This document shows, in pieces, positions 1-64,000 of a stretch of 64,000 nt of DNA; position 1 is the first letter of the stretch, and the number at the start of each line of letters is the position of its first letter. A program made the translations under genes and the position numbers. The notes below the pieces were generated by a model. It saw only the letters and a list, made by a program, of their open reading frames with translations, made no database searches and was not told the DNA's origin. This stretch comes from Halanaeroarchaeum sulfurireducens (GTDB taxonomy: Archaea > Halobacteriota > Halobacteria > Halobacteriales > Halobacteriaceae), in contig NZ_CP008874.1 of assembly GCF_001011115.1 (NCBI RefSeq), positions 1,998,440-2,062,439 of the forward strand, given 5' to 3'.

Positions 1-61
1 GGGATTCCTCGAGGGGCACCGTCACCAGGTCCGTCGTCATGATATCTCGAACGACACTCAT
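1..61 (-). CDS. CBS-domain protein, N-terminal fragment
   Basis: Reading leftwards from an ATG at 61, the first 20 codons begin MSVVRDIMTTDLVTVPLEES. The RDIMTxDLVTV pattern is the usual opening of a CBS domain, the ligand-sensing module found in pairs in regulatory proteins. The gene runs off the left edge, so its length, any second CBS domain and its function are unknown. It is divergent from rpiA. The call rests only on this short motif. Confidence 0.6.
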   Translation of the reverse strand, partial: MSVVRDIMTTDLVTVPLEES

Positions 62-184
62 GGCTATCCCTCGGTCGTCTGGATACACAAAGGTTTCCAA
101 TATTGTACTTTGCACCCAAAATCGTGACCCTGGCGTCGAGCGAGGACCCGCGGCTTTTTCTCCCCGTGGATCCGTGGAACCCGT

Positions 185-874
185 ATGAAGACCCAGGGAG
201 GGTCCTCGGACGCGAAGCGGCGGGCCGGCGAGAGCGCGGCGAATCTGGTCGTCGACGGCATGGTGGTAGGCCTCGGAACCGGGAGCACGGCCGCCCATGC
301 CATCGACGCCCTCGGCGAGGCAGTCGACGCTGGCCTCGACGTCCGGGGCATCGCCACGTCGTATCAGTCACGACGGCGTGCGCTCGAAGCGGGCATCCCC
401 CTGACTACCCTCGACGCCGTCGACCGCGTGGATGTGGCCATCGACGGGGCCGATCAGGTCGCCGACCGACACCTCCTGAAAGGCGGCGGCGCTGCTCACG
501 CCCGGGAGAAGGTCGTCGACGGGGTCGCCGATCGGTTCGTCGTCGTCGTCGATTCCTCGAAGACGGTGGAGACGCTCTCTCGACCCGTCCCGCTCGCGGT
601 GCTCCCGGACGCAGAACCCGTCGTCGAACGGGCTGTCGAGGACGTCGGCGGCGATCCCGAACTCCGAACGGCGACCGCGAAAGACGGACCCGTCGTTACC
701 GACGACGGCAATCTCGTTCTCGATTGCTCGTTCGGCCCGATCGAAGACCCGGCGGGTCTGGCCAGCACGCTGTCGTCGCTGCCGGGTGTCGTCGAACACG
801 GCCTCTTCGTGGGCATGGTCGACGAGATCCACGTCGGAACGGACGGGGATGTCACCGTCGAGCGCTTCGATTGA
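185..874 (+). CDS. rpiA: Ribose-5-phosphate isomerase A
   Basis: Cytoplasmic enzyme interconverting ribose 5-phosphate and ribulose 5-phosphate, supplying pentoses for nucleotides. The 229-residue product is normal for RpiA. Visible family motifs are GLGTGST at residues 29-35 (phosphate binding), DGADQV near residue 87 (the catalytic-Asp loop) and KGGGAA a few residues later. The ATG at 185 is chosen because it leaves a short, family-typical N-terminus before the first helix; a longer open reading frame from 103 in another frame is a shadow. It stands alone, facing a convergent small gene at 925-1092. Confidence 0.95.
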   Translation: MKTQGGSSDAKRRAGESAANLVVDGMVVGLGTGSTAAHAIDALGEAVDAGLDVRGIATSYQSRRRALEAGIPLTTLDAVDRVDVAIDGADQVADRHLLKGGGAAHAREKVVDGVADRFVVVVDSSKTVETLSRPVPLAVLPDAEPVVERAVEDVGGDPELRTATAKDGPVVTDDGNLVLDCSFGPIEDPAGLASTLSSLPGVVEHGLFVGMVDEIHVGTDGDVTVERFD

Positions 875-924
875 CCGACGCCCGAGCGTCGTCGGTCCCG
901 AAAAATTCCGCAGGCACTTCGTCC

Positions 925-1092
925 TTACAGGTCGCGCGGCTGGACGGTCTTCCGACCGTTCTCCTCGGCACGCCGGCCAGCATCGTCGAGCAGGTCTTCG
1001 ACCTTCTCGTCGAGTGCGTCGTAGAAGTCCGACGCGACGTTTTTGTCAGCGAGTGCTTCCTTCACAGCGGCCTTGACGATTAGGTCTGCCAT
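925..1092 (-). CDS. Small DUF1931 (histone-fold-like) protein
   Basis: A 55-residue protein, MADLIVKAAVKEAL at the start and RKTVQPRDL at the end. This matches the small archaeal DUF1931 family, whose members adopt a histone-like helical fold; their molecular role is not established. It is highly charged, with no signal peptide or membrane segment. A TATA-like CTTATTA lies about 27 nt upstream of the ATG (near 1117-1123), consistent with a leaderless transcript. It converges on rpiA. Confidence 0.8.
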   Translation of the reverse strand: MADLIVKAAVKEALADKNVASDFYDALDEKVEDLLDDAGRRAEENGRKTVQPRDL

Positions 1093-1293
1093 ACGGGGAC
1101 AAATTCCCAGACGACCCTAATAAGAGTTGCCATAATCGGCAGGCTTAGCCGCCCTCCGGGCCCCACACGGCACCCAGTCCCGAAATAATATTGTCTCTCG
1201 AACCAATCATGTCATAGCACTCACGCGTTCCCGCAGGTCTCACCCACGCTCCCCCTCCCCGAACCGAAACCGACAGGGAACCCCGGAACCACA

Positions 1294-1542
1294 GTGACGT
1301 TCGTGCATCACGTGTACGTCCTCTCGTGTGCCGACGACACGCTCTACACCGGGTACACGACCGACGTCGAACGGCGTGTCGCCCAACACAACGCGGGAGA
1401 GGGCGCGAAATACACGCGGGGACGGACCCCCGTCGACCTCGTTCACGTGGAGACGTACGGATCGCGGTCCGCGGCCCTCTCCCGGGAGTACGAGATCAAA
1501 CAGCTCTCGCGCGCGGAAAAAGAGCGACTCGTCGAGGACTGA
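1294..1542 (+). CDS. GIY-YIG domain protein (UPF0213/YhbQ-like)
   Basis: An 82-residue single-domain GIY-YIG protein. The signature is degenerate but clear: VYVLSC near residue 7, LYTGYTTD near residue 17 and the RRVAQHNAG helix after it. YhbQ-like members resemble structure-specific nuclease domains; their substrate is uncertain. The start is a GTG at 1294, because no ATG lies upstream in frame near the domain. The gene ends 45 nt before the phosphohexomutase start and may be co-transcribed with it. Confidence 0.85.
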
Positions 1543-1587
1543 TGCCCGACCGGAGCGGTTTTGCCGGCTCACGTACAGTTCCCGGGC

Positions 1588-2964
1588 ATGGACGCGATTT
1601 CGTTCGGGACGTCCGGGTGGCGTGCCACCCTCGACGTCTTCACCGCCCCACGAGTCCGGATGGTCGGGCAGGCCACGGCCGATTACCTCGACGACGTGGG
1701 GAGCGGGGACGAATCGGTCGCCATCGGCTACGACGCGCGAGAGACCTCCCGCGGGTTCGCCGAAGAACTCGCCCGCGTCGTGGCGGCGAACGGTCACGAC
1801 GTGCTCCTGCCGGCCCGTGACTGTCCGACCCCGATGGTCGCCCACGCCATCGTCACTCGCGACCTCGCCGGCGGACTCGTCGTCACGGCCTCGCACAACC
1901 CGCCGGAGTACAACGGCGTGAAGTTCTTCCCGGGAAACGGCTCGCCACCGCTTCCCGACGTCACCGAGGCCATCGAGGCGAACCTCCGGGAGCCGGTCGC
2001 CGCCCCCGAAGCGGAATGGGGGACGATTCGAGAGGTCGACCTCGTCGAACCACACCTCGACGCCGCGATGGCCCTGCTCGCGCCCGACCTCGACGGCCTC
2101 ACCGTCGTCTACGACGCCATGCACGGCAGCGGCCGCGACGTCACGGACCGTCTCCTCGAGCGTGCGGGTGCGGACGTGATCTGTCTGCACTGCGAGCGCG
2201 ACCCGGATTTCGGTGGCACCCCGCCCGAGCCCTCCCCAGACAGACTCCAGGCGCTGGTCGAAGCCGTCCGCGAGGAGGGTGCCGATCTCGGCGTCGCAAA
2301 CGACGGCGACGCGGACCGAATCGGCGTCGTCACGCCGGAACGGGGGTTTCTGGACGAGAACCTCTTCTTCGCGGCCGCGTACGACCACCTCCTCGAATCG
2401 GACACGGGACCGGCCGTGCGGACCGTCTCGACGACGTTCCTGATCGACCGGGTCGCGCAAGCCCACGGCGAGGAGGTGATCGAGACGGCGGTCGGATTCA
2501 AGTGGGTCGCCGACGCCGTGCGGGAACACGACGCGCTCATGGGTGGCGAGGAGTCCGGCGGGTTCACCATCCGAGGCCACGTACCGACCAAAGACGGCGT
2601 CCTGATGGCGCTCCTCGCCGCCACCGCGGAATCGGAGCGCCGTATCGACGATCGAGTCGACGCCCTCCTGGCCGAGCACGGCAACGTCCATCAGGACAAG
2701 GTGAGCGTGGACTGTCCCGACAGCGAGAAATCGCGTGTTCTCGCGGAACTCGAGGGTGCGTTCCCGGATGCAATCGCGGACCGGTCGGTCGTGGAGATCA
2801 ATCCCACCGACGGCGTGAAGGCACTGCTCGACGACGGATCCTGGCTCCTCATCCGCCCGAGCGGGACGGAGCCGAAGCTGCGCGTGTACGCCGAGGCGGG
2901 AAGCGAGAGAAGGGTCGATGAGTTACTCGCCGCGGGCCGGAACGTCGTCGAACCGCTCGTCTAG
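1588..2964 (+). CDS. Phosphohexomutase (phosphoglucomutase/phosphomannomutase/GlmM family)
   Basis: Interconverts hexose 1- and 6-phosphates through a phosphoserine enzyme, feeding nucleotide-sugar synthesis. The 458-residue product has all four family sites in order: TASHNPPEYNG with the catalytic Ser near residue 97, the metal-binding DGDADR near residue 248, the sugar-binding GGEESGG near residue 323, and the phosphate-binding RPSGTEPKLR near residue 425. Specificity for glucose, mannose or glucosamine cannot be read from the sequence. The ATG at 1588 gives the expected FGTSGWR N-terminus; the TTG at 1561 is disfavoured. Its stop codon shares CTAG with the convergent GNAT gene. Confidence 0.92.
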   Translation: MDAISFGTSGWRATLDVFTAPRVRMVGQATADYLDDVGSGDESVAIGYDARETSRGFAEELARVVAANGHDVLLPARDCPTPMVAHAIVTRDLAGGLVVTASHNPPEYNGVKFFPGNGSPPLPDVTEAIEANLREPVAAPEAEWGTIREVDLVEPHLDAAMALLAPDLDGLTVVYDAMHGSGRDVTDRLLERAGADVICLHCERDPDFGGTPPEPSPDRLQALVEAVREEGADLGVANDGDADRIGVVTPERGFLDENLFFAAAYDHLLESDTGPAVRTVSTTFLIDRVAQAHGEEVIETAVGFKWVADAVREHDALMGGEESGGFTIRGHVPTKDGVLMALLAATAESERRIDDRVDALLAEHGNVHQDKVSVDCPDSEKSRVLAELEGAFPDAIADRSVVEINPTDGVKALLDDGSWLLIRPSGTEPKLRVYAEAGSERRVDELLAAGRNVVEPLV

Positions 2965-3329
2965 ACGCGTTCGGCCCAGAAACGCTCGCCGCGGCGCTCG
3001 ACGTCGAACCCGAGGGATTCGTAGAACGGCCGGACGGGCGGATCGAACGCCGCGGTGAGCCGCCCCCACCGTTCGGTGGCGGCCTCGACGAGTGCCGTTC
3101 CGACGCCCTGGTCCCGTCGCCGTCGCCGTACCGCGATCGCCTCGATGTGAGCGCCCTCACGCCGCGGAATCGCGACCAGGACACCGAGCGGCCGCCGTCG
3201 GTCGCCGGCCACGAGTACCATGTCCGACCCGATGCGGCGGGAGACGGTATCGGCATCGATGGCGATGTTGGCACCGTCGAGGACGTTCATCACCGCTGGC
3301 AGGTCGCCGGCTGTGGCGTCGCGGACCAT
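2961..3329 (-). CDS. GNAT-family N-acetyltransferase
   Basis: A 122-residue GNAT protein that should transfer an acetyl group from acetyl-CoA to an unknown amine. The acetyl-CoA site (motif A) is RRRRDQGVGTALVEAA near residues 69-84, with the usual arginine-rich entry and QGVGTAL loop. The C-terminal FYESLGFDVE is the standard GNAT beta-strand end. The ATG at 3329 overlaps the SAMP2 stop by one base (TAATG), so the two are probably translationally coupled. Its 3' end overlaps the phosphohexomutase stop by four bases. Confidence 0.88.
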   Translation of the reverse strand: MVRDATAGDLPAVMNVLDGANIAIDADTVSRRIGSDMVLVAGDRRRPLGVLVAIPRREGAHIEAIAVRRRRRDQGVGTALVEAATERWGRLTAAFDPPVRPFYESLGFDVERRGERFWAERV

Positions 3330-3526
3330 TATCCACCTTTGACGAGTTGCAGGACGGTGACCGTCCGCGATTCGATCGGTTGATCCGCGGGGACGGGGCG
3401 TCCCTCGACCAGGACCGACGCCTCGTGACTGCTCAACCCGACGGCGTCGAGCACGTCGGCGTAGGTCCCCTCGGGGATCTCGACCTCGCGGGTTTTCTCG
3501 CCGACGACGTCGACGGTGACGCGCAT
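3329..3526 (-). CDS. samp2: Ubiquitin-like small archaeal modifier protein SAMP2
   Basis: A 65-residue beta-grasp protein ending in the diglycine VLQLVKGG, the C-terminus that is adenylated by the E1-like UbaA in the family. In Haloferax, SAMP2 is both conjugated to lysines of target proteins and used as sulfur carrier for tRNA thiolation. The sequence, with EGRPVPADQPIE and the final KGG, closely resembles SAMP2 as I recall it from Haloferax. The start at 3526 is the ATG giving MRVTVDVVG; a TATA-like CATTATC lies about 27 nt upstream. It forms a coupled pair with the downstream acetyltransferase gene. Confidence 0.88.
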   Translation of the reverse strand: MRVTVDVVGEKTREVEIPEGTYADVLDAVGLSSHEASVLVEGRPVPADQPIESRTVTVLQLVKGG

Positions 3527-3711
3527 GTACTGGCGCAGTAACGCATTGTCGATAATGAGGATGTCGGCCGCCCGGGTTCGAACTGTATCGGCGTTCGTCG
3601 GGGTATGAGTTTGAGTGGGCACCCACCGGCCCGGCACTCGCCGGGTCCACCGTTCTCCCGTCCCGGTCACATCGCCCCGATCGGTCGGCTTCACAGCCAC
3701 GCCGACCACCA

Positions 3712-4962
3712 TCACAGGAGTAAGCCGCCGAGGATGGTGGCACCCATCAGCGCGTATGGGGCGAGCAACCGGAGCGTCAGCTGGCGGGCCCCGCCGACCT
3801 CGGAGTAAAAGAGCTTCGAGAGGAGACTCGCAATGATACCCAGCGAGACCATGATCGCGGCCTGGGTCTCCGTCATCGACCCCGCGGAGAGCAGCGTCGC
3901 CGCCGACGCGACGACGGCCGTCGACGAACCGAACCCGCCCAGGAACGCGGCCCCGTAGGCACCGAACACGGAGAGATACGTCGTCGCCAGTTCCGAGAGC
4001 ATGAGGATGGCCAAAAACAGGACGCCGAACTGGAACGCAGAGCGAAAGGAAAAGGGCGATTCCGTGCCGAAGTCCAGCTCGCCGATCGACGACGCCCGGC
4101 GGCAGTTCATCACGACGAATCCCGTCCCGACGGCGACGGCGAGCCCAAACGGCACGATGATCGGCCGGAGAAGCCGGAATCCCGGGGAGAGGGCCACCGC
4201 CAGAGCGCCGTTCCGGGCGATCATCGCCACCGACGCGGCCAGCGTCGCACTGTACGCCGCATCCGACAGCCGGCCCTTCGCGACGTACTCGATCATGGTC
4301 GTGGCAACCGCGAGGGAGCTGACCACGCCGCCGACCGCGGCCGCCGCAAGCATGCCGATCCGAATTTTCCACCACTGAAGCGAGATGAACGCGGCGAACT
4401 GCACCATCAGGATCAGGATCACGAAGAGCAGCGCTTTCCGGAGGAAGAGTACCCCGTACGGATCGACGGCGCCCTCGGGGAGGATCGGGTAGATGACGAG
4501 TGCGAGGATGCCCACCGTGATCGCGTCCGAGAGGTCGTCGGAGTGAAAGCGAGCGACGTACCGCTGGAAGGACTCCTTCTCGGAGAGCATGAACACGACG
4601 ATGAGAACGATCGCGACGGCAGGGAAGTACCGCCCGTACCCCACCAGAACACCCACGAGCCCCAGCAAGAAGACGGTGGTCGAGGTGGTAAAGCCGATAT
4701 TCGAGTCCTGGACTTCCAGACGGACGTAGATGATCGAAAGCGAAAGGATCGCCACGAACGCCAGGTAGATCAGGACCGGGGCTGCGGACTGAACCATCTC
4801 GCCGATGCCGACCACGAGCGCCCCCGAAGCGGTGAGGATGGATAGCGTCCGGATCCCGGCGTACTTGCGATCTGGGGCCTGCTCCCGCTCGATGCCGACG
4901 AGCGCACCCAGCGCGATCGCGACGAGTATTTCCTTTAAAATGCCGGGATCGACCGGTTCCAT
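3712..4962 (-). CDS. MgtC/SapB family membrane protein with DUF4010 domain
   Basis: A 416-residue polytopic membrane protein. The N-terminal MgtC-like part carries the family motif ALGALVGIERE near residue 17 and several hydrophobic helices up to residue about 135. The C-terminal part is a DUF4010-type multi-helix region containing GGFGSSTAV near residue 340. MgtC proteins are linked to magnesium limitation and ATP-synthase regulation in bacteria; the role of the fused archaeal form is unknown. A TATA-like stretch, ATAATGATTATT, overlaps the start region at 4963-4975. It is transcribed toward samp2 but about 185 bp away. Confidence 0.85.
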   Translation of the reverse strand: MEPVDPGILKEILVAIALGALVGIEREQAPDRKYAGIRTLSILTASGALVVGIGEMVQSAAPVLIYLAFVAILSLSIIYVRLEVQDSNIGFTTSTTVFLLGLVGVLVGYGRYFPAVAIVLIVVFMLSEKESFQRYVARFHSDDLSDAITVGILALVIYPILPEGAVDPYGVLFLRKALLFVILILMVQFAAFISLQWWKIRIGMLAAAAVGGVVSSLAVATTMIEYVAKGRLSDAAYSATLAASVAMIARNGALAVALSPGFRLLRPIIVPFGLAVAVGTGFVVMNCRRASSIGELDFGTESPFSFRSAFQFGVLFLAILMLSELATTYLSVFGAYGAAFLGGFGSSTAVVASAATLLSAGSMTETQAAIMVSLGIIASLLSKLFYSEVGGARQLTLRLLAPYALMGATILGGLLL

Positions 4963-5042
4963 ATATAATGATTATTCGAGATTCGGTATAAAACCGACGT
5001 TGTTGCGGGTCCGTGGGGCGAATCGAGGTGCTCGCGGGCCTC

Positions 5043-5239
5043 CGCCTCCCCGCTCGCCCTTTCCGAGGCCCCTCGCTACGCTCGGGCCCTCGTGTCTCGC
5101 GCATCCCTCCCCCGCCTCCCCGCTCGCCCTTTCCGAGGCCCTCGCTACGCTCGGGCCCTCGTGTCTCGCGCATCCCTCCCCCGCCTCCCCGCTCGCCCTT
5201 TCCGAGGCCCCTCGCTACGCTCGGGCCCTCGTGTCTCGC
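5043..5239. repeat. 69/70-bp tandem repeat, 2.8 copies
   Basis: Three copies start at 5043, 5113 and 5182. The first two are 70 and 69 bp long (one C fewer in a run), and the third is cut at 5239. Each copy contains CTCGCTACGCTCGGGCCC, a motif resembling the palindromic elements near 40.5 kb. The array stops two bases before the T-rich TATA-like element of the rfc gene (5241-5250). Open frames through it exist only because the DNA is GC-rich. Confidence 0.9.
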
Positions 5240-5273
5240 TCCCTTTTTACCTCCCACCCCCCTCACTCCCACC

Positions 5274-6242
5274 ATGGCAGATCCCGCGGACGGGCGAGAC
5301 GAAATCTGGGTGGAGAAGTATCGCCCCGAGACGCTCGAGAACGTGGTCGGCCACGACGATATCATCGACCGCATCGAGAGCTACGTAGAACGGGACGACC
5401 TCCCCCACCTCCTGTTTTCAGGACCGGCCGGAACCGGCAAAACGGCGACAGCCAGCGCCATCGCCAAGGAACTCTACGGCGACGACTGGCGGGGAAACTT
5501 CCTCGAATTGAACGCCTCCGACGAGCGGGGCATCGACGTGGTTCGCGATCGGATCAAGAACTTCGCGCGGTCGAGCTTCGGGGGATACAACTACCGGATC
5601 ATCTTTCTCGACGAGGCAGACGCGCTCACCTCCGACGCCCAGTCAGCGCTCCGCCGCACGATGGAGCAGTTCTCGAACAACACCCGCTTTATCCTCTCGT
5701 GTAACTACTCCTCGCAGATCATCGACCCCATCCAGTCGCGATGTGCGGTCTTCCGGTTCACCAGCCTCGACGACGACGCGGTCGCGAAACGCATCGAGGA
5801 GATCGCCGCCGAGGAGGGCATCGAGTACACCGATGCGGGCGTCGACGCGTTGGTCTACGCCGCCGATGGCGACATGCGCCGGGCCATCAACGCCCTGCAG
5901 GCAGCCGCGGCGACCGGCGAGATCGTCGACGAGGACGCGGTGTTCACCATCACGAGTACGGCCCGCCCCGAGGAGATCCGCGAGATGGTCACAAGCGCCA
6001 TCGACGGCGACTTTCCTGCCGCTCGCGCCGGTCTCGACGAGCTCATCGACGAGCGAGGGCTGGCGGGTGGGGACATCATCGACCAGCTTCACCGGTCGGT
6101 CTGGGACTTCGACGTGGACGACGACCTGGCGGTCTTCCTGATGGAACGGCTGGGGGAGGCCGACTATCGCATCAGCACGGGTGCGAACGAGCGCGTCCAA
6201 CTCGAGGCGCTCCTCGCCGCGGTCGCTCTCGAGGTCGACTGA
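5274..6242 (+). CDS. rfcS: Replication factor C small subunit
   Basis: Clamp-loader ATPase that places the PCNA ring on primed DNA. The 322-residue product opens with [17 protein letters not shown] and carries Walker A GPAGTGKT near residue 51, the Walker B DEAD motif in FLDEADAL near residue 112, and the SRC motif (IQSRCAVF near residue 155) that holds the trans-acting Arg finger. No intein interrupts it. The ATG at 5274 follows a TATA-like CCTTTTTAC at 5242-5250. It lies between a tandem repeat and alaS, with 124 bp to the latter. Confidence 0.95.
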
Positions 6243-6366
6243 GCACGGAGTCGCGGAGACGGGTTGGGGAGCGGGCCGTTCCGGCGTTTGCAGGGACGAG
6301 ACGCGTCGAAACGGGCGAATCGGAGTCCCGGAACTGTTTTACTCTCGGATCGGTCACTACCGTGCA

Positions 6367-9138
6367 ATGAGTGACCTGGACGAAGCGTACCGCCTCGAGT
6401 ACTTCGAGGAGGAAGGATTTATGCGAAAACAGTGCACCCAGTGTGGGGCGCACTTCTGGACCCGCGACGAATCCCAGGAGACATGCGGGGAACCCCCGTG
6501 TGACGACTACGCGTTCATCGACGATCCGGGTTTCTCCGAGGAGTACAGCCTCGGGGAGATGCGCGAGGCGTTTCTCTCCTTCTTCGAGGATCATGGCCAC
6601 GAGCGGATCGACCCCTATCCGGTCGCGGCGAACCGCTGGCGGGACGACGTCCTGCTGACCCAGGCGTCCATCTACGACTTCCAGCCGCTGGTGACCAGCG
6701 GGAAGACGCCGCCGCCGGCGAACCCCCTGACCATCAGCCAGCCCTGCATCCGAATGCAGGACATCGACAACGTGGGGAAGACCGGCCGGCACACCATGGC
6801 CTTCGAGATGATGGCCCACCACGCCTTCAACGCTCGCGAGGACGCCCCCGAGGACCTGGCCTACCAGGGGGAGGTCTACTGGAAGGACGAGACGGTCGAG
6901 CTCTGTGACGACCTGTTCGTCGAGATGGGTGCGGACCCCGAGGAGATTACCTACATCGAGGACCCCTGGGTCGGCGGCGGCAACGCAGGACCGGCCTTCG
7001 AGGTGCTCTACAAGGGCGCGGAACTCGCGACGCTCGTCTTCATGTCGATGGAGCAGGACCCCGAGGGCGAGTACGAGATGAAAGACGGGAACAGCTACAG
7101 CCCGATGGACACCTACATCGTGGACACCGGCTACGGGCTCGAGCGCTGGACCTGGGTCAGCCAGGGCACGCCCACCGTCTACGAAGCCATCTATCCCGAC
7201 ACCATCGAGTTCCTCAAGGAGAACGCGGGTATCGAACTCACGGCGAAAGAGCGCGACCTCGTCCACAGTGCCTCGAAGCTCGCGGGCCGGATGGATATCG
7301 ACGAGATCGAACACGTCGACGCGGCCCGCGAGGAGATCGCGGACAAACTCGACGTCGAGACCGAGACCATCGAGGCGCTCCTGTCGCCCCTCGAGGACAT
7401 CTACGCCATCGCGGACCACGCGCGAACCCTCGCGTACATGTTCGGGGACGGGATCGTTCCCTCGAACGTCGGCACGGGGTACCTGGCCCGGATGGTCCTC
7501 CGACGGACCAAACGGCTCGCCGACGACGTCGGCGTCGACGCCCCCATCGAGGCCCTGGTCGACATGCAAGCCGACCGGCTGGGCTACGACAACCGGGATA
7601 CCATCCGCGAGATGGTCAGCACGGAGGTCGAAAAGTACGAGGAGACTCTCGAACGCGGGGGCCGGCGGGTGCGACAGATCGCCCAGGACTACGCCGACGA
7701 GGGGCGACCGATCCCGAAGGAGACGCTCGTCGAGCTGTACGACTCGCACGGCATCCAACCGGAAATGGTCGAGGACATCGCCGAGGAAGTCGGTGCGACC
7801 GTCGACGTCCCCGACGACTTCTACAGTCTCGTGGCCCAGCGTCACGACACGACGGGAGCCGTCGCGGAGGAGACGGCGACGGACGAGCGGCTCGCGGACC
7901 TCCCGGCGACCGAGCGACTGTTCTACGACGACCAGTACCGGACCGAGTTCGAGGCCGTCATCCTCGACGTCTTCGAGCGCGAGGACGGCTACGACGTGGT
8001 CCTCGACCAGACGATGTTCTATCCCGAGGGTGGTGGCCAGCCGGCCGATCACGGCACGCTCTCGACCAGCGATACGACCGTGGAGGTTCGCGACGTCCAG
8101 CGCGAGGGGGAGGTCATCCTCCATCGAACGGACGAGAAACCAAGCAAAGGCGAGTTCGTCCGCGGACAGATCGACGTGGAGCGACGACGTCGGCTGATGC
8201 GCCATCACACCGCCACCCACATCGTCATCCACGCCGCCAGACAGGTGCTCGGCGATCACATCCGGCAGGCGGGCGCGCAGAAGGGCACCGACTCATCCCG
8301 GATCGACGTGACCCACTTCCGCCGCCTGGACCGGGAGACCATCAAGGAAATCGAGCGGCTGGCGAACGACATCGTCCTCGAGGACCTGAGCGTCCAGGTA
8401 GAGTGGCCCGACCGCCACGAGGCCGAGGAGGCGTTCGGGTTCGACCTGTACCAGGGCGGTATTCCGGCCGGCGAGAACATCCGCCTGGTCCACGTCGGGG
8501 ACGACGTTCAGGCGTGTGGTGGCACGCACGTCCAGCACACGGGGGAGATCGGGACCATCAAGATCCTCTCGACGGAGCGGGTCCAGGACGGAGTCGAGCG
8601 CATTACGTTCGCTGCCGGCGAGGCCGCCACCGAGCACGTCCAGGCCATGGAGGATGACCTGCTGGACGCCGCCGAGGCGTTCGACGTCTCGCCCGAGGAG
8701 GTCCCGGCCACCGCGGACCGGTTTTTCTCCGAGTGGAAAGAGCGGGGAAAGCGCATCGAGGAACTCAAAGAGGAACTCGCGGCGGCCAGGGCCAGCGGCG
8801 GGTCGGCCGGCGAGGAGGTGACGGTGGGCGACACCACCGCGGTCGTCCAGCGCGTGGACACCGACATGGACGAACTCCGGGCGACCGCGAACGCCATCGT
8901 CGAGGAGGGCAAGATCGCGGTGGTCGCCAGCGGCCGCGACGGCGCCCAGTTCGTCGTGGCCGTCCCGGACGGCAGCGACGTGAACGCCGGCGAGGTCGTC
9001 GGTGAGCTGGCGAGCCAGGTGGGCGGGGGCGGTGGCGGCCCGCCGGACTTCGCACAGGGCGGCGGTCCAGAGGCTGACGCACTCGAGGACGCGCTCGCGG
9101 CAGCGCCCGACATCCTCCGGCGGGTCGCTGACGTCTGA
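6367..9138 (+). CDS. alaS: Alanyl-tRNA synthetase
   Basis: Charges tRNA-Ala. The 923-residue protein is archaeal in type: an N-terminal extension with the cysteine-containing [10 protein letters not shown] near residue 21, then the class II catalytic domain, and the editing domain with the zinc-ligand HHTATH near residue 617 and CGGTH near residue 719. The C-terminal part has a coiled-coil/DHHA1 region with a glycine-rich segment ([10 protein letters not shown]) near residue 887. The ATG at 6367 lies about 28 nt after a TATA-like TGTTTTAC, so the transcript is probably leaderless; the upstream in-frame extension to 6181 overlaps rfcS and is rejected. Confidence 0.96.
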
Positions 9139-9200
9139 GGCAGAGAAGGCCCAGGACGCGGGCGGAAGCGATTTTGCGGCGCACCGAGTAGCATGCATAG

Positions 9201-9881
9201 ATGAATCGACCTCGTCTCGCGCTCCTCAACTGCGCCGACGATCCCGAGCCACCCCGGCGGAACTTTCGCCGCGAACTGTCCGCCGATCTCGTCGAGTTCA
9301 CCGTGGCTGGCGGGGAGTTCCCCGATGACCCCGACGTGGACGGCGTCGTCGTCACCGGGTCGCCGGCGTCGGTCTACTGGGACGAGCCGTGGATCGGGAA
9401 GACCGCGTTGTGGGTTCGCGAGGCCATCGAGGACGGACTGCCGACGCTCGGGGTCTGCTTTGGCCACCAACTGGTGGCGATGGCGCTGGGCGGGGAGGTC
9501 GTCGACATGGGCGAATACGAACTGGGCTATCGGCAGATCCACCACGACGGCGACCCGCTGTTCGACGGGATCGACGATCCGTTCCTGGCGTTCGAGACGC
9601 ACTCGGACATCGTCGCCGAACTTCCGCCCGGCGCCACATCCATCGCCGAGAACGATTACGGCGTCCAGGCGTTCCGGACGGAGCGGGCCGCTGGCGTCCA
9701 GTTCCACCCGGAGTACGATCGAGCGACCGCAGAGCGAGTGACGAAACGAAAGGAGTTGCCCCAAGAACGGATCGAATCGATACTCAAGGACATCACCGAC
9801 GCCACGGTCGCCAGGGCGGCGCCGGCGGCGCTCGTCTTCGAGAATTTCATCGAGGAGTTCGTCGGGTCTGACACCGCGTGA
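9201..9881 (+). CDS. Class I glutamine amidotransferase
   Basis: A 226-residue stand-alone class I (GuaA-type) amidotransferase. The nucleophile elbow GVCFGHQ is at residues 89-95 with Cys91, and the partner His-Glu occurs in GVQFHPEYD near residue 161. Such single-domain proteins may supply ammonia to a synthase or hydrolyse gamma-glutamyl compounds; no partner synthase is adjacent, so the substrate is unknown. A TATA-like GATTTTGC about 27 nt upstream of the ATG supports independent transcription from alaS. Confidence 0.85.
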   Translation: MNRPRLALLNCADDPEPPRRNFRRELSADLVEFTVAGGEFPDDPDVDGVVVTGSPASVYWDEPWIGKTALWVREAIEDGLPTLGVCFGHQLVAMALGGEVVDMGEYELGYRQIHHDGDPLFDGIDDPFLAFETHSDIVAELPPGATSIAENDYGVQAFRTERAAGVQFHPEYDRATAERVTKRKELPQERIESILKDITDATVARAAPAALVFENFIEEFVGSDTA

Positions 9882-10078
9882 GCGATTTCGGATAACGCCC
9901 CGCCGGGTGCGGCAGGCTTCGAGCGAATTTTAAGCGGTGCGCCCGTCGACCCCTCGCACCGAATGTTACCGCGCACCACGAACGGCGCAGGGGAGAACCG
10001 GATCCGACGATCGTCTCGCCGTGGGGAGGCGTCTGGCCGTGATGGGATGGCACCGACCGACGGCGGATCCACGGGCCA

Positions 10079-11542
10079 ATGACGGTTCCGGACCCGATCT
10101 CGGATCGGCTGAACGGATCGCTCCCGATCACGTCGGCCGCCGAGGCGGCCGCGACGATCGCCGACGATGCGACCGTCCTCACGAGCGGGTTCGGGAGCGT
10201 CGGCTATCCGAAGGCGGTGCCCCTGGCGCTGGCCGAGTCAAATCGCGACCTCGCGCTCACCCTCGTGAGTAGCGGCACCGCGGGCGAGGAGATCGAGGTC
10301 GATCTCGTCGAGGCCGGGGCTCTCGATCGGCGGTTCGCGTTTCAGTCCTCCGCCGTCGCCAAGCGGGCGAGCAACGACCGATCGATCGCGTTCAGCGATC
10401 GGCACGTCTCCGGCATCGGCGACGAGGTACAGTTCGGGCGGTTGGCCGATCCGGACGTCGCCGTCGTTGAAGCGGTCGCCGTGGGCGAGGACTGGTTCGT
10501 CCCGTCCACGTCACTCGGGCAGACGCCGGCGTTCGTCGAGGCGACACCAGAACTCGTAATCGAGGTGAATCACGCACAGCCGCTCGAACTGGCGGCGATT
10601 CACGACGTCTATCGACCCGGCGCGCCACCCGACCGGGGCCCGATCCCCGTCGAGAGCGCCGGCGACCGGGTCGGGGAGTCGGTCGTGCGATTCGATCCCG
10701 AGACGCTCCGGGCGGTCGTCGAGACCGACCGGCCGGACTCGACGTACACACTCCGGGAGCCGACCGCGGTCGACCAGGCCATCGCGGCGAACCTGCGGGA
10801 CTTCCTGGCCGCGGAGATCGAGCGCTCCCCCGCCTTCACGGACGCGCTTCACCTCCAGTTCGGCGTAGGATCGGTGGGTAACGCGCTCATGGGGGCGATC
10901 GGCGACCTCGACGTGGGCGACCGCGAGCTGGTGTACTTCGGTGAGGTCGTCCAGGATGGACTGTTGGACCTGCTCGACGCCGGTCACCTGAGCGCCGCGA
11001 GTGCCACCTCGCTTGCGCTGACCGAGGACGGCCAGCAGCGACTGTTCGCGGACATCGAGCGCTACGCCGAGGACATCGTCCTTCGCCCGACGGACGTCTC
11101 GAACCACCCAGGCCTCATCGATCGGTTCGGCGTCGTCGGGATCAACAGCGCGGTCGAAGTCGACCTCTTCGGGAACGTCAACTCGACACACATCGAGAGT
11201 ACGCGGGTCGTGCGGGGTGTGGGTGGCTCCGGGGACTTCTTCCGGAACGCCCTCGTGAGCGTCTGTGCGCTCCCGTCAAAGCTCTCGGGCAAGAACGTCT
11301 CCCGCGTCGTCCCGATGACGTTTCACGTCGATCACACCGAACACGACGTGGACGTTTTCGTCACAGAACAGGGCGTCGCGGACGTGCGCGGGCTCGCGCC
11401 GGTCGAACGAGCGGAGCGCATCGTCGAGCAGTGTGCCCATCCCGACTACAAGCCCGAACTTCGGGAGTACCTGGAGGAAGTTACACAACAGCACGGCCAC
11501 GCGCCACTCGACATCGAGCGGGCCGCCGACTGGCAGTCCTGA
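10079..11542 (+). CDS. Acetyl-CoA hydrolase/transferase family protein (probable CoA-transferase)
   Basis: A 487-residue member of the acetyl-CoA hydrolase/4-hydroxybutyrate or succinate CoA-transferase family. The conserved HLQFGVGSVGNAL near residue 260, YFGEVVQDG near residue 289 (containing the probable catalytic Glu) and RGVGGSGDFFRNA near residue 379 are family landmarks. It would move CoA between acids such as acetate and succinate; the substrate pair is not readable. A TATA-like GAATTTTAAGC at 9924-9933 implies a leader of about 120 nt, long for this organism, unless a nearer promoter exists. It converges with the SDR gene. Confidence 0.88.
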   Translation: MTVPDPISDRLNGSLPITSAAEAAATIADDATVLTSGFGSVGYPKAVPLALAESNRDLALTLVSSGTAGEEIEVDLVEAGALDRRFAFQSSAVAKRASNDRSIAFSDRHVSGIGDEVQFGRLADPDVAVVEAVAVGEDWFVPSTSLGQTPAFVEATPELVIEVNHAQPLELAAIHDVYRPGAPPDRGPIPVESAGDRVGESVVRFDPETLRAVVETDRPDSTYTLREPTAVDQAIAANLRDFLAAEIERSPAFTDALHLQFGVGSVGNALMGAIGDLDVGDRELVYFGEVVQDGLLDLLDAGHLSAASATSLALTEDGQQRLFADIERYAEDIVLRPTDVSNHPGLIDRFGVVGINSAVEVDLFGNVNSTHIESTRVVRGVGGSGDFFRNALVSVCALPSKLSGKNVSRVVPMTFHVDHTEHDVDVFVTEQGVADVRGLAPVERAERIVEQCAHPDYKPELREYLEEVTQQHGHAPLDIERAADWQS

Positions 11543-11566
11543 GCGGAGTTCGCTGCGAAACCCCGT

Positions 11567-12352
11567 TCAGAGGTTCGAGCCGGTGGCGCCGCCGTCCACG
11601 GGGATAGCCGCCCCATTGACGAACCCGGACGCCGGCGAGGAGAGGAACGCAACGACGTCGCCGAGTTCCATCGGGTCACCGATGCGGTCGAGGGGATTGT
11701 TCGCCCAGTCGTCCAGACCCGCTTCGTAGGAGTCGACCTCACCGCGCTCCACGGCAGCTTCGACCAGTTCCCGAATGCGCGCGGTCTCGTGCGGGCCGGG
11801 GAGGACCGCGTTGGCGCGGATCTCCGGGGCGAACTCCTGGGAGAGGGTCTTCTCCAGTCCGATGACGCTCATCCGGACGGAGTTCGAGAGTACGAGGCTG
11901 TCGAGGGCTTCCTTCACGCTTCGTGAGGTGATGTTGACGATGGTTCCCTCGCCCTCGCGGAGGTGCGGTTCGGCCGCGCGTGCCAGTCGGACCACGCTCA
12001 TCACCAGGAGGTCGAAGGCCGCGTACCAGTCGTCGTCGTCCGTGTCGAGGAAGGCGCCCGAGGGCGGACCACCGGCGCTCGTCACCAGGTGGTCGAGACC
12101 GCCGAAGGCCTCGACCGTTCGTTCCACGAGCGCCTCGACCGCTGCCGCGTCGGTCAGGTCCGCAGGCTGGGCGACGACCTCCCCGGCCGCCACCGCCGCG
12201 ACCTCGTCGCGTGCCTCGGCCAGTCGTTTCTCGTCCCGTCCGTTGATGACGACGTCCGCGCCCTCGCGCGCGAGCGCCTTCGCGGACGCCTTTCCAAGAC
12301 CGCTGGACGACGCCGTAACGAGTGCCGCATTGCCGTCGAGCTGGAGATCCAT
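11567..12352 (-). CDS. SDR-family oxidoreductase lacking the canonical Tyr-x-x-x-Lys
   Basis: A 261-residue short-chain dehydrogenase-like protein. The Rossmann motif TASSSGLG (residues 13-20) and the NAG-equivalent SAGG near residue 91 are present, and the C-terminal PVDGG is family-typical. In the active-site helix the segment reads SNSVRMSVIGLEK where the family normally has YxxxK, so Tyr is replaced by Ser and Lys by Arg. It belongs to a divergent subgroup whose activity is uncertain. The start at 12352 (MDLQLDGN) is the first sensible ATG; the longer frame to 12523 is a shadow. Confidence 0.85.
   Translation of the reverse strand: MDLQLDGNAALVTASSSGLGKASAKALAREGADVVINGRDEKRLAEARDEVAAVAAGEVVAQPADLTDAAAVEALVERTVEAFGGLDHLVTSAGGPPSGAFLDTDDDDWYAAFDLLVMSVVRLARAAEPHLREGEGTIVNITSRSVKEALDSLVLSNSVRMSVIGLEKTLSQEFAPEIRANAVLPGPHETARIRELVEAAVERGEVDSYEAGLDDWANNPLDRIGDPMELGDVVAFLSSPASGFVNGAAIPVDGGATGSNL
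11767..11800 (-). other. SDR proline-glycine loop coding segment
   Basis: This part of the SDR gene encodes AVLPGPHETARI. Canonical SDRs have an NxVxPG stretch here that closes over the cofactor, and its conservation shows that the nucleotide-binding fold is kept although the catalytic Tyr and Lys are missing. It is marked only to support the reading of the gene as a genuine fold member. Confidence 0.5.
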
Positions 12353-12410
12353 GTAGCCCAGAAACGGAGGGACGCGTGAAAGGGTTACCGTTGGGGCAAT
12401 CGCGGCCCGT

Positions 12411-12572
12411 TCAGGCCCGCTCGATGTCCAACTGCTCCCGGAGGTCCTCAAGGGCCTCGGCGTCCGCCAGGGAGTCGAGTTGCTCCCTGAAGTGGTCCTC
12501 ACAGAGCGCCACTTGCACCCCATCCTTCTCGACGGTGATATCGGCGCCCCGGTCGCAGTAGTGACACTGCAT
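12411..12572 (-). CDS. Small two-CxxC/His protein (DUF6757-like)
   Basis: A 53-residue haloarchaeal protein beginning MQCHYCDRGADITVEKDG and containing LCEDHF. The pattern Cys-x-x-Cys followed by Cys-x-x-His is a probable zinc-binding knuckle; the C-terminal half is a charged helix. I recognise it as resembling the DUF6757 family, function unknown. The ATG at 12572 is preferred to an upstream TTG/ATG because the family begins at MQCHYC. A TATA-like stretch (AGTATACACTATG region) lies only 5-15 nt upstream, too close for a leaderless start, so the promoter is unclear. Confidence 0.72.
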   Translation of the reverse strand: MQCHYCDRGADITVEKDGVQVALCEDHFREQLDSLADAEALEDLREQLDIERA

Positions 12573-12604
12573 AGTATACACTATGACGTCGAGGCACCTG
12601 AACG

Positions 12605-13417
12605 TCACGGACGCGGCAGCCGGGAAGCGACCCGCTCGTACTCGGATTTCGTGAGCCCCGCAGCACCGAGGGAGGTTCCGTGGGCATCGCTCCCACCCGT
12701 TTCGAGGAGATCGTAGGCCTCGACGGCCTCCGAGAGGAGGGACGAATCCGGACGGGGTCGACCGTCGTCGCCGCGTCCCTCGTCGTAGGGATAGGACGCC
12801 TCGACCGCGTCGAGATGGTCACAGAGCGCCAGCGCTCCCTCGGGATCGGGGTAGCGGAAGGGGTGTGCGAGGCTCACGAGGGCGCTCGACTCCCGGAGCA
12901 GCGCTGCCCCGGTCTCGAAGTCCGTGACGTCGCGGGCCACGAAGCACGGGTCGGATTCGCCGATGAGGTCCTCGAAGACGTCGCCGATGCGATCGTACGG
13001 GGTATCCGGGTGAGCGACGACCGCGCGAGCGACGTGGGGTCGACCGACCCCATCGTCGAGGTCGACGTCGATCGAAACCCCGAGCCTGTCCTCGACGCAG
13101 TCGATGATCGTCCGACCACGATTGACCCGATCGCGCTGGAGGCGGTCGAGTTCGGCCTCGAGGGCGTCGGTCGGATCGACGGCGTATCCGAGCAAGTCGA
13201 CCCGCTGGTCCGACGCCTCGACGCGCAACTCGATGCCGGCGACGACCTCGACGCCGTCGCGCTCCGCCACCGGCGCGGAGAGTCCCGGGTGGAGGCGATC
13301 GTGGTCGGTGACGGCGACGGCGCCGATCCCCGACCGCCGGGCGGCGTCGGGCAGCGCAGAGAGCGAGAGCGTGCCGTCCGACGCGTCGGTGTGGACGTGG
13401 AGGTCGGCGTAGACCAT
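12605..13417 (-). CDS. PHP-domain phosphoesterase
   Basis: A 270-residue polymerase-and-histidinol-phosphatase (PHP) domain protein. The metal-binding DLHVHTDASDG is at residues 5-15, AVTDHDRL near residue 35, SLAHPFRYP near residue 189 and the final GGSDAHG near residue 244. Relatives hydrolyse 3',5'-nucleoside bisphosphates or similar phosphate esters; the substrate here is not known. The ATG at 13417 gives MVYADLHVH, the usual start. It is transcribed toward the small zinc protein gene 32 bp downstream, and may share its mRNA. Confidence 0.88.
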   Translation of the reverse strand: MVYADLHVHTDASDGTLSLSALPDAARRSGIGAVAVTDHDRLHPGLSAPVAERDGVEVVAGIELRVEASDQRVDLLGYAVDPTDALEAELDRLQRDRVNRGRTIIDCVEDRLGVSIDVDLDDGVGRPHVARAVVAHPDTPYDRIGDVFEDLIGESDPCFVARDVTDFETGAALLRESSALVSLAHPFRYPDPEGALALCDHLDAVEASYPYDEGRGDDGRPRPDSSLLSEAVEAYDLLETGGSDAHGTSLGAAGLTKSEYERVASRLPRP

Positions 13418-13556
13418 GGATAGACCGGCGGCCCCGAGACGCAAACGGGTTGCGACCCGGGACAGACCATGGCATATTATGTCAATATGGGGCGGGGTAT
13501 CAATAATTATTGTTCATGCACAAAATACATGGGTGTCGCCGCAGTTGGTGTTTTTG

Positions 13557-13841
13557 ATGACACTCCAAAAGACCGACGACCTGCTCGCCGAGCAGTCCTA
13601 CCCGGTGACAGCCGAGGAACTGGCCGAACGGTGCGGGGAACACGAGCTGACGCTCCCGAACGGAGCGGAGACACTGGAAGCCGTTATCGAGCGGTGCGGC
13701 GAGGAGACCTTCGAATCCGCCTTCGACGCCCAGCAGTCGGTCTACTCCGCGTTGAGCAGCAAGGCCATCGGCCGGAAAGGATACAGCGACCGCGACCCCA
13801 CCCCGATGGGTGTCGACGGGCACGAACCCCTCTCCTTCTGA
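13557..13841 (+). CDS. Conserved haloarchaeal DUF5789/DUF2795-like protein
   Basis: A 94-residue acidic protein. The central segment YPVTAEELAERCGEHELTLP followed by an ETLEAVIERCG helix resembles the DUF2795-type fold of haloarchaeal DUF5789 proteins. The conserved tail AIGRKGYSDRDP(T)PMG and GHEPLSF is characteristic of this family. No function is known. The ATG at 13557 follows a very AT-rich intergenic tract (13476-13540), with a TATA-like AAAATACA about 30 nt upstream. It is divergent from the PHP gene. Confidence 0.75.
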   Translation: MTLQKTDDLLAEQSYPVTAEELAERCGEHELTLPNGAETLEAVIERCGEETFESAFDAQQSVYSALSSKAIGRKGYSDRDPTPMGVDGHEPLSF

Positions 13842-13909
13842 TCGAAGATCCCACATGAATCTCCGTTACATATATATCGCTACATTCCAAATTCGTGAGT
13901 AGGATTGGC

Positions 13910-14083
13910 ATGTCACTAGGAGCCTATGACGAAGACGAGCACGAACGGCGCGAGCGGAAGAACGCCACGGTGGATATGAGCGAAGACGACACGCGGAGTT
14001 CCTACGAGGGTGCCGTCGAGTACGATTCCGGCGAATCAGCCGATGAGCTCCTCGCCCAGTTCGAGGAGATCAAGTCCGACTAA
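13910..14083 (+). CDS. DUF5786-like small acidic protein
   Basis: A 57-residue, strongly acidic protein, MSLGAYDEDEHERRE at the start and a C-terminal ADELLAQFEEIKSD. It resembles the haloarchaeal DUF5786 family, of unknown function. The ATG at 13910 gives the family start; an upstream frame adds only MSRIG. A long alternating TATATATAT at 13871-13879 is the probable TATA box. Its TAA overlaps the stop codon of the convergent membrane-protein gene by three bases. Confidence 0.78.
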   Translation: MSLGAYDEDEHERRERKNATVDMSEDDTRSSYEGAVEYDSGESADELLAQFEEIKSD

Positions 14084-14790
14084 CGGCCCGTTTTCAGTCT
14101 CGCACCCACGAGGAGGACCAGCACTGCGAGGACGTGACCGACCAGTCCCGTGGCGAGCAGCCGATAGTCCCAGACGAACGGGAGGAGTGTCAACTGGAGC
14201 AGGGCGAAGACCGCCGCCCGGTAGTCGATCGCCCGCAGTTCGTCCGCGACGGCGGCGTCGGGGTCCAGCTCGAACGCCCGCCAGATGGCGAGGAGCGCGA
14301 TCCACCACCCGGTGCCGATCCGGTAGGCGATGTCCCAGAGGATCAGGAAGAACAGGAAAGCCGCGACCAGCGGAACCTGGGGTCCAAGTACCGATTCGAG
14401 GAGCGTCGGACCGTGCCGCGGCTGATACACGAACAGGATCGTGAGCACCGCGGCGTATCCCACGACCCCGAAGACCACTTCCAGACTCGTTGAGAACAGG
14501 AGCTGTCGGTACGTCCGAGGGACCGTGACCGAGCGGATCCGGTTGCCGATGTCGAGCATGAACGCGCTCCCGGCAGTCGCGACCAGAATGGCCGCCGTCC
14601 CGGGGAGGACGGCCCCCCAGCGGTCGTAGGTGGCCGCGATCGCAACGATGAACGCCTCGAACAGGAAAAACTGAACGAGGAGCGCGGCGCGATCCGAAAT
14701 GTCGACGCCCGGAATGGCGCCCACGATGCACTCGAAGACCCACGTCTCCCCGTACACCGAGTAGCCCGTCGGCTTTCCTCGTTCACTCAT
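14080..14790 (-). CDS. Conserved haloarchaeal multi-pass membrane protein
   Basis: A 236-residue protein with about six hydrophobic segments, for example FFLFEAFIVAIAAT near residue 41, VVFGVVGYAAVLTILFV near residue 108 and LVAAFLFFLILWDIAY near residue 140. The region DIAYRIGTGWW is notable for a membrane-embedded Asp and Arg. I do not recognise a characterised family. Its start overlaps the stop of the upstream NAD(P)-binding gene by eight bases, so the two are probably co-translated and functionally linked. Confidence 0.75.
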   Translation of the reverse strand: MSERGKPTGYSVYGETWVFECIVGAIPGVDISDRAALLVQFFLFEAFIVAIAATYDRWGAVLPGTAAILVATAGSAFMLDIGNRIRSVTVPRTYRQLLFSTSLEVVFGVVGYAAVLTILFVYQPRHGPTLLESVLGPQVPLVAAFLFFLILWDIAYRIGTGWWIALLAIWRAFELDPDAAVADELRAIDYRAAVFALLQLTLLPFVWDYRLLATGLVGHVLAVLVLLVGARLKTGR

Positions 14791-15688
14791 CGACGACCGG
14801 CTCCCCCATCGCGACGAGCGACCGTCGAACTGCCTCGTCGAACGGGGTCAGGTCCACGTCGATAACGTCCCGCACGCTGTCGTCGGTCACCACGACCGGG
14901 TTCTTCAGCCCCTCGATGAGCGGATGGGCGACGGACCGCGGGACGTCGGTGACGAGGTCGACCCAGTACGCCGACAGGCGCGGTGTGAGCACGGGCACGG
15001 GGAGGATGAACAGCCGCCGACCGAGCAGTTCGGCCGTCCGCTCCATCATCTCTTGATAGGAAAGGACCTCCGGACCGCCGATCTCGAAGGTCTCCCCACG
15101 CGCCGCCGGCGTCTCGATGGCCCCTGTCAGGTAGGCGATCGCGTCGTCCACGTGGATGGGCTGACAGGGCGTGCGCACCCACGCCGGCGTGATCATGACC
15201 GGCAGGCGTTTCGTCAGCGCGACGACGATCCGGAAGCTCGAACTCCCCGGACCGACGACGATGGCCGCCCGGAACGCGGTCAGGTCAAAGCTTCCGGTTC
15301 CGAGGAGCCGCTCGACCTCCCGACGCGAGCGCAGGTGCTCGGAGAGATCACCTTCCTCCCCACCCAGGCCGCCAAGGTAGACCACCTGGGAGACGTCCGC
15401 GGCGTCCGCTTCCGCCACGAAGTTGTGTGCGATGGTGCGGTCGCGCTCCTCGAAGTCACCCGACGTTCCCATCGAGTGGACGAGATAGTACGCGGCATCG
15501 ATACCATCGAACGCTCCCGCGAGCGACGGGGCGTCGAGCAGGTCCCCCTCGACCAGTTCCACCTCGTCGGGGCCGTCGTACCGCCCCCGGTCGCGAACGA
15601 GCGCGCGGACATCGTGACCGGCCTGCAGAAGCGCGGGCACGAGATGTGATCCGACGAACCCTGTGGCACCGGTCACCAGTACGTGCAT
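14783..15688 (-). CDS. NAD(P)-binding NmrA/atypical SDR protein
   Basis: A 301-residue atypical SDR with N-terminal Rossmann motif GATGFVGSHL at residues 7-16 and AYYLVHSMG near residue 72. Homologous proteins include complex-I-assembly-type NDUFA9 relatives and other NAD(P)H-binding proteins that may not be enzymes. The substrate is unknown. The ATG at 15688 lies about 25 nt after a TATA-like CTTATATCG (15708-15716), so the transcript should be leaderless. It overlaps the downstream membrane-protein gene by eight bases. Confidence 0.85.
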   Translation of the reverse strand: MHVLVTGATGFVGSHLVPALLQAGHDVRALVRDRGRYDGPDEVELVEGDLLDAPSLAGAFDGIDAAYYLVHSMGTSGDFEERDRTIAHNFVAEADAADVSQVVYLGGLGGEEGDLSEHLRSRREVERLLGTGSFDLTAFRAAIVVGPGSSSFRIVVALTKRLPVMITPAWVRTPCQPIHVDDAIAYLTGAIETPAARGETFEIGGPEVLSYQEMMERTAELLGRRLFILPVPVLTPRLSAYWVDLVTDVPRSVAHPLIEGLKNPVVVTDDSVRDVIDVDLTPFDEAVRRSLVAMGEPVVDE

Positions 15689-15826
15689 ATCGGTTTTGTA
15701 CGGCCGGCGTCGATATAAGCCCACTAGCCGGTCTCCAGCCCGGGCGGGCAAGCTCCACACGACCGCTCCACCGGGCGAGCGGGAGGTTGGGGGCACGCTT
15801 TTGGCCCGTGACCGCGCAGTTCACCC

Positions 15827-16039
15827 ATGGGCGAGCCCTGTGCCGTCTGCGGCCGCGACGTGCCGATCGCGGGCGGCATCGCGAACTTCTGGACGTTCGA
15901 TCACACCGAGACCGGCGGCATGACGCTCGAGTTGGCCGACGGCTCCGAGTTCTTCCTGTGTTTTTCCTGCATGGAAGCGCTGCCCGACCACCCGACCGCT
16001 GCGGACGTCGAGGCGCTGGCCGAAGAGCGCCACGGTTAA
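15827..16039 (+). CDS. Small double-CxxC protein
   Basis: A 70-residue protein with CAVCG at residues 5-9 and CFSC near residue 46, a likely single zinc site. The middle contains a FWTFDHTETGGMTLEL stretch, and the acidic C-terminus is HPTAADVEALAEERHG. It looks like one of the haloarchaeal zinc-ribbon families; I cannot name it with certainty. A TATA-like CGCTTTTGG lies about 27 nt upstream of the ATG. The helicase gene starts 26 nt after its stop, so the two may form an operon. Confidence 0.7.
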   Translation: MGEPCAVCGRDVPIAGGIANFWTFDHTETGGMTLELADGSEFFLCFSCMEALPDHPTAADVEALAEERHG

Positions 16040-16065
16040 CCGCCACCGTCCTGTGCCGATGGATA

Positions 16066-17841
16066 GTGCAGCCAGAGCGCATCGTCGAGGAGTTCCCGGC
16101 ACCGTCCTACAGGGGCGCCCAGCGACAGGCCCTTCGGGACGTCCGTGCGGCCTTCGAGGCTGGCAACGACGTCGTACTGGTCCGCGCGCCGACCGGGACG
16201 GGTAAGTCCCTCATCGCACGGGCCATCATGGGCTGTGCCCGCCAACCGAAAGAGGCCGAGCCGACGCAGGCGGTGGGGGCGTACTACACGACCCCACAGG
16301 TGTCCCAGCTCGACGACGTCGCCGAGGATGACCTCCTCCCGGATCTCAAGATCGTGCGCGGGAAAGGCAACTACGATTGTATCCTCGACGGCGAACGGGA
16401 CACGCCAGTCGACCGTGCCCCCTGTGCCAGAAAGCGCGGCTACGACTGCGCGGTCAAACACCGCTGTTCGTACTTCTCCGCACGCGCCGTGGCCAGTTCC
16501 CGGGAGTACGCCGCCACGACACTCGCGTACTTCATGAACACCGCCGGCTCCGAGGTCTTCGGCAAGCGCGACGTCTGTGTCATCGACGAGGCCCACGGCC
16601 TGGGCGAGTGGGCGGAGATGTACGCCGCCATCGACCTGGGACCGGCGACGGTCCCGGTCTGGGAGGATCTCCGAATTCCCGACCTGGACGGCGACGCCGA
16701 GCGAACCGCCCGGTTCGCAGAGCAGGTCGTCGACGTCTGCGAGTCGGCCAAGGACGAACTGCTCCTCGTGGACGAACTCACCCCCGACGAGGCGGGCCGC
16801 CGGGACCGTCTCCAGGAGCGCATCGCCGAACTCTCCTGGTTCGTCGAGGACTACCGCGACCCCGACAGCGCGACCACCTGGGTCGTCGACCAGGGAGACG
16901 ACGGCCGCATCACCATCAAGCCGATGGACCCCGAGCGGTATCTCAACCACACCATCTGGAAGCGGGCGAACCGGTTCGCGCTCCTTTCGGCCACCATCCT
17001 CGACAAGGAGTCCTTCTGTCGGAGCGTCGGCCTCGACCCGAGTTCCGTAGCGCTCGTGGACGTCCCACACACCTTCCCGGTCGAGAATCGTCCCCTCTAC
17101 GACGTGACCCAGGGCCGCATGACCTACGAGAAGCGCGATGAGACCATCCCGCGCGTCGCCGAGACGCTGGTCTCACTGATGGCCGAGCACCCAGAAGAAA
17201 AGGGGCTCGTCCACGCACACTCCTACGCCATCCAGGAGCAACTCGCCGACCGCCTTCGCTCGTTTGGGGTCGGCGACCGCGTTCGCGTCCACGACCGGAA
17301 TACCCGGGACGCGTCCCTCGAGGCCTGGAAGCAAAGCGACGACCCGGAGGTGTTCCTCTCCGTGAAGATGGAGGAGGCCCTCGACCTCTCGGGCGACCTG
17401 GCGCGCTGGCAGGTGCTCACCAAGGCGCCGTTCCCGAACACGAACGACTCGCGGGTGTCCAGGCGACTGGCGGACGGCCAGTGGGCCTGGTACTACCGCA
17501 CCGCGCTCCGAACCGTGATCCAGGCGGCGGGGCGAGTCGTCCGGTCGCCCGACGACTACGGTGTGACCTACTTCGCGGACACGAGCCTCCTCGACCTCTT
17601 CGAGCGGGCGCGGGCCGACGTGCCCGACTGGTTCGAGGACGCTCTCGACCGGTTGGATCGTCCCGACCTGCCCGCACCGACCGCCGAGGACGCGCTCGCA
17701 GGAATGGGTGGACGGGTGCAGCAGGTCGAAGCGGGCGGCGAACGGACCCGGAAAACGGCCACGCAGAACCAGACCACCGCGAACGGAGGCGACGCCGAAC
17801 GCGACTCGCGGAGCCCGTTGTCCGACGTGTGGGACCCGTAA
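16066..17841 (+). CDS. XPD/Rad3-like Fe-S DNA helicase
   Basis: A 591-residue superfamily 2 helicase, probably acting in repair. It has Walker A APTGTGKS near residue 41, the DEAH box in VIDEAHGLGEW near residue 169, and motif VI QAAGRVVRSP near residue 485. Four cysteines between Walker A and DEAH (YDC, APC, YDC, HRC, residues about 104-133) have the spacing expected for an XPD-type 4Fe-4S cluster. The start is taken as GTG at 16066, since the upstream frame is a shadow across the preceding genes. The C-terminal 50 residues are low-complexity. The window holds a second, larger relative at 48816. Confidence 0.88.
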   Translation: MQPERIVEEFPAPSYRGAQRQALRDVRAAFEAGNDVVLVRAPTGTGKSLIARAIMGCARQPKEAEPTQAVGAYYTTPQVSQLDDVAEDDLLPDLKIVRGKGNYDCILDGERDTPVDRAPCARKRGYDCAVKHRCSYFSARAVASSREYAATTLAYFMNTAGSEVFGKRDVCVIDEAHGLGEWAEMYAAIDLGPATVPVWEDLRIPDLDGDAERTARFAEQVVDVCESAKDELLLVDELTPDEAGRRDRLQERIAELSWFVEDYRDPDSATTWVVDQGDDGRITIKPMDPERYLNHTIWKRANRFALLSATILDKESFCRSVGLDPSSVALVDVPHTFPVENRPLYDVTQGRMTYEKRDETIPRVAETLVSLMAEHPEEKGLVHAHSYAIQEQLADRLRSFGVGDRVRVHDRNTRDASLEAWKQSDDPEVFLSVKMEEALDLSGDLARWQVLTKAPFPNTNDSRVSRRLADGQWAWYYRTALRTVIQAAGRVVRSPDDYGVTYFADTSLLDLFERARADVPDWFEDALDRLDRPDLPAPTAEDALAGMGGRVQQVEAGGERTRKTATQNQTTANGGDAERDSRSPLSDVWDP

Positions 17842-17843
17842 CC

Positions 17844-17927
17844 TCAGAAGAACGAGGCCCCGTACGTGAGAATTGACGCGACCATGAGTAGCGCGAGAAA
17901 CAGGGCCATGAGTTGCTCTCGTTCCAT
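17844..17927 (-). CDS. 27-residue single-span membrane peptide
   Basis: A very short gene reading MEREQLMALFLALL then MVASILTYGASFF. It has a charged start and one hydrophobic helix, with no cytoplasmic tail. A near-identical short membrane peptide design recurs in haloarchaeal genomes as I recall, which together with the clean start/stop supports a real gene. It ends three bases from the convergent helicase stop. Just upstream (17957-18052) lies a 24-bp tandem repeat. Function unknown. Confidence 0.6.
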   Translation of the reverse strand: MEREQLMALFLALLMVASILTYGASFF

Positions 17928-17956
17928 GAGAGAATAGTGGAACCCCGTCGGTATCA

Positions 17957-18052
17957 ATCTGACTCACAGACGCACTACCGATCTGACTCAAAGGCGCACT
18001 ACCGATCTGACTCAAAGGCGCACTATCGATCTGACTCAAAGGCGCACTATCG
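17957..18052. repeat. 24-bp tandem repeat, 4 copies
   Basis: Four contiguous 24-bp units start at 17957, 17981, 18005 and 18029. The consensus begins ATCTGACTCAAAGGCGCACT and ends ACCG or ATCG. Copies differ by one or two bases, with the first the most divergent. The stop codon of the taw2-like gene (18047-18049) lies inside the last unit. No spacers separate the units, so this is not a CRISPR array. Confidence 0.95.
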
Positions 18053-19081
18053 ATCTAACCCGGAGACGCGAGCGTCGACGACGACGTGCCAGACGCCTTC
18101 GCTGTGAGATTTGACCCGCCGTCGGCCGACGACATCGACGGTTCGACCGGCCGCTCCGGCCGCCTCGTGAAGCCGGCCCACCGGCCGGTCCCACAGTTCG
18201 GCCTCGGGCGTGGCCTCGTGCATGTGAACGATTCCGCCCGGGGCGAGCGAGACCAGGGCGCTGTCGAGGTAGTCGTAGGCGTCGTAGTATCCCATCACGA
18301 CACGATCGAAGCGGGGGTTGGCTGCACCGGAGCGGGCATCGACGACGTCCCGGCAGTCCCCCAGCAGGAGTTCGACCCTGTCGTGGACGTCGTTGAGGGC
18401 CGCATTCTCGGAGAGATATCCGAATGCCTCCGGGTTCTTCTCGACGGCCGTGACGCGAGCGCCCGCGCGGGCCATCGGGAGCGTGAAGTAGCCCACCCCG
18501 GCGAACATGTCGAGAACGGTCTCCTCCGGTGTGACGACCTCGCCCATGTGTGCGCGTTCGGCCTTGTTCCCGGGCGCGAACATCACCCGCGAGAGGTCCA
18601 GGGCATAGGCCGTCCCGTGTTCGTGGTGGACCGTCTCGGTATCTCCCGTCCCGGCCACGACCTCCACGTCGGGCTGGCGGGTCTCCCCGCTGATACCGTG
18701 GCGGGCGAGTACGGTGTCGGCCTCGCCGTGAAGATCGAGGAGGGCGTCTCCGACCGCCTCGCGGCGCTCACACTCCCCGAAGGCGACCAGGATCACGTCG
18801 CCGACGACCGCCCAGGATCCCGGTGCGGCAGCAATTTCGCCGTCGGTGAAGCCACGATCGCGAAGCAACGAGTCGAGGCCGATGCGACGGTATTCCGGAT
18901 CGTCCTGCTCTATGACGTCCTCGACTACCGTCTCGGTCGGGCTGGTGAGAACGGGGACGGCGAGGTGGTCGGCGTCCCGCTCGCGGACGCGCCGCTCGTC
19001 GTCGTAGACGCCCTCCGCCTGGAGCGCGTCGATCGTGGATTCGGCCTCGGACTTCCGGACGAGTGCTGCGAGCGTCGGCAT
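18047..19081 (-). CDS. taw2: Trm5/TYW2-family tRNA-modifying enzyme, probable Taw2
   Basis: A 344-residue class I SAM enzyme. The SAM site is VLDMFAGVGYFTLP near residue 200. The preceding VMFAPGNKAERAHMGE segment and MGYYDAYDYLD near residue 275, where methyltransferase Trm5 has an NPP-type motif, favour the aminocarboxypropyl transferase Taw2 (TYW2), which adds a 3-amino-3-carboxypropyl group to wyosine at position 37 of tRNA-Phe. A Trm5-type methyltransferase remains possible. It starts one base after the nmd3 stop, so the pair is an operon linking tRNA modification with ribosome factors. Confidence 0.75.
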   Translation of the reverse strand: MPTLAALVRKSEAESTIDALQAEGVYDDERRVRERDADHLAVPVLTSPTETVVEDVIEQDDPEYRRIGLDSLLRDRGFTDGEIAAAPGSWAVVGDVILVAFGECERREAVGDALLDLHGEADTVLARHGISGETRQPDVEVVAGTGDTETVHHEHGTAYALDLSRVMFAPGNKAERAHMGEVVTPEETVLDMFAGVGYFTLPMARAGARVTAVEKNPEAFGYLSENAALNDVHDRVELLLGDCRDVVDARSGAANPRFDRVVMGYYDAYDYLDSALVSLAPGGIVHMHEATPEAELWDRPVGRLHEAAGAAGRTVDVVGRRRVKSHSEGVWHVVVDARVSGLDR

Positions 19082-19082
19082 C

Positions 19083-20207
19083 TCAGTTCCCCGGCAGAAT
19101 GTGCAGGCCGGCGCGACTCTTGAGCGTCGGGACCACGTCCGCGTCCGCGTCGAAATAGGCGGGTCGGGCGACGGTTCGCGATTCGTAGGTCTCGGGATCG
19201 ATGATCTGAACGGCATTTTCGTCCTCGATGGCCACGACCGTCGTCTCCTCGGCGTCCGTCCGGGTCCCGACGACGCGTCCGTCCGGAGCGTTCCCCTCCT
19301 CGTAGCTCGCCTCGTAGGGTTCGCCGGTGGTCACCCGGACGCCCTTGAGATTACCCTTGACGCTCCGCACCAGCACCGGCCCGCCGTCGCCGTCGAGATC
19401 GACGACGTCGCCGGGGTGATAGCGGGGGAGGTGGACCGCGTAGGTGACGCGATACACCTCGTTGCCGTCCTCGTCCTCGGTCACCAGGGTCTCGGAGTCC
19501 TCGACCCGGCCGCCGAACTCCGTGACGAGGTTCCGCGCGACCTTCTTGCCGATCTTGTTCGTCGAGAGTTTCATGTCGAGGCCGCCCCTGGTCTCGGAAA
19601 CCTCGGTGATGAAGGCGTTCCGATCGCCCGTGGCCTCCATCTCTGCAACGACCTCGTTGGCGATTTCGACGGCGCGCTCGGTCTCCTCGGCGGTCGGATC
19701 TCGGCCGTCCGCCCGCACCTGCACCACCGACGCGTAGTAATCGCCCGAGATGCGCCCGCAGCGGGTGCAGATCCCCTTGGCGATGGTGACAGGGACGGTG
19801 ACCGACTCGGTGACCTCCTCCCCGCGGACGGTACCCGTGAACGTGGCGTGCATCCGGATGTTCGTCTGATCGACCTGTTCGGGGGTGACCTCCCACGCGA
19901 CGTCCTCTGCCTGGACGTGGACGCCCAGCGCCTCGGTCACCGCGTCGACGGCGACGTCCGTGTAGTCTTTCGCCCCGACGTCCACCCAGCGGTTGCCGCG
20001 GTGGACCGCCCCACACCGGGCGCAGACGTCGACCTGCACGCGGTCGGGCACGTCCACGAGGTCGAACTCCTCGAGATAGCACGCGGTACAGAGCATCCGC
20101 TCGCGACGGGTCGTCCCCGACTCACCCGTCCCGCGGCGATCGGCGCCCGTCGGGCGCTCCACCGGGTCGCCACAGCGCGGGCAGAACGTGCCGCTCTCGG
20201 CTGTCAT
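19083..20207 (-). CDS. nmd3: NMD3-family ribosome-biogenesis protein
   Basis: A 374-residue archaeal NMD3. In eukaryotes NMD3 is the export adapter of the large ribosomal subunit; archaeal versions lack the export tail and probably act in subunit maturation. Four CxxC pairs are visible: CPRC near residue 9, CTAC near 40, CARC near 62 and CTRC near 148, giving the N-terminal zinc domain. The TATA-like CTTAACA (20230-20237) is about 27 nt upstream of the ATG, indicating a leaderless transcript. taw2 follows after one base. Confidence 0.9.
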   Translation of the reverse strand: MTAESGTFCPRCGDPVERPTGADRRGTGESGTTRRERMLCTACYLEEFDLVDVPDRVQVDVCARCGAVHRGNRWVDVGAKDYTDVAVDAVTEALGVHVQAEDVAWEVTPEQVDQTNIRMHATFTGTVRGEEVTESVTVPVTIAKGICTRCGRISGDYYASVVQVRADGRDPTAEETERAVEIANEVVAEMEATGDRNAFITEVSETRGGLDMKLSTNKIGKKVARNLVTEFGGRVEDSETLVTEDEDGNEVYRVTYAVHLPRYHPGDVVDLDGDGGPVLVRSVKGNLKGVRVTTGEPYEASYEEGNAPDGRVVGTRTDAEETTVVAIEDENAVQIIDPETYESRTVARPAYFDADADVVPTLKSRAGLHILPGN

Positions 20208-20237
20208 CGAACCGTGCTATGCGGCCACCGATGTTAA

Positions 20238-20310
20238 GTTGCCCGTCACGGGGTCGTTACCCACCCGAGGCTAACGTTGCCCGTCACGGAGTCTCGCCCA
20301 CCGAGGTGCG
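20238..20310. repeat. Imperfect direct repeat between divergent nmd3 and htpX promoters
   Basis: Two copies of a segment beginning GTTGCCCGTCACGG start at 20238 and 20276, 38 bp apart, each continuing through a CCCACC(C)GAGG-type end. They occupy the space between the two divergent TATA-like boxes (CTTAACA at 20230 and CCTTAACC at 20312). The placement suits paired regulator sites, but no regulator is known. Confidence 0.75.
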
Positions 20311-20345
20311 ACACCTTAACCGCATCGAGCGCAATAGGGACGCGC

Positions 20346-21227
20346 ATGCAGTGGAAAACGGACTGGGGCTTGCGACTGCGCATGGGTATAACCATGTTCC
20401 TCCTGTTCGCCCTCTACCTCGTCTTCGCCGGGTTCATCGTCGCGTATCTGGGCGGCGGCGCCGCGATGTTCCTCCTGTTGATGGGGAGTTTCTCGCTCGG
20501 GCAGTGGTATTTCAGCGACAAACTCACGCTGTGGAGCATGGGGGCAAAAGAAGTGTCCGAAGCCGAACACCCCGAACTCCACAGGAGCATCCGGCGACTC
20601 TCCCAGCAGGCCGACCTCCCGATGCCGAAGGTGGCGGTCGTCGACTCGGAAATGCCCAACGCGTTCGCGACGGGGCGCTCGAAAAACCACGCGGCGGTCG
20701 CGGTCACCACCGGCATCCTCCAGACCCTCGACCGCGACGAACTCGAGGGGGTCCTGGCCCACGAACTGTCCCACATCAAGAACCGCGACATGACCGTGAT
20801 GACGGTCGCCTCTTTCCTCTCGACCGTCGCGTTCCTCGTGGTCCGGTGGGGATGGCTGTTCGCGGGCGGCCGCAACCGCCAGCAGGGCGGGGCATCTGTC
20901 ATCGTGGCCATCCTCGCGTCACTGGTCGTCTGGATCATCTCCTATCTGCTCATCAGGGCGCTCTCGCGGTATCGGGAGTTCGCCGCCGACCGTGGCGCGG
21001 CGATGATCACGGGCAAGCCCTCCGCGATGGCGTCGGCGCTCATGAAGATCGACAACCGCATGGATCGGGTGCCCGAGCGCGACCTGCGCGAGCAATCGGA
21101 GATGAACGCCTTCTTCATCGTCCCGATCGACAAGGGTATGATCGCAAAGCTGTTCAGCACCCACCCGCCCACCGAGAAGCGGGTCGAACGACTTCGCGAA
21201 CTGGAACGAGAGGTAGAGACCGTCTAA
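20346..21227 (+). CDS. htpX: HtpX family membrane zinc metalloprotease
   Basis: Membrane-bound M48 protease that degrades damaged membrane proteins. The 293-residue protein has two N-terminal membrane helices (residues about 13-60), the zinc-binding HELSH near residue 139, another pair of hydrophobic segments (about residues 156-215), and the third ligand helix REFAADRGA near residue 215. The ATG at 20346 follows the TATA-like CCTTAACC (20312-20319). The pspAB gene starts one base after its stop, the arrangement expected for a stress-response pair. Confidence 0.92.
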   Translation: MQWKTDWGLRLRMGITMFLLFALYLVFAGFIVAYLGGGAAMFLLLMGSFSLGQWYFSDKLTLWSMGAKEVSEAEHPELHRSIRRLSQQADLPMPKVAVVDSEMPNAFATGRSKNHAAVAVTTGILQTLDRDELEGVLAHELSHIKNRDMTVMTVASFLSTVAFLVVRWGWLFAGGRNRQQGGASVIVAILASLVVWIISYLLIRALSRYREFAADRGAAMITGKPSAMASALMKIDNRMDRVPERDLREQSEMNAFFIVPIDKGMIAKLFSTHPPTEKRVERLRELEREVETV

Positions 21228-21228
21228 A

Positions 21229-21825
21229 ATGGGTGTCCTCGACAGCATCCGCGAGGCGCTCGGCCTGCGGGCATCGACGGACGCCACGCGCGAAGCCGAC
21301 CCGGACGACCTCTTCCAGTTGAGCGGGGCCTCCGTCACGATGGAGGCTGATCTCGATCTGGAGCCGATATCGGTCGCCGGCATCGGTTTCTCGGCGATGG
21401 GATCGACCGACTTCCGCGACGCCGTGCGGGACGTCGAGGCGGTCCTCGACGGCGACGGGTGGGCGAGCGTCCACGAGGACGAACACGGCTACACCTGGGC
21501 CGTCGCCGAGCGGGAGGATTTCGAGTCCCTGGTCACCGACCTCTACGTGGCCGCGGACACGCTCGCGGATCGGGGCTACAGCGACCGGCTGCTCGCCGCC
21601 GTCTTCGGGTTCGAGCCGATCGTTGGGGAGGGACGGGCCTACTGGATCTATTCCTTCCGCCGCGGCTCCTTCTATCCCTTCGCTCCCCGTTCCATGCGAG
21701 AACGGGACTCCGCCCTCGAGGTCAAACTCCAGTCGGTGCTCGACGACGAGATGGACGTCGAGGAGGACACGGGATACTGGTACCCGCTATGGCCGGATCG
21801 GAACGGCGGCCACCCCTGGGAGTGA
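21229..21825 (+). CDS. pspAB: PspA-associated protein PspAB
   Basis: A 198-residue soluble protein of the haloarchaeal PspAB family. Recognisable features are the N-terminal DSIREALGLRA amphipathic segment, LLAAVFGFEPI near residue 122, YWIYSFRRGSFYPFAP near residue 138 and the C-terminal YWYPLWP. PspAB accompanies PspA-type membrane-stress proteins; no pspA is in the window. The one-base gap after htpX supports a joint role in envelope quality control. Confidence 0.85.
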   Translation: MGVLDSIREALGLRASTDATREADPDDLFQLSGASVTMEADLDLEPISVAGIGFSAMGSTDFRDAVRDVEAVLDGDGWASVHEDEHGYTWAVAEREDFESLVTDLYVAADTLADRGYSDRLLAAVFGFEPIVGEGRAYWIYSFRRGSFYPFAPRSMRERDSALEVKLQSVLDDEMDVEEDTGYWYPLWPDRNGGHPWE

Positions 21826-22725
21826 TCACTCCTCGGCCGTGGGCTCCTCGATACGATCGAAGGACTCGCGCATGCGCGCGATCTCCTGATCGACGTCCTC
21901 AGCTTTGGTGTGAGCGTTGGCGACGTGCCGTTCGAGGGTGCTCCACTCGTCTTCGAACGCGTCGAACCGTCGGTCGAGCCGGTCGAGGTGCTCGAGGATT
22001 TCCGCGGCCTCCTCCGAGAGCTTCCGGGCCTGGACGCCCGCCTTGATGAGTTCGAGTTTGTGGCCAAGCGTGAGGGGTGAGACGACCTGCACGCCGCGGC
22101 GGGTGTACTCCTGGAGCATATCGTACTCCTCGGTCACGAGGTGGTAGTAGACGCTCTCCGAGGGGACGAAGGCGAACGCGAAGTCGGTGGTGCCCCGGTC
22201 AGGGCGGACGTAATCCTCGGCGATCTTCGCGAGTTGCTCGTCGACCTGGTTTCGGAACGTCCGCTCGTGGGCGGCCCGCTCGGACGGGTCCTGGGCTTCG
22301 ATCGCCCGCTCGTAGGCGTCCAGGGAGAACTTCGAGTCGATGCAGACCAGCCCCTCCTGGGTCTCGATGTGGGCGTCCGGCGTCTTGTTGCCAACCACGC
22401 GCTCGCGAACGCCGAACATGTCCGGCGGCAGGTGATCCTCGAGGATGATCTCGAGCTGTTCCTCGCCAAAGGCGCCGCGCTCGCGGGGCACGCGAAGCAA
22501 CTGCTCGAGGTCGTGATGAACGTCGCGGAGTTCGGTCGCCCGGTCCTCGATGCGGGAGACGGACTCGGCGAAATCCATCTCCGAGAGCGTGGCGTGCAAC
22601 GCGGTCCGCAGCTGGTCGGTCTCGACCTCGTCGCGCTGGACCGCCCGGCGGATCTGCACCAGGAGCGCCACGATCACGAGCAGGACGAACACGAGCGCCG
22701 CGAGAAGATAGTCGCCGACGGGCAT
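21826..22725 (-). CDS. rmuC: RmuC-family DNA recombination protein
   Basis: A 299-residue RmuC-like protein. The N-terminus has one hydrophobic helix (LAALVFVLLVIVALLV, residues 9-24), then a charged, coiled-coil-like stretch, then the PD-(D/E)XK-type core: GNKTPDAHIE near residue 112 and LVCIDSKFSLDAYERA near residue 126. RmuC is associated with limiting inversions at short repeats in bacteria. The ATG at 22725 places the helix at the N-terminus; an extension to 22791 is disfavoured. It is convergent with pspAB and divergent from radA. Confidence 0.85.
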   Translation of the reverse strand: MPVGDYLLAALVFVLLVIVALLVQIRRAVQRDEVETDQLRTALHATLSEMDFAESVSRIEDRATELRDVHHDLEQLLRVPRERGAFGEEQLEIILEDHLPPDMFGVRERVVGNKTPDAHIETQEGLVCIDSKFSLDAYERAIEAQDPSERAAHERTFRNQVDEQLAKIAEDYVRPDRGTTDFAFAFVPSESVYYHLVTEEYDMLQEYTRRGVQVVSPLTLGHKLELIKAGVQARKLSEEAAEILEHLDRLDRRFDAFEDEWSTLERHVANAHTKAEDVDQEIARMRESFDRIEEPTAEE

Positions 22726-22902
22726 ATGGGGGCGTAGGCGGTGAGGGATCCTCACTGTTGGGTTGGAAACCCGTCCACCCGGCGTCATCACGGAAAAACG
22801 CCCGCCCGGGGACCGAAGTCGGGTGGCCGCGTGCCGGCGTTTTCACTTTCACTTTGGTGTATACGAGGGTTTATGGGCGAAACGGGAGAATGGGGAGATA
22901 CG

Positions 22903-23937
22903 ATGTCTGCAGACGCGAACCTCGAAGAACTGCCGGGAGTGGGGCCGGCCACGGCGGAAAAGCTACACGATGCGGGATTCGACTCCTACCAGAGTCTGGC
23001 GGTCGCCTCGCCCGGCGAACTGTCCAACACGGCCGACGTCGGCGAGTCGACGGCGGCCGATATCGTCCAGGCCGCACGGGAGGCCGCGGACGTCGGGGGA
23101 TTCGAGACTGGTAGCGACGTTCTCGAGCGTCGCGAACAGATCGGAAAGCTCAGCTGGGGCGTCCCGGAGGTCGACGAGCTGCTCGGGGGCGGCGTCGAGA
23201 CCCAGTCGATCACCGAGGTCTACGGGGAATTCGGCGCCGGCAAGTCACAGGTGACCCATCAGCTCGCCGTCACCGTCCAACTCCCCGAAGAACACGGCGG
23301 CCTGGAGGGCAGTGCCATCTTCGTCGACAGCGAGGATACGTTCAGACCCGGGCGCATCGACGACATGGTGCGGGGCCTCCCCGACGAGGCGCTCGAGGCG
23401 ACCAAGGAGGCGCGCGGGATCGAGGGACCACTCGACGATGACGACGTCATGACCGAGCTGATCCAGGACTTCCTCGATCATATCCACGTCGCCAAGGCGT
23501 TCAACTCCAACCACCAGATCCTCCTCGCGGAGAAGGCAAAGGAGGTCGCAAGCGAGCACGAGGACTCCGAGTGGCCGGTGCGCATGCTGGCGGTGGACTC
23601 CCTGACCGCACACTTTCGCGCCGAATACGTGGGCCGGGGCGAACTCGCCGACCGCCAGCAGAAACTCAACAAGCACCTCCACGACCTGCTTCGGATGGGC
23701 GATCTGTACAACACCGCCGTGGTCGTCACCAATCAGGTGCAGTCCAATCCGGACGCGTTCTTCGGCGATCCCACGAAACCGATCGGCGGGAACATCCTCG
23801 GACACACCTCGACGTTCCGCATCTATCTCCGCAAGTCCAAGGGTGACAAGCGTATCGTCCGCCTGGTCGACGCGCCGAATCTCGCGGACGGCGAGGCCGT
23901 CATGCGTGTCGAGGGCCGGGGCCTGAAGCCCGAGTAG
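22903..23937 (+). CDS. radA: RadA recombinase
   Basis: The archaeal RecA/Rad51 recombinase, forming filaments on single-stranded DNA for strand exchange. The 344-residue protein has the N-terminal HhH domain ([12 protein letters not shown] from residue 9), Walker A GEFGAGKS near residue 109, Walker [11 protein letters not shown] near residue 229, and loop L2 with GGNILGH near residue 292. No intein is present. The ATG at 22903 is chosen over the in-frame ATG at 22873, since relatives begin close to the HhH domain; a TATA-like GTTTATGGG at 22869-22877 sits about 30 nt upstream. Confidence 0.95.
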
Positions 23938-24046
23938 GCATCGTCTTGCCCTACCGTGGGTTTGCCCCGCACGGTTTCCCACGATTTTGGAATATCAGCA
24001 CATTACTAAACCTGGAGCACAATATTCCCAGTATGGTGGCAATACT

Positions 24047-24448
24047 ATGACCGGCTACGCGATCGTTCTCGCATCCGAAGAACTCGAGCGCGTCCAGGCG
24101 GTCAGCATGATCGCCTCGGTCGCCTCGATGTCTGACACCCCCGTCGAACTGTTCGTGACGATGAACGGCCTGAACGCCTTCGAGCGAGAGGCCGTCGAGA
24201 ATATGGACTTCGAGGGAGGTCGCGTCGCGCGAGCGATGATGGAGGCCGAAGACGTCGACGTCCCGCTGTTCACCGAGCAGCTCGAGCAGGCCCGGCAGAT
24301 CGGCCCGCTCAACGTCTACGGCTGCGAGCTGGCGATGGACCTGCTGGGAACGGAGATGGACGACTACGTCGAGGGCGTCTTCGACGACGTTCTGGGCGTC
24401 TCCGGCTTCCTGAACCGCGCACAGGACAAACAGGTAATCTTCGTCTAA
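24047..24448 (+). CDS. DsrE-family protein
   Basis: A 133-residue DsrE/DsrF-like protein. Its only cysteine is in VYGCELAMDLLG near residue 95, where sulfur-carrying DsrE proteins hold the reactive Cys. It is the first gene of a four-gene operon with TusA, an SQR-like flavoprotein and DUF1641, indicating sulfur or persulfide transfer. The ATG at 24047 gives MTGYAIVLAS; an upstream frame adds an unlikely tail. AT-rich promoter sequence (for example AATATTCCC at 24021) precedes it. Confidence 0.87.
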   Translation: MTGYAIVLASEELERVQAVSMIASVASMSDTPVELFVTMNGLNAFEREAVENMDFEGGRVARAMMEAEDVDVPLFTEQLEQARQIGPLNVYGCELAMDLLGTEMDDYVEGVFDDVLGVSGFLNRAQDKQVIFV

Positions 24449-24452
24449 GACA

Positions 24453-24692
24453 ATGACCGAGGAAATCGAAGCTGACGTCACGGTCGACGCGCGCGGCTCG
24501 GCGTGTCCGGGCCCCCTGATGGACCTCATCGGTAAGGTCAAAAGCGTCGACTCCGGCACCGTGGTGGAACTGTTGACCGGCGACGAAGGATCGAAAAACG
24601 ACGTCCCCGAGTGGGTCGACGAGGCGGGACACGAGCACCTCGATACGGTCGACGAGGGTGACTATTATAGCATTTACGTGCAAAAGAGCTAA
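24453..24692 (+). CDS. tusA: TusA-family sulfur carrier
   Basis: A 79-residue TusA-like protein with the hallmark CPGPLMDL motif, Cys18 being the persulfide carrier. TusA proteins relay sulfur between desulfurases, DsrE proteins and acceptors. It starts four bases after the DsrE stop and ends three bases before the flavoprotein, so it is central to the operon. No membrane segment is present. Confidence 0.93.
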   Translation: MTEEIEADVTVDARGSACPGPLMDLIGKVKSVDSGTVVELLTGDEGSKNDVPEWVDEAGHEHLDTVDEGDYYSIYVQKS

Positions 24693-24695
24693 CCA

Positions 24696-25841
24696 ATGAC
24701 GGAGGAAATCGTCATCATCGGTGGTGGGGTCGGTGGAACGGTCACGGCCAACCGGCTCGTCGACCACCTCGAACACGAAGTGAAAGCCGACGAGGTCCGG
24801 GTCACGATCGTCACTGACGACCCGTACCACGTCTACAAGCCGATCTACCTGTACGTACCGTTCGGCAAGAAAGAAGCCGAGGACGCGAAGCGACCGCTGG
24901 CAGACGTCGTCGACCGCCACGTCGACCTGGTGTACGACCACGTGACGGAGATCGACACCGACGGACAGTCGCTGTCGTTGCAGGACGGCAACGAGATGGA
25001 CTACGATTACCTGGTCGTGAGCACGGGTGCGATCCCGGACCCCGAAAGCACGCCAGGACTCGGTCCTGACCAGGACGGACACCACTTCTACGGCCCCGAC
25101 GCCGCAGAGGAACTCCGGGAAGCGTTGGCCAACCTCGAGGAGGGGCGACTCGTCCTCTCGGTCATCGGCACGCCGCACGTGTGTCCGGCCGCGCCCGTCG
25201 AGTTCGCCTTCATGGCCCACTCGTGGCTGCAAAAGCGCGGACTGCGCGAGGACGTCGACGTCAGCTATACCTACCCCATCAACCGGCTTCACGGTGTCCG
25301 ACCCGTCGCCGACTGGATGACACCGCGGTTCGAGGACCGGGGAATCGACACGGAGACGTTCTTCAACGTCGAATCGGTCGACAGCGACGAACAGGTGATC
25401 GAGACGATCGAGGGCAAGGAACTCGACTACGACCTCATGGTCGGCATTCCCGAGTTCAAACCGTCCCCGCTGATCGAGGAGTCCGGCCTGGGGGCGGAGT
25501 GGATGGAGGTCAACAAGGACACGCTCGAGTCCGAACACGCCGAGAACGTGTTCGGCATCGGCGACGTGACGAATCTCCCGACGAGCAAAGCCGGGAGCGT
25601 CGCCCACTACGCCTCGGGCGTCGTCGTCGACCGGATCGCCTCCTACATCCGGGGACAGACGCCCACGGGCCACTTCGAGGGCGACACCGTCTGTTTCATC
25701 GAAGCAGGGATGAACGAGGGGACCCACATCACATTCGACTACGAGAACGACCCCGTGGTCCGCGACGAGACGGAGTTCATCCACTGGGCGAAGCTCTCGT
25801 ACAACGAGGCCTACTGGCTCACCGCCAGGGGGTTGCTGTGA
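24696..25841 (+). CDS. SQR-like FAD-dependent sulfide:quinone oxidoreductase family protein
   Basis: A 381-residue flavoprotein of the SQR/flavocytochrome c sulfide dehydrogenase family. FAD-binding GGGVGGTV is at residues 9-16, STGAIPDP near residue 109, the redox Cys in PHVCPAAP near residue 162, and the second FAD contact FGIGDVTNLP near residue 287. A second cysteine lies near residue 331. Only these two are present, where many SQRs use three. It could oxidise sulfide or a protein persulfide, passing electrons to the quinone pool. It is the third gene of the sulfur operon. Confidence 0.86.
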   Translation: MTEEIVIIGGGVGGTVTANRLVDHLEHEVKADEVRVTIVTDDPYHVYKPIYLYVPFGKKEAEDAKRPLADVVDRHVDLVYDHVTEIDTDGQSLSLQDGNEMDYDYLVVSTGAIPDPESTPGLGPDQDGHHFYGPDAAEELREALANLEEGRLVLSVIGTPHVCPAAPVEFAFMAHSWLQKRGLREDVDVSYTYPINRLHGVRPVADWMTPRFEDRGIDTETFFNVESVDSDEQVIETIEGKELDYDLMVGIPEFKPSPLIEESGLGAEWMEVNKDTLESEHAENVFGIGDVTNLPTSKAGSVAHYASGVVVDRIASYIRGQTPTGHFEGDTVCFIEAGMNEGTHITFDYENDPVVRDETEFIHWAKLSYNEAYWLTARGLL

Positions 25842-25852
25842 GGTGACCATGA

Positions 25853-26281
25853 ATGAGTGAGAACACACCAGACATCGATGCCGAGTCCGAGTCCATCGAG
25901 AACGCGATGGAGACGTTCATCGAAATGGAGCAGTCAGGCACCCTCAACGACCTCGCCGAGGCGGCGAACACCGTCTCCCTGGCCTCCGAGGCGATGGACG
26001 ACGAGATGGTCACGTCGATGGTCGCCGCGGTGAGTCAGGCGGCCGAACTCCTCGATCGGGCCGCGGGCGAGCCAGAGGCGGTTCGCAACATCGAGTTGCT
26101 CATGGCCGCGCTCGGTGACGCCGCGGACGATCCAAGCGAGCCACCGGAGAGCGTCGGCATGATCGGCGCGCTGCGAAAGATGAACGATCCCGAGGTCCAG
26201 CGCGGACTCGGGTTCCTGTTGCAGGTTGCGAGTGCACTCGGCGAGCAACTCGAAGATCGGTCCGACCGATACCAGACCTGA
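25853..26281 (+). CDS. DUF1641 protein
   Basis: A 142-residue acidic protein of the DUF1641 family, with IGALRKMNDPEVQRGLGFLL near residue 101 as the conserved region. DUF1641 genes often sit beside SQR or formate-dehydrogenase genes, which suggests an accessory function; the mechanism is unknown. It lies 11 bp after the flavoprotein and ends the operon. No cysteines are present. Confidence 0.85.
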   Translation: MSENTPDIDAESESIENAMETFIEMEQSGTLNDLAEAANTVSLASEAMDDEMVTSMVAAVSQAAELLDRAAGEPEAVRNIELLMAALGDAADDPSEPPESVGMIGALRKMNDPEVQRGLGFLLQVASALGEQLEDRSDRYQT

Positions 26282-26299
26282 CGGGCTGATTCGACGTCG

Positions 26300-26719
26300 C
26301 TATCCTTCGACGCTCGTCGTCTCGTCCTCGCGCTCGCCGCGGTACACTGCGGCCCCGTCCTGTACGACTTTCTCCGCGAGGACGGCACACTTGATCCGCA
26401 TCGGAGAGATGTCGACGCCCAGCATGTCGAGGACGTCGTCGCGGTCCATCGCATCGATCTCGTCGAGGGTCATCCCGGGTAGTTTCCGGGAGAGCATGCT
26501 CGCCGATGCCTGACTGATGGCACAGCCCTCGCCCTCGAACGCCACGCGTTCGACCGTTTCTCCATCGTCGGCGAGTGCCACGTCGAACTCGATCTGGTCG
26601 CCACACGAGGGGTTGTGCCCCCCATGGGAGAAGTCCGGTTCCTCCAGGGAACCGTAGTTACGTGGGTTCTTGTAGTGATCCAGGATCTGCTGCCGATACA
26701 TGTCCGACCCCATGGTCAT
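26300..26719 (-). CDS. sufU: SufU/IscU-like iron-sulfur scaffold protein
   Basis: A 139-residue NifU N-terminal-type protein. Three conserved cysteines are visible in NPSCGDQ, GEGCAISQASAS and IKCAVL, with a fourth-ligand Asp next to the first (SCGD), as in SufU sulfurtransferase/scaffold proteins. It works with SufS, encoded directly upstream. The start at 26719 (MTMGSDMYRQ) fits a TATA-like CTTTTACA about 30 nt upstream (26747-26754); the ATG at 26713 is an alternative. Its promoter sits in the sufS-sufU gap, so it can be made separately. Confidence 0.88.
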   Translation of the reverse strand: MTMGSDMYRQQILDHYKNPRNYGSLEEPDFSHGGHNPSCGDQIEFDVALADDGETVERVAFEGEGCAISQASASMLSRKLPGMTLDEIDAMDRDDVLDMLGVDISPMRIKCAVLAEKVVQDGAAVYRGEREDETTSVEG

Positions 26720-26746
26720 GACTACGCGGCAGTAGGCGAGAGCGCT

Positions 26747-26754
26747 GTAAAAGG
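26747..26754 (-). promoter_or_regulatory. TATA-like element of sufU
   Basis: On the minus strand this reads CTTTTACA and lies about 30 nt before the ATG at 26719, matching the distance for a leaderless haloarchaeal transcript. The gap between sufS and sufU (77 bp) is otherwise featureless. Confidence 0.55.
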
Positions 26755-26796
26755 GTTGTGCGGAATCGAAGCGAGAGCCGCCAACAGCGGAAGTTT

Positions 26797-28047
26797 TCAC
26801 CCGAAGATATCGCGGGCGGCGTCGAGTCCGTCGAGCAGTGCCTCGACTTCCTCGCGGGTGTTGTACAGGTAAAAGGACGCGCGGGCGGTCGCCGGCACGC
26901 CCAGTTTGCGGTGCAGCGGCTGGACGCAGTGATGGCCGGCACGCACTGCGACGCCATGGTCGTTGAGGATGCTCGAAAGGTCGTGGGCGTGGATGCCCTC
27001 CATCTGGAAGGAGACGAGGCCGGTCCGGTCCACCTCGGGTCCGGGGCCGAAGACCCGAACGTCCTCGCGCTCTTCGAGGCGTTCGAGGGCGTATCGGGCG
27101 ACGTAGTCCTCGTGGGCCTGAATGGTCTCGAACCCCACGTCGTCGAGGTAATCAGCGGCGGCGGCGAGCCCGACCGCCTCCGCGATCGGCGGGGTACCGG
27201 CCTCGAACTTCCAGGGGAGTTCGTTGTAGGTGGCCGTCTCCCAGGTGACCTCACGAATCATCTCACCGCCGTAGAGGAACGGCTCCATCTCCTCCAGGAT
27301 GGACTCCCGTGCCCAGAGCACGCCGATCCCGGTGGGGCCGGCCATCTTGTGCCCGGAGAAGGCGAAGAAGTCGACGTCCAGTGCCGCCACGTCGACCGGG
27401 CGGTTCGGGACGGTCTGGGCGCCGTCCCCGAGGATCAGGGCGTCGTGCTCGTGGGCCATCGCCGCCAGTTCGTCGAGGGGGTTGACGGTCCCGAGGACGT
27501 TCGAGGCGTGGACCGCGCTCACCATCGCGACGTCGTCGTCGATGAGTTCGCCCGCGTGGTCCAGGTCGAGACGGCCATCGTCCTCGACCCGGACGTACCG
27601 CACCTCCGCGCCCGCCCGCTGGGCGATCTGCTGCCAGGTCACCAGCGAGGCGTGGTGTTCCATCTCGGTGAGCACGACGGCATCGCCGGCGCCGAGGTTC
27701 GACAGCCCCCAGGCGTACGCGACGAGGTTGATGGCCTCGGTCGTGTTCTTGGTGAAGACGATCTCCTCGCGGCCGCCCGGCGCGCCGATCAGGTCGGCCA
27801 TCCGGTCGTGGGCCGCCTCGTAGGCCAGCGAGGCCTCCTGGCTCAACGTGTGGATGCCGCGATGGACGTTCGCGTTGTACTCGCGGTAGTATCGCGAGAT
27901 GGCGTCGATGACGGGTTCGGGCGTCTGCGTCGTCGCCGCGTTGTCGAGATAGACCAACGGCGTGTCCTCGCCCACCTCCCGGTCGAGGATCGGGAAGTCC
28001 GCCCGCACCGCGGCGACGTCCAGGGGCGACCGCTCGTAGACCTTCAT
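26797..28047 (-). CDS. sufS: SufS-type cysteine desulfurase
   Basis: A 416-residue PLP enzyme that takes sulfur from cysteine for Fe-S clusters. YLDNAATTQTP near residue 33 and the Schiff-base Lys in SGHKMAGPTG near residue 230 are clear; the persulfide Cys is in RAGHHCVQPL near residue 370. The single-residue insertion style is group II (SufS). The gene is divergent from nothing close and followed 77 bp later by sufU. The usual sufBCD are not in the window. Confidence 0.92.
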   Translation of the reverse strand: MKVYERSPLDVAAVRADFPILDREVGEDTPLVYLDNAATTQTPEPVIDAISRYYREYNANVHRGIHTLSQEASLAYEAAHDRMADLIGAPGGREEIVFTKNTTEAINLVAYAWGLSNLGAGDAVVLTEMEHHASLVTWQQIAQRAGAEVRYVRVEDDGRLDLDHAGELIDDDVAMVSAVHASNVLGTVNPLDELAAMAHEHDALILGDGAQTVPNRPVDVAALDVDFFAFSGHKMAGPTGIGVLWARESILEEMEPFLYGGEMIREVTWETATYNELPWKFEAGTPPIAEAVGLAAAADYLDDVGFETIQAHEDYVARYALERLEEREDVRVFGPGPEVDRTGLVSFQMEGIHAHDLSSILNDHGVAVRAGHHCVQPLHRKLGVPATARASFYLYNTREEVEALLDGLDAARDIFG

Positions 28048-28226
28048 TGTCTATTCCCACGGTACGGACACATTACTTTGCTTCGGTGAACGAAGTCGTC
28101 GGACGGTCGGCGAACCCCTTCGTTTCGTGTGGACATGTCGAGACGTTTGTCCAAAACCCGGCGAAACTGGCCCGGTCGTGCACCGAAGTGGTCTCGGCGC
28201 CGCGGCACCGTCGTCGTGGACGGCGA

Positions 28227-28517
28227 TTACAGCCTGAGAAACTGGGCGTGCAGCGTGGTGTCGACCTCGAGGACGTTCGCCTCGTCGACGTAGCCGGCCT
28301 CGATGGCGAGTTCGACCACGTCCCGACCGACGAGGTTCGCGACGGTCGCCCGGGAGAGGGCCTCGACGACCGCGTCCTCGTCGCGCGACTCGCCGCCGTA
28401 GAACTCGTCGCTGACCGTGATCGAGACGTCGCCGTCCTCGAAGGTCTCGCCCAGCACGTCGGGGTCGCAGGCGGTGACGAGCAGTCCCTGATCGGTCTGT
28501 CGCTCCGAGACGATCAT
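28227..28517 (-). CDS. DUF424 family protein
   Basis: A 96-residue archaeal DUF424 protein. Conserved features are the opening MIVSERQTDQGLLVTACDPD-like strand, GETFEDGD near residue 28, the FYGGE segment near residue 40, and VANLVGRDVVELAIEAG near residue 61. Its function is unknown; it is widely conserved in archaea. It begins ten bases after the stop of the TPR gene on the same strand, so the two are co-transcribed. Confidence 0.85.
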   Translation of the reverse strand: MIVSERQTDQGLLVTACDPDVLGETFEDGDVSITVSDEFYGGESRDEDAVVEALSRATVANLVGRDVVELAIEAGYVDEANVLEVDTTLHAQFLRL

Positions 28518-28527
28518 TGCGAGGCGA

Positions 28528-29286
28528 TCATCCCTCGTCGACGAGCGCCGCTTCCTGCTCCTCGCGGATTTTCTCGGCGCGGGCGGCGACCTCGCCAGCT
28601 TCCTCCTCACGGCCGAGTTCGTCGAGGGCTCGTGACTTCTCCTCGTAGACGTCGGACTGGCGGAAGCCGAGGCGGAGGGCATTGTCGAGACATTCCAGGG
28701 CGTCCTCGGCCTGCGCACGCTCGTTCTGAATGAATCCGAGATTGTACCAGGCCTGGCCCAGTCGGTCGTTCTCCCTGACCGCCTCCTCGGCGTGATAGAA
28801 GGCTTTCTCGTCCTTGCCGAACTCCCAGAGCGCGTACGCGAGGTTGGTATGGGCCTCGGCGGCGAACTGGCCGTCCTCGTCGACGTGGATGGCCTCGCGG
28901 TGGGAGTCGATGGCCGCCTCGAACTCCTCGAGTTCGGCGTGGGCGATACCCTTGTTCACCCAGGCCTCCTGTTCTGTCGTCTCGTCGTCGGCGTAGCGGG
29001 CGGCGCGCTCGAAGGAGTCGACGGCCTGCTCGTTGCGGTTGATGCCCATGTACTCCAGTCCCACGTCGATGAGGTCGTCCGCCTCCACCGCGTCGGAGAC
29101 GATGTTCCGCTCGTCGAGGTGGTCGGCCACCGCGTAGGAATCCACCGGGTCGATCGTGGAGGGATCGATCGAGAGCTCCGGCGGATCGAGGTCGAATCCC
29201 TCGTAGGGGTCGGAAAAGCCTTGGCCCTCCGAGAAGCTGTGGGGGCCGTCCCCCGGATTGCCCGAATCCTCCTCGTGGTCGGTCAT
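28528..29286 (-). CDS. Tetratricopeptide-repeat protein
   Basis: A 252-residue acidic TPR protein. After a disordered, acidic N-terminus of about 75 residues, four to five TPR units are visible: DVGLEYMGINRNEQAVDSFERA, AWVNKGIAHAELEEF, AHTNLAYALWEFGKDEKA and AWYNLGFIQNERAQA-type helices, each with the W/G/Y/A/F spacing. It should be a protein-interaction scaffold; partners are unknown. The start at 29286 is exactly opposite the thpR start, with one symmetric TATA-like TTAA midway. Confidence 0.85.
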   Translation of the reverse strand: MTDHEEDSGNPGDGPHSFSEGQGFSDPYEGFDLDPPELSIDPSTIDPVDSYAVADHLDERNIVSDAVEADDLIDVGLEYMGINRNEQAVDSFERAARYADDETTEQEAWVNKGIAHAELEEFEAAIDSHREAIHVDEDGQFAAEAHTNLAYALWEFGKDEKAFYHAEEAVRENDRLGQAWYNLGFIQNERAQAEDALECLDNALRLGFRQSDVYEEKSRALDELGREEEAGEVAARAEKIREEQEAALVDEG

Positions 29287-29307
29287 GGTCCGGAATAGGT
29301 GAGGCGG

Positions 29308-29317
29308 AGGGTTAAGG
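29308..29317. promoter_or_regulatory. Shared symmetric TATA-like element for two divergent genes
   Basis: The centre TTAA is at 29312-29315 in a GGGTTAAGGG-type context. It lies 27.5 bases from the thpR ATG (29341) and 27.5 bases from the TPR-gene ATG (29286), the distance for leaderless start on each side. No other TATA-like sequence is seen in the 54-bp gap. That one element serves both genes is an inference. Confidence 0.5.
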
Positions 29318-29340
29318 GCACCGCACACGGACGAACGCAC

Positions 29341-29898
29341 ATGCGACTGTTCGTGAGCGTCGACCTCCCGGATGACCTGACCGAGGAGGTCGCCGCAGTA
29401 CAGGACAGACTCGAGGACGCATCGGGACTCGACTTCACCGACCCGGCCCAGGCCCACGTGACGATGAAGTTCCTCGGCGAGACGCCCCCACACCAGGTGG
29501 ACGAAATCGTCGACGCGCTCGAGACGGCCGTCGAGGAATCCGGCGTCGCGCCCTTCGAGGCGACCTATGGCGGACTGGGCGTCTTCCCTTCCCTCGATTA
29601 CATCAGCGTGGTCTGGCTCGGCGTGAGCGACGGGGAGCGGGAATTCGAACGCCTGCACGCCCCGATCGAATCCGAACTCGTCGACATCGGGTTCGACGAG
29701 GCCGACCACGAGTTCACCCCCCACGTGACCCTCGCGCGGATGAACCACGCCGGCGGGAAGGACCTCGTCCAGCGCGTGGTTCGGGAGGAGTCGCCGGTCG
29801 TCGGAACGGCCACCGTCGGGGAGGTCCAGCTCACCGAAAGCACGCTCACCTCCGAGGGCCCGGTCTACGAGACGGTCGCCAGCGTTCCGCTGGAGTGA
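29341..29898 (+). CDS. thpR: RNA 2',3'-cyclic phosphodiesterase (2'-5' RNA ligase family)
   Basis: A 185-residue 2H phosphoesterase. The two HxT motifs are intact: HVTMKFLG near residue 40 and HVTLARM near residue 129. ThpR opens 2',3'-cyclic phosphates on RNA ends, and was first seen as a 2'-5' tRNA ligase, so a link to tRNA splicing is possible. MRLFVSVDLP is the typical start. It shares a promoter region with the TPR gene. Confidence 0.9.
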   Translation: MRLFVSVDLPDDLTEEVAAVQDRLEDASGLDFTDPAQAHVTMKFLGETPPHQVDEIVDALETAVEESGVAPFEATYGGLGVFPSLDYISVVWLGVSDGEREFERLHAPIESELVDIGFDEADHEFTPHVTLARMNHAGGKDLVQRVVREESPVVGTATVGEVQLTESTLTSEGPVYETVASVPLE

Positions 29899-30000
29899 GC
29901 GGGGCGGCGACCGCGGTCACTCTGCCGGGAGACGGGCCGTCCGGAACGGTTCACGGATCGAGCCGGACGGGTTAATACGCCGTGTTTCGAAGGATCGGCT

Positions 30001-30948
30001 ATGGCAGATGGTCGCGGGGGCGGCGATGCGTGCGACGCCGCAGACGGCGGGCCCGGCCACTCCAGTCACGGCGAGCGGAGTGCCAGGACGCTGGCACTCG
30101 TCGCCGCCATCAACGTTGTGGGGTTTTTCGCCGAGCTTGCGGGCGGCCTCCTGTTCGGCTCCGTCGCGCTGCTCAGCGACGCAGTCCACATGCTCTTCGA
30201 CGCACTCGCCTACGGGATGGCGTTCGCGGCGGCGAGTCTCGCCGAGCGGTACGACGCCTCCGACCGGTGGTCCTACGGTCTTCACCGGCTCGAGCCACTC
30301 TCGGCGTTCCTGAACGGTGTGCTCCTGGTCCCCATGGTCGGTTACATCCTCTACGAGTCGGTCCAGCGATTCCTCTCGCCGGTCGACATCGCCACCGGGC
30401 CGACCATCGCGCTCGCCATCGGCGGGCTGGGAGTGAACGTGCTCTCGATGGCCGTCCTCCAGGGGGACGACATGAATCTAAACGAGCGCGGCGCGTACTA
30501 TCACCTGCTCGGGGACGCCGGCGGCTCGGTCGCCGTCATCGTCTCGATGATCGTCGTCGAGTTCACCGGCATTTCGGTCATCGACCCCGTCGTCGCCGTG
30601 CTCATCGCGGCAGTCGTGCTCTGGTCCGCCGGGAACCTCCTCCGGGGAAGCGGCGCGATATTCCTTCACGAGGCACCGGTCACCCGGGCAGACGTCGAGG
30701 CGCGGTTGCAGACCGTCGATGGCGTCACAGGCCTGCGAGACGTCCACGCCTGGCAGATCTGCAGCGAGATCACGGTCGCAACGGTTCAGGTGGACGTGGC
30801 AGTCGCGGATATCGAGGAGGCGGCGGCGGTGACCGAGCGTCTTTACCGCGAACTCGCGGACCTGGGCGTCGACCACGCGACCGTCGAACTCTGCCACGAG
30901 GGCTACGACCGGGGCGTTCAGTTGAACGCGCACGCACACTCCGGCTGA
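30001..30948 (+). CDS. Cation diffusion facilitator (ZitB-like)
   Basis: A 315-residue CDF transporter that exports divalent metals such as zinc in exchange for protons. It has about six membrane helices, with metal-site motifs [10 protein letters not shown] near residue 59 (helix 2) and HLLGDAGGS near residue 168 (helix 5), and a soluble C-terminal domain (residues 220-305). The N-terminus is His/Cys-containing. A TATA-like GGGTTAATACG lies about 27 nt upstream of the ATG (29968-29977). It is separate from the translation cluster that follows. Confidence 0.9.
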
Positions 30949-30963
30949 CCAACGAACGAACAA

Positions 30964-30972
30964 GGTTTTATG
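30964..30972 (+). promoter_or_regulatory. TATA-like element of the rpl39e operon
   Basis: GTTTTATGG lies about 30 nt upstream of the rpl39e ATG, suitable for transcription of the L39e-L31e-aIF6 (and probably prefoldin-FtsY) operon. The call rests on position and composition only. Confidence 0.55.
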
Positions 30973-30998
30973 GGCGCCGGGGAGTAGTGACGAGCACT

Positions 30999-31151
30999 AT
31001 GAGCAAGAAATCCAAGGCCAAAAAGAAGCGGCTGGCGAAACTGGAGCGCCAGAACAGCCGCGTCCCGGCCTGGGTCATCATGAAGACCGACCGCGACGTG
31101 CAGCAAAACCCCAAGCGACGCCAGTGGCGGCGCAGCGACACGGACGAGTAA
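30999..31151 (+). CDS. rpl39e: Ribosomal protein L39e
   Basis: A 50-residue basic protein of the exit tunnel of the large ribosomal subunit. [18 protein letters not shown] at the start, PAWVIMKT in the middle and [10 protein letters not shown] at the end are characteristic. It heads a cluster in which rpl31e begins after three bases. It is unusually basic for this acidic proteome, as expected for L39e. Confidence 0.95.
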
Positions 31152-31154
31152 CCC

Positions 31155-31436
31155 ATGAGTGCAAGCGATTTCGAGGAGCGGATCATCACCGTGCCGCTTC
31201 GGGACGTAAAGAAGGCCTCGAAGGGCAAGCGCAGCGGTCTGGCCATGGACCTCGTGCGTTCGCACCTCGCGAAGCAGTTCGCCGTCGACGAGGACGCCGT
31301 TCGCCTCGATCCCTCCATCAACGAGGCCGTCTGGGAACGCGGCCGAGGCAATCCGCCGCGCAAGCTACGGGTTCGGGCTGCCCGATTCGACGAGGAGGGC
31401 GAGGTCGTCGTCGAAGCGGAATACGAATCGGCGTAG
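31155..31436 (+). CDS. rpl31e: Ribosomal protein L31e
   Basis: A 93-residue large-subunit protein near the exit of the tunnel. The ERIITVPLRDVKKA start and INEAVWERGRGNPPRKLRV end are family-typical. It is followed three bases later by aIF6, whose GTG start is a common translational-coupling arrangement. Confidence 0.95.
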   Translation: MSASDFEERIITVPLRDVKKASKGKRSGLAMDLVRSHLAKQFAVDEDAVRLDPSINEAVWERGRGNPPRKLRVRAARFDEEGEVVVEAEYESA

Positions 31437-31439
31437 AGC

Positions 31440-32105
31440 GTGCTCCGCACTGCCTTCTTCGGATCGCCGTACGTGGGCGTCTTCGCGGAAGCCACCGACG
31501 GCTACGTCGCCGTGCGCCAGGATCTCGAGGACGACCTCGTCGAGGCGCTCGGTGCGGAACTCGACGCGCCGGTCGTCCGGACGACGGTCGGCGGGTCCGC
31601 CACGGTGGGCGCCCTCCTTGCCGGCAACGATAGCGGCGTGCTCGTGACCGGCCGCGCGACGGACGGCGAGATCGAGCGCCTCGAGGAAGGGACCGACCGG
31701 CCAGTTGCGCGGCTACCGGGACGCATCAACGCCGCGGGCAACGTCGTACTGGCGAACGATCACGGGGCGTACGTTCACCCGGACCTCACCAGGGATGCCG
31801 TCCAGGTCGTCAAAGACACCCTCGACGTGCCCGTGACACGTGGAGACATCGGCGGCGTGCGGACAGTGGGAACGGCAGCCGTCGCGAACGACCGGGGGGC
31901 GCTCTGCCACCCGAAGGCGACCGACGACGAACTCGACACGATCGAGGAGGTCCTCGACGTCCACGCCGACATCGGCACCATCAACTACGGCGGTCCGCTC
32001 CTCGGGTCCGGCCTGCTGGCCAACGACGCGGGCTACGTCGTCGGCGAGGAGACGACCGGCCCGGAACTCGGTCGGATCGAGGACGCGTTGGGCTACGTCG
32101 ACTGA
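31440..32105 (+). CDS. eif6: Translation initiation factor aIF6
   Basis: A 221-residue anti-association factor that binds the large ribosomal subunit. The five-fold repeat structure is visible, with [15 protein letters not shown] near residue 181 and [11 protein letters not shown] near residue 146 among the conserved segments. The start is GTG at 31440, three bases after the L31e stop. Normally rpl18ae (LX) follows in archaea; here only 90 bp separate it from prefoldin, without such a gene. Confidence 0.94.
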
Positions 32106-32195
32106 TCGGCGTTTCTCTCGACGGCCTGCAGCGAGCGCAGAGCGGAGAGGGTGGCGATGAGAAGATACTTCCCGCTAAAGGCCGGCAATTCGGGT

Positions 32196-32654
32196 ATGAG
32201 TCTTGGAGGCGGCGGCGGTCAACTCGAAGAGCTGTCACAGCAGCTGCAGGAGCTCGAATCGCAGAAGGAACAACTCGACGAACAGATCGAGGTACTCAAT
32301 GCCGAGCAGGCCGAGATCGACGAGGCCATCGAGGCGCTCGACGTCATCGAAAGCGATGGGACGGTACAGGTTCCCCTGGGCGGCGGCGCCTACGTGCGAG
32401 CCACCATCGGCGACGTCGACGAGGTCGTCGTTGATATCGGTGGCGGCTTCGCGGCCGAACAGGACCGCGAGGGCGCCACGGAGACCCTGGAGAACAAAAA
32501 GGAGTTGCTCGATGAGGATATCGAAGAGGTCAAATCCCAAATCGCGGAACTCGAAGCCGAAAGTGACAAACTCGAAGAGCAGGCACAGCAGGCCCAACAG
32601 CAGATGATCCAGCAGCAGATGGCCCAGCAGCAGGGTCAGCAGGATCAAGAATAG
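32196..32654 (+). CDS. pfdA: Prefoldin alpha subunit
   Basis: A 152-residue co-chaperone subunit that delivers unfolded proteins to the thermosome. The two long coiled-coils (residues 9-52 and 95-135) flank a central beta segment with VQVPLGGGAYVRA near residue 57. The last 20 residues are a Gln/Met-rich tail. It is the third-from-last gene of the operon, ending ten bases before ftsY. The ATG at 32196 follows a TATA-like TAAAGG only weakly. Confidence 0.92.
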   Translation: MSLGGGGGQLEELSQQLQELESQKEQLDEQIEVLNAEQAEIDEAIEALDVIESDGTVQVPLGGGAYVRATIGDVDEVVVDIGGGFAAEQDREGATETLENKKELLDEDIEEVKSQIAELEAESDKLEEQAQQAQQQMIQQQMAQQQGQQDQE

Positions 32655-32664
32655 GGAGTTCTCG

Positions 32665-33711
32665 ATGTTCGAGGGGTTGAAGGAGAAACTCGGTTCGTTC
32701 AGGGACGATGCCGAGGAAGCCGCCGAGGAGGCGGCCGACGATACGACCGACGATACCAAAGCTGAAGCCGACGAAGCCGCAGCTGAAACCGGTCAGTCGG
32801 CCGAGGAGACCGGAAACGAGGACCCGTCGCTGGGAGCGAAGGCAAAATCCCTGGCGACGGGAAAGGTCATTCTCGACGAGGACGACCTCGAGGAGCCGCT
32901 CTGGGACCTCGAGATGGCGCTGTTGGAAAGCGACGTCGAGATGAGCGTCGCGGAGGAAATCCTCGACACCATCGAGGCGGACCTCACCGGCGAGCGTCGC
33001 GGCTTCACCGAACAGACCGAGAACATCGTGACGGCGGCGCTCCGTGACGCCCTGCTCGAGGTCATCGACGTCGGGCAGTTCGACTTCGACGAGCACGTGG
33101 CGGCCAGCGAGAAGCCGGTCGTCATCGTCTTCACCGGCGTCAACGGCGTCGGGAAAACGACGACGATCGCGAAGCTCGCGAAGTACCTCGATGACCGGGG
33201 CTACTCGAGCGTTCTGGCGAACGGCGACACCTACCGGGCCGGGGCCAACGAGCAGATCCAGGAGCACGCCGAACGGCTCGACAAGAAGCTCATCAGCCAC
33301 GAGCGGGGTGGCGATCCGACGGCAGTTATCTACGACGCAGTCGAGTACGCCGAGGCCAACGACGTCGACGTGGTACTGGGAGACACGGCCGGTCGGCTCC
33401 ACACGAGCAACGACCTGATGGCCCAGCTCGAGAAACTCGATCGTATCGTCGATCCCGATCTGACCATCTTCGTGGACGAGGCCGTCGCCGGTCAGGACGC
33501 GGTGAACCGCGCGAAGGAGTTCGACTCGGCCGCATCCATCGACGGGACCATCCTCACGATGGCCGACGCCGACGCCCAGGGCGGCGCGGCCATCTCCATC
33601 TCGTACGTAACCGGCAAGCCCATCCTCTTTCTCGGCACCGGGCAGACGTACGACGATCTGGAGAAGTTCGATCCCGAGACGCTCGTCGACGACCTGCTCG
33701 GCGAGGCGTGA
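32665..33711 (+). CDS. ftsY: Signal recognition particle receptor FtsY
   Basis: A 348-residue SRP-GTPase receptor. An acidic, disordered N-terminus (residues 10-60, Ala/Glu/Asp-rich) may bind membranes, then the N domain and G domain. The P loop GVNGVGKTTT is near residue 158, DTAGR near residue 238, and the distal GGAAISI and LGTGQ near residues 303-320. The G4 motif, normally TKxD, reads TMADAD near residue 294. It is co-located with SRP54, the partner that binds signal peptides. Confidence 0.93.
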   Translation: MFEGLKEKLGSFRDDAEEAAEEAADDTTDDTKAEADEAAAETGQSAEETGNEDPSLGAKAKSLATGKVILDEDDLEEPLWDLEMALLESDVEMSVAEEILDTIEADLTGERRGFTEQTENIVTAALRDALLEVIDVGQFDFDEHVAASEKPVVIVFTGVNGVGKTTTIAKLAKYLDDRGYSSVLANGDTYRAGANEQIQEHAERLDKKLISHERGGDPTAVIYDAVEYAEANDVDVVLGDTAGRLHTSNDLMAQLEKLDRIVDPDLTIFVDEAVAGQDAVNRAKEFDSAASIDGTILTMADADAQGGAAISISYVTGKPILFLGTGQTYDDLEKFDPETLVDDLLGEA

Positions 33712-33831
33712 GCCCACGATCGATTTCTGGCGAACAGGCGAGACCGTCCACTCGCCGAGCGGCGTCTCGCACACCCGCGGAGCGCCCGGCGGCACGCGTT
33801 ATCGCATGCCTCGCCCTGGTCCGGGCTTCGT

Positions 33832-34320
33832 TCATAAACCCTCGGTCACATCCTCGTCCGCGGCCGTCGCGGGCGAGGCGGCCGCGAGGACGGTGAGTGG
33901 GGTACGGACACCCCCACGGTCGTAGGCTCGCACGTCGTCGAGCGTCCACGGCGGCACCGCGACGAAAACGTGGGGCGCCAGATCGTCGGTCGTGGCCAGG
34001 GCGGTGTCGCCACGTGGATGCGAGACGAACCGCCCTTGCGTGGTTCCGGCGGGGCGACCCAGGTCCACACCGAAGACGCGGTTGACCGCACCGCCAGCGT
34101 CTGGGAAGCTGAAATCCGCGAAGACCGGGGTCACCGCCGACAGCGTCCCGAGTCGCGCCCCCGGGCCGTCTGTCGGTTCCAGGTCGCCGGCCGGCCGGGT
34201 GGCGAGCGCGACGCTCACCGGGTCGGGCTCGCGGTCCCGGGCGAGTTCGAGCAGGGCCTCGAGCAAGGGGCGGGTCACGGCGACGGGGTCGCTTTTCACG
34301 GGTGCCCGAACGCGGGCCAC
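33832..34320 (-). CDS. Conserved haloarchaeal hypothetical protein
   Basis: A 162-residue protein if translated from GTG at 34320 ([13 protein letters not shown]); a longer form from ATG at 34356 is possible. I recall similar proteins next to srp54 in haloarchaea, with shared stretches such as [17 protein letters not shown] near residue 105 and VFAVPP-like strand. There is no recognised domain, no signal peptide and no membrane segment. It is divergent from srp54, and overlapping frames on the other strand are shadows. Function unknown. Confidence 0.65.
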
Positions 34321-34360
34321 GGAATTACGTCTGGTGCCCGGCCGAGTCGGTGACAAGGGC

Positions 34361-34366
34361 TTTAAT
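34361..34366 (+). promoter_or_regulatory. TATA-like element of srp54
   Basis: TTTAAT lies about 30 nt before the srp54 ATG at 34394, in the divergent gap with the hypothetical gene. No comparable element at the right distance is seen for the minus-strand gene. Confidence 0.5.
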
Positions 34367-34393
34367 GGCGTGACTGCCTACGTGGGGCCAACG

Positions 34394-35788
34394 ATGGTAC
34401 TCGACGACCTCGGGAGTTCCCTGCGGGGGACACTCGACAAACTCCGTGGGAAGTCCCGCATCAGCGAGGAGGACGTCGACGAGGTCGTCAAGGAGATTCA
34501 GCGGTCGCTGCTCCAGGCCGACGTCGACACGAGCCTCGTCATGGAGCTCTCGGACGACATCTCGTCCAGAGCCCTCGACGAAGAGCCCCCGGGCGGAACG
34601 ACCGCCCGGGACCACGTCCTGCGTATCGTGTACGAAGAGCTGGTCGACCTCGTCGGGGAGTCGACCGAACTGCCCCTCGAGGAACAGACCATCCTGCTCG
34701 CCGGCCTCCAGGGGTCGGGGAAGACCACCACCGCGGCCAAGATGGCCTGGTGGTTCTCGAAGAAGGGGTTACGCCCCGCGGTCATCCAGACTGACACCTT
34801 CCGCCCCGGCGCCTACGACCAGGCCAAGCAGATGGCCGACTCCGCCGAGGTATCCTTCTACGGTGACCCCGACGAGTCGGACCCGGTGGCGATCGCACGC
34901 GATGGCCTCGAGGCCACGAGCGACGCCGAGGTCCACATCGTCGACACGGCCGGCCGACACGCCCTCGAAGATGACCTCATCGACGAGATCGAGGACATCG
35001 AGGACGCTGTCGACCCCGACCGCCGGCTGCTCGTCCTCGACGCGGCCATCGGCCAGGGCGCCAAGGAGCAGGCCCAGCGCTTCGACGACGCCATCGGCAT
35101 CGACGGGGTCGTCATCACGAAACTCGACGGGACGGCCAAGGGTGGCGGCGCGCTGACCGCGGTCAACGAAACGGAGTCGACCATCGCCTTCCTCGGTTCC
35201 GGTGAGACCGTCAAGGACATCGAACGCTTCGAGCCATCGGGGTTCATCTCCCGCCTGCTCGGCATGGGGGACCTCAAACAGCTCACCGAGCGCGTCGAGC
35301 GCGCGATGGAGGAGACCGACGAGGAAGAAGAGGACTGGGACCCCGAAGACATGCTCCAGGGCGAGTTCACGCTCAAGGATATGCGCCACCAGATGAAGGC
35401 ACTCGATCGGATGGGGCCCCTGGGGCAGGTCATGGACATGATCCCGGGCATGGGCGGCAACATCATGGACCAGTTGCCCGACGACGCGATGGATGTTACC
35501 CAGGAGCGAATGCGGACCTTCGAGACGATCATGGACTCGATGACCGAGGGCGAGCTCGAAAACCCCCGCTCGATCGGCCAGAGCCGCACGGAGCGAATCG
35601 CCCGGGGCAGTGGTACGTCCGAAGACGACATCAGAGAGTTGCTCCAGCAGTATCGGACGATGTCCCAGGCCCTCAAGCAGTTCCAGGGGATGGGAGACAG
35701 CGACATGCAGCGCATGATGAAACAGATGGAAGGCGGCGGAGGCATGGGCGACATGGGAGACATGGGCGGCGCGGGACCGTTCGGGTGA
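34394..35788 (+). CDS. srp54: Signal recognition particle protein SRP54
   Basis: A 464-residue SRP GTPase that binds signal peptides and 7S RNA. The N domain is residues 1-90, the G domain has [10 protein letters not shown] near residue 105, DTAGRHAL near residue 187 and [11 protein letters not shown] near residue 242. The methionine-rich M domain follows with [11 protein letters not shown] near residue 321, and ends in a glycine/methionine low-complexity tail. Its start is ATG at 34394. The 7S RNA gene is not in the window. Confidence 0.96.
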
Positions 35789-35858
35789 ACCCTCCTCCGA
35801 CGATAGGTCGGTTCCAGGCCGGGAGCATTTTTATCACGCCGCCTCGTTGATGCCGGCT

Positions 35859-36434
35859 ATGGACGTTCGCGAGGTTATCGTGGAGAGCTACCGCGAGGGT
35901 TTCTCGCCGGTGGTCGCGAGTGCGATCGGCGGCCTGCTTGCCGGGGTGATTCTGGGCAGCATGCAGGATCAGCTCTCCGCCCTCCCCGGTCTGCTCGTCC
36001 TCGTCCCCGCGCTATTGGCCACCCGGGGGAACGTCTACGGGGCGTTCGCCTCCCGGATCGCCTCCGGCCTCCACCAGGGGCTCGTCGAGCCACGGATTCG
36101 GCCCGACGAGCGACTGCGCGCCGCGGCGGTGGCGGCGATGTCCAACAACCTCCTCGCGAGCGGGATCGCCGCCGTGCTCACCGTGGCCATCCTCCGTATG
36201 CTCGGTCGGCCTGTCGCCGGGCTCCCCACGCTGGTCGGCATCGCCGTCCTCGCCGCCTTCCTCGCCGGGCTCGCCCTGTCAGTCGTCGTGGTCGTCGTCA
36301 TGATGCTCGGGTACAGGCGTGGAATCGATCCCGACACGCTGGTCGGCCCGCTCGTGACGACGACGGGCGACGTCATCGGCATCTCGTTTTTGCTCGTGGC
36401 CGTCGACCTCGCACTCGCGCTGGGGGGAACGTAG
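35859..36434 (+). CDS. MgtE-type divalent cation transporter half (first)
   Basis: A 191-residue membrane protein with about five hydrophobic helices, matching the SLC41/MgtE transmembrane domain. Conserved segments include LVPALLATRGNVYGA near residue 45 and VTTTGDVIGISFLL near residue 165. It lacks the N-terminal cytosolic domain of full MgtE. The ATG at 35859 lies about 27 nt after a TATA-like TTTTTATCAC (35827-35836), so the transcript is leaderless. The second half begins directly at the stop, so the two probably assemble as one transporter. Confidence 0.85.
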   Translation: MDVREVIVESYREGFSPVVASAIGGLLAGVILGSMQDQLSALPGLLVLVPALLATRGNVYGAFASRIASGLHQGLVEPRIRPDERLRAAAVAAMSNNLLASGIAAVLTVAILRMLGRPVAGLPTLVGIAVLAAFLAGLALSVVVVVVMMLGYRRGIDPDTLVGPLVTTTGDVIGISFLLVAVDLALALGGT

Positions 36435-37007
36435 ATGCTGGGGGGACCGACCACTCAGCGATGGACCGTCCGCGGCATCCTTCGGGCCACACTGCCCGTC
36501 CTGCTCGTGCTCACGGTCGTCGCGGTCGGCTCCGGCCTCGTCCTGGGGGGATTCGAGGAGGCGCTCTACGAACACCCCTCGTTACTCGTCCTGGTACCGG
36601 TCACTATTGGGACGGCCGGGAGCCTGGGGAGCCTGCTCGCCAGTCGGCTCTCGACGGCTTTCCACCTGGGCACGCTCTCGTTTTCACTCGACGACGAACA
36701 CCTCCTCGGCCACACGATCGCAACCATCCTGCTCGCGCTCTCGGCGTTCCCCGCGGTCGGCGTCGGCGCCTGGGCCATCGTCTCCGCACTCGGCACGCGC
36801 GACCTGGCGTTGACCACCGTCCTCGCCATCGCCACCGGGAGCGGTGCGGCGCTGGCAGTCCTGACCGTCGCCGTCACCCTGGCCACGACCTACGGTGCCT
36901 ACGTCCTCGGCCTCGACCCGGACGACGTGGTCATCCCGGTCGTTACCGTCACCTGCGACGTCCTCGGGGTCGTCGTCCTCTTCGTGATGGTGTCGCTTTT
37001 TACCTGA
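36435..37007 (+). CDS. MgtE-type divalent cation transporter half (second)
   Basis: A 190-residue membrane protein with five hydrophobic helices, parallel to the preceding gene: LVPVTIGTAGSLGSLLA near residue 54 corresponds to LVPALLATRGNVYGA of the first half, and VTVTCDVLGVVVLF near residue 172 corresponds to its C-terminal motif. It starts immediately after the stop of the first half. Eukaryotic SLC41 proteins carry two such domains in one chain; here they are separate. Confidence 0.85.
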   Translation: MLGGPTTQRWTVRGILRATLPVLLVLTVVAVGSGLVLGGFEEALYEHPSLLVLVPVTIGTAGSLGSLLASRLSTAFHLGTLSFSLDDEHLLGHTIATILLALSAFPAVGVGAWAIVSALGTRDLALTTVLAIATGSGAALAVLTVAVTLATTYGAYVLGLDPDDVVIPVVTVTCDVLGVVVLFVMVSLFT

Positions 37008-37008
37008 G

Positions 37009-37428
37009 TTACTCGCCTGGGTACTCGGGCGGTTCGCCCCCGTCGGTCGACGGCGCCAGGTAGTCGATGAACGATTCGACGTCGGGGTCGTGGACAGTCA
37101 CGGCTACCTCCACGTCGCCCAGTTCGTCGGGGCTGCCCACCGCGAAGTTGACGACGTCGTTCCGGGCAGCCTGCTTTTTGAGTTCGAAGGAGAAGCCGTT
37201 CGGCCCGTGGTTCGCGAAGAACTCCGAGCGGGCCGTATCCAGGATACGCTGTTCGAAGAGCCGTTTTCGGAAATGCGAGAGGTCGTGGGTCGTTGCCGTG
37301 ACCCGGTCCGCGCTGGTGGCGACCTCACTCTCAGGGAACAGCGTCGTTATGGTCTCCACCACCCGGGATTCTTCCTCCGTCGGGTTGATCGGGGCTTCCA
37401 GGCGGACGTCGGCCTGATAGGCAGTCAT
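37009..37428 (-). CDS. UPF0201 (DUF54) RNA-binding-fold protein
   Basis: A 139-residue protein of the archaeal UPF0201 family, with an early VRLEAPINPTEEE segment and SFELKKQAARNDVVNFA near residue 80. The fold resembles ribosomal L5-like RNA-binding domains. Its ATG overlaps the stop of the upstream kinase-like gene by four bases (ATGA), so they are coupled. It is convergent with the MgtE half gene, one base away. Function unknown. Confidence 0.85.
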   Translation of the reverse strand: MTAYQADVRLEAPINPTEEESRVVETITTLFPESEVATSADRVTATTHDLSHFRKRLFEQRILDTARSEFFANHGPNGFSFELKKQAARNDVVNFAVGSPDELGDVEVAVTVHDPDVESFIDYLAPSTDGGEPPEYPGE

Positions 37429-37979
37429 GGATCGCTCTCCTCCTCGAGAAGGGTGCGAACGCGGTCGCGAAACGCTTCGAGGGAGCCGGTGTTCTCGATT
37501 CTCACGTCGGCAGCGTCGATGGCCGCGTCCATGCCGAAACCGAGTTCGCGCTCGTCGCGTTCGGCCAGTGACTCACCGCCATCCTCGGCGGCGGTATCGC
37601 GGCCCCGGTCGGACAGGCGCCCCTCGCGAAGGTCGAAGGGGGCGTAGATTTCGACCACTGTGAGGTCCTCGCCGAAGGCCTCCTCGAAGACCTCGACCTC
37701 GGCGCCGGCGCGAATACCGTCGACGAGGACGGTCCCGGCCTCGGCCAGCCGCGACTCGATGATGGGAAGCGACCGATCGGCAATGGCCGCCGGTCCGTTC
37801 TCCTCCCGCATCGCCTGGGCCACCGCTCCGTGGTCGGTGGCGGGGTCGAGCCCTCGGTCCTCGGTCTCGGCGCGCACCACGTCACCCATCGTGACGACCG
37901 GGATGTCCATCTCGCGAGCCACCGCCGCGGCCTCACTCTTCCCGCTTCCCGGCAGTCCGACGATACCGATAACCTGCAT
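37425..37979 (-). CDS. UPF0200 P-loop nucleoside/CoA kinase-like protein
   Basis: A 184-residue P-loop protein with Walker A GLPGSGKS at residues 8-15. It resembles adenylate or dephospho-CoA kinases and belongs to the archaeal UPF0200 family; the substrate is not known. The core GIRAGAEVEVFEEAFG near residue 93 is well conserved. It is the first gene of a two-gene unit with UPF0201, a pairing I recall in other archaea. An IS-end-like hairpin lies upstream at 38034-38053. Confidence 0.85.
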   Translation of the reverse strand: MQVIGIVGLPGSGKSEAAAVAREMDIPVVTMGDVVRAETEDRGLDPATDHGAVAQAMREENGPAAIADRSLPIIESRLAEAGTVLVDGIRAGAEVEVFEEAFGEDLTVVEIYAPFDLREGRLSDRGRDTAAEDGGESLAERDERELGFGMDAAIDAADVRIENTGSLEAFRDRVRTLLEEESDP

Positions 37980-38033
37980 CGTGTCGGCGTAGGGTATGGG
38001 GCGTCTTTTGGATTCCGCTCTCGCTGACAGCCT

Positions 38034-38053
38034 CCCACCCGTGAGCGGGTGGG
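38034..38053. other. 8-bp-stem hairpin resembling an IS200/IS605 right-end remnant
   Basis: CCCACCCG (38034-38041) and CGGGTGGG (38046-38053) form a perfect eight-base-pair stem around TGAG. On the minus strand the flanks read GGAAG before and AGGCTGTCA after, which I recall from the terminal (omega RNA) end of haloarchaeal IS200/IS605-type elements. No transposase gene is nearby. It may instead be a terminator for the AAA ATPase gene, ending 13 bases away, though no T-run follows it. Confidence 0.45.
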
Positions 38054-38066
38054 CTTCCGTTCTCGA

Positions 38067-40148
38067 TCACTCCTCCGGTGACGACCTACCCGCGGGGTCG
38101 ACGGCGGCGGGGTCGACCGCGGCGAGGGCGCGGGCGAAGTCCGTGGCCGTCACCCGCGGTTCGCCCGATCGGTCGCCCTCGACGGACGCTTCGACGGCGA
38201 GCAGGCTCGCCTCCCGCACAACTGCCTCGATATCGCTTCCGGTGTAACCGGCGGTTTCGGCGGCGAGCACGTCCATATCCACGCCGTCGGTCGGCACCGA
38301 GGCCGTGTGGACGCCGAAAATGTCCCGGCGGGCGTCGTGGTCCGGGAGGCCGACCTCCACGAGTTTCTCGAAGCGTCCGGTCCGAACTAGCGCGGGGTCG
38401 ATGACGTCCGGGCGGTTGGTCGCCCCGATGACGACCACGTCGTCCAGCGGTTCGAGGCCGTCCATCTCGGTGAGCAACTGTGAGACGACGCGCTCGACGA
38501 CGCGGGTGCCGCCCTCGTCACCCCGTCGCGGTGAGATGGCGTCCACCTCGTCGAAGAACACGACGCTGGGTGCGTGCTGGCGGGCCGTCTCGAAGATGTC
38601 GCGGATCGCCCGCTCGCTCTCCCCCACCCACTTGTCGAGGATCTCCGGCCCCTTCACTGAGATGAAATTCGCATCGGTGGCGTGGGCGACGGCTTTCGCG
38701 AGCATGGTCTTGCCCGTCCCCGGCGGTCCGTAGAGCAGGATCCCGCGGGGCGGCGTCGCGTCCAGGGCCTCGAAGCGGTCGGGATAGCGCATCGGCCACT
38801 CCACGCTCCGGGCGAGTGCGCGCTTGGCCTCCTCGAGGCCGCCGATGTCGTCGTAGGTGACCGCCGGCACGTCCACGTGGTGGTCGCGCATCGCGCTCGG
38901 TTCGGCGACCGACAGGGCGTGCTCGAAGTCCGTGCGTGTCACCGCCTTCCCGCCGTCCCGCCGAGCGGCAGCGAGGACCGCCTCCGAGACCAGGGCAGCG
39001 AGGTCCGCGCCGACGAAGCCATGCGTTTGCCCCGCCACGGCGTCGAGGTCGACGTCGCGCCCGATCGGAACGTCGCGAGTTCGGACGGCGAGCATCTCCC
39101 GGCGCTCCACCCGCGATGGGACGCCGAGGTTGATGTCGCGTTCGAGTCGCCGGCCGCGCCGCAGCGACGGGTCGACGTCGCTGCCCTTCCGTGCCGTCGC
39201 GAGGACGGCCACGTCGGACTCGGCGGCAAGCGCGTCGACGAGCGATCGGACGTGCGCGGCGATCCGCCGCCCGCGATCCGAGGACCCGGCGTCCGCGGGG
39301 ACGATCGCGTCGAGTTCGTCGAGGACCACCAGCGTGGGCGCGTTGGCGCGGGCCTCCCGCCGCACACGCGAGCACTCCTCGCCGACGTCGGCAGAACGCA
39401 TTGCGGCGACGTCCGCGCTGTCGAGCCAGACGACGTGGGCGTCGATCTCCGTCGCGATCGCCCGGGCGAGGAGGGTCTTCCCACTCCCCGCGGGACCGGT
39501 GAGGAGCACGCCACCGACGGGCGTTCCGCCCAGGCGCTCGAATCGCTCGGGCGCCGTCAGCGGCTCCACGACGGCCTGCCGGAGCGCTTCGATGGCCGAC
39601 GACAAGCCGCCGACGTCCCCGATAGTGACTGCCGTGGGCCCCTCGTCACGAGCCGGATCCTCCCGCGATACGACGGTGGTTTGCTCGGTGATCACGACGG
39701 GCCCGTTCGGCAGCGTGTCCGTAACGACGAGCGGGATCGATAGCGACCCATCCAGCAACGACGCCTCGACTGTGTCACCGGAAGAGACAGGTCGGCCCGC
39801 GAGGGTCCGCGCGAGCGGGACTTCCCCCTCGCGCACGTCCACCGCCCGCGTCGGTGCGACCGTCACCTGGTCGGCCGGCTCCACGGTCGCCTTCGCCACC
39901 GTGACCCGGTCTCCGGGATCGACGGCCGCGTTCTCCCGGACCGCCGATCCCAGGGCGACGCCGTCAGCGTCGACGCTGGCCCGGGAGACCGAGGCCACCG
40001 TCCGGTCGCTGCCCTCGACGGCAACGTACTCGCCTGGGGCCACGTTCAGCCGACGCATGACCGCTCGCTGGACGCCGGCCGCGTCCGCCCTGTTGGGCTG
40101 TCGGTTGGCCGCAACCACGAGGTTCAGGGCGTCACTCTCGATGCTCAT
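38067..40148 (-). CDS. CDC48/VAT-like double AAA ATPase
   Basis: A 693-residue CDC48-like AAA protein. N-terminal double-psi beta-barrel-type domain (residues 1-170), then D1 with Walker A GPAGSGKT near residue 215 and DELDAI near 275, and D2 with GPPGTGKT near residue 474, FFDEVDAISPRRG near 531 and full ATNRPD near 575. In D1, sensor 1 reads TARKG in place of the usual ATNR, so D1 may be regulatory or weaker as an ATPase. It should unfold substrates for the proteasome. It is transcribed toward the UPF0200 gene, 87 bp away. Confidence 0.9.
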   Translation of the reverse strand: MSIESDALNLVVAANRQPNRADAAGVQRAVMRRLNVAPGEYVAVEGSDRTVASVSRASVDADGVALGSAVRENAAVDPGDRVTVAKATVEPADQVTVAPTRAVDVREGEVPLARTLAGRPVSSGDTVEASLLDGSLSIPLVVTDTLPNGPVVITEQTTVVSREDPARDEGPTAVTIGDVGGLSSAIEALRQAVVEPLTAPERFERLGGTPVGGVLLTGPAGSGKTLLARAIATEIDAHVVWLDSADVAAMRSADVGEECSRVRREARANAPTLVVLDELDAIVPADAGSSDRGRRIAAHVRSLVDALAAESDVAVLATARKGSDVDPSLRRGRRLERDINLGVPSRVERREMLAVRTRDVPIGRDVDLDAVAGQTHGFVGADLAALVSEAVLAAARRDGGKAVTRTDFEHALSVAEPSAMRDHHVDVPAVTYDDIGGLEEAKRALARSVEWPMRYPDRFEALDATPPRGILLYGPPGTGKTMLAKAVAHATDANFISVKGPEILDKWVGESERAIRDIFETARQHAPSVVFFDEVDAISPRRGDEGGTRVVERVVSQLLTEMDGLEPLDDVVVIGATNRPDVIDPALVRTGRFEKLVEVGLPDHDARRDIFGVHTASVPTDGVDMDVLAAETAGYTGSDIEAVVREASLLAVEASVEGDRSGEPRVTATDFARALAAVDPAAVDPAGRSSPEE

Positions 40149-40310
40149 CGGTAGGGTGGGCGACGCGTCGGGCGGCGGTCGTTTCGGGGCGATTCCGCTG
40201 GGCGTGCGTTCGGGTTCGAGCCGCGATTCGTCTCGGGAGGGAAAGCGTTGTGCTGCATGGCTGCGCGCGATGGGTGGCCAGTGGGATGGTGGGAGGGAGG
40301 ACGGCCAGCA

Positions 40311-40356
40311 CTATAAAAGGGCCGTCGGACGTCGGATTAGGCCGACATTTATAAAG
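40311..40356 (+). promoter_or_regulatory. Two TATA-like boxes upstream of the tRNA-Arg gene
   Basis: CTATAAAAGG at 40311-40320 and TTTATAAAG at 40348-40356. The second lies about 29 nt before the tRNA 5' end (40381), the expected distance. The first would start a longer transcript about 40 nt earlier. Between them lie short direct repeats of GTCGGA-type sequence. Confidence 0.65.
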
Positions 40357-40380
40357 TCCGGAGGGGCATAGCGATTTTCG

Positions 40381-40485
40381 GGGCACGTAGCTCAGTCCGG
40401 ATAGAGCGTCGGACTTCTATTCGCGGCAGCACGGCTGTCGGGAGAAGACATCCGACGGTCGTGGGTTCGAATCCCACCGTGCCCG
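40381..40485 (+). tRNA. tRNA-Arg(UCU) with a 30-nt intron
   Basis: The mature tRNA is 75 nt. Acceptor GGGCACG (40381-40387) pairs with CGTGCCC (40478-40484), discriminator G at 40485. The anticodon TCT is at 40416-40418 in loop CTTCTA/A. A 30-nt intron, 40420-40449, follows position 37. The pre-tRNA folds into a canonical bulge-helix-bulge: four-pair helix CTTC/GAAG with three-nucleotide bulges TAT and ACA, the splices falling after the second base of each bulge. T-arm GTGGGTTCGAATCCCAC is intact. Confidence 0.93.
40464..40485 (+). repeat. 22-bp tRNA 3'-end core, copy 1 (inside the tRNA)
   Basis: The segment beginning GGTTCGAATCCCACCGTGCC and ending CG is the 3' end of the tRNA-Arg gene. It recurs exactly at 40566-40587 and 40975-40996, as att sites do when elements integrate at a tRNA gene. 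A decayed inverted version (GGCACGGGATTCGAGCCC) is at 40519-40536. Confidence 0.85.
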
Positions 40486-40486
40486 C

Positions 40487-40562
40487 TTTGCTGCGAGCAA
40501 CGTCCGCGAGCAGCAAACGGCACGGGATTCGAGCCCTGCAAGACGAGCGTAGCGAGTCTTGC
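40487..40562 (+). other. Two hairpins downstream of the tRNA
   Basis: The first pairs TTTGCTGC (40487-40494) with GCAGCAAA (40510-40517), and can be extended through the tRNA 3' end and the inverted copy at 40519-40536. The second pairs GCAAGAC (40538-40544) with GTCTTGC (40556-40562), with the loop carrying GAGCGTAGCGA. They probably belong to the palindromic repeats of this region, not to a terminator alone. Confidence 0.7.
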
Positions 40563-40565
40563 TCC

Positions 40566-40587
40566 GGTTCGAATCCCACCGTGCCCG
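40566..40587 (+). repeat. 22-bp tRNA 3'-end core, copy 2
   Basis: An exact copy of the last 22 bases of the tRNA-Arg gene, without the rest of a tRNA. It marks the left end of an approximately 410-bp unit repeated from 40975. It is an att-like scar or a product of tandem duplication. Confidence 0.85.
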
Positions 40588-40974
40588 TCCACCTTTTTAC
40601 TCGTCGGGTTCGCCTCCGGCGAACCGCTCTCCACTCACGGCGGCGACGCGCCGTTCGTGCGTTCCGAGGGACCTTCGGTCCCTCGCGACTCGCAAAAATC
40701 TGGACCAAAAACGTCCTCGGTGCTCACTTCGTTCGCACCGAGCGAACCGCCTCGCTTCGCTCGGCGGATGCTGGCAAACCGTTCTCCTGGAATAGTCATA
40801 TCGTACGGTGGAACAAAACGAGAATCCCGACCCGCTACGGACGCTCTGGAACTTTCGCCATGCCCGTGCAGGGAGGAGCAAAGCGACGACCGAACCGGCG
40901 CGAAAGGGGATTCGTACCCGGGGAGACGCAGCCCGGGAAGTGAGCGGAGCGAACGACCCGGAACGTCTCCACTC
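40588..40974. repeat. Palindrome-rich non-coding block, copy A
   Basis: It begins TCCACCTTTTTACTCGTCGG and runs through GAGGGACC/GGTCCCTC hairpins, AAAAATCTGGACCAAAAA at 40694-40711, and a GGTGC...GCACC palindrome, to about 40790. All of this recurs at 40997-41261. The remaining part, 40791-40974, is specific to this copy. No convincing gene is present; the reading frames found in it follow GC-rich bias only. Confidence 0.7.
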
Positions 40975-40996
40975 GGTTCGAATCCCACCGTGCCCG
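40975..40996 (+). repeat. 22-bp tRNA 3'-end core, copy 3
   Basis: A third exact copy of the tRNA-Arg 3' end, followed by the same TCCACCTTTTT sequence as copy 2. It is the start of the second long repeat unit. Confidence 0.85.
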
Positions 40997-41302
40997 TCCA
41001 CCTTTTTACTCGTCGGGTTCGCCTCCGGCGAACCGCTCTCCACTCACGGCGCGCTCTAACTCGCGGCTCACTTCGTTCACCGCTCGTTTTGCAAGCAACT
41101 CCCTTCGGTCGTCGCTCATCCCCCGTTCGTGCGTTCCGAGGGACCTTCGGTCCCTCGCGACTCGCAAAAATCTGGACCAAAAACGTCCTCGGTGCTCACT
41201 TCGTTCGCACCGAGCGAACCGCCTCGCTTCGCTCGGCGGATGCTGGCAAACCGTTCTCCTGGGATAGATGGTGCGGTGGCCGACGTTCATCCGGTCGAGA
41301 AC
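40997..41302. repeat. Palindrome-rich non-coding block, copy B
   Basis: Repeats copy A but with about 70 bp inserted near 41053-41121, beginning GCTCTAACTCGCGGCTCACT. The shared AAAAATCTGGACCAAAAA is at 41166-41183 and the shared tract ends near 41261. The tail after 41262 is the 3' flank of the IucA/IucC gene. I see no gene in it. Confidence 0.7.
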
Positions 41303-43321
41303 TCACCGATCCTCGCGGGCGAGTGGATTGGACACCCGACTCGTCACGTACTCGTGTCGTTTTCCCCGCAGACGCATCGCCGTTAGCGCCTTGTGTTGCA
41401 TGCTCGGTTCGAAGAGCGCGGCCTCGTCGCGATTCACTCGGTCGGCCGGGACGTCGTGGGCTGCTCTAATCGCATCGAAGGTCCCACGGGCCGTGTGAGC
41501 AACGGCGTCCCATCCCGCCGCCTCGTCCATGTCACACTCGTGTGCGAGCGTGGCGAGCAGCTCGGCGAGGTGATTCTGGAACAGCGCGTAGTAGAGCTTC
41601 CCGTACAGATCTTTCTCTCCGTCGGCGTCGATATCCGAGTTGGGGTACGGATCGACCGAGACGTCGAGGCCGTGGGGAGCCAGCCGGTCGTCGAGGACGC
41701 GAACACCGCCGAAGTCTCGGATGAGTGCCGCGACGGGACGTGCCTCATCGAAGACCACGACGGCGTTCTGGAGGTGGCTCTCGAGGGCGATGCCGTACTT
41801 GCTGAGAAGCAGCAGTTGCTCCGGGACGACGACATCGACGTACGCCTCGAAGAACGATCGGGGGTCCGGCCCGTCCCCATCGGTGGCCGTGTACTCCGAA
41901 ACCAGGTCACAGACGAGTGGCCGATCGGTTCCAGGAACGGACGCGATGAGACTCGCCGCCGGGACCGCGACGGCGTCGGTGCCGACGAATGGATGGTGTG
42001 CGGGGTTCATCCGAACCATTCCCGAGAGGTGTCGGGCATCGTCGAAGTGGTGGCCCTCGGTGTGTGGACCGCCGGGCTGGTAGTAACACGTCGCGGCAGT
42101 TTCGGGCAAGAACCCGAGGTGGTCGAAGGATTCTCGCGACGCGATCGCCTCGAGGGCATCCGTCACCTGCGGTCCGTTCGTCACCGCATTGGGAGAGAGC
42201 GTTCTGACGACGTTGGTCGTCTGCACGTCGATGGCGAGTTTGATGTGCGGCGGATCGTCTGAGAGGCGATCGGTGTCGTGGGGGACGACAGTCCGGAGAT
42301 TCAAAAGGGGCGTCGCCGGGTGTGTGTACGAGAGCGGAACCACGCGGCCCGTACGGCGATCCGCCTCGTACCGGTCGAGGATTGTGTGGTGGAACTGCCA
42401 GGGATGCACGGGAACGACCGCGAATCGATCGATCGGCCTGTCGGGCGGTAGTTCGTCGCTAGCAGCCTCCTCGAGACCGCCGAAGGTCTCGAAGAGGCGG
42501 TCGGTCAGTCGTTTGCGTCCCCTCGATCGGGTCTCGCGGGCCACGGTGCTATCGATCGCGACGAATCGCAGGTCGATCCGATCGGTGAACTCGGGGGCAT
42601 ACGCGAGGCCGTCGGCGGCGGACATGCCCTTCCGGATCTTCCCGGCCGGGTGGAAGGGATGGCCATCAGTGACGATTCGCTCGAGTGCCGCGGGCCGGTC
42701 GGCTGCAGCGTTCCCGTTCGCAACTCTCCGGAGCACCGGCGACGACGGATCGAGACGCTCACCGAGGACGGCGTCGGCGAGCCTCGCCAACGCGAGATTC
42801 GCCACGCTCTCCGCCACCTCCACTCGGAATCGGGCTGCCTGACCATCGTCCACGAAGGCTCCGGCCCGGTCCAGGAGGTCGAGAAGTGAAACCGGGTGGT
42901 CGATGCGGTCGACACGGGTGTGTCCGACAAGCCAGCTATCGTCTCCGATCCGATGGCGGTCGAATCCGTGGGTCGTCTTGATGGGCCCGAGGAGGGTCTT
43001 GTTCGTAGGTGGCAGTGGAAGGACGGCGACCGACCCATACGTCTCTGCACGGGTCACTTCCCAAGGGATTTCGACGTCATCGACATCCGGAATCGCGTCT
43101 GCGATCCGAGCCCTCACCGGGGGTACGAGTTCAGGACTCGGCAACCCGGTCGGATCGCCGCGAATCACGCCGCGGACGAGACGCCTGAGAATGTCTCGCC
43201 GTGCCTCGTCCAACGCCTCGAGGTACGCTGCTTCGGCCGGTTCCGACAGGTCGTGTGTCTGCGCGTATCTGGTCGCTGCGCCGAACGCGTTCCACTCTGG
43301 GGTCGTTCGTGGTCGCATCAT
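41303..43321 (-). CDS. IucA/IucC family siderophore synthetase
   Basis: A 672-residue NRPS-independent siderophore (NIS) synthetase, condensing a carboxylate such as citrate with an amine or hydroxylamine using ATP. The N-terminal synthetase landmark DGHPFHPAGKIRKGM is near residue 225, HPWQFHHTI near residue 307, and the C-terminal transporter-like FhuF-type LYGKLYYALFQNHLAE near residue 583. The start at 43321 is the ATG MMRPRTT; upstream frames are repeats. No other siderophore synthesis or transport gene is adjacent. Confidence 0.87.
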   Translation of the reverse strand: MMRPRTTPEWNAFGAATRYAQTHDLSEPAEAAYLEALDEARRDILRRLVRGVIRGDPTGLPSPELVPPVRARIADAIPDVDDVEIPWEVTRAETYGSVAVLPLPPTNKTLLGPIKTTHGFDRHRIGDDSWLVGHTRVDRIDHPVSLLDLLDRAGAFVDDGQAARFRVEVAESVANLALARLADAVLGERLDPSSPVLRRVANGNAAADRPAALERIVTDGHPFHPAGKIRKGMSAADGLAYAPEFTDRIDLRFVAIDSTVARETRSRGRKRLTDRLFETFGGLEEAASDELPPDRPIDRFAVVPVHPWQFHHTILDRYEADRRTGRVVPLSYTHPATPLLNLRTVVPHDTDRLSDDPPHIKLAIDVQTTNVVRTLSPNAVTNGPQVTDALEAIASRESFDHLGFLPETAATCYYQPGGPHTEGHHFDDARHLSGMVRMNPAHHPFVGTDAVAVPAASLIASVPGTDRPLVCDLVSEYTATDGDGPDPRSFFEAYVDVVVPEQLLLLSKYGIALESHLQNAVVVFDEARPVAALIRDFGGVRVLDDRLAPHGLDVSVDPYPNSDIDADGEKDLYGKLYYALFQNHLAELLATLAHECDMDEAAGWDAVAHTARGTFDAIRAAHDVPADRVNRDEAALFEPSMQHKALTAMRLRGKRHEYVTSRVSNPLAREDR

Positions 43322-43455
43322 TGACGGCACCGGGACGGACGCCTCGGTGCGAGCAGTGGGTGGTGTATGGTTGCTGCCGTCATAACGTTCACGTCGTCGG
43401 TGGTTTCCCCCGCTCCTGGCCGATAGTGTTGATGCCCGCTCAAGAGCTGGGGCCG
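43322..43455. other. Non-coding leader of the IucA/IucC gene
   Basis: No gene was found. The segment contains TGATGACGGCAGCAACC-type sequence on the minus strand and no clear TATA box within 40 bases of the start. It leads straight into the tandem array at 43456. Confidence 0.5.
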
Positions 43456-43776
43456 GTCGCTCCGCCGCCAAAAATCTGCACCAAAAAAACACGCTGTGGT
43501 TCGGGCTATCCCTCGAAACCGTCCTCGAACCAAAAGGTGCCAGTTGCACCTTTTTCGCTGGGTCGCCCCCCCCCGTCGCTCCGCCGCCAAAAATCTGCAC
43601 CAAAAATCACACTGCGGTTCGGGCTATCCCTCGAAACCGTCCTCGAACCAAAAGGTGCCAGTTGCACCTTTTTCGCGGCGTCGCTCCCCCCCGTCGCTCC
43701 GCCGCCAAAAATCTGCACCAAAAATCACACTGCGGTTCGGGCTATCCCTCGAAACCGTCCTCGAACCAGAAGGTGC
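43456..43776. repeat. 118-bp tandem array built from the 3' end of the M29 gene
   Basis: Units start at 43456, 43575 and 43693, with a period of 118-119 bp. Each contains GTCGCTCCGCCGCC, AAAAATCTGCACCAAAAA, and GGCTATCCCTCGAAACCGTC, and the first two continue through a GGTGCcagttGCACC hairpin. On the minus strand the last part encodes TFWFEDGFEG and the stop of the aminopeptidase, so the terminal codons of that gene exist three times, only once attached to the gene. Confidence 0.92.
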
Positions 43777-44848
43777 CGTTGCGCTGAATGACCTCCCCGT
43801 CGACCTCGATGCGGGAGTGCTCTGCCATGTCCACGATCATGTCGACGTGGGTCGCACTCTCGTTGACCGCGTTGTCATCGCCGACGCACTCGTCGTAGGC
43901 CATACCGACGGCCATGTGGACGGTGTCGCCCATCTTTTCGTCGAAGAGCATGTTGTAGGTGAACCGATCGATGTCGCGATTGGTGCCGATGCCGAGTTCC
44001 CCGAGATGGCGCGATCCCTCGTCAGTGTCGAGCACCTCGCCGAGCGTCTCCTCGTTCGTGTCGGCCGCATGGTCGACGACCTCACCGCCCTCGAACTCGA
44101 GAAACGCGTTCTCCACCTCGCGCCCCTGGTGGTACAGGGGCTTGTCGAAGAGGACGGTCCCCTCCACCGAGTCGACGACCGGAGCCGTGAAGACCTCGCC
44201 CGCGGGCATATTGTTGCGGCCGTAATCGTTGATCGCGATGTTGCCCGCGATGGACATCGTGACGTCGGTGGTCTCGCCGCTCACGATCCGAACTGTCTCG
44301 CCCTCGTTCAGCCGGTCGACGAGCTGCTCCTGGAACGCGCGCTGGGCTTCCCAGTCCTGGTCGATGGCGTCCCAGACGAAGTTCTCGTAGGCTTCGGTAC
44401 TCATTCCGGCGAGCTGGGCGTCGGCAGGCGTCGGGAACTGGGTGAGCACCCAGCGCGAGTCGAGCATCTCCGCTCGGGCGGCCTCGGCGGCGCGGCTGAG
44501 GGCGGCGTTCGTCGCCGGATCCACGTCGCCCAGTTCGGTGGCGTTCTCGCGGGCGCGAGCCCGGATGATCGCGTCAGTCTCATCATAGAGGCGTTCGATA
44601 TGGTCGAGGTCTGGCAGCTCGTCGGCGCCCGACGAGCGGAGGTACCCGCGGGCGGCGCGGGAGCTGCCGATGGTCGTCCCGCCGAACAGCATGACGGGTC
44701 GGGCGCCGATCTCGCCCAGGCGCTCGTAGATGGCGACCGCCAGGTCCTCGGCGGCTGGTGGGACGCTGACGACCACGCGGTCGCCCGGCTCGATCGCAGT
44801 CGAGTGGTCGACGAGGACGTCGGCGTGTCGACGGATTCGTGGGTCCAT
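43742..44848 (-). CDS. M29-family aminopeptidase
   Basis: A 368-residue thermophilic-type (M29) metalloaminopeptidase. Metal-ligand regions are visible in IVSGETTDVTMSI near residue 188 (Glu), NMPAGEVFTAPV near residue 212 (Glu) and HVDMIVDMAEHSRIEVDG near residue 335 (His and Asp). It removes N-terminal residues from peptides. The last twelve codons are those duplicated in the array downstream. The ATG at 44848 is used. Confidence 0.88.
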   Translation of the reverse strand: MDPRIRRHADVLVDHSTAIEPGDRVVVSVPPAAEDLAVAIYERLGEIGARPVMLFGGTTIGSSRAARGYLRSSGADELPDLDHIERLYDETDAIIRARARENATELGDVDPATNAALSRAAEAARAEMLDSRWVLTQFPTPADAQLAGMSTEAYENFVWDAIDQDWEAQRAFQEQLVDRLNEGETVRIVSGETTDVTMSIAGNIAINDYGRNNMPAGEVFTAPVVDSVEGTVLFDKPLYHQGREVENAFLEFEGGEVVDHAADTNEETLGEVLDTDEGSRHLGELGIGTNRDIDRFTYNMLFDEKMGDTVHMAVGMAYDECVGDDNAVNESATHVDMIVDMAEHSRIEVDGEVIQRNGTFWFEDGFEG

Positions 44849-44921
44849 GCGTACACGCGCGCGGACGGCCCGGATACGAGTTTCGGAACGGCGGGTCGGC
44901 GAGGTGGTCGATCGTCATTCG

Positions 44922-44928
44922 TTTATAT
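44922..44928 (+). promoter_or_regulatory. TATA-like element of the threonine aldolase gene
   Basis: TTTATAT, about 25 nt before the ATG at 44950, in the divergent region with the M29 gene. Position and sequence match haloarchaeal promoters. Confidence 0.6.
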
Positions 44929-44949
44929 CGTAGCGTCCCGAAAGGGACC

Positions 44950-45972
44950 ATGATCGACCTGCGAAGCGACACCGTGACGCTGCCGAGCGACGAGATGCGC
45001 GCGGCGGCGGCCGACGCCGAGGTCGGCGACGACGTCTACGGGATGGACCCCACGGTCACCGAACTCGAGACGCGTGCGGCGGAGATCGTGGACATGGAGG
45101 CCGCCATGTTCGTTCCCTCCGGAACGATGGGCAACCAGATCGCCGCCCGCGTCCACACCGAGCGGGGTCAGGAGGCGCTCGTCGAGCGGGAAAGCCACGT
45201 CGTCCGGTGGGAACTGGGCGGGTTCGCACAGCTCAGCGAATTGCAGATCCGGACCGTCGACGGCGGTCCGCGAGGAATCCCCACCCCCGAGCAGGTTCGT
45301 GAGGAATACGTCGAAAAGACACTCCACCGCCCCGGAACCGGGCTGCTCTCCCTGGAAAACAGCCACAACTACCGGGGCGGGGTCGCCATCGCACCCGAAA
45401 AGATCGCCGCGGCTGCCGAGGCAGCCCACGACCGCGCCGTCCCCGTCCACCTCGACGGAGCGCGCATCTTCAACGCAGCGATGGCCCGGGATGTCGACGT
45501 GACGGCGTTCACAGAGCACGTCGATTCGGTCATGTTCTGCCTCTCGAAGGGGCTCGGTGCCCCCGTCGGATCGATCCTGGCAGGCGATACGGACTTCATC
45601 AGAGAGGGGCGACGCGTCCGCAAACTGCTGGGCGGCGGGATGCGCCAGGCCGGGATGATCGCGGGGCCCGGGCTCGTCGCGCTCGAGAACCGCGAGCACC
45701 TCGCCGATGACCACGCGAACGCGAAACGGCTGGCCGGGGGACTGAAGGAGATCGATGGCCTCGCCGTCCAGGAGCCCGAGACGAACATCCTCATGGTAGA
45801 CACCGAGAACACCGGGATGACGGCCTCGGAGTTCTTAGAGCGCCTCGAGGACGAGGGCGTCTACGGCATCCCGCGCGAGGGAACGGTCCTGCGATTCACC
45901 ACCAACTGGAACGTGGACGCCGACGACATCGACGACGCCATCGAACGGATCGCCGACCTCCTCGACTCGTAA
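44950..45972 (+). CDS. ltaE: Low-specificity L-threonine aldolase
   Basis: A 340-residue PLP enzyme cleaving threonine to glycine and acetaldehyde. IDLRSDTVTLPSDEM at the start, PSGTMGNQIA near residue 57, HLDGARIFNAA near residue 164 and the Schiff-base Lys in CLSKGLGAPVGS near residue 200 are characteristic. The ATG at 44950 follows a good TATA-like box. It is convergent with a 42-residue membrane protein. Confidence 0.92.
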   Translation: MIDLRSDTVTLPSDEMRAAAADAEVGDDVYGMDPTVTELETRAAEIVDMEAAMFVPSGTMGNQIAARVHTERGQEALVERESHVVRWELGGFAQLSELQIRTVDGGPRGIPTPEQVREEYVEKTLHRPGTGLLSLENSHNYRGGVAIAPEKIAAAAEAAHDRAVPVHLDGARIFNAAMARDVDVTAFTEHVDSVMFCLSKGLGAPVGSILAGDTDFIREGRRVRKLLGGGMRQAGMIAGPGLVALENREHLADDHANAKRLAGGLKEIDGLAVQEPETNILMVDTENTGMTASEFLERLEDEGVYGIPREGTVLRFTTNWNVDADDIDDAIERIADLLDS

Positions 45973-46101
45973 TCAATCCTTCTGGCGGTCGACGCCCTCG
46001 CGGAAGCCGACGAGAGTCCGCCGTATCATGAGGAAGATGAAGAAGAAAAACAGGAGTAGCGCCGCGAGGAGGAAGAAATACGCGAAGTCGAACCCGATCA
46101 T
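45973..46101 (-). CDS. 42-residue single-span membrane protein
   Basis: Reads MIGFDFAYFFLLAALLLF then an FFF-rich helix and the basic tail RRTLVGFREGVDRQKD. The hydrophobic segment spans residues 7-27, with a positively charged cytoplasmic end. It resembles short membrane proteins I recall from haloarchaea. Its stop abuts the ltaE stop. Function unknown. Confidence 0.68.
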   Translation of the reverse strand: MIGFDFAYFFLLAALLLFFFFIFLMIRRTLVGFREGVDRQKD

Positions 46102-46153
46102 ATCCCTATCGTAGCCGGCGCGGGACAAAGGCGTTTCGTCCGGAATCCCGTGC

Positions 46154-46370
46154 GGGGTGTGTCGGGGCGGGGCCGAGCGGCGTGGGCTCGATGGGGTGTG
46201 TCGGGGCGGGGCCGAGCGGCGTGGGCTCGATGGGGTGTGTCGGGGCGGGGCCGAGCGGCGTGGGCTCGATGGGGTGTGTCGGGGCGGGGCCGAGCGGCGT
46301 GGGCTCGATGGGGTGTGTCGGGGCGGGGCCGAGCGGCGTGGGCTCGATGGGGTGTGTCGGGGCGGGGCTG
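46154..46370. repeat. 39-bp tandem array, about 5.5 copies
   Basis: Units start at 46154, 46193, 46232, 46271, 46310 and 46349. Each begins GGGGTGTGTCGGGGCGGGGC and ends GTGGGCTCGAT. The first five are identical as far as I can read; the last diverges after 22 bases. 39 is a multiple of three, so several open frames cross the array. It fills most of the 349-bp gap before the winged-helix gene. There are no spacers and no cas genes. Confidence 0.95.
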
Positions 46371-46450
46371 GGTGGGATGTGGCGGAACGGGGCCAACCAT
46401 GATGCTTGTTTCTGAACAACTAAACCCGAGGGCGCCATGAGCGTGTGGTA

Positions 46451-47101
46451 ATGACCGGCCTGTTGCCCTCCAGTTCGGAGCCGGAGCTCCCCGACGGGGA
46501 ACCCCGCGTCATCGGCGTCGACGACGAAGACGCCGACGCCGTCCTCGCGGCGCTCTCCTCGGAGACCGCCCGAACGCTGTTCGCGACCATCCACGAGGAG
46601 CCCGCCACCCCCTCCGAACTCGCCGACCACACCGAGACGTCCCTGCAGAACGCCCAGTACCACCTGGAAAAACTCGACGACGCGAACCTCATCGACGTCG
46701 TCGACACCCGCTACTCGGAGAAGGGGCGTGAGATGAGCGTCTACGGCCCCAGCGGCGCCCCAGTCGTCCTCTTCGCCGGCGGCGAGGAGACAGAGGGCGA
46801 CGTGCGGTCGGCGCTCGCGAGTTTGCTCGGCGGCATCGGTGTACTCGGGGTGGCGAGCCTGGCCGTCCAGGCGATCGTCGAGGGGGGCGTCGCCCCATCC
46901 GCAGGCGGTGACGGGGCGGCGGTCACCACGTCGACGGGCGACGCCGAGGCCTTCGCCGTTCAGGAGGCGGCCACGACGACCGTCGCGGACACGACCGCTG
47001 CTCAGCCGGGGGCCGCCGGGATCCCTCCGGGCTTGCTGTTCTTCGTCGGCGGCGCACTCGTGCTTGCGCTGGCCGCCGTCTGGTGGTACGTCCGCCGGTG
47101 A
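46451..47101 (+). CDS. Membrane-anchored winged-helix transcriptional regulator
   Basis: A 216-residue protein. The ArsR-like winged helix spans residues about 25-100, with LAALSSETARTLFATI and PSELADHTETSLQNAQYHLEKL (recognition helix) and a wing at RYSEKGREMSVYG. Two hydrophobic segments follow, residues about 117-137 and 192-212, giving a short C-terminal RR. Such membrane-bound regulators can bind DNA from the membrane or be released; the signal is unknown. It starts 80 bp after the tandem array. A 16-bp palindrome follows the stop. Confidence 0.85.
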   Translation: MTGLLPSSSEPELPDGEPRVIGVDDEDADAVLAALSSETARTLFATIHEEPATPSELADHTETSLQNAQYHLEKLDDANLIDVVDTRYSEKGREMSVYGPSGAPVVLFAGGEETEGDVRSALASLLGGIGVLGVASLAVQAIVEGGVAPSAGGDGAAVTTSTGDAEAFAVQEAATTTVADTTAAQPGAAGIPPGLLFFVGGALVLALAAVWWYVRR

Positions 47102-47106
47102 GTGGG

Positions 47107-47122
47107 TCAAACGATCGTTTGA
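47107..47122. promoter_or_regulatory. 16-bp perfect palindrome after the winged-helix gene
   Basis: TCAAACGATCGTTTGA lies five bases after the stop codon at 47099-47101. A perfect two-fold symmetric site could be an operator for the dimeric regulator or a transcription-stop hairpin; no T-run follows. Confidence 0.6.
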
Positions 47123-47213
47123 GTGTACGTCGGTTTCTTGACCGGTCGAACCGAATCAGACGGTGGGCCCCGCGGTCGTCCCGCCCACGGCTGCGGCGGC
47201 CCGGACCGCCACC

Positions 47214-47747
47214 CTACTGCCCGGTCCCACTGGCCGACTGGCCCTCCGGAGCGATCGACTGCACCGCCGTCCCGTCGACGGTGCGGATCGCACCCTCTAC
47301 GGCTCCGTTCTCGACGGACAGTTCCGCATAGGTCCGATGGCCGCCGCGCGGCTCCTCGTGGCTGCCCGGGTTGATCAGGAGAACGCCCTCCTCGCGTGTG
47401 ACGCGTGGACGGTGGGTGTGCCCCGAGATGACGACGTCGGCGTCACGCTCCCTGGCGAAGTACACGAGCCCCATCTCCCCGCCCCGCTGGGTGTGGGTGA
47501 CCGCGAACCGGACGCCGTTTTCCTCGAAGACCCGCGCCGGTGGCAACCGCTCCGTGACGGTTGCATCGTCAGCGTTGCCGTGGACCGCGAGCAACCGATC
47601 CGCCTCCTCCTGGATGGCGTCGAGGGCGGCCTCGGTCGTGAAGTCGCCGGCGTGGACGACGGTATCCGCCTGCCGAACCGCTCGTGCCAGGGCTCCGTCG
47701 AGGTCGTACTCGCCGGACGCGTGGGTGTCCGAGAGGACCGTGATCAT
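47214..47747 (-). CDS. YfcE/MJ0936-type metallophosphodiesterase
   Basis: A 177-residue calcineurin-like phosphoesterase. All metal-site motifs are present: LSDTHAS near residue 5, HAGDF near residue 32, HGNADD near residue 56, VISGHTHRP near residue 107 and NPGSHEEPR near residue 125. Relatives hydrolyse phosphodiesters; no natural substrate is known. The ATG at 47747 is used. It is divergent from the CDF gene. Confidence 0.9.
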   Translation of the reverse strand: MITVLSDTHASGEYDLDGALARAVRQADTVVHAGDFTTEAALDAIQEEADRLLAVHGNADDATVTERLPPARVFEENGVRFAVTHTQRGGEMGLVYFARERDADVVISGHTHRPRVTREEGVLLINPGSHEEPRGGHRTYAELSVENGAVEGAIRTVDGTAVQSIAPEGQSASGTGQ

Positions 47748-47827
47748 GGTGACTCCTCGACGACGGAGCGGTGAATGCATTGTGCCCGAGCGAACGGTTT
47801 TTGGCGCTGCCTCCGGACGAATGCACA

Positions 47828-48772
47828 ATGGCAAGTAGCAAGTCGGTCGTCCTCGCCGCCCTCTTCGCGAACGGGGCGATTGCCGTCCTGAAGTTTCTTG
47901 GCTTTCTGCTGACCGGGAGCCCGGCGATGCTCTCGGAGACCTACCACTCCATCTCCGATACGGGCAACCAGATCTTTTTGCTCGTCGGCCTCCGGTATGG
48001 CGAGCGCGGTGCGACGCGTGCCCATCCGTTCGGGTACGGCAAGGCGCAGTTCTTCTACAGCTTTCTCGTGAGCGTGATGCTGTTCGGCATCGCCGGCTGG
48101 GAGTCCGCAAATCACGGCTACCACGCAATCGTCGAAGGGCAATCCGCGGCGCTGGCCGGGACGATCACACTTGCGAGCGTCACCGTGCCCGCCGTCTATG
48201 TGAACTACGTCGTCCTGCTGGGTGGGATGGCCTTCGAAGGCTACGCATTCAAGAAGGCCTACCGGGCGATGGTCGTCGATATCCGCCGCCACGACTGGTC
48301 CGGCTTCCGCGAGGCGTTCCGGAAGACGAGCAACGTCACGACCCTGACGGCGTTCACGGAGGACGCCATCGCGTTGACGGGACTCACGCTCGCGTTCCTC
48401 GGCGTGCTGGGGACCCAGATCACCGGCAATCACCTGTTCGACGCGACCGCCGCATTCCTCATCGGCCTCATGTTGATGGGGTTCGCGGTCGCGCTGGCCT
48501 GGGAGACAAAGCGCCTGTTGCTGGGCGAGAGCCTCCCGGAAATCGAAGAGCGGGCACTCAGGCGAATCGTCGCGGACTGGGATGGAGTCACCGGGGTCGT
48601 CGACTTCCGGACGGTCTACTTCGGCCCCGAGGAGGTCATCGTCACCGCCGACATCGAATTCGAACCGGACTTCGATACGGAATCGATGGACGAGGTCATC
48701 ACGGCTATCGAGGACGAGATTCGCGATTCCAACCCGTCGGTGTCCAAGGTGTACATCGAGCCGGAGTTTTGA
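47828..48772 (+). CDS. Cation diffusion facilitator, ZnT9-like
   Basis: A 314-residue CDF protein with six membrane helices. Helix 2 has ETYHSISDTGNQ near residue 36 (a usual HxxxD site), but helix 5 has TEDAIALTG near residue 178 where most CDFs have HxxxD; this EDxxxxxG type is that of the SLC30A9/ZnT9 subfamily. The soluble C-terminal domain begins near residue 235 (FRTVYFGPEEVIV). Transport of zinc is not certain. TATA-like GGTTTTTGG lies about 28 nt upstream. Confidence 0.88.
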   Translation: MASSKSVVLAALFANGAIAVLKFLGFLLTGSPAMLSETYHSISDTGNQIFLLVGLRYGERGATRAHPFGYGKAQFFYSFLVSVMLFGIAGWESANHGYHAIVEGQSAALAGTITLASVTVPAVYVNYVVLLGGMAFEGYAFKKAYRAMVVDIRRHDWSGFREAFRKTSNVTTLTAFTEDAIALTGLTLAFLGVLGTQITGNHLFDATAAFLIGLMLMGFAVALAWETKRLLLGESLPEIEERALRRIVADWDGVTGVVDFRTVYFGPEEVIVTADIEFEPDFDTESMDEVITAIEDEIRDSNPSVSKVYIEPEF

Positions 48773-48815
48773 GTCCCGCAGTTTATACCCAAAGCCGACC
48801 AATCCCTGATTGACC

Positions 48816-50990
48816 GTGGCAGCCGAGGACTACCCGAGTTTCTTCCCGAAGCCCGAGCCGTACGAGAACCAGGAGCCCGCGATGGAGCGCATCGCTGACG
48901 CCCTCGAGGAGGGGCGCGACGTGCTCTTCGAGGGGGCCTGCGGGACCGGGAAGACCCTCGCCGCGCTCGCACCCGCGCTGGCCTACGCGCGGGCCAACGA
49001 CAAGACGGTCGTCATCACGACGAACGTCCATCAGCAGATGCGCCAGTTTATCCACGAGGCACGCGAGATCAACGGCGAACAACCCATCAACGCCGTGGTC
49101 TTCAAGGGAAAGTCCTCGATGTGCCACATCGACGTCGACTACGAGGAGTGCCAGGTGCTCCGCGACAACACCCACGATCTGGTCGACGCCCAGCAGGAAC
49201 TCGAGGAGCTACAGGAGCGCGAGCGGGAGTTGCTGGAACGGTCCCAGAAGGGCAGCGCCGAGGCCGCCGAGAGCCGACAGACCGTCCTCGAGGAGATCGA
49301 CCAGCTCGAAGCGCAGATCGAGGACCTGCGCTCGGCGAACACCTGCGAGCACTACTACAACAACGTCACCCGGAACGACGACGCCTTCTTCGGCTGGCTC
49401 TACGACGACGTCCGCACACCGGAGGACATCTACGACTACGCCCAGGATCGAGGGTATTGCGGGTACGAGTTGCTCAAGGAGGGGATGGACGGGGTCGACC
49501 TGGCGGTCGCGAACTACCACCACCTCCTCGACCCGAGCATCCGGACGCAGTTCTTTCGGTGGCTGGGCCGTGACCCCGGGGACGTGGTCGCCGTCTTCGA
49601 CGAGGCACACAACGTCGAGGACGCGGCCCGCGACCACGCGACCCGGACACTCAGCGAGCGGACCCTTGACGGAGCCATCGACGAGATGGTCGACCGAGAG
49701 GACCCGCGCGCGGAGGCGGCGCTGCGCGTGTTCCGCCCGTTTCGCGACGCACTCGTCGACACCTACGACGAGTCGTTCGGCTTCGGGGACCGCGAGGCCG
49801 TCGGCCCCAACTGGGAGGACGTCCCCGTGGCGAACGAGGAGGGACGTGACGACCTCACGCTCGCGTTCCTCCGGCAGTACGAGGGGCCGGACATCGAGGA
49901 CGACCTGCGCCTCGCCCAGCAGATCGGGGTCGACCTCGACCAGCAGTACGAGGAGGCCTACAAGCGCGGTGACGCGAACACGCGCAAAGAGAGCCAGACG
50001 CTGACAGCGAGCGTCTTCGTCGAGGCCTACCTCACGGAGGGCGACGAACTGGGCCAGTACCCGACGCTCGCCGTCCGACGGGACGAGGGGCGCGACGAGA
50101 TCATCGGTCGCGCGGAGCTGTACACCTGCATCCCGCGGCGGGTCACGGAACCCCTGTTCGACCAGGTCCACGCGTCGGTCCTGATGAGCGCGACACTGCG
50201 GCCCTTCGACGTGTTTGCGGACGTGCTCGGCCTCGACGATCCAGAGACGATGGCCTACGGCCTGAGTTTTCCCGAGTCGCGCCGTCGGACATTCGCCGTG
50301 GACGTCCCACCACTGTTCGCCAGCAAGCGCGAGGATCGGTCCGTCCAGCGGACCATCGCCGACGCGCTGGCCGACGTCGTCCGGTTCGCGCCCGGGAACG
50401 CACTGTTCTTCTTCCCGAGCTATGGCGAGGCCGAGCGGTACCACGACCTGCTCGGGGACCGGATCGACGCGACGCGGTATCTCGATCGGGCGGGCGTCTC
50501 CGTCGAACAGCGGCGCACCGAGTTCGTCGCCGACGACAACGCGGTCATGTTCACCTCGCTGTGGGCCACGCTCGCGGAGGGGGTCAGTTTCGACGGCGAC
50601 GACGCCCGCACGGTCGCGGTCGTCGGTGTGCCCTATCCGCATCTCGACGAGCGAGCCGATGCCGTCCAGACCGCCTACGACGAGGCCTTCGGGGATCGCG
50701 CCGACGACGCCGGCTGGCGCTACGCCGTCGAGATTCCGACCGTCAGGAAGACACGGCAGGCGCTGGGCCGTGTGTTGCGCTCGCCGGAGGACTTCGGGGC
50801 ACGGGTGCTCCTCGACCGGCGGTACACCGCCCGCAGCCGGACCGAAATGGGCGAGTACAGCGTCAATGAGACGTTCCCACCCGAGGAGCGCGCCGAACTC
50901 GTCGACGTCCAGCCGCGGAAACTCAAGTACGCGATGCTCAACTTCTTCCAGGACGTGGACGCGTACGACGGCGACCCGCCGACGCCCTAG
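48816..50990 (+). CDS. XPD/Rad3-family Fe-S DNA helicase (second)
   Basis: A 724-residue superfamily 2 helicase. Walker A GACGTGKT near residue 42, DEAH in VFDEAHNVED near residue 261 and motif VI RQALGRVLRSPEDFG near residue 647 are present. Four cysteines at about residues 109, 116, 176 and 214 can hold the 4Fe-4S cluster, with an inserted coiled coil between the second and third. The start is taken as GTG at 48816, about 30 nt after the TATA-like TTTATACCC. It is a fuller XPD than the 591-residue relative at 16066. Confidence 0.9.
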   Translation: MAAEDYPSFFPKPEPYENQEPAMERIADALEEGRDVLFEGACGTGKTLAALAPALAYARANDKTVVITTNVHQQMRQFIHEAREINGEQPINAVVFKGKSSMCHIDVDYEECQVLRDNTHDLVDAQQELEELQERERELLERSQKGSAEAAESRQTVLEEIDQLEAQIEDLRSANTCEHYYNNVTRNDDAFFGWLYDDVRTPEDIYDYAQDRGYCGYELLKEGMDGVDLAVANYHHLLDPSIRTQFFRWLGRDPGDVVAVFDEAHNVEDAARDHATRTLSERTLDGAIDEMVDREDPRAEAALRVFRPFRDALVDTYDESFGFGDREAVGPNWEDVPVANEEGRDDLTLAFLRQYEGPDIEDDLRLAQQIGVDLDQQYEEAYKRGDANTRKESQTLTASVFVEAYLTEGDELGQYPTLAVRRDEGRDEIIGRAELYTCIPRRVTEPLFDQVHASVLMSATLRPFDVFADVLGLDDPETMAYGLSFPESRRRTFAVDVPPLFASKREDRSVQRTIADALADVVRFAPGNALFFFPSYGEAERYHDLLGDRIDATRYLDRAGVSVEQRRTEFVADDNAVMFTSLWATLAEGVSFDGDDARTVAVVGVPYPHLDERADAVQTAYDEAFGDRADDAGWRYAVEIPTVRKTRQALGRVLRSPEDFGARVLLDRRYTARSRTEMGEYSVNETFPPEERAELVDVQPRKLKYAMLNFFQDVDAYDGDPPTP

Positions 50991-51499
50991 GCGGGGAGGG
51001 GGACGGCGTCGATGCGCTCGGCGTGGCGAGCGTCGTAGAATTCCAGTTCATCGACCGTCCAGGTGACTGGCTCGAACGTCGCGTCCCGAAGCCGGTCGAT
51101 GGCCCGGCCGCCACCGCCGCGAGCCAGCGTAACGTGCGGGGTGTACCCGTCACCTTCGAGGTCCGGCACCGCACCGAGCGCGTCGGTCAGTCGCTCGTGG
51201 ATCGAACGCAGTCCGGGGCTCTCCACGGCCAGGTAGACCACCGGGGCGGGGCCGCGCGGCGGATCACGGAACACCCCGACGTCCCCAATACGTGCCTCGA
51301 ACGCTGGGGCGCCGCGGAGGGCCTTCTTTGCCCGCCGCTCGACCCCAAGATACTCCCGGCGGTCGTCGGCGTCGAGGCGCTTGATGACCAGCGTTCTGGT
51401 CCGGCTGTCGCGCACCCGGTCGAAGCCCACGAGTCTGGGCCGTAACGACGACGTGAGGTCGTGGACCGCGGGCGGAAGCGGGACGTTCAGACTGTACAC
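50987..51499 (-). CDS. 2'-5' RNA ligase-like protein with one HxT motif
   Basis: A 170-residue 2H-fold protein. The second motif is intact (HVTLARGG near residue 122), but where the first should stand (near residue 36) it reads TLVIKRL, with no His. Either the enzyme uses a different residue or it has lost activity. It overlaps the helicase stop by four bases at its 3' end. It differs from thpR at 29341. Confidence 0.8.
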   Translation of the reverse strand: MYSLNVPLPPAVHDLTSSLRPRLVGFDRVRDSRTRTLVIKRLDADDRREYLGVERRAKKALRGAPAFEARIGDVGVFRDPPRGPAPVVYLAVESPGLRSIHERLTDALGAVPDLEGDGYTPHVTLARGGGGRAIDRLRDATFEPVTWTVDELEFYDARHAERIDAVPLPA

Positions 51500-51544
51500 G
51501 GTTCGGTTTGGGGGTCCGGAGACAAGTGGATAACGCTCCGGGAC

Positions 51545-51736
51545 TCACCGGCGGTCGAGCAGCCACCGCACCACCAGCGCGAGGAGGGCGAGCGCGACGA
51601 GGACGGGGAGCAGTTTGAACAGGATCCAGGTGGTGAGCTGGAGGACCAATCGCACGATCCAGAGGGCCACCAGGACGACGGCGAGCAGGAGAGCGACCCG
51701 CACGAGCGTCCCGACGTCGAAACGCGGCGTTTTCAT
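51545..51736 (-). CDS. 63-residue two-span membrane protein
   Basis: MKTPRFDVGTLVR then two hydrophobic segments (residues about 12-32 and 36-58), ending in LLDRR. It resembles a small haloarchaeal membrane family. A TATA-like GCTTATTG (51761-51768 on the minus strand) is about 28 nt upstream. Function unknown. Confidence 0.7.
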   Translation of the reverse strand: MKTPRFDVGTLVRVALLLAVVLVALWIVRLVLQLTTWILFKLLPVLVALALLALVVRWLLDRR

Positions 51737-51803
51737 CTGCCGTGGCTATGGCTACCGTGACAATAAGCCTGGGGAACGGCGAGCGTTGCGTGCGAACGAA
51801 GGG

Positions 51804-51813
51804 TTAATATATT
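51804..51813 (+). promoter_or_regulatory. TATA-like element of the argG leader
   Basis: TTAATATATT, about 30 nt before the ATG at 51838, in an AT-rich island. It is the strongest promoter-like sequence upstream of argG; close to argG itself only a weak GAATAC is seen. Confidence 0.65.
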
Positions 51814-51837
51814 GGACCCAAATATTATCTCGTAACG

Positions 51838-51930
51838 ATGCACGCTCCGGCCAGCGTCGTGGGTACGCCCGCCGCTAGCGCGGAGTCCGTCTCCGTTTTC
51901 CTGCCGCGACGACGACCGGGGTCCTTTTAG
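51838..51930 (+). CDS. Candidate 30-residue leader peptide upstream of argG
   Basis: From ATG at 51838: MHAPASVVGTPAASAES then VSVFLPRRRPGSF, stop TAG at 51928-51930. The ATG lies where a leaderless transcript from the TATA box at 51804 would begin. The three Arg codons are consecutive CGA triplets, just before a hairpin that includes the stop codon. The position, in front of an arginine-synthesis gene, recalls an attenuator leader. This is inference; the reading frame could also be a chance one. Confidence 0.5.
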   Translation: MHAPASVVGTPAASAESVSVFLPRRRPGSF

Positions 51931-51935
51931 ACCCC
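51918..51935 (+). promoter_or_regulatory. Hairpin overlapping the leader-peptide stop codon
   Basis: GGGGTC (51918-51923) pairs with GACCCC (51930-51935) around the loop CTTTTA. The stop codon of the leader ORF is in the loop and right arm. Ribosomes at the Arg codons would cover or free this stem. No U-run follows it, so it is not a classical terminator. Confidence 0.55.
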
Positions 51936-52023
51936 CTCATCATACCACAATCGACCCGACTGGTCGCTCGTTCCAACTCGTCGCGGCATCGCCGTTCGAA
52001 TACACCCCCAACCGATCCACACA

Positions 52024-53259
52024 ATGTCACAGGAGACGGTCGCGCTCGCCTTTTCGGGCGGGCTCGACACCACGGTCAGCGTACCGCTGCTGAAAGAAGA
52101 GTACGGCTACGACGAGGTCATCGGCGTCACCGTCGACGTCGGCCAGCCCCAGGCCGAGTTCGACGAGGCGACCGAGACTGCCGAAGCGCACGACATCGAG
52201 CACTACCTCGTCGACGCAACCGAGGAGTTCGCCGACGTCTGTTTCGACGCGGTCAAGGCGAACGCCACCTACCAGGGCTATCCCCTGGGGACCGCACTCG
52301 CACGCCCGGTCATCGCCCAGAAGATACTCGACGTCGCCATCGAACACGGCGCGTCGGCGGTCGCCCACGGTGCGACCGGGAAAGGCAACGACCAGCTCCG
52401 GTTTGAGGCGGTCTGGCGCCAGTCCGACCTCGAGGTCATCGCGCCCATCCGCGAACTCGGCCTCACCCGCGAGTGGGAGATCGAGTACGCCAATGAGAAG
52501 GGCCTCCCCGTCGACGCCGGGAACGACGGCGAGTGGTCCATCGACTCGAACCTCTGGAGTCGGTCCATCGAGGGGGGCGATCTCGAGGACCCGGCACACG
52601 TCCCGACCCAGGACATCTACGACTGGACCGACGCGCCCACCGGCGAGACCGCGACGGTCGAGATCGCCTTCGCGGAGGGCGTCCCGATCGGCCTCGACGG
52701 CGAACCGATGGAGCCCGTCGAGCTGATCGAGACGCTCAACGACCTCGCCGGGCAGTACGGCGTCGGTCGCACGGACCTCATGGAGGACCGCATGCTCGGC
52801 CTCAAGGTTCGCGAGAACTACGAGCATCCGGCGGCGACGACGCTCCTCGCGGCACACGAGGCCCTCGAGGGGCTCGTCCTGACCAAGGACGAGCGCCAGT
52901 TCAAAACGCAGATCGACCAGCAGTGGGCCGAGAAGGCCTACGAAGGACTGCTCTCCGTCCCGTTCGTGAGCGCTCTGGAGGGATTCATCGCCGAGACTCA
53001 GACCGCGGTGACCGGCACGGTGACCGTCAAGTTCGAGGGGGGCCAGGCGCGGCCGGTCGCCCGCGAGAGCGAGCACTCGGTTTACTCCGAATCGGCCGCC
53101 TCCTTCGACACGGAGGGCGTCCTCGGGGATATCACCCAGTCGGACGCGACGGGCGTCGCCAAGTACCATGGCTTCCAGGGCCGTCTCGCGAATACGAGCG
53201 GGGAAACCGGGACGGACACTCACGAACTGACCGCCGACGGCGGAAACGACGAGGAGTGA
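52024..53259 (+). CDS. argG: Argininosuccinate synthase
   Basis: Joins citrulline and aspartate using ATP, the penultimate step of arginine synthesis. The 411-residue enzyme has the PP-loop AFSGGLDTTVSV near residue 9, AHGATGKGNDQLRFE near residue 113 and RSIEGGDLEDP near residue 180. It is adjacent to argH, with the stop one base before the argH start. The strongest promoter-like element upstream is 220 bp away, ahead of a small ORF, so its leader is probably long. Confidence 0.96.
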   Translation: MSQETVALAFSGGLDTTVSVPLLKEEYGYDEVIGVTVDVGQPQAEFDEATETAEAHDIEHYLVDATEEFADVCFDAVKANATYQGYPLGTALARPVIAQKILDVAIEHGASAVAHGATGKGNDQLRFEAVWRQSDLEVIAPIRELGLTREWEIEYANEKGLPVDAGNDGEWSIDSNLWSRSIEGGDLEDPAHVPTQDIYDWTDAPTGETATVEIAFAEGVPIGLDGEPMEPVELIETLNDLAGQYGVGRTDLMEDRMLGLKVRENYEHPAATTLLAAHEALEGLVLTKDERQFKTQIDQQWAEKAYEGLLSVPFVSALEGFIAETQTAVTGTVTVKFEGGQARPVARESEHSVYSESAASFDTEGVLGDITQSDATGVAKYHGFQGRLANTSGETGTDTHELTADGGNDEE

Positions 53260-53260
53260 G

Positions 53261-54730
53261 ATGACCGACGGCGACGAGGGTCCCGACACGGTGGTTCGCC
53301 GCGACCGCTTCAGCGGCGGCCCCGCCCGGGAGTTCCTCTCCTCGATGGCCGACGACGAGCGCATCTTCGCCGCGGACCTCGCGGTCGACCGCGCCCACGT
53401 CGCCATGCTCGCCGAGCAGGACATCGTCGCAGACGACGAAGCGGCGATTATCTACCGGGCGCTCGATCGTGTCGAGGAGGGCGGCTTTTCCGGGTTGCCC
53501 GACGGCGAGGACGTCCACGAGGCGATCGAGACGGCCGTCGTCGACGCGGTCGGTCCGGTCGGGGGCAAGATGCACACCGCGCGCTCGCGCAACGACGAGG
53601 TCGCGACGTGCATCCGGTATCGCCTCCGGTCGGATTTGCTGGAGGTCGCCAGGGTCGCGGCCGGCTTCCGCGAGCAGGTGGCCGACACCGCCGCGGCGAA
53701 CGTCGAGACGGTGATGCCCGGCTACACCCACCTCCAGCCCGCACAGCCCACGACGGTCGCCCACTGGCTCTCGTCGTACGTTCAGGCGGCCGAGCGTGAC
53801 ACGGCCCGCCTGCTCGACGCCTACGACCGCACGAACCGGTCGCCCCTCGGCGCGGCGGCGTTCGCGGGGACGCCCTTCGACGTCGACCGAGAGCGGACGG
53901 CCGACCTCCTGGGCTTCGACGGCCTCGTCGAGAACGCGATGGACGCGGTCTCCACGCGGGACTTCCTCCTCGAATCCGTCGCGGCGCTCGCGGGCCTCGC
54001 GAACACGCTCTCCGGACTGGCCGAGGATCTGGTCGTGCTCGCCAACAAGGGGCTCGTGGCCGTGCACGACGACTACGCCTCGACGTCCTCGATCATGCCC
54101 CAGAAGAAGAATCCGGACACCCTCGAACTCGTCCGCGCGACAGCGGGCGATGCGAGCGCGGCCCTGAACGGGCTGCTTACCACCCTGAAGGGGCTGCCCC
54201 GGTCGTACAACCGCGACCTGCAGAACGCGACCGGGTACGCCTGGGAGGCCGTCGACGCCGTGACCGAGGCCACCGCGGTCGCGGGCGGCGCAGTCGGGAC
54301 GGCCACCTGGCCCGAGAGGGCGCTCGAAGCCGCCGCCGGCGAAGGGTTCTCGACGGCGACCGGCGTCGCCGACCTGCTGGCGATGGGCGGAATGCCGTTC
54401 CGGACGGCCCACGAGATCGTGGCGAGTGCGGCCGAGGACGCGACGGACGGATCGCCCGACCTCGCCACCATCGAAGCCGCCACGCGGGAGGTCACCGGCG
54501 CAGCCCTGTCCGAGTACGTCTCTCGCGAGGCCGTCGAATCGGCGCTCGACCCGGTCGAGAGCGTCAGTTCGCGCGATTCGCGCGGCGGCCCGGGCCCGGA
54601 CGCCGCCGAGGCCACCCTGAAGGAGCTGACCGCCTCCCTCGAAACCCACCGTGACGCCATCGACGAGCGCCAGCGCCGGATCCAACGGGCGACCGACCGT
54701 CGCCAGGAGGTCGTCGAACGCTATGTGTGA
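53261..54730 (+). CDS. argH: Argininosuccinate lyase
   Basis: Cleaves argininosuccinate to arginine and fumarate. A 489-residue fumarase/aspartase superfamily protein with the signature SSIMPQKKNPD near residue 277, catalytic TARSRND near residue 105 and PGYTHLQPAQPT near residue 153. It begins one base after argG, as an operon. The stretch SRDSRGGPGPDA near residue 427 is a low-complexity insert. Confidence 0.96.
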   Translation: MTDGDEGPDTVVRRDRFSGGPAREFLSSMADDERIFAADLAVDRAHVAMLAEQDIVADDEAAIIYRALDRVEEGGFSGLPDGEDVHEAIETAVVDAVGPVGGKMHTARSRNDEVATCIRYRLRSDLLEVARVAAGFREQVADTAAANVETVMPGYTHLQPAQPTTVAHWLSSYVQAAERDTARLLDAYDRTNRSPLGAAAFAGTPFDVDRERTADLLGFDGLVENAMDAVSTRDFLLESVAALAGLANTLSGLAEDLVVLANKGLVAVHDDYASTSSIMPQKKNPDTLELVRATAGDASAALNGLLTTLKGLPRSYNRDLQNATGYAWEAVDAVTEATAVAGGAVGTATWPERALEAAAGEGFSTATGVADLLAMGGMPFRTAHEIVASAAEDATDGSPDLATIEAATREVTGAALSEYVSREAVESALDPVESVSSRDSRGGPGPDAAEATLKELTASLETHRDAIDERQRRIQRATDRRQEVVERYV

Positions 54731-54882
54731 GCGACCCACGGTCTGTGGCCCGCGGCTGGCCGACCGCCCGCGACCGCCACGACGACCGCCCCGTTGTGGG
54801 GCACATATCACAAAACCGTCAAGGCGCGACGGAAAACGATTCAGTTGAATTGGGCTTTCAGACATCGTTAGACGGTAGTCCG

Positions 54883-54908
54883 GATATTGTAAGCTATCTG
54901 GTAATATC
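54883..54908. promoter_or_regulatory. Inverted repeat upstream of the argW operon
   Basis: GATATT (54883-54888) and AATATC (54903-54908) form perfect six-base arms with a 14-base centre. It lies immediately upstream of the TATA-like CTTAAG (54915-54920) of argW, where an operator for arginine control could be. No regulator gene is nearby. Confidence 0.5.
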
Positions 54909-54947
54909 GACATCCTTAAGTGGGTAGACCGGATACACACGACTGCA

Positions 54948-55112
54948 ATGACAGCGTGTCCCGAGTGCGGGGCCGACGTGGCCCTGCACGACGACCTCGA
55001 AGTGGGAGAGATCGTCGACTGTTCGACCTGCGGTACCGAACTGGAGGTCACCGACGTGAACCCGCCGGTCCTCGAACGAGCCCCGGAGCTCGACGAGGAC
55101 TGGGGGGAGTGA
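54948..55112 (+). CDS. argW: LysW/ArgW amino-group carrier protein
   Basis: A 54-residue zinc protein with CPECG near residue 4 and CSTCG near residue 25, ending in the EDWGE tail whose terminal Glu is joined to the substrate's amino group. The carrier protects the glutamate amino group during arginine (and possibly lysine) synthesis. The ATG at 54948 lies about 30 nt after the TATA-like CTTAAG. The argX start overlaps its stop by four bases (GTGA). Confidence 0.94.
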   Translation: MTACPECGADVALHDDLEVGEIVDCSTCGTELEVTDVNPPVLERAPELDEDWGE

Positions 55113-55999
55113 CCGTGGACGTCGGCCTCCTCTACTCCCGGATCCGCCAGGACGAGAAGCTCCTCCTCGCCGAGCTGCGCGACCGCGGCCACGAGGTGCA
55201 CAAGGTGGACGTCCGCGACCAGCAGTTCGGCCCCCAGGAGTCGAGTGCGGACTTCGACGCGATGGACGTCGTCCTGGACCGGACGCTCGCGACCAGTCGG
55301 TCGCTTTACACCACGAGCTTCCTCGACGCCTACGACGTGCCCGTGATCAACGACGCGGAGACGGCCCGCGTCTGTGCCGACAAGGTCCAGACCACGCTCG
55401 CACTCGCGCAGGCCGACGTCCAGACCCCGGAGACGAAAGTCGCGTACACCGTCGACAGCGCGATGGAGGCCATCGAGTCCTTTGGCTACCCCGTCGTGCT
55501 CAAGCCCGTGGTCGGTTCGTGGGGCCGGCTGTTGGCCCGGATCGAGGACGAACACGCCGCCGAGGCCCTCCTCGAGCACAAGGCGACGCTGGGACACTAC
55601 GAGCACAAGGTGTTCTACATCCAGGAGTTCGTCGACAAGCCGGGCCGCGACTTCCGGGTACTCGCGCTCGACGGCACCCCGGTCGCCGGAATGGTTCGCT
55701 CCTCGGATCACTGGCTGACGAACGCCGCGAAGGGCGCGAAGACGGCCGAACTCGAGATCACGCCAGAGATCGCCGAGATCGTCGAGAACGCGAGCGCGGC
55801 GGTCGGCGGCGGCATGCTCGGCATCGACATCATGGAGACCGAGGACGGCGAGTACACCGTTCACGAGATCAATCACACGGTCGAGTTCAAGGCGCTGACC
55901 GACGCCGTCGAGGTCGACGTTCCCGCGGCGGTCGTCGACTGGCTCGAGGTGAAAGTTGCCCAATCGACCGAGGGCTCCACCGGCGAGGTGACCGCCTGA
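55109..55999 (+). CDS. argX: Glutamate-LysW ligase ArgX
   Basis: A 296-residue ATP-grasp ligase that attaches glutamate to the C-terminus of the LysW carrier. YPVVLKPVVGSWGRL near residue 127 and the metal-binding EINHTVEFKAL near residue 256 define the ATP-grasp core. The NTVEFK-type signature (HTVEFKAL) is that of glutamate-specific ArgX/bifunctional LysX. The start is GTG at 55109, overlapping argW; GTG at 55115 is also possible. Confidence 0.9.
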   Translation: MTVDVGLLYSRIRQDEKLLLAELRDRGHEVHKVDVRDQQFGPQESSADFDAMDVVLDRTLATSRSLYTTSFLDAYDVPVINDAETARVCADKVQTTLALAQADVQTPETKVAYTVDSAMEAIESFGYPVVLKPVVGSWGRLLARIEDEHAAEALLEHKATLGHYEHKVFYIQEFVDKPGRDFRVLALDGTPVAGMVRSSDHWLTNAAKGAKTAELEITPEIAEIVENASAAVGGGMLGIDIMETEDGEYTVHEINHTVEFKALTDAVEVDVPAAVVDWLEVKVAQSTEGSTGEVTA

Positions 56000-57075
56000 T
56001 GGCCACGGGCGCGACTCCCGAAACCGGGGCGGGGACGGCGGACACGGTCTCCGCATCGGTCGTGGGCGCGAGTGGATTTACCGGGGGCGAGCTGCTCCGG
56101 CTGCTGGCCGGCCACCCGCGGTTCGCGGTGGCCCAGGCGACCAGTCGCGAGTACGCAAATCGTACCGTCGGTAGCGTCCACCCGAACCTTCGCCACCTCG
56201 ACGTCAGGTTCGTTTCTCCCGACGAGATAGAACCGGTCGACGTCCTGTTCGCCGCGATGCCTCACGGCGCCTCGATGGAGCGTATCGAGGAGTTTCGCGA
56301 CCTGGCCGGAACGGTCGTAGACCTGAGTGCGGACTTCCGCCTCGACGACGCGACCAAGTACGACGAGTGGTACGACGGTCACACGGCCCCCGAGCACCTC
56401 GACGACGCCGTGTACGCGCTACCCGAGCGCCATCGCGACGAACTGCCGGGCGCCGACATCGTGGCGAGCGGTGGCTGCAACGCGACCGCGACGATCCTGG
56501 GTCTCGGGCCGCTCGCGGACGCCGACCTCCTCGACGGGGCGGACGTGGTGGTCGACGTGAAGGTCGGCTCCTCGGAGGGGGGCGCCGGCGGCGGCGAGGC
56601 CGGCTCGCACCCCGAACGCTCCGGCGTGGTCCGTCCCTACGCCCCGACTGGCCATCGCCACGAAGCCGAGATCGAGCAGGAACTCGGCCTGTCGGTCTCG
56701 TTCACCGCTCACGCGGTGGACATGGTGCGCGGCGCCTCGGCGACCGCTCACGTCTTCCCCGAGGATCTCCCCACAAAGGGGGACCTGTGGACGGCCTTCC
56801 GCGGGGCCTACGAGGACGAACCGTTCGTGCGCCTCGTGGCCGGCGGCGGGGGCGTCTATCGCTACCCCGAGCCCAAGGCCGTCGCGGCGACGAACCACGC
56901 AGAGGTCGGCTTCGAACTCGACGAACGCAACGACCGGCTCGTGGTTTTCAGCGCCATCGACAACATGATGAAGGGCTCGGCGGGGCAGGCGGTTCACGCC
57001 GCCAACGTCGCGCTCGGCTTCGAAGAGACCGCCGGCCTCGACTTTCAGGGGCTCCACCCCGTGGGCGCGCCATGA
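55999..57075 (+). CDS. argC: [LysW]-glutamyl-phosphate reductase
   Basis: A 358-residue NADPH-dependent reductase of the ArgC/LysY family. Rossmann GASGFTGGELLR near residue 23, catalytic Cys in SGGCNATATILG near residue 160, and the FTAHAVDMVRG near residue 235 are present. It reduces the phosphorylated LysW-bound intermediate to the semialdehyde. The start overlaps the argX stop (TGATG). The N-terminal 15 residues are an extension relative to some relatives. Confidence 0.93.
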   Translation: MATGATPETGAGTADTVSASVVGASGFTGGELLRLLAGHPRFAVAQATSREYANRTVGSVHPNLRHLDVRFVSPDEIEPVDVLFAAMPHGASMERIEEFRDLAGTVVDLSADFRLDDATKYDEWYDGHTAPEHLDDAVYALPERHRDELPGADIVASGGCNATATILGLGPLADADLLDGADVVVDVKVGSSEGGAGGGEAGSHPERSGVVRPYAPTGHRHEAEIEQELGLSVSFTAHAVDMVRGASATAHVFPEDLPTKGDLWTAFRGAYEDEPFVRLVAGGGGVYRYPEPKAVAATNHAEVGFELDERNDRLVVFSAIDNMMKGSAGQAVHAANVALGFEETAGLDFQGLHPVGAP

Positions 57076-57887
57076 TCGTGGTGAAGATTGGCGGCGCGCG
57101 GGCCGTCGACCCCCAGGGAGCGATCGACGACGTCGCCACGCTCGTGGGCGAGGGCGAGGCGGTCGTCGTGGTCCACGGCGGTTCGACAGCCGTGGACGAC
57201 GCCCTGGAGGCGGTGGGTACCGAGCCCGAATACGTCGAGACCCCCGACGGCGTCACGGGCCGGTTCACCGACGCGGAGACGATGGACGTCTTCACGATGG
57301 CGATGGGCAAGGTCAACACCGACCTCGTGACCGACCTCCAGAACGCGGGCATTTCGGCGGTCGGCCTCAACGGGGTCGACGGTGGCCTGCTCACCGGTCG
57401 CCGCAAGTCCGCCGTCAAGGTCCGCGAGGACGGCAAGACGAAGATCCGGCGCGGCGATCACTCCGGGACCATCACGGACGTGAACGAGGACCTCCTGGAG
57501 ACGCTGCTCGACGCCGGCTACACCCCCGTCGTGAGCGTACCAATGCTGGCCGAGGACGGCGTGGCCGTCAACACGGACGCAGACCGGGCTGCCGCGGCCG
57601 TCGCCGGTGCCACGGGCGCCTCGCTGGTCGTCCTGACCGACGTGGCCGGCGTCTACGAGGATCCCGCGGATCCGACGACCCGCATCGAATCGGTCGACTC
57701 CCCCGCGGCCCTCGACCGGACGAAGGCGGCCGCTGAGGGGTTCATGACAAAGAAAGTCCTGGCCGCGACCGAGGCGCTCGAGGGGGGCGCCGCCGAGGTC
57801 GTAGTCGCCGAGGCGACGGCGGAGACGCCCATCGTGTCGGCCCTCGAGGGCGACGCCACCAGATTCGAACCGGACGCGATAGCATGA
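57072..57887 (+). CDS. argB: [LysW]-aminoadipate/glutamate kinase
   Basis: A 271-residue amino-acid kinase family protein. KIGGARAV near residue 5, VVHGGSTAVDD near residue 34, and the DVAGVYEDPADP near residue 193 are the family motifs. It phosphorylates the gamma-carboxyl of the LysW-linked glutamate. The start overlaps the argC stop by four bases (ATGA). Confidence 0.93.
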   Translation: MIVVKIGGARAVDPQGAIDDVATLVGEGEAVVVVHGGSTAVDDALEAVGTEPEYVETPDGVTGRFTDAETMDVFTMAMGKVNTDLVTDLQNAGISAVGLNGVDGGLLTGRRKSAVKVREDGKTKIRRGDHSGTITDVNEDLLETLLDAGYTPVVSVPMLAEDGVAVNTDADRAAAAVAGATGASLVVLTDVAGVYEDPADPTTRIESVDSPAALDRTKAAAEGFMTKKVLAATEALEGGAAEVVVAEATAETPIVSALEGDATRFEPDAIA

Positions 57888-59005
57888 GTGGATTCGTCTT
57901 CTCCCAGAAACCGATCGAGATCGAATCGGGCGCGGGACCGTACCTGACCGACACGAACGGCACCCAGTACCTCGACATGGGCGCGAGTTACGCGGTCGCG
58001 AGCGTCGGCCATGGCCATCCGGCGGTCGTCCAGGCCGTCAAAGAGCAGGCCGAGGAGTTGCTGTTCGTCCAGGGATCGTATCCGGTCGCGGTACGCGAGG
58101 CGCTCCGCGAGAAGCTCGACGCCATCGCGCCGGGCGGCCTCGACAACGTCTGGCTCGCCAACTCGGGGACCGAGGCGAACGAGGCCGCCCTCAAGTTCGC
58201 CCGCCACGCAACGGGCCGGTCGAAGATCGTGGCGGCGAACCGGGGCTTCCACGGACGGACGATGGGGTCGCTGGCGGCCACCTGGAAAGAGAAATACAAG
58301 CAGGGATTCGGCCCGCTAGCCGGCGATTTCGTCCACGTCCCCTACGACGACCCGGACGCGCTGGCGGCGGCCGTCGACGAGGAGACCGCCGCGGTCATCC
58401 TCGAACCGATCCAGGGCGAGGGGGGCATCCGCCCCGCCTCGACGGCGTACCTGGAGCGGGCGCGTGAGGTGACCGAGGAGGCGGGCGCGGCGCTCATTTT
58501 CGACGAGATCCAGACGGGGCTCGGGCGGACCGGCACGATGTGGGCCCACGAGCCGGCAGGTATCGCACCGGACGTGCTCACGGTCGCAAAGGGCCTCGGG
58601 AGCGGGCTACCGGTCAGCGCGACCCTCGTTGCGGACTGGATCGCCGAGGACCCCGGCAACCACGGTTCGACGTTCAGCGGAAGCCCAATCGTCGCCGCGG
58701 CCGCCGGCGCGACCCTCGACGTCATCGAGTCGGACGGATTGGTGGAGAACGCCGGCACGGTCGGCGGCTATTTGAAATCCCGCCTCGAGGAACTGGAGGG
58801 GCCGCGCGAGGTCCGCGGCGATGGACTGCTGCTCGGGGTCGAGGTGAAACGGGGGGCCAACCGCCACCTCAAGCACCTCGCGCTCGACCACCAGATCCTG
58901 GCGCTCCCCGCCGGCAGGACCGTGATCCGCCTCCTCCCACCGCTGATCGTCTCCGAGACCCACGCCGACGAGACGGTCGCCGCGCTGGCGGAGGTGCTCG
59001 AGTGA
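57884..59005 (+). CDS. argD: [LysW]-ornithine/lysine aminotransferase
   Basis: A 373-residue PLP aminotransferase of the acetylornithine type. ANSGTEANEAALKFAR near residue 90, FDEIQTGLGRTG near residue 206 and the Schiff-base Lys in TVAKGLGSG near residue 231 are present. It converts the LysW-bound semialdehyde to ornithine. Overlaps argB by four bases. Confidence 0.94.
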   Translation: MSGFVFSQKPIEIESGAGPYLTDTNGTQYLDMGASYAVASVGHGHPAVVQAVKEQAEELLFVQGSYPVAVREALREKLDAIAPGGLDNVWLANSGTEANEAALKFARHATGRSKIVAANRGFHGRTMGSLAATWKEKYKQGFGPLAGDFVHVPYDDPDALAAAVDEETAAVILEPIQGEGGIRPASTAYLERAREVTEEAGAALIFDEIQTGLGRTGTMWAHEPAGIAPDVLTVAKGLGSGLPVSATLVADWIAEDPGNHGSTFSGSPIVAAAAGATLDVIESDGLVENAGTVGGYLKSRLEELEGPREVRGDGLLLGVEVKRGANRHLKHLALDHQILALPAGRTVIRLLPPLIVSETHADETVAALAEVLE

Positions 59006-60030
59006 TGGGCGGCGGCCGAACGCTCCTCCGCGACCTCGTCGAGACCCCCTCTGTTTCAGGTAGAGAGACGGCGGCCACCGAGCGTCTCGTCGACGCCTTC
59101 GAATCGGCCGACCGCGAGGTCTGGATCGACGAGGTCGGGAACGTCAGGGCGCCGGCGGACGATAGCGTCCTGCTCACGTCCCATATCGACACCGTTCCTG
59201 GAGAGATCCCCGTCCGTGAAGAGGACGGAGTCCTCTGGGGTCGGGGGGCTGTCGACGCGAAGGGGCCGTTGGCCGCGATGGCGACCGCTGCACTCGAAAC
59301 TGGGGTGAGCTTCGCGGGCGTGGTCGAGGAGGAGACCACCTCGCGAGGGGCTCATCACCTCGTCGAGACGCGGGACGTTCCCGAGGCCGTCGTCAACGGC
59401 GAACCCAGCGGGTGGGCGGGCGTCGTCCTCGGATATCGCGGCTTTCACGCGGGCACGTATCGGGTCGAGGAACCCGCCGGCCATTCGGCGCTGTCGGATC
59501 GGAACGCAATCGAGCGGGCGATGGCGTGGTGGGGCGACGTCAGCGAGGCCGTCGAGGCGACCGATGGGGAGTCCGACACGCCGGTCTTCGAACAGCGAAC
59601 CGCGAAACCGGTCGCCGTCGAGGGTGGCGTGACCGACGACGGCCTGGCGACGGCGGCGACCGTTGACGCCCAGTTCCGTCTGCCGCCGGGGACGACGGGC
59701 GACGACGTCGAGGCCACGGTCGCGGACGCGACCGACGCGGGCGGCGTCGAGTGGGAGACGCCGATCGCCCCGGTGATGCGGAGCCCACGAAACGCGGTCG
59801 CGCGGGCACTCAGGGCCGGCATCCGGGCAGGGGACGGCGAGCCGACGCATCTGCGCAAGACCGGCACCAGCGACATGAACGTCTACGCCGAGGCCTGGGA
59901 CGTCCCGATGGCGACCTACGGCCCGGGGGACTCCTCTCTGGATCATACGCCCGACGAACACATCGAACTGGTAGAATTCGATCGGAGCGTCACGGTGCTG
60001 ACCCACGCGGCGGCCGAACTCCGGGAGTGA
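59005..60030 (+). CDS. argE: [LysW]-ornithine/lysine hydrolase
   Basis: A 341-residue M20-family metallopeptidase that releases ornithine from the LysW carrier. LTSHIDTVPG near residue 56 and GRGAVDAKGPLAAM near residue 79 hold the metal ligands, and VEEETTSRGAHHL near residue 111 the catalytic Glu. It overlaps argD (TGATG). It ends the operon; ornithine carbamoyltransferase (argF) is not here. Confidence 0.92.
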   Translation: MGGGRTLLRDLVETPSVSGRETAATERLVDAFESADREVWIDEVGNVRAPADDSVLLTSHIDTVPGEIPVREEDGVLWGRGAVDAKGPLAAMATAALETGVSFAGVVEEETTSRGAHHLVETRDVPEAVVNGEPSGWAGVVLGYRGFHAGTYRVEEPAGHSALSDRNAIERAMAWWGDVSEAVEATDGESDTPVFEQRTAKPVAVEGGVTDDGLATAATVDAQFRLPPGTTGDDVEATVADATDAGGVEWETPIAPVMRSPRNAVARALRAGIRAGDGEPTHLRKTGTSDMNVYAEAWDVPMATYGPGDSSLDHTPDEHIELVEFDRSVTVLTHAAAELRE

Positions 60031-60099
60031 GCTGACCCGTTCGACCCGTCCGTGCGCACTCCGACCCCTTTTTGCCCCGTCGTCCCCCACGTGTGAGCA

Positions 60100-61350
60100 A
60101 TGGCCGATCTCACGCTATCGACCGACACCGTGCCGGACGTCGCCGAAGACGGCGTCTGGCTCACCTGTATCGAGTGTGGCGAAGCCTACCCACCCTTCGA
60201 GGACGTCATCTACGAGTGCGCCGAGTGCGGCGGCCTCCTCGAGGCCCGGTACGACGAGTACGCCACCTTCGAGGACTTCGACGGCGAGGGCGTCTGGCGC
60301 TACGCCGACGCGTTGCCCGTGTCGGGAAGCGTGACCATCGACGAGGGGAACACCCCGCTATACGAAGCCCCCGGCATCGCCGCGGACGTCGACGTGGCCG
60401 ATCTCCGGGTGAAACACGAGGGGATGAACCCGACGGGGAGTTTCAAGGACCGCGGCATGACCGTGGGGGTCCGGGTCGCCGAGCGCCTCGGCGTCGACCG
60501 CCTGGTGTGTGCGAGCACGGGCAACACCAGCGCGGCGCTGGCCGCCTACGGCGCCCGCTCGAACCTGGAGACGCTCGTGTTGTTGCCCGCCGGCAAGGTC
60601 GCAGCGGGCAAACTCGCCCAGGCGAGTCTCCACGGCGCGACCATCCTCGAGGTCGACGGCAACTTCGACGACTGTCTCGACATCGTCGCCGAACTCGCGA
60701 ACATGGGCGAGGCCTACCTGCTCAACTCGCTCAACCCCTTCCGTCTGGAGGGCCAGAAGACCATCGGCCTGGAGATGCTCGAACAGTTCGAGGCCGACAC
60801 GGGCGACTGGCCCGACCGCATCGTGCTCCCGGTGGGCAACGCCGGCAACACCGCCGCCCTCCACAAGGCCTTCCGCGAACTGGTCGAGGCGGGCGCGATG
60901 GACGACGAGGAGGTGCCAGCACTCACCGGCGTCCAGGCCGAGGGGGCCGCACCCATGGTCGAGGCCATCGAGAACGACTACGAGGCGGTGCGGGGCTGGG
61001 ACGACGTCGAAACGCGAGCGACCGCCATCCGCATCGGCAAGCCCGTCAACGCGCCCAAGGCACTCCCGGCGATCCGGGAGACCGGCGGCACGGCGGTCGC
61101 GGTCTCGGACGACGAGATCACCGACGCCCAGCGCGCCCTCGCCGAGGACGGGATCGGCGTCGAGCCAGCGAGCGCCGCCTCCGTGGCAGGTCTGCGCAAA
61201 CTCCGCGATGAGGGTGTCGTCGCCGACGACGAGCAGGTCGTCTGTCTGACGACCGGCCACCTGCTGAAGGACCCCGACGCCGCCGCTGCAGCGGGTAGCG
61301 AGCCGACGCAGGTCCCCAACGATGTCGATGGCGTTTTGGACGTGCTCTGA
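60100..61350 (+). CDS. thrC: Threonine synthase
   Basis: A 416-residue PLP enzyme converting phosphohomoserine to threonine. The N-terminus carries a zinc-ribbon-like pair (CIECG near residue 23 and CAECG near 40). PLP Lys is in TGSFKDRGM near residue 112, with SGNTSAA-type STGNTSAALA near residue 139 and VGNAGNTAAL near residue 245. The ATG at 60100 follows a TATA-like CTTTTTGCC about 30 nt upstream. It has its own promoter and is unrelated to arginine. Confidence 0.93.
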   Translation: MADLTLSTDTVPDVAEDGVWLTCIECGEAYPPFEDVIYECAECGGLLEARYDEYATFEDFDGEGVWRYADALPVSGSVTIDEGNTPLYEAPGIAADVDVADLRVKHEGMNPTGSFKDRGMTVGVRVAERLGVDRLVCASTGNTSAALAAYGARSNLETLVLLPAGKVAAGKLAQASLHGATILEVDGNFDDCLDIVAELANMGEAYLLNSLNPFRLEGQKTIGLEMLEQFEADTGDWPDRIVLPVGNAGNTAALHKAFRELVEAGAMDDEEVPALTGVQAEGAAPMVEAIENDYEAVRGWDDVETRATAIRIGKPVNAPKALPAIRETGGTAVAVSDDEITDAQRALAEDGIGVEPASAASVAGLRKLRDEGVVADDEQVVCLTTGHLLKDPDAAAAAGSEPTQVPNDVDGVLDVL

Positions 61351-61738
61351 GCCGGGGCAACGGTAGCGAGCACAATCAAGTCGTCTCTATAGTGGAAGAC
61401 ATTATTCGTCAGACTCTTTGATTCTATCTGAGACGGGTTTGAAAACTGACATAGGTTGAACTCCGTTGCACAACTGAGACGTTATTCACCAAAAATTGAT
61501 AGTCACGGACATTTATTAACGAGATCACTGTTTTAACTGGAGATAGAACACGAGTTCAAAATACCCACTCCGCTCTTAAGAGGAGGTAAATGATCTCGCA
61601 ACAGTTGTCGATGCAAATTTGAGGAGACAATCCACCCGGTTTGGTTTTTCGACAGATATCTCACCCTTTGCCTTGAAGTGGCGTATTATTGTGAGTTCTA
61701 CAGAAACCGCTTTCACGAACGACTGACTACCAGCCCTA
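61351..61738. other. AT-rich intergenic region before the Bat-like gene
   Basis: 388 bp, clearly AT-richer than the sequence to the left. A TATA-like GTATTATTG at 61682-61690 may serve the following gene. At 61582 a good Shine-Dalgarno-like GGAGG precedes an ATG and ten codons (61591-61623); this may be a decayed gene. Nothing else is recognised. Confidence 0.6.
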
Positions 61739-62896
61739 ATGACGAAGATTAACGATATTTTCCGTTCTATGGCCACCAATATCCTCAATCAAACGACCCG
61801 TGAGCGGATAGAGGACGAGGTATGCAGAAGTTTGGCCACCGTCGAATCCTATTCTTCCGTCTGGATTGGATCATTCGATGCCGATACTAAGAATGCGAAA
61901 ATCGAAATCCGCGAATCGGCGAAAATAGGATCAGAAGATAGTATCCGTCCCTCGAAGAAAACGACCGAAACGGTTTCCAGTTCACTCGAAAACAAAGAAG
62001 TTCAGGTAGTAAACAATGGTCAGAAGGAGCTGGCTCTCGTCCCAATTCTCTCCGAAGAAATACCCTATGGGGTTCTTGCAATACGTTCGGAGGGCGGCAT
62101 CGACAATGAAGAACTCGAAATGCTCGAAGAACTGGGCACACTCGTGGGATTCAGGATTAATGCGGTCGAGATGCGGGAGAGTCTCCTGTCGGGTAGATCG
62201 ATACGACTGAAGTTTCAAGTTTCTGATTCGCGTCTCTTCTCGATCGCGATTTCCCAGCGATCGGAGTCCCAAGTGAGCATCGAAAGCATGCTGCCCCGGT
62301 CTGACGGAACGTTTCTTCAAATTCTCAGAATTGACGGAGTCCCCGAAAGGGAACTCCGAGAAGTTGCCGACGAGCACAGTCCGCAATTAGAACAGTTAGA
62401 GAAACTCTTCGTCGACGAAGAATCCGGGAATAGGTGGGCGGTCATTACGTCTACACCATGTATTGCCGCGCCAATATCCGAGTTTGGTGGGAAGCTCAAG
62501 TCCGCCACAGCGGAAAATGGCGTAGGTGAAGTAATTACCGAACTACCTCCCGAAGCCGACGTGGCAGAACTAATGGAGCGACTCGAGTCGGAGTATACGG
62601 GTGTACAGATTACTGCAAAACGGGACGAGTCTCGCCAGATGCCTGCCAATGGAGGAGCGGGACAAAACGAAACTACTGGCGTCGGAACCTCTACTGCAAG
62701 ATCGCAGCTGTTCGATCGACTAACAACCCGTCAGAGAGAGGTTCTGGAGACGGCTTACCTGAGCGGTTTCTTCGAAATGCCGCGGCGAAAATCGTCCGTC
62801 GAAGTTGCGGAGATGCTCGGTATATCGCAGCCCACCTTCTCGGAGCATATTCGAGATATCGAGAATGAACTATTCTCGACGATTCTCGAAGAATAA
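61739..62896 (+). CDS. Bacterio-opsin activator-like (HTH_10) regulator
   Basis: A 385-residue putative transcription regulator. The N-terminal part (residues about 10-155) is GAF-like: it includes VWIGSFDAD, then LALVPILSEEIPYGVLAI near residue 98. The middle resembles the Bat coupling domain. The C-terminal 60 residues form an HTH_10: LTTRQREVLETAYLSGFFEMPRRKS near residue 325 and VAEMLGISQPTFSEHIRDIE as recognition helices. The DNA is AT-richer and the protein less acidic than its neighbours, which suggests acquisition. The inducer is unknown. Confidence 0.85.
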   Translation: MTKINDIFRSMATNILNQTTRERIEDEVCRSLATVESYSSVWIGSFDADTKNAKIEIRESAKIGSEDSIRPSKKTTETVSSSLENKEVQVVNNGQKELALVPILSEEIPYGVLAIRSEGGIDNEELEMLEELGTLVGFRINAVEMRESLLSGRSIRLKFQVSDSRLFSIAISQRSESQVSIESMLPRSDGTFLQILRIDGVPERELREVADEHSPQLEQLEKLFVDEESGNRWAVITSTPCIAAPISEFGGKLKSATAENGVGEVITELPPEADVAELMERLESEYTGVQITAKRDESRQMPANGGAGQNETTGVGTSTARSQLFDRLTTRQREVLETAYLSGFFEMPRRKSSVEVAEMLGISQPTFSEHIRDIENELFSTILEE

Positions 62897-63045
62897 CGCC
62901 ATACCGGAATGTCCCGAAATCGTTCCAGAAATCCCCGTCGAGCGGAGTACCTACAATAGAGGGCCCCACTTCCAAGCCCCCTTAACTCACAGAGAACGCC
63001 CCCTATTGATCGCTCTCGGAGAGTTGTCTTCCTTTGCGAACCGTG

Positions 63046-63591
63046 TTACTCGATTTCCAAATTGATATTGAGGTCGACCTGGTTCGTGACGTTGTCGTAG
63101 AGGGGAGACGTTTGTCTGACTTCCTCGTGAAGTTCCTCGATTGCCTCATCAGGGGCCTCCGTCTCGATATGTGCCGTACAGTCTATCTCGTCGTAGCCCG
63201 CTCTAACATCTCCGAGGCCGAAAAATCCGCGCAGGTCTAACGCGCCTTCGAATTCGAACTCCATGTCGTCTATCTCGATTCCCTTGGCGGTGGCGTGTCC
63301 GGCGTACGTGACGCTCAGACACGATCCAATCGCCCCGAGAAGGAGCTCCACCGCATTGGGACCCTCACGGTCGCCGAGTAGTTCCTCCGGTTCGTCTCCG
63401 ACTATCTCAAACTGGGGAGAATCGACAGTTTCACCGGCGTGTTCAAATTCACCAATTCTCGTCAGGTTTGAGAACCCGCCCGTCCATTCCGTCACCGACC
63501 GAAACGTGAACGATGCGGCTTCGGGATTCTGTTCTGCTTCCTTAACGAGACTGTTCAGTTCCTGTGTCGGCAGTCCGTTTACTTCGTCCAT
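63046..63591 (-). CDS. OsmC-family protein
   Basis: A 181-residue OsmC/Ohr-like protein. GPNAVELLLGAIGSCLSVTYAG near residue 77 contains the usual peroxidatic Cys (near residue 91), and LDLRGFFGL near residue 118 is typical. The second, resolving Cys of Ohr is not where expected; another is in DEIDCTAHI near residue 137. It may reduce organic peroxides or do so only weakly. The ATG at 63591 is used. It is convergent with the Bat-like gene. Confidence 0.87.
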   Translation of the reverse strand: MDEVNGLPTQELNSLVKEAEQNPEAASFTFRSVTEWTGGFSNLTRIGEFEHAGETVDSPQFEIVGDEPEELLGDREGPNAVELLLGAIGSCLSVTYAGHATAKGIEIDDMEFEFEGALDLRGFFGLGDVRAGYDEIDCTAHIETEAPDEAIEELHEEVRQTSPLYDNVTNQVDLNINLEIE

Positions 63592-64000
63592 CTACGGTTT
63601 CAGAACGTTCCTTGCACGAGAAAATACTCCACCCTATGACTATAGGCTCACGCGATGGTAGCCGTTTGGAGTGATTGCTCACCTTCGCAAGGTTCAATTG
63701 CGTCAAAGTCGAATCTATCGTGATTGCCAATTATTCAATCGGTTCAAAGTATCGATTGCCCAAAGAGGATTCTAACTGTCTCCAGCACTCCTCGACCGAA
63801 TTTAGGTGGGGTCAATAGGCTAACAATCGAACGGATCCAATGCCGTCCCGATCAACGAGATTGGTCACGGTTGACCCGCAAAAATAAAGTGCTCTTTCGA
63901 GAACCTGCTGCTGAATTCGCGCCTTCTATTCAGCACCAACCGTCCTGACAAGGTTCAGATATTGCGATTTCTCCAGTGCAAGATAGAGACCATGTAGTCA
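63592..64000. other. Right-end region without a recognised gene
   Basis: 409 bp, again AT-richer than the bulk of the window. Short open frames are present on both strands, but none has a recognisable motif or a well-placed promoter. A gene may begin beyond the right edge. Confidence 0.55.

Follow-up and report, generated by a model that had tools for sequence, protein, structure and literature searches.

Leader-peptide attenuation is a textbook bacterial mechanism, which requires transcription and translation to be tightly coupled. The fungal arginine attenuator peptide, encoded by the upstream ORF (uORF) of arg-2/CPA1, is a conserved peptide that senses arginine and stalls. The described bacterial attenuators (those of trp, his, ilv and phe, pheM before pheST, and the actinobacterial leaders; PMC1262725) consist of a short ORF rich in cognate codons that heads the cognate operon and is followed by a conserved RNA hairpin, a layout that they share with the locus described here. 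For archaea, the literature searched, which did not extend to most subscription papers or to preprints, yielded no account of leader-peptide attenuation. In the portion of the Haloferax dRNA-seq study considered here (PMC4983044), uORFs in 150-250-nt leaders include one of 26 aa in the pheS 5'-UTR, and the uORF table contains neither argG nor ilvB. As for termination, a 17-nt stretch of the emerging RNA is contacted by FttA together with the polymerase stalk (PMC11616081), and binding of FttA and of the ribosome to the polymerase has been proposed to be mutually exclusive (PMC11616081, PMC8116511); no attenuator using FttA/aCPSF1 was found in the literature searched. Here, we have analyzed the region in front of argG in a 64-kb stretch of haloarchaeal DNA (the window) together with its counterparts in relatives, and we propose that it is probably a cis-acting, arginine-specific leader-peptide attenuator in which the ribosome is the sensor.

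Results

The leader precedes an arginine operon with the order argG-H-(W)-X-C-B-D-E, in which argG is at the head (Table 1). The first-pass annotation had reported a strong TATA-like box at 51804 upstream of a small ORF, 30 codons opened by an ATG, a stop inside a 6-bp GGGGTC/GACCCC hairpin and about 90 nt from there to argG, all of which we recovered, the last distance being 88 nt. The only point in need of correction concerns the end of the ORF: the three CGA codons are present as claimed but not at the very end, since four codons intervene before the stop (CGA-CGA-CGA-CCG-GGG-TCC-TTT-TAG). The 5' arm of the hairpin starts two nucleotides past the last Arg codon. The RNA that extends from the presumed 5' end of the transcript into argG folds better than shuffled sequences (z -3.0), and the first part of the leader may form a stem of its own, with a weak mean folding z of -1.2 (n=122 leaders). 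A scan for intrinsic terminators found no U-run before argG, where the hairpin is instead followed by a G-free tract of A, C and T. A sigma-70 scan of the region returned nothing, and the only match to Rfam covariance models at gathering score in the window was a tRNA at 40381-40485.

Table 1. Features of the argG leader and of the arginine operon, in window coordinates
Feature	Position	Strand	Basis or remark
TATA-like box TTAATATATT of leader promoter	51804-51813	+	read from sequence; 34 nt 5' of leader ATG
Leader ORF, 30 codons, MHAPASVVGTPAASAESVSVFLPRRRPGSF then stop	51838-51930	+	ATG at 51838; probably leaderless or nearly so
Predicted stem in first part of leader ORF	51838-51900	+	folding; exact pairs differ between folds; weak
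Possible outer stem, Arg-codon strand TGCCGCGACGA	51902-51912	+	folding/pairing prediction
Three tandem CGA (Arg) codons, putative control codons	51907-51915	+	sequence
Hairpin GGGGTC-CTTTTA-GACCCC, 6 bp	51918-51935	+	sequence; pairing probability 0.99; 5' arm GGGGTC 51918-51923, loop 51924-51929, 3' arm GACCCC 51930-51935
TAG stop within hairpin	51928-51930	+	overlaps loop and first base of 3' arm
G-free tract, 17 nt	51936-51952	+	sequence; directly 3' of hairpin
Possible outer stem, exact complement TCGTCGCGGCA of Arg-codon strand	51978-51988	+	exact 11-mer
argG, first gene of arginine operon	52024-53259	+	NCBIfam argG
argH, argW, argX, argC, argB, argD, argE	53261-60030	+	NCBIfam matches; argW by position only, no model match

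The same layout, that is, a TATA box, a leader ORF, Arg codons, a stop in a GC hairpin and a G-free tract, is shared by nearly all sampled haloarchaea. Our sample covers the sequence upstream of argG in about 130 haloarchaea (132 regions, of which ~116 are distinct by hairpin region, some species being in both collections), and statements about whole genomes come from pattern and profile searches. In every one of the first 96 regions, from which identical copies had been removed, a GC hairpin follows Arg codons. An ATG-to-stop leader ORF is present in 125/132 relatives, with a median length of 30 codons and a mean of 3.7 Arg in its last eight codons, and a TATA-like box lies 30-34 nt 5' of the leader ATG in 118 of these 125. 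The first ATG past the best TATA-like box opens the Arg frame in 94/118 cases (p = 7e-25, an optimistic value because the sequences are related), and the stop overlaps the hairpin loop or 3' arm in 111/125 leaders. Nearly every family of the order that was sampled has the element. It was not found in one deep lineage (G040), two genomes (G082 and G083) lack it or have a degenerate form, and the hairpin stop or the ORF has been lost in some species (L012, L038, L046, L051, G029, G058 and G089). In 20 genomes of non-halophilic relatives from elsewhere in the phylum, no Arg-rich leader was found before argG.

Two lineage-specific arrangements were observed. The Natronorubrum-like leaders (L012, L038, L046, L051) keep the Arg run and the hairpin and have lost the in-frame hairpin stop, their ORF extending to about 76-88 nt before argG. 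In long-leader lineages (L002, L016, L020, L066, L067), a second TATA-like box is found within the last 40 nt before argG, which suggests an additional promoter that may bypass the leader.

For a strict test, the element was defined as an ORF of 15-60 codons with at least three Arg in its last 8 codons, a stop in a hairpin of at least 5 bp and, over the 17 nt that follow, no more than one G. This definition retrieves 91 of the 132 argG upstream regions and, across roughly 1.0 Mb of haloarchaeal sequence from other loci, nothing. Both strands of the window yield a single match, as does the argG upstream stretch scanned alone. A looser pattern, GGGG-N5-12-CCCC followed by 16 non-G bases, matches three times in the 2.2-Mb genome: at argG, at ilvB and before a regulator-like gene. 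A search of 26 family genomes with a profile of the leader gave its strongest full-length matches at argG, the best match in most genomes, and weaker extra matches to short CGA-rich pieces. The third genomic match to the looser pattern (G000:C1:1053223; L329, about 1440-1530) has a possible 9-codon ORF (MLGYLRQNW, then stop) with a TATA-like box, and lies about 220 nt 5' of a gene resembling an HTH-10-type regulator.

What is conserved in the leader ORF is the arginine and, beyond this, the codon for it. CGA accounts for 332/467 (71%) of the terminal Arg codons of the leaders, versus 24/1666 (1.4%) in argG of the same loci (Fisher p about 1e-242) and 5/124 (4%) in six genes of the operon in the window. 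The residues next to the Arg codons vary (RRPG, RRPAL, RRRAL, RRTGR), with Pro replaced by Arg, Ala, Gly or Thr, and no conservation of the peptide beyond the Arg run was found across the leaders compared, which argues that it is Arg and not the peptide that is under conservation. Since Arg is kept, the synonymous choice is extreme and the neighbors vary, the likely sensor is the speed of the ribosome on the Arg codons, not the peptide. These observations bear on two other explanations. A leader peptide that, like its fungal counterpart, detects arginine while in the ribosome tunnel and causes stalling at the stop codon would account for a short uORF with a defined, RRPG-type C-terminal end in front of an arginine gene. 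However, a peptide-sensing device is hard to reconcile with conservation restricted to the Arg run, a synonymous CGA bias makes sense for codons and not for a peptide, and the leaders of ilvB and pheS carry the residues cognate to their own genes; tunnel sensing is therefore hardly credible here. The ORF could also be an independent small-protein gene that merely adjoins argG, as it has its own promoter and as argG has a second TATA-like box in some lineages. An unconserved peptide, a codon choice that opposes efficient translation, a stop fixed in the hairpin and a profile whose strongest full-length matches are at argG leave this explanation an equally slim chance.

The hairpin is conserved as a structure rather than as a sequence. 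A stem of at least five Watson-Crick base pairs is present in 92/96 relatives, when 6.3 are expected by shuffling. Because the hairpin search required G-rich and C-rich arms beside Arg-like codons, and the per-sequence count of arms thus leans towards structure, the evidence lies in the shuffle control and the control regions rather than in the count by itself. Several types of stem occur (GGGGTC/GACCCC, GGGCC/GGCCC, CGGGCC/GGCCCG, GGCCC/GGGCC and GGGGC/GCCCC), with both arms covarying; as the second pair from the loop, C-G, T-A and G-C are found in 71, 23 and 21 sequences, respectively. RNAalifold returned no pairs on a MAFFT alignment of 80 leaders because the alignment does not place these stem types in common columns, and arms were therefore counted sequence by sequence. 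Such covariation is not what would be expected of a DNA operator for an arginine repressor, with which the ORF would overlap incidentally. An operator would be in keeping with the location of the palindrome, just downstream of the promoter, and haloarchaeal trpC does have a conserved operator-like palindrome. At argG, however, the sequence of the palindrome differs among species while pairing is kept, the loop ranges from 3 to 8 nt, the register of the palindrome relative to Arg codons and stop is maintained, and ilvB displays the same layout with other codons. We consider an operator very unlikely.

Directly 3' of the hairpin is the G-free tract, typically about 17-20 nt long. The first 17 nt past the hairpin contain no G in 61/96 sequences and at most one in 89/96, as compared with 2.2% of all 17-mers in the argG upstream regions that are without G. 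Hairpins for these counts were picked without a G-free criterion; they were the same as those picked with it, and the result held. Farther downstream, a segment is complementary to the Arg-codon segment, with a z of -5.4 here and -4.3 in the sister species; over all 132 regions, the pairing is general but modest (mean z -1.25). We established no alternative structure that would exclude the hairpin and found no classical antiterminator. Base pairing between the Arg codons and upstream leader sequence was also considered and is not supported (mean z -0.25).

The downstream pairing is relevant to the main rival to termination, in which the sensor would be the same and the output would be the translation or stability of a complete argG mRNA, through ribosome re-use, unmasking or cleavage of the tract. 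The absence of a U-run terminator and the ability of the Arg strand to pair between the hairpin and argG both speak for it, and archaeal mRNA control of this kind is compatible with the sequence. Yet the pairing segment leaves the start of argG uncovered, argG follows the hairpin at very different distances (about 64-180 nt), and downstream conservation is highest in the single-stranded tract that adjoins the hairpin, not in a structure at the start codon. We judge an output of this type unlikely, and termination at the tract is the output that we favor.

Leaders of related design precede two other genes. The leader ORF of ilvB (L208-L230; in the genome of the window L211/L330, G000:C1:1775310) ends in Ile-Val-Gly-Ala/Val, its Val codon commonly being GTA, which is rare in ilvB itself (5/994 Val codons). 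Its stop lies in the loop of a GGGGC/GCCCC-type hairpin followed by a G-poor tract, which is the arg architecture with other codons. Most haloarchaea have a Phe-rich leader before pheS (L178-L205); it was found in 20 of 30 loci, and for several of the other ten a wrong gene start had been chosen. Examples are MASEPYAGCTSREPAARPGFGFFFDA and, in the genome of the window (L187), MVTGPRRRDRIATQSTGLAGFGFVFA, each followed by the stop, and ends of the GFGFFFA type, again followed by the stop. The 3' part of the pheS leader is unlike that of the arg and ilv leaders and carries other conserved stretches. No convincing leader was found before hisG, trpE or trpC, and trpE may, we presume, be internal to its operon and hence uninformative. 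Right before trpC, there is a conserved palindrome-like element of the CTTATGTACAGATACGTACATTAGTGTACA type (L286-L308), which is probably a repressor or activator site.

Discussion

Arginine-specific sensing by the ribosome is the best reading of the argG element. The first-pass annotation had proposed a ribosome-sensing attenuator for arginine, to be checked by the conservation of the Arg codons and of the hairpin in relatives. Both are kept across haloarchaea, with compensatory changes in the stem, and this conservation, the compensatory changes and the rare-codon bias together argue for that proposal. Points that speak against it are the absence of argG from the Haloferax uORF list, the lack of a U-run terminator, the species in which the hairpin stop or the ORF has been lost, the second TATA-like box of some lineages and the modest support for the outer stem.

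The mechanism that we envisage is as follows. Judging from the spacing of the TATA box, transcription would start at or just before the leader ATG, and a ribosome would enter the 30-codon ORF at once. Were charged tRNA-Arg for CGA scarce, the ribosome would stall on the tandem CGA codons, where it would cover one strand each of the hairpin (the 5' arm) and of the outer stem (the Arg strand), so that neither could form. It would not reach the G-free tract, and RNA polymerase would presumably read on into argG. Were arginine plentiful, the ribosome would proceed to the stop inside the hairpin and leave, the hairpin and outer stem would form, and the G-free tract would be exposed as ribosome-free single-stranded RNA. 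The most likely output would then be premature, factor-dependent termination before argG at the bare tract, possibly by FttA/aCPSF1. Termination by this factor acts on ribosome-free nascent RNA, and its 17-nt contact is close to the length of the tract (PMC11616081). This match fits a role for FttA, a link that we infer, and is so far a coincidence.

More tentatively, and with less than even confidence, argG, ilvB and pheS may represent a class-wide haloarchaeal family of attenuators specific for Arg, Ile/Val and Phe, respectively. In this reading, the transcripts would be leaderless and sensed by their leading ribosome, and the effector step at argG and ilvB would be FttA/aCPSF1 termination at the G-free tract. 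An element conserved at three genes, with rare cognate codons at two, makes attenuation in archaea directly testable in Haloferax volcanii. Leaders of the argG type would offer a natural assay of ribosome-polymerase coupling and of factor-dependent termination in archaea, and attenuators would explain the long 5' leaders of some haloarchaeal genes in a group whose mRNAs are mostly leaderless.

How does the element compare with the known systems? With the fungal arg-2/CPA1 uORF it shares a short uORF before an arginine-synthesis gene; in the fungal case the peptide is conserved, whereas the haloarchaeal peptide is not and its Arg codons are. With the uORFs of Haloferax volcanii it shares short ORFs in long leaders, and the 26-aa pheS uORF agrees with our Phe-rich leaders; the portion of that study considered here draws no link to amino-acid content (PMC4983044). 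The resemblance to bacterial attenuators is found at argG in a short ORF with tandem cognate codons, whose translation is predicted, at the head of the cognate operon, and it extends to the choice of genes, ilv and pheS being common to both. In contrast to its bacterial counterparts, the haloarchaeal ORF is, by promoter spacing, leaderless or nearly so, its stop is located within the hairpin, a G-free tract is found where bacteria have the U-run terminator, and no classical antiterminator was found. In structure, the argG leader is not a bacterial attenuator, as our search for a U-run terminator found none; in its logic, it appears to work like one. If the family reading is true, these leaders would be an archaeal form of attenuation with an architecture of its own.
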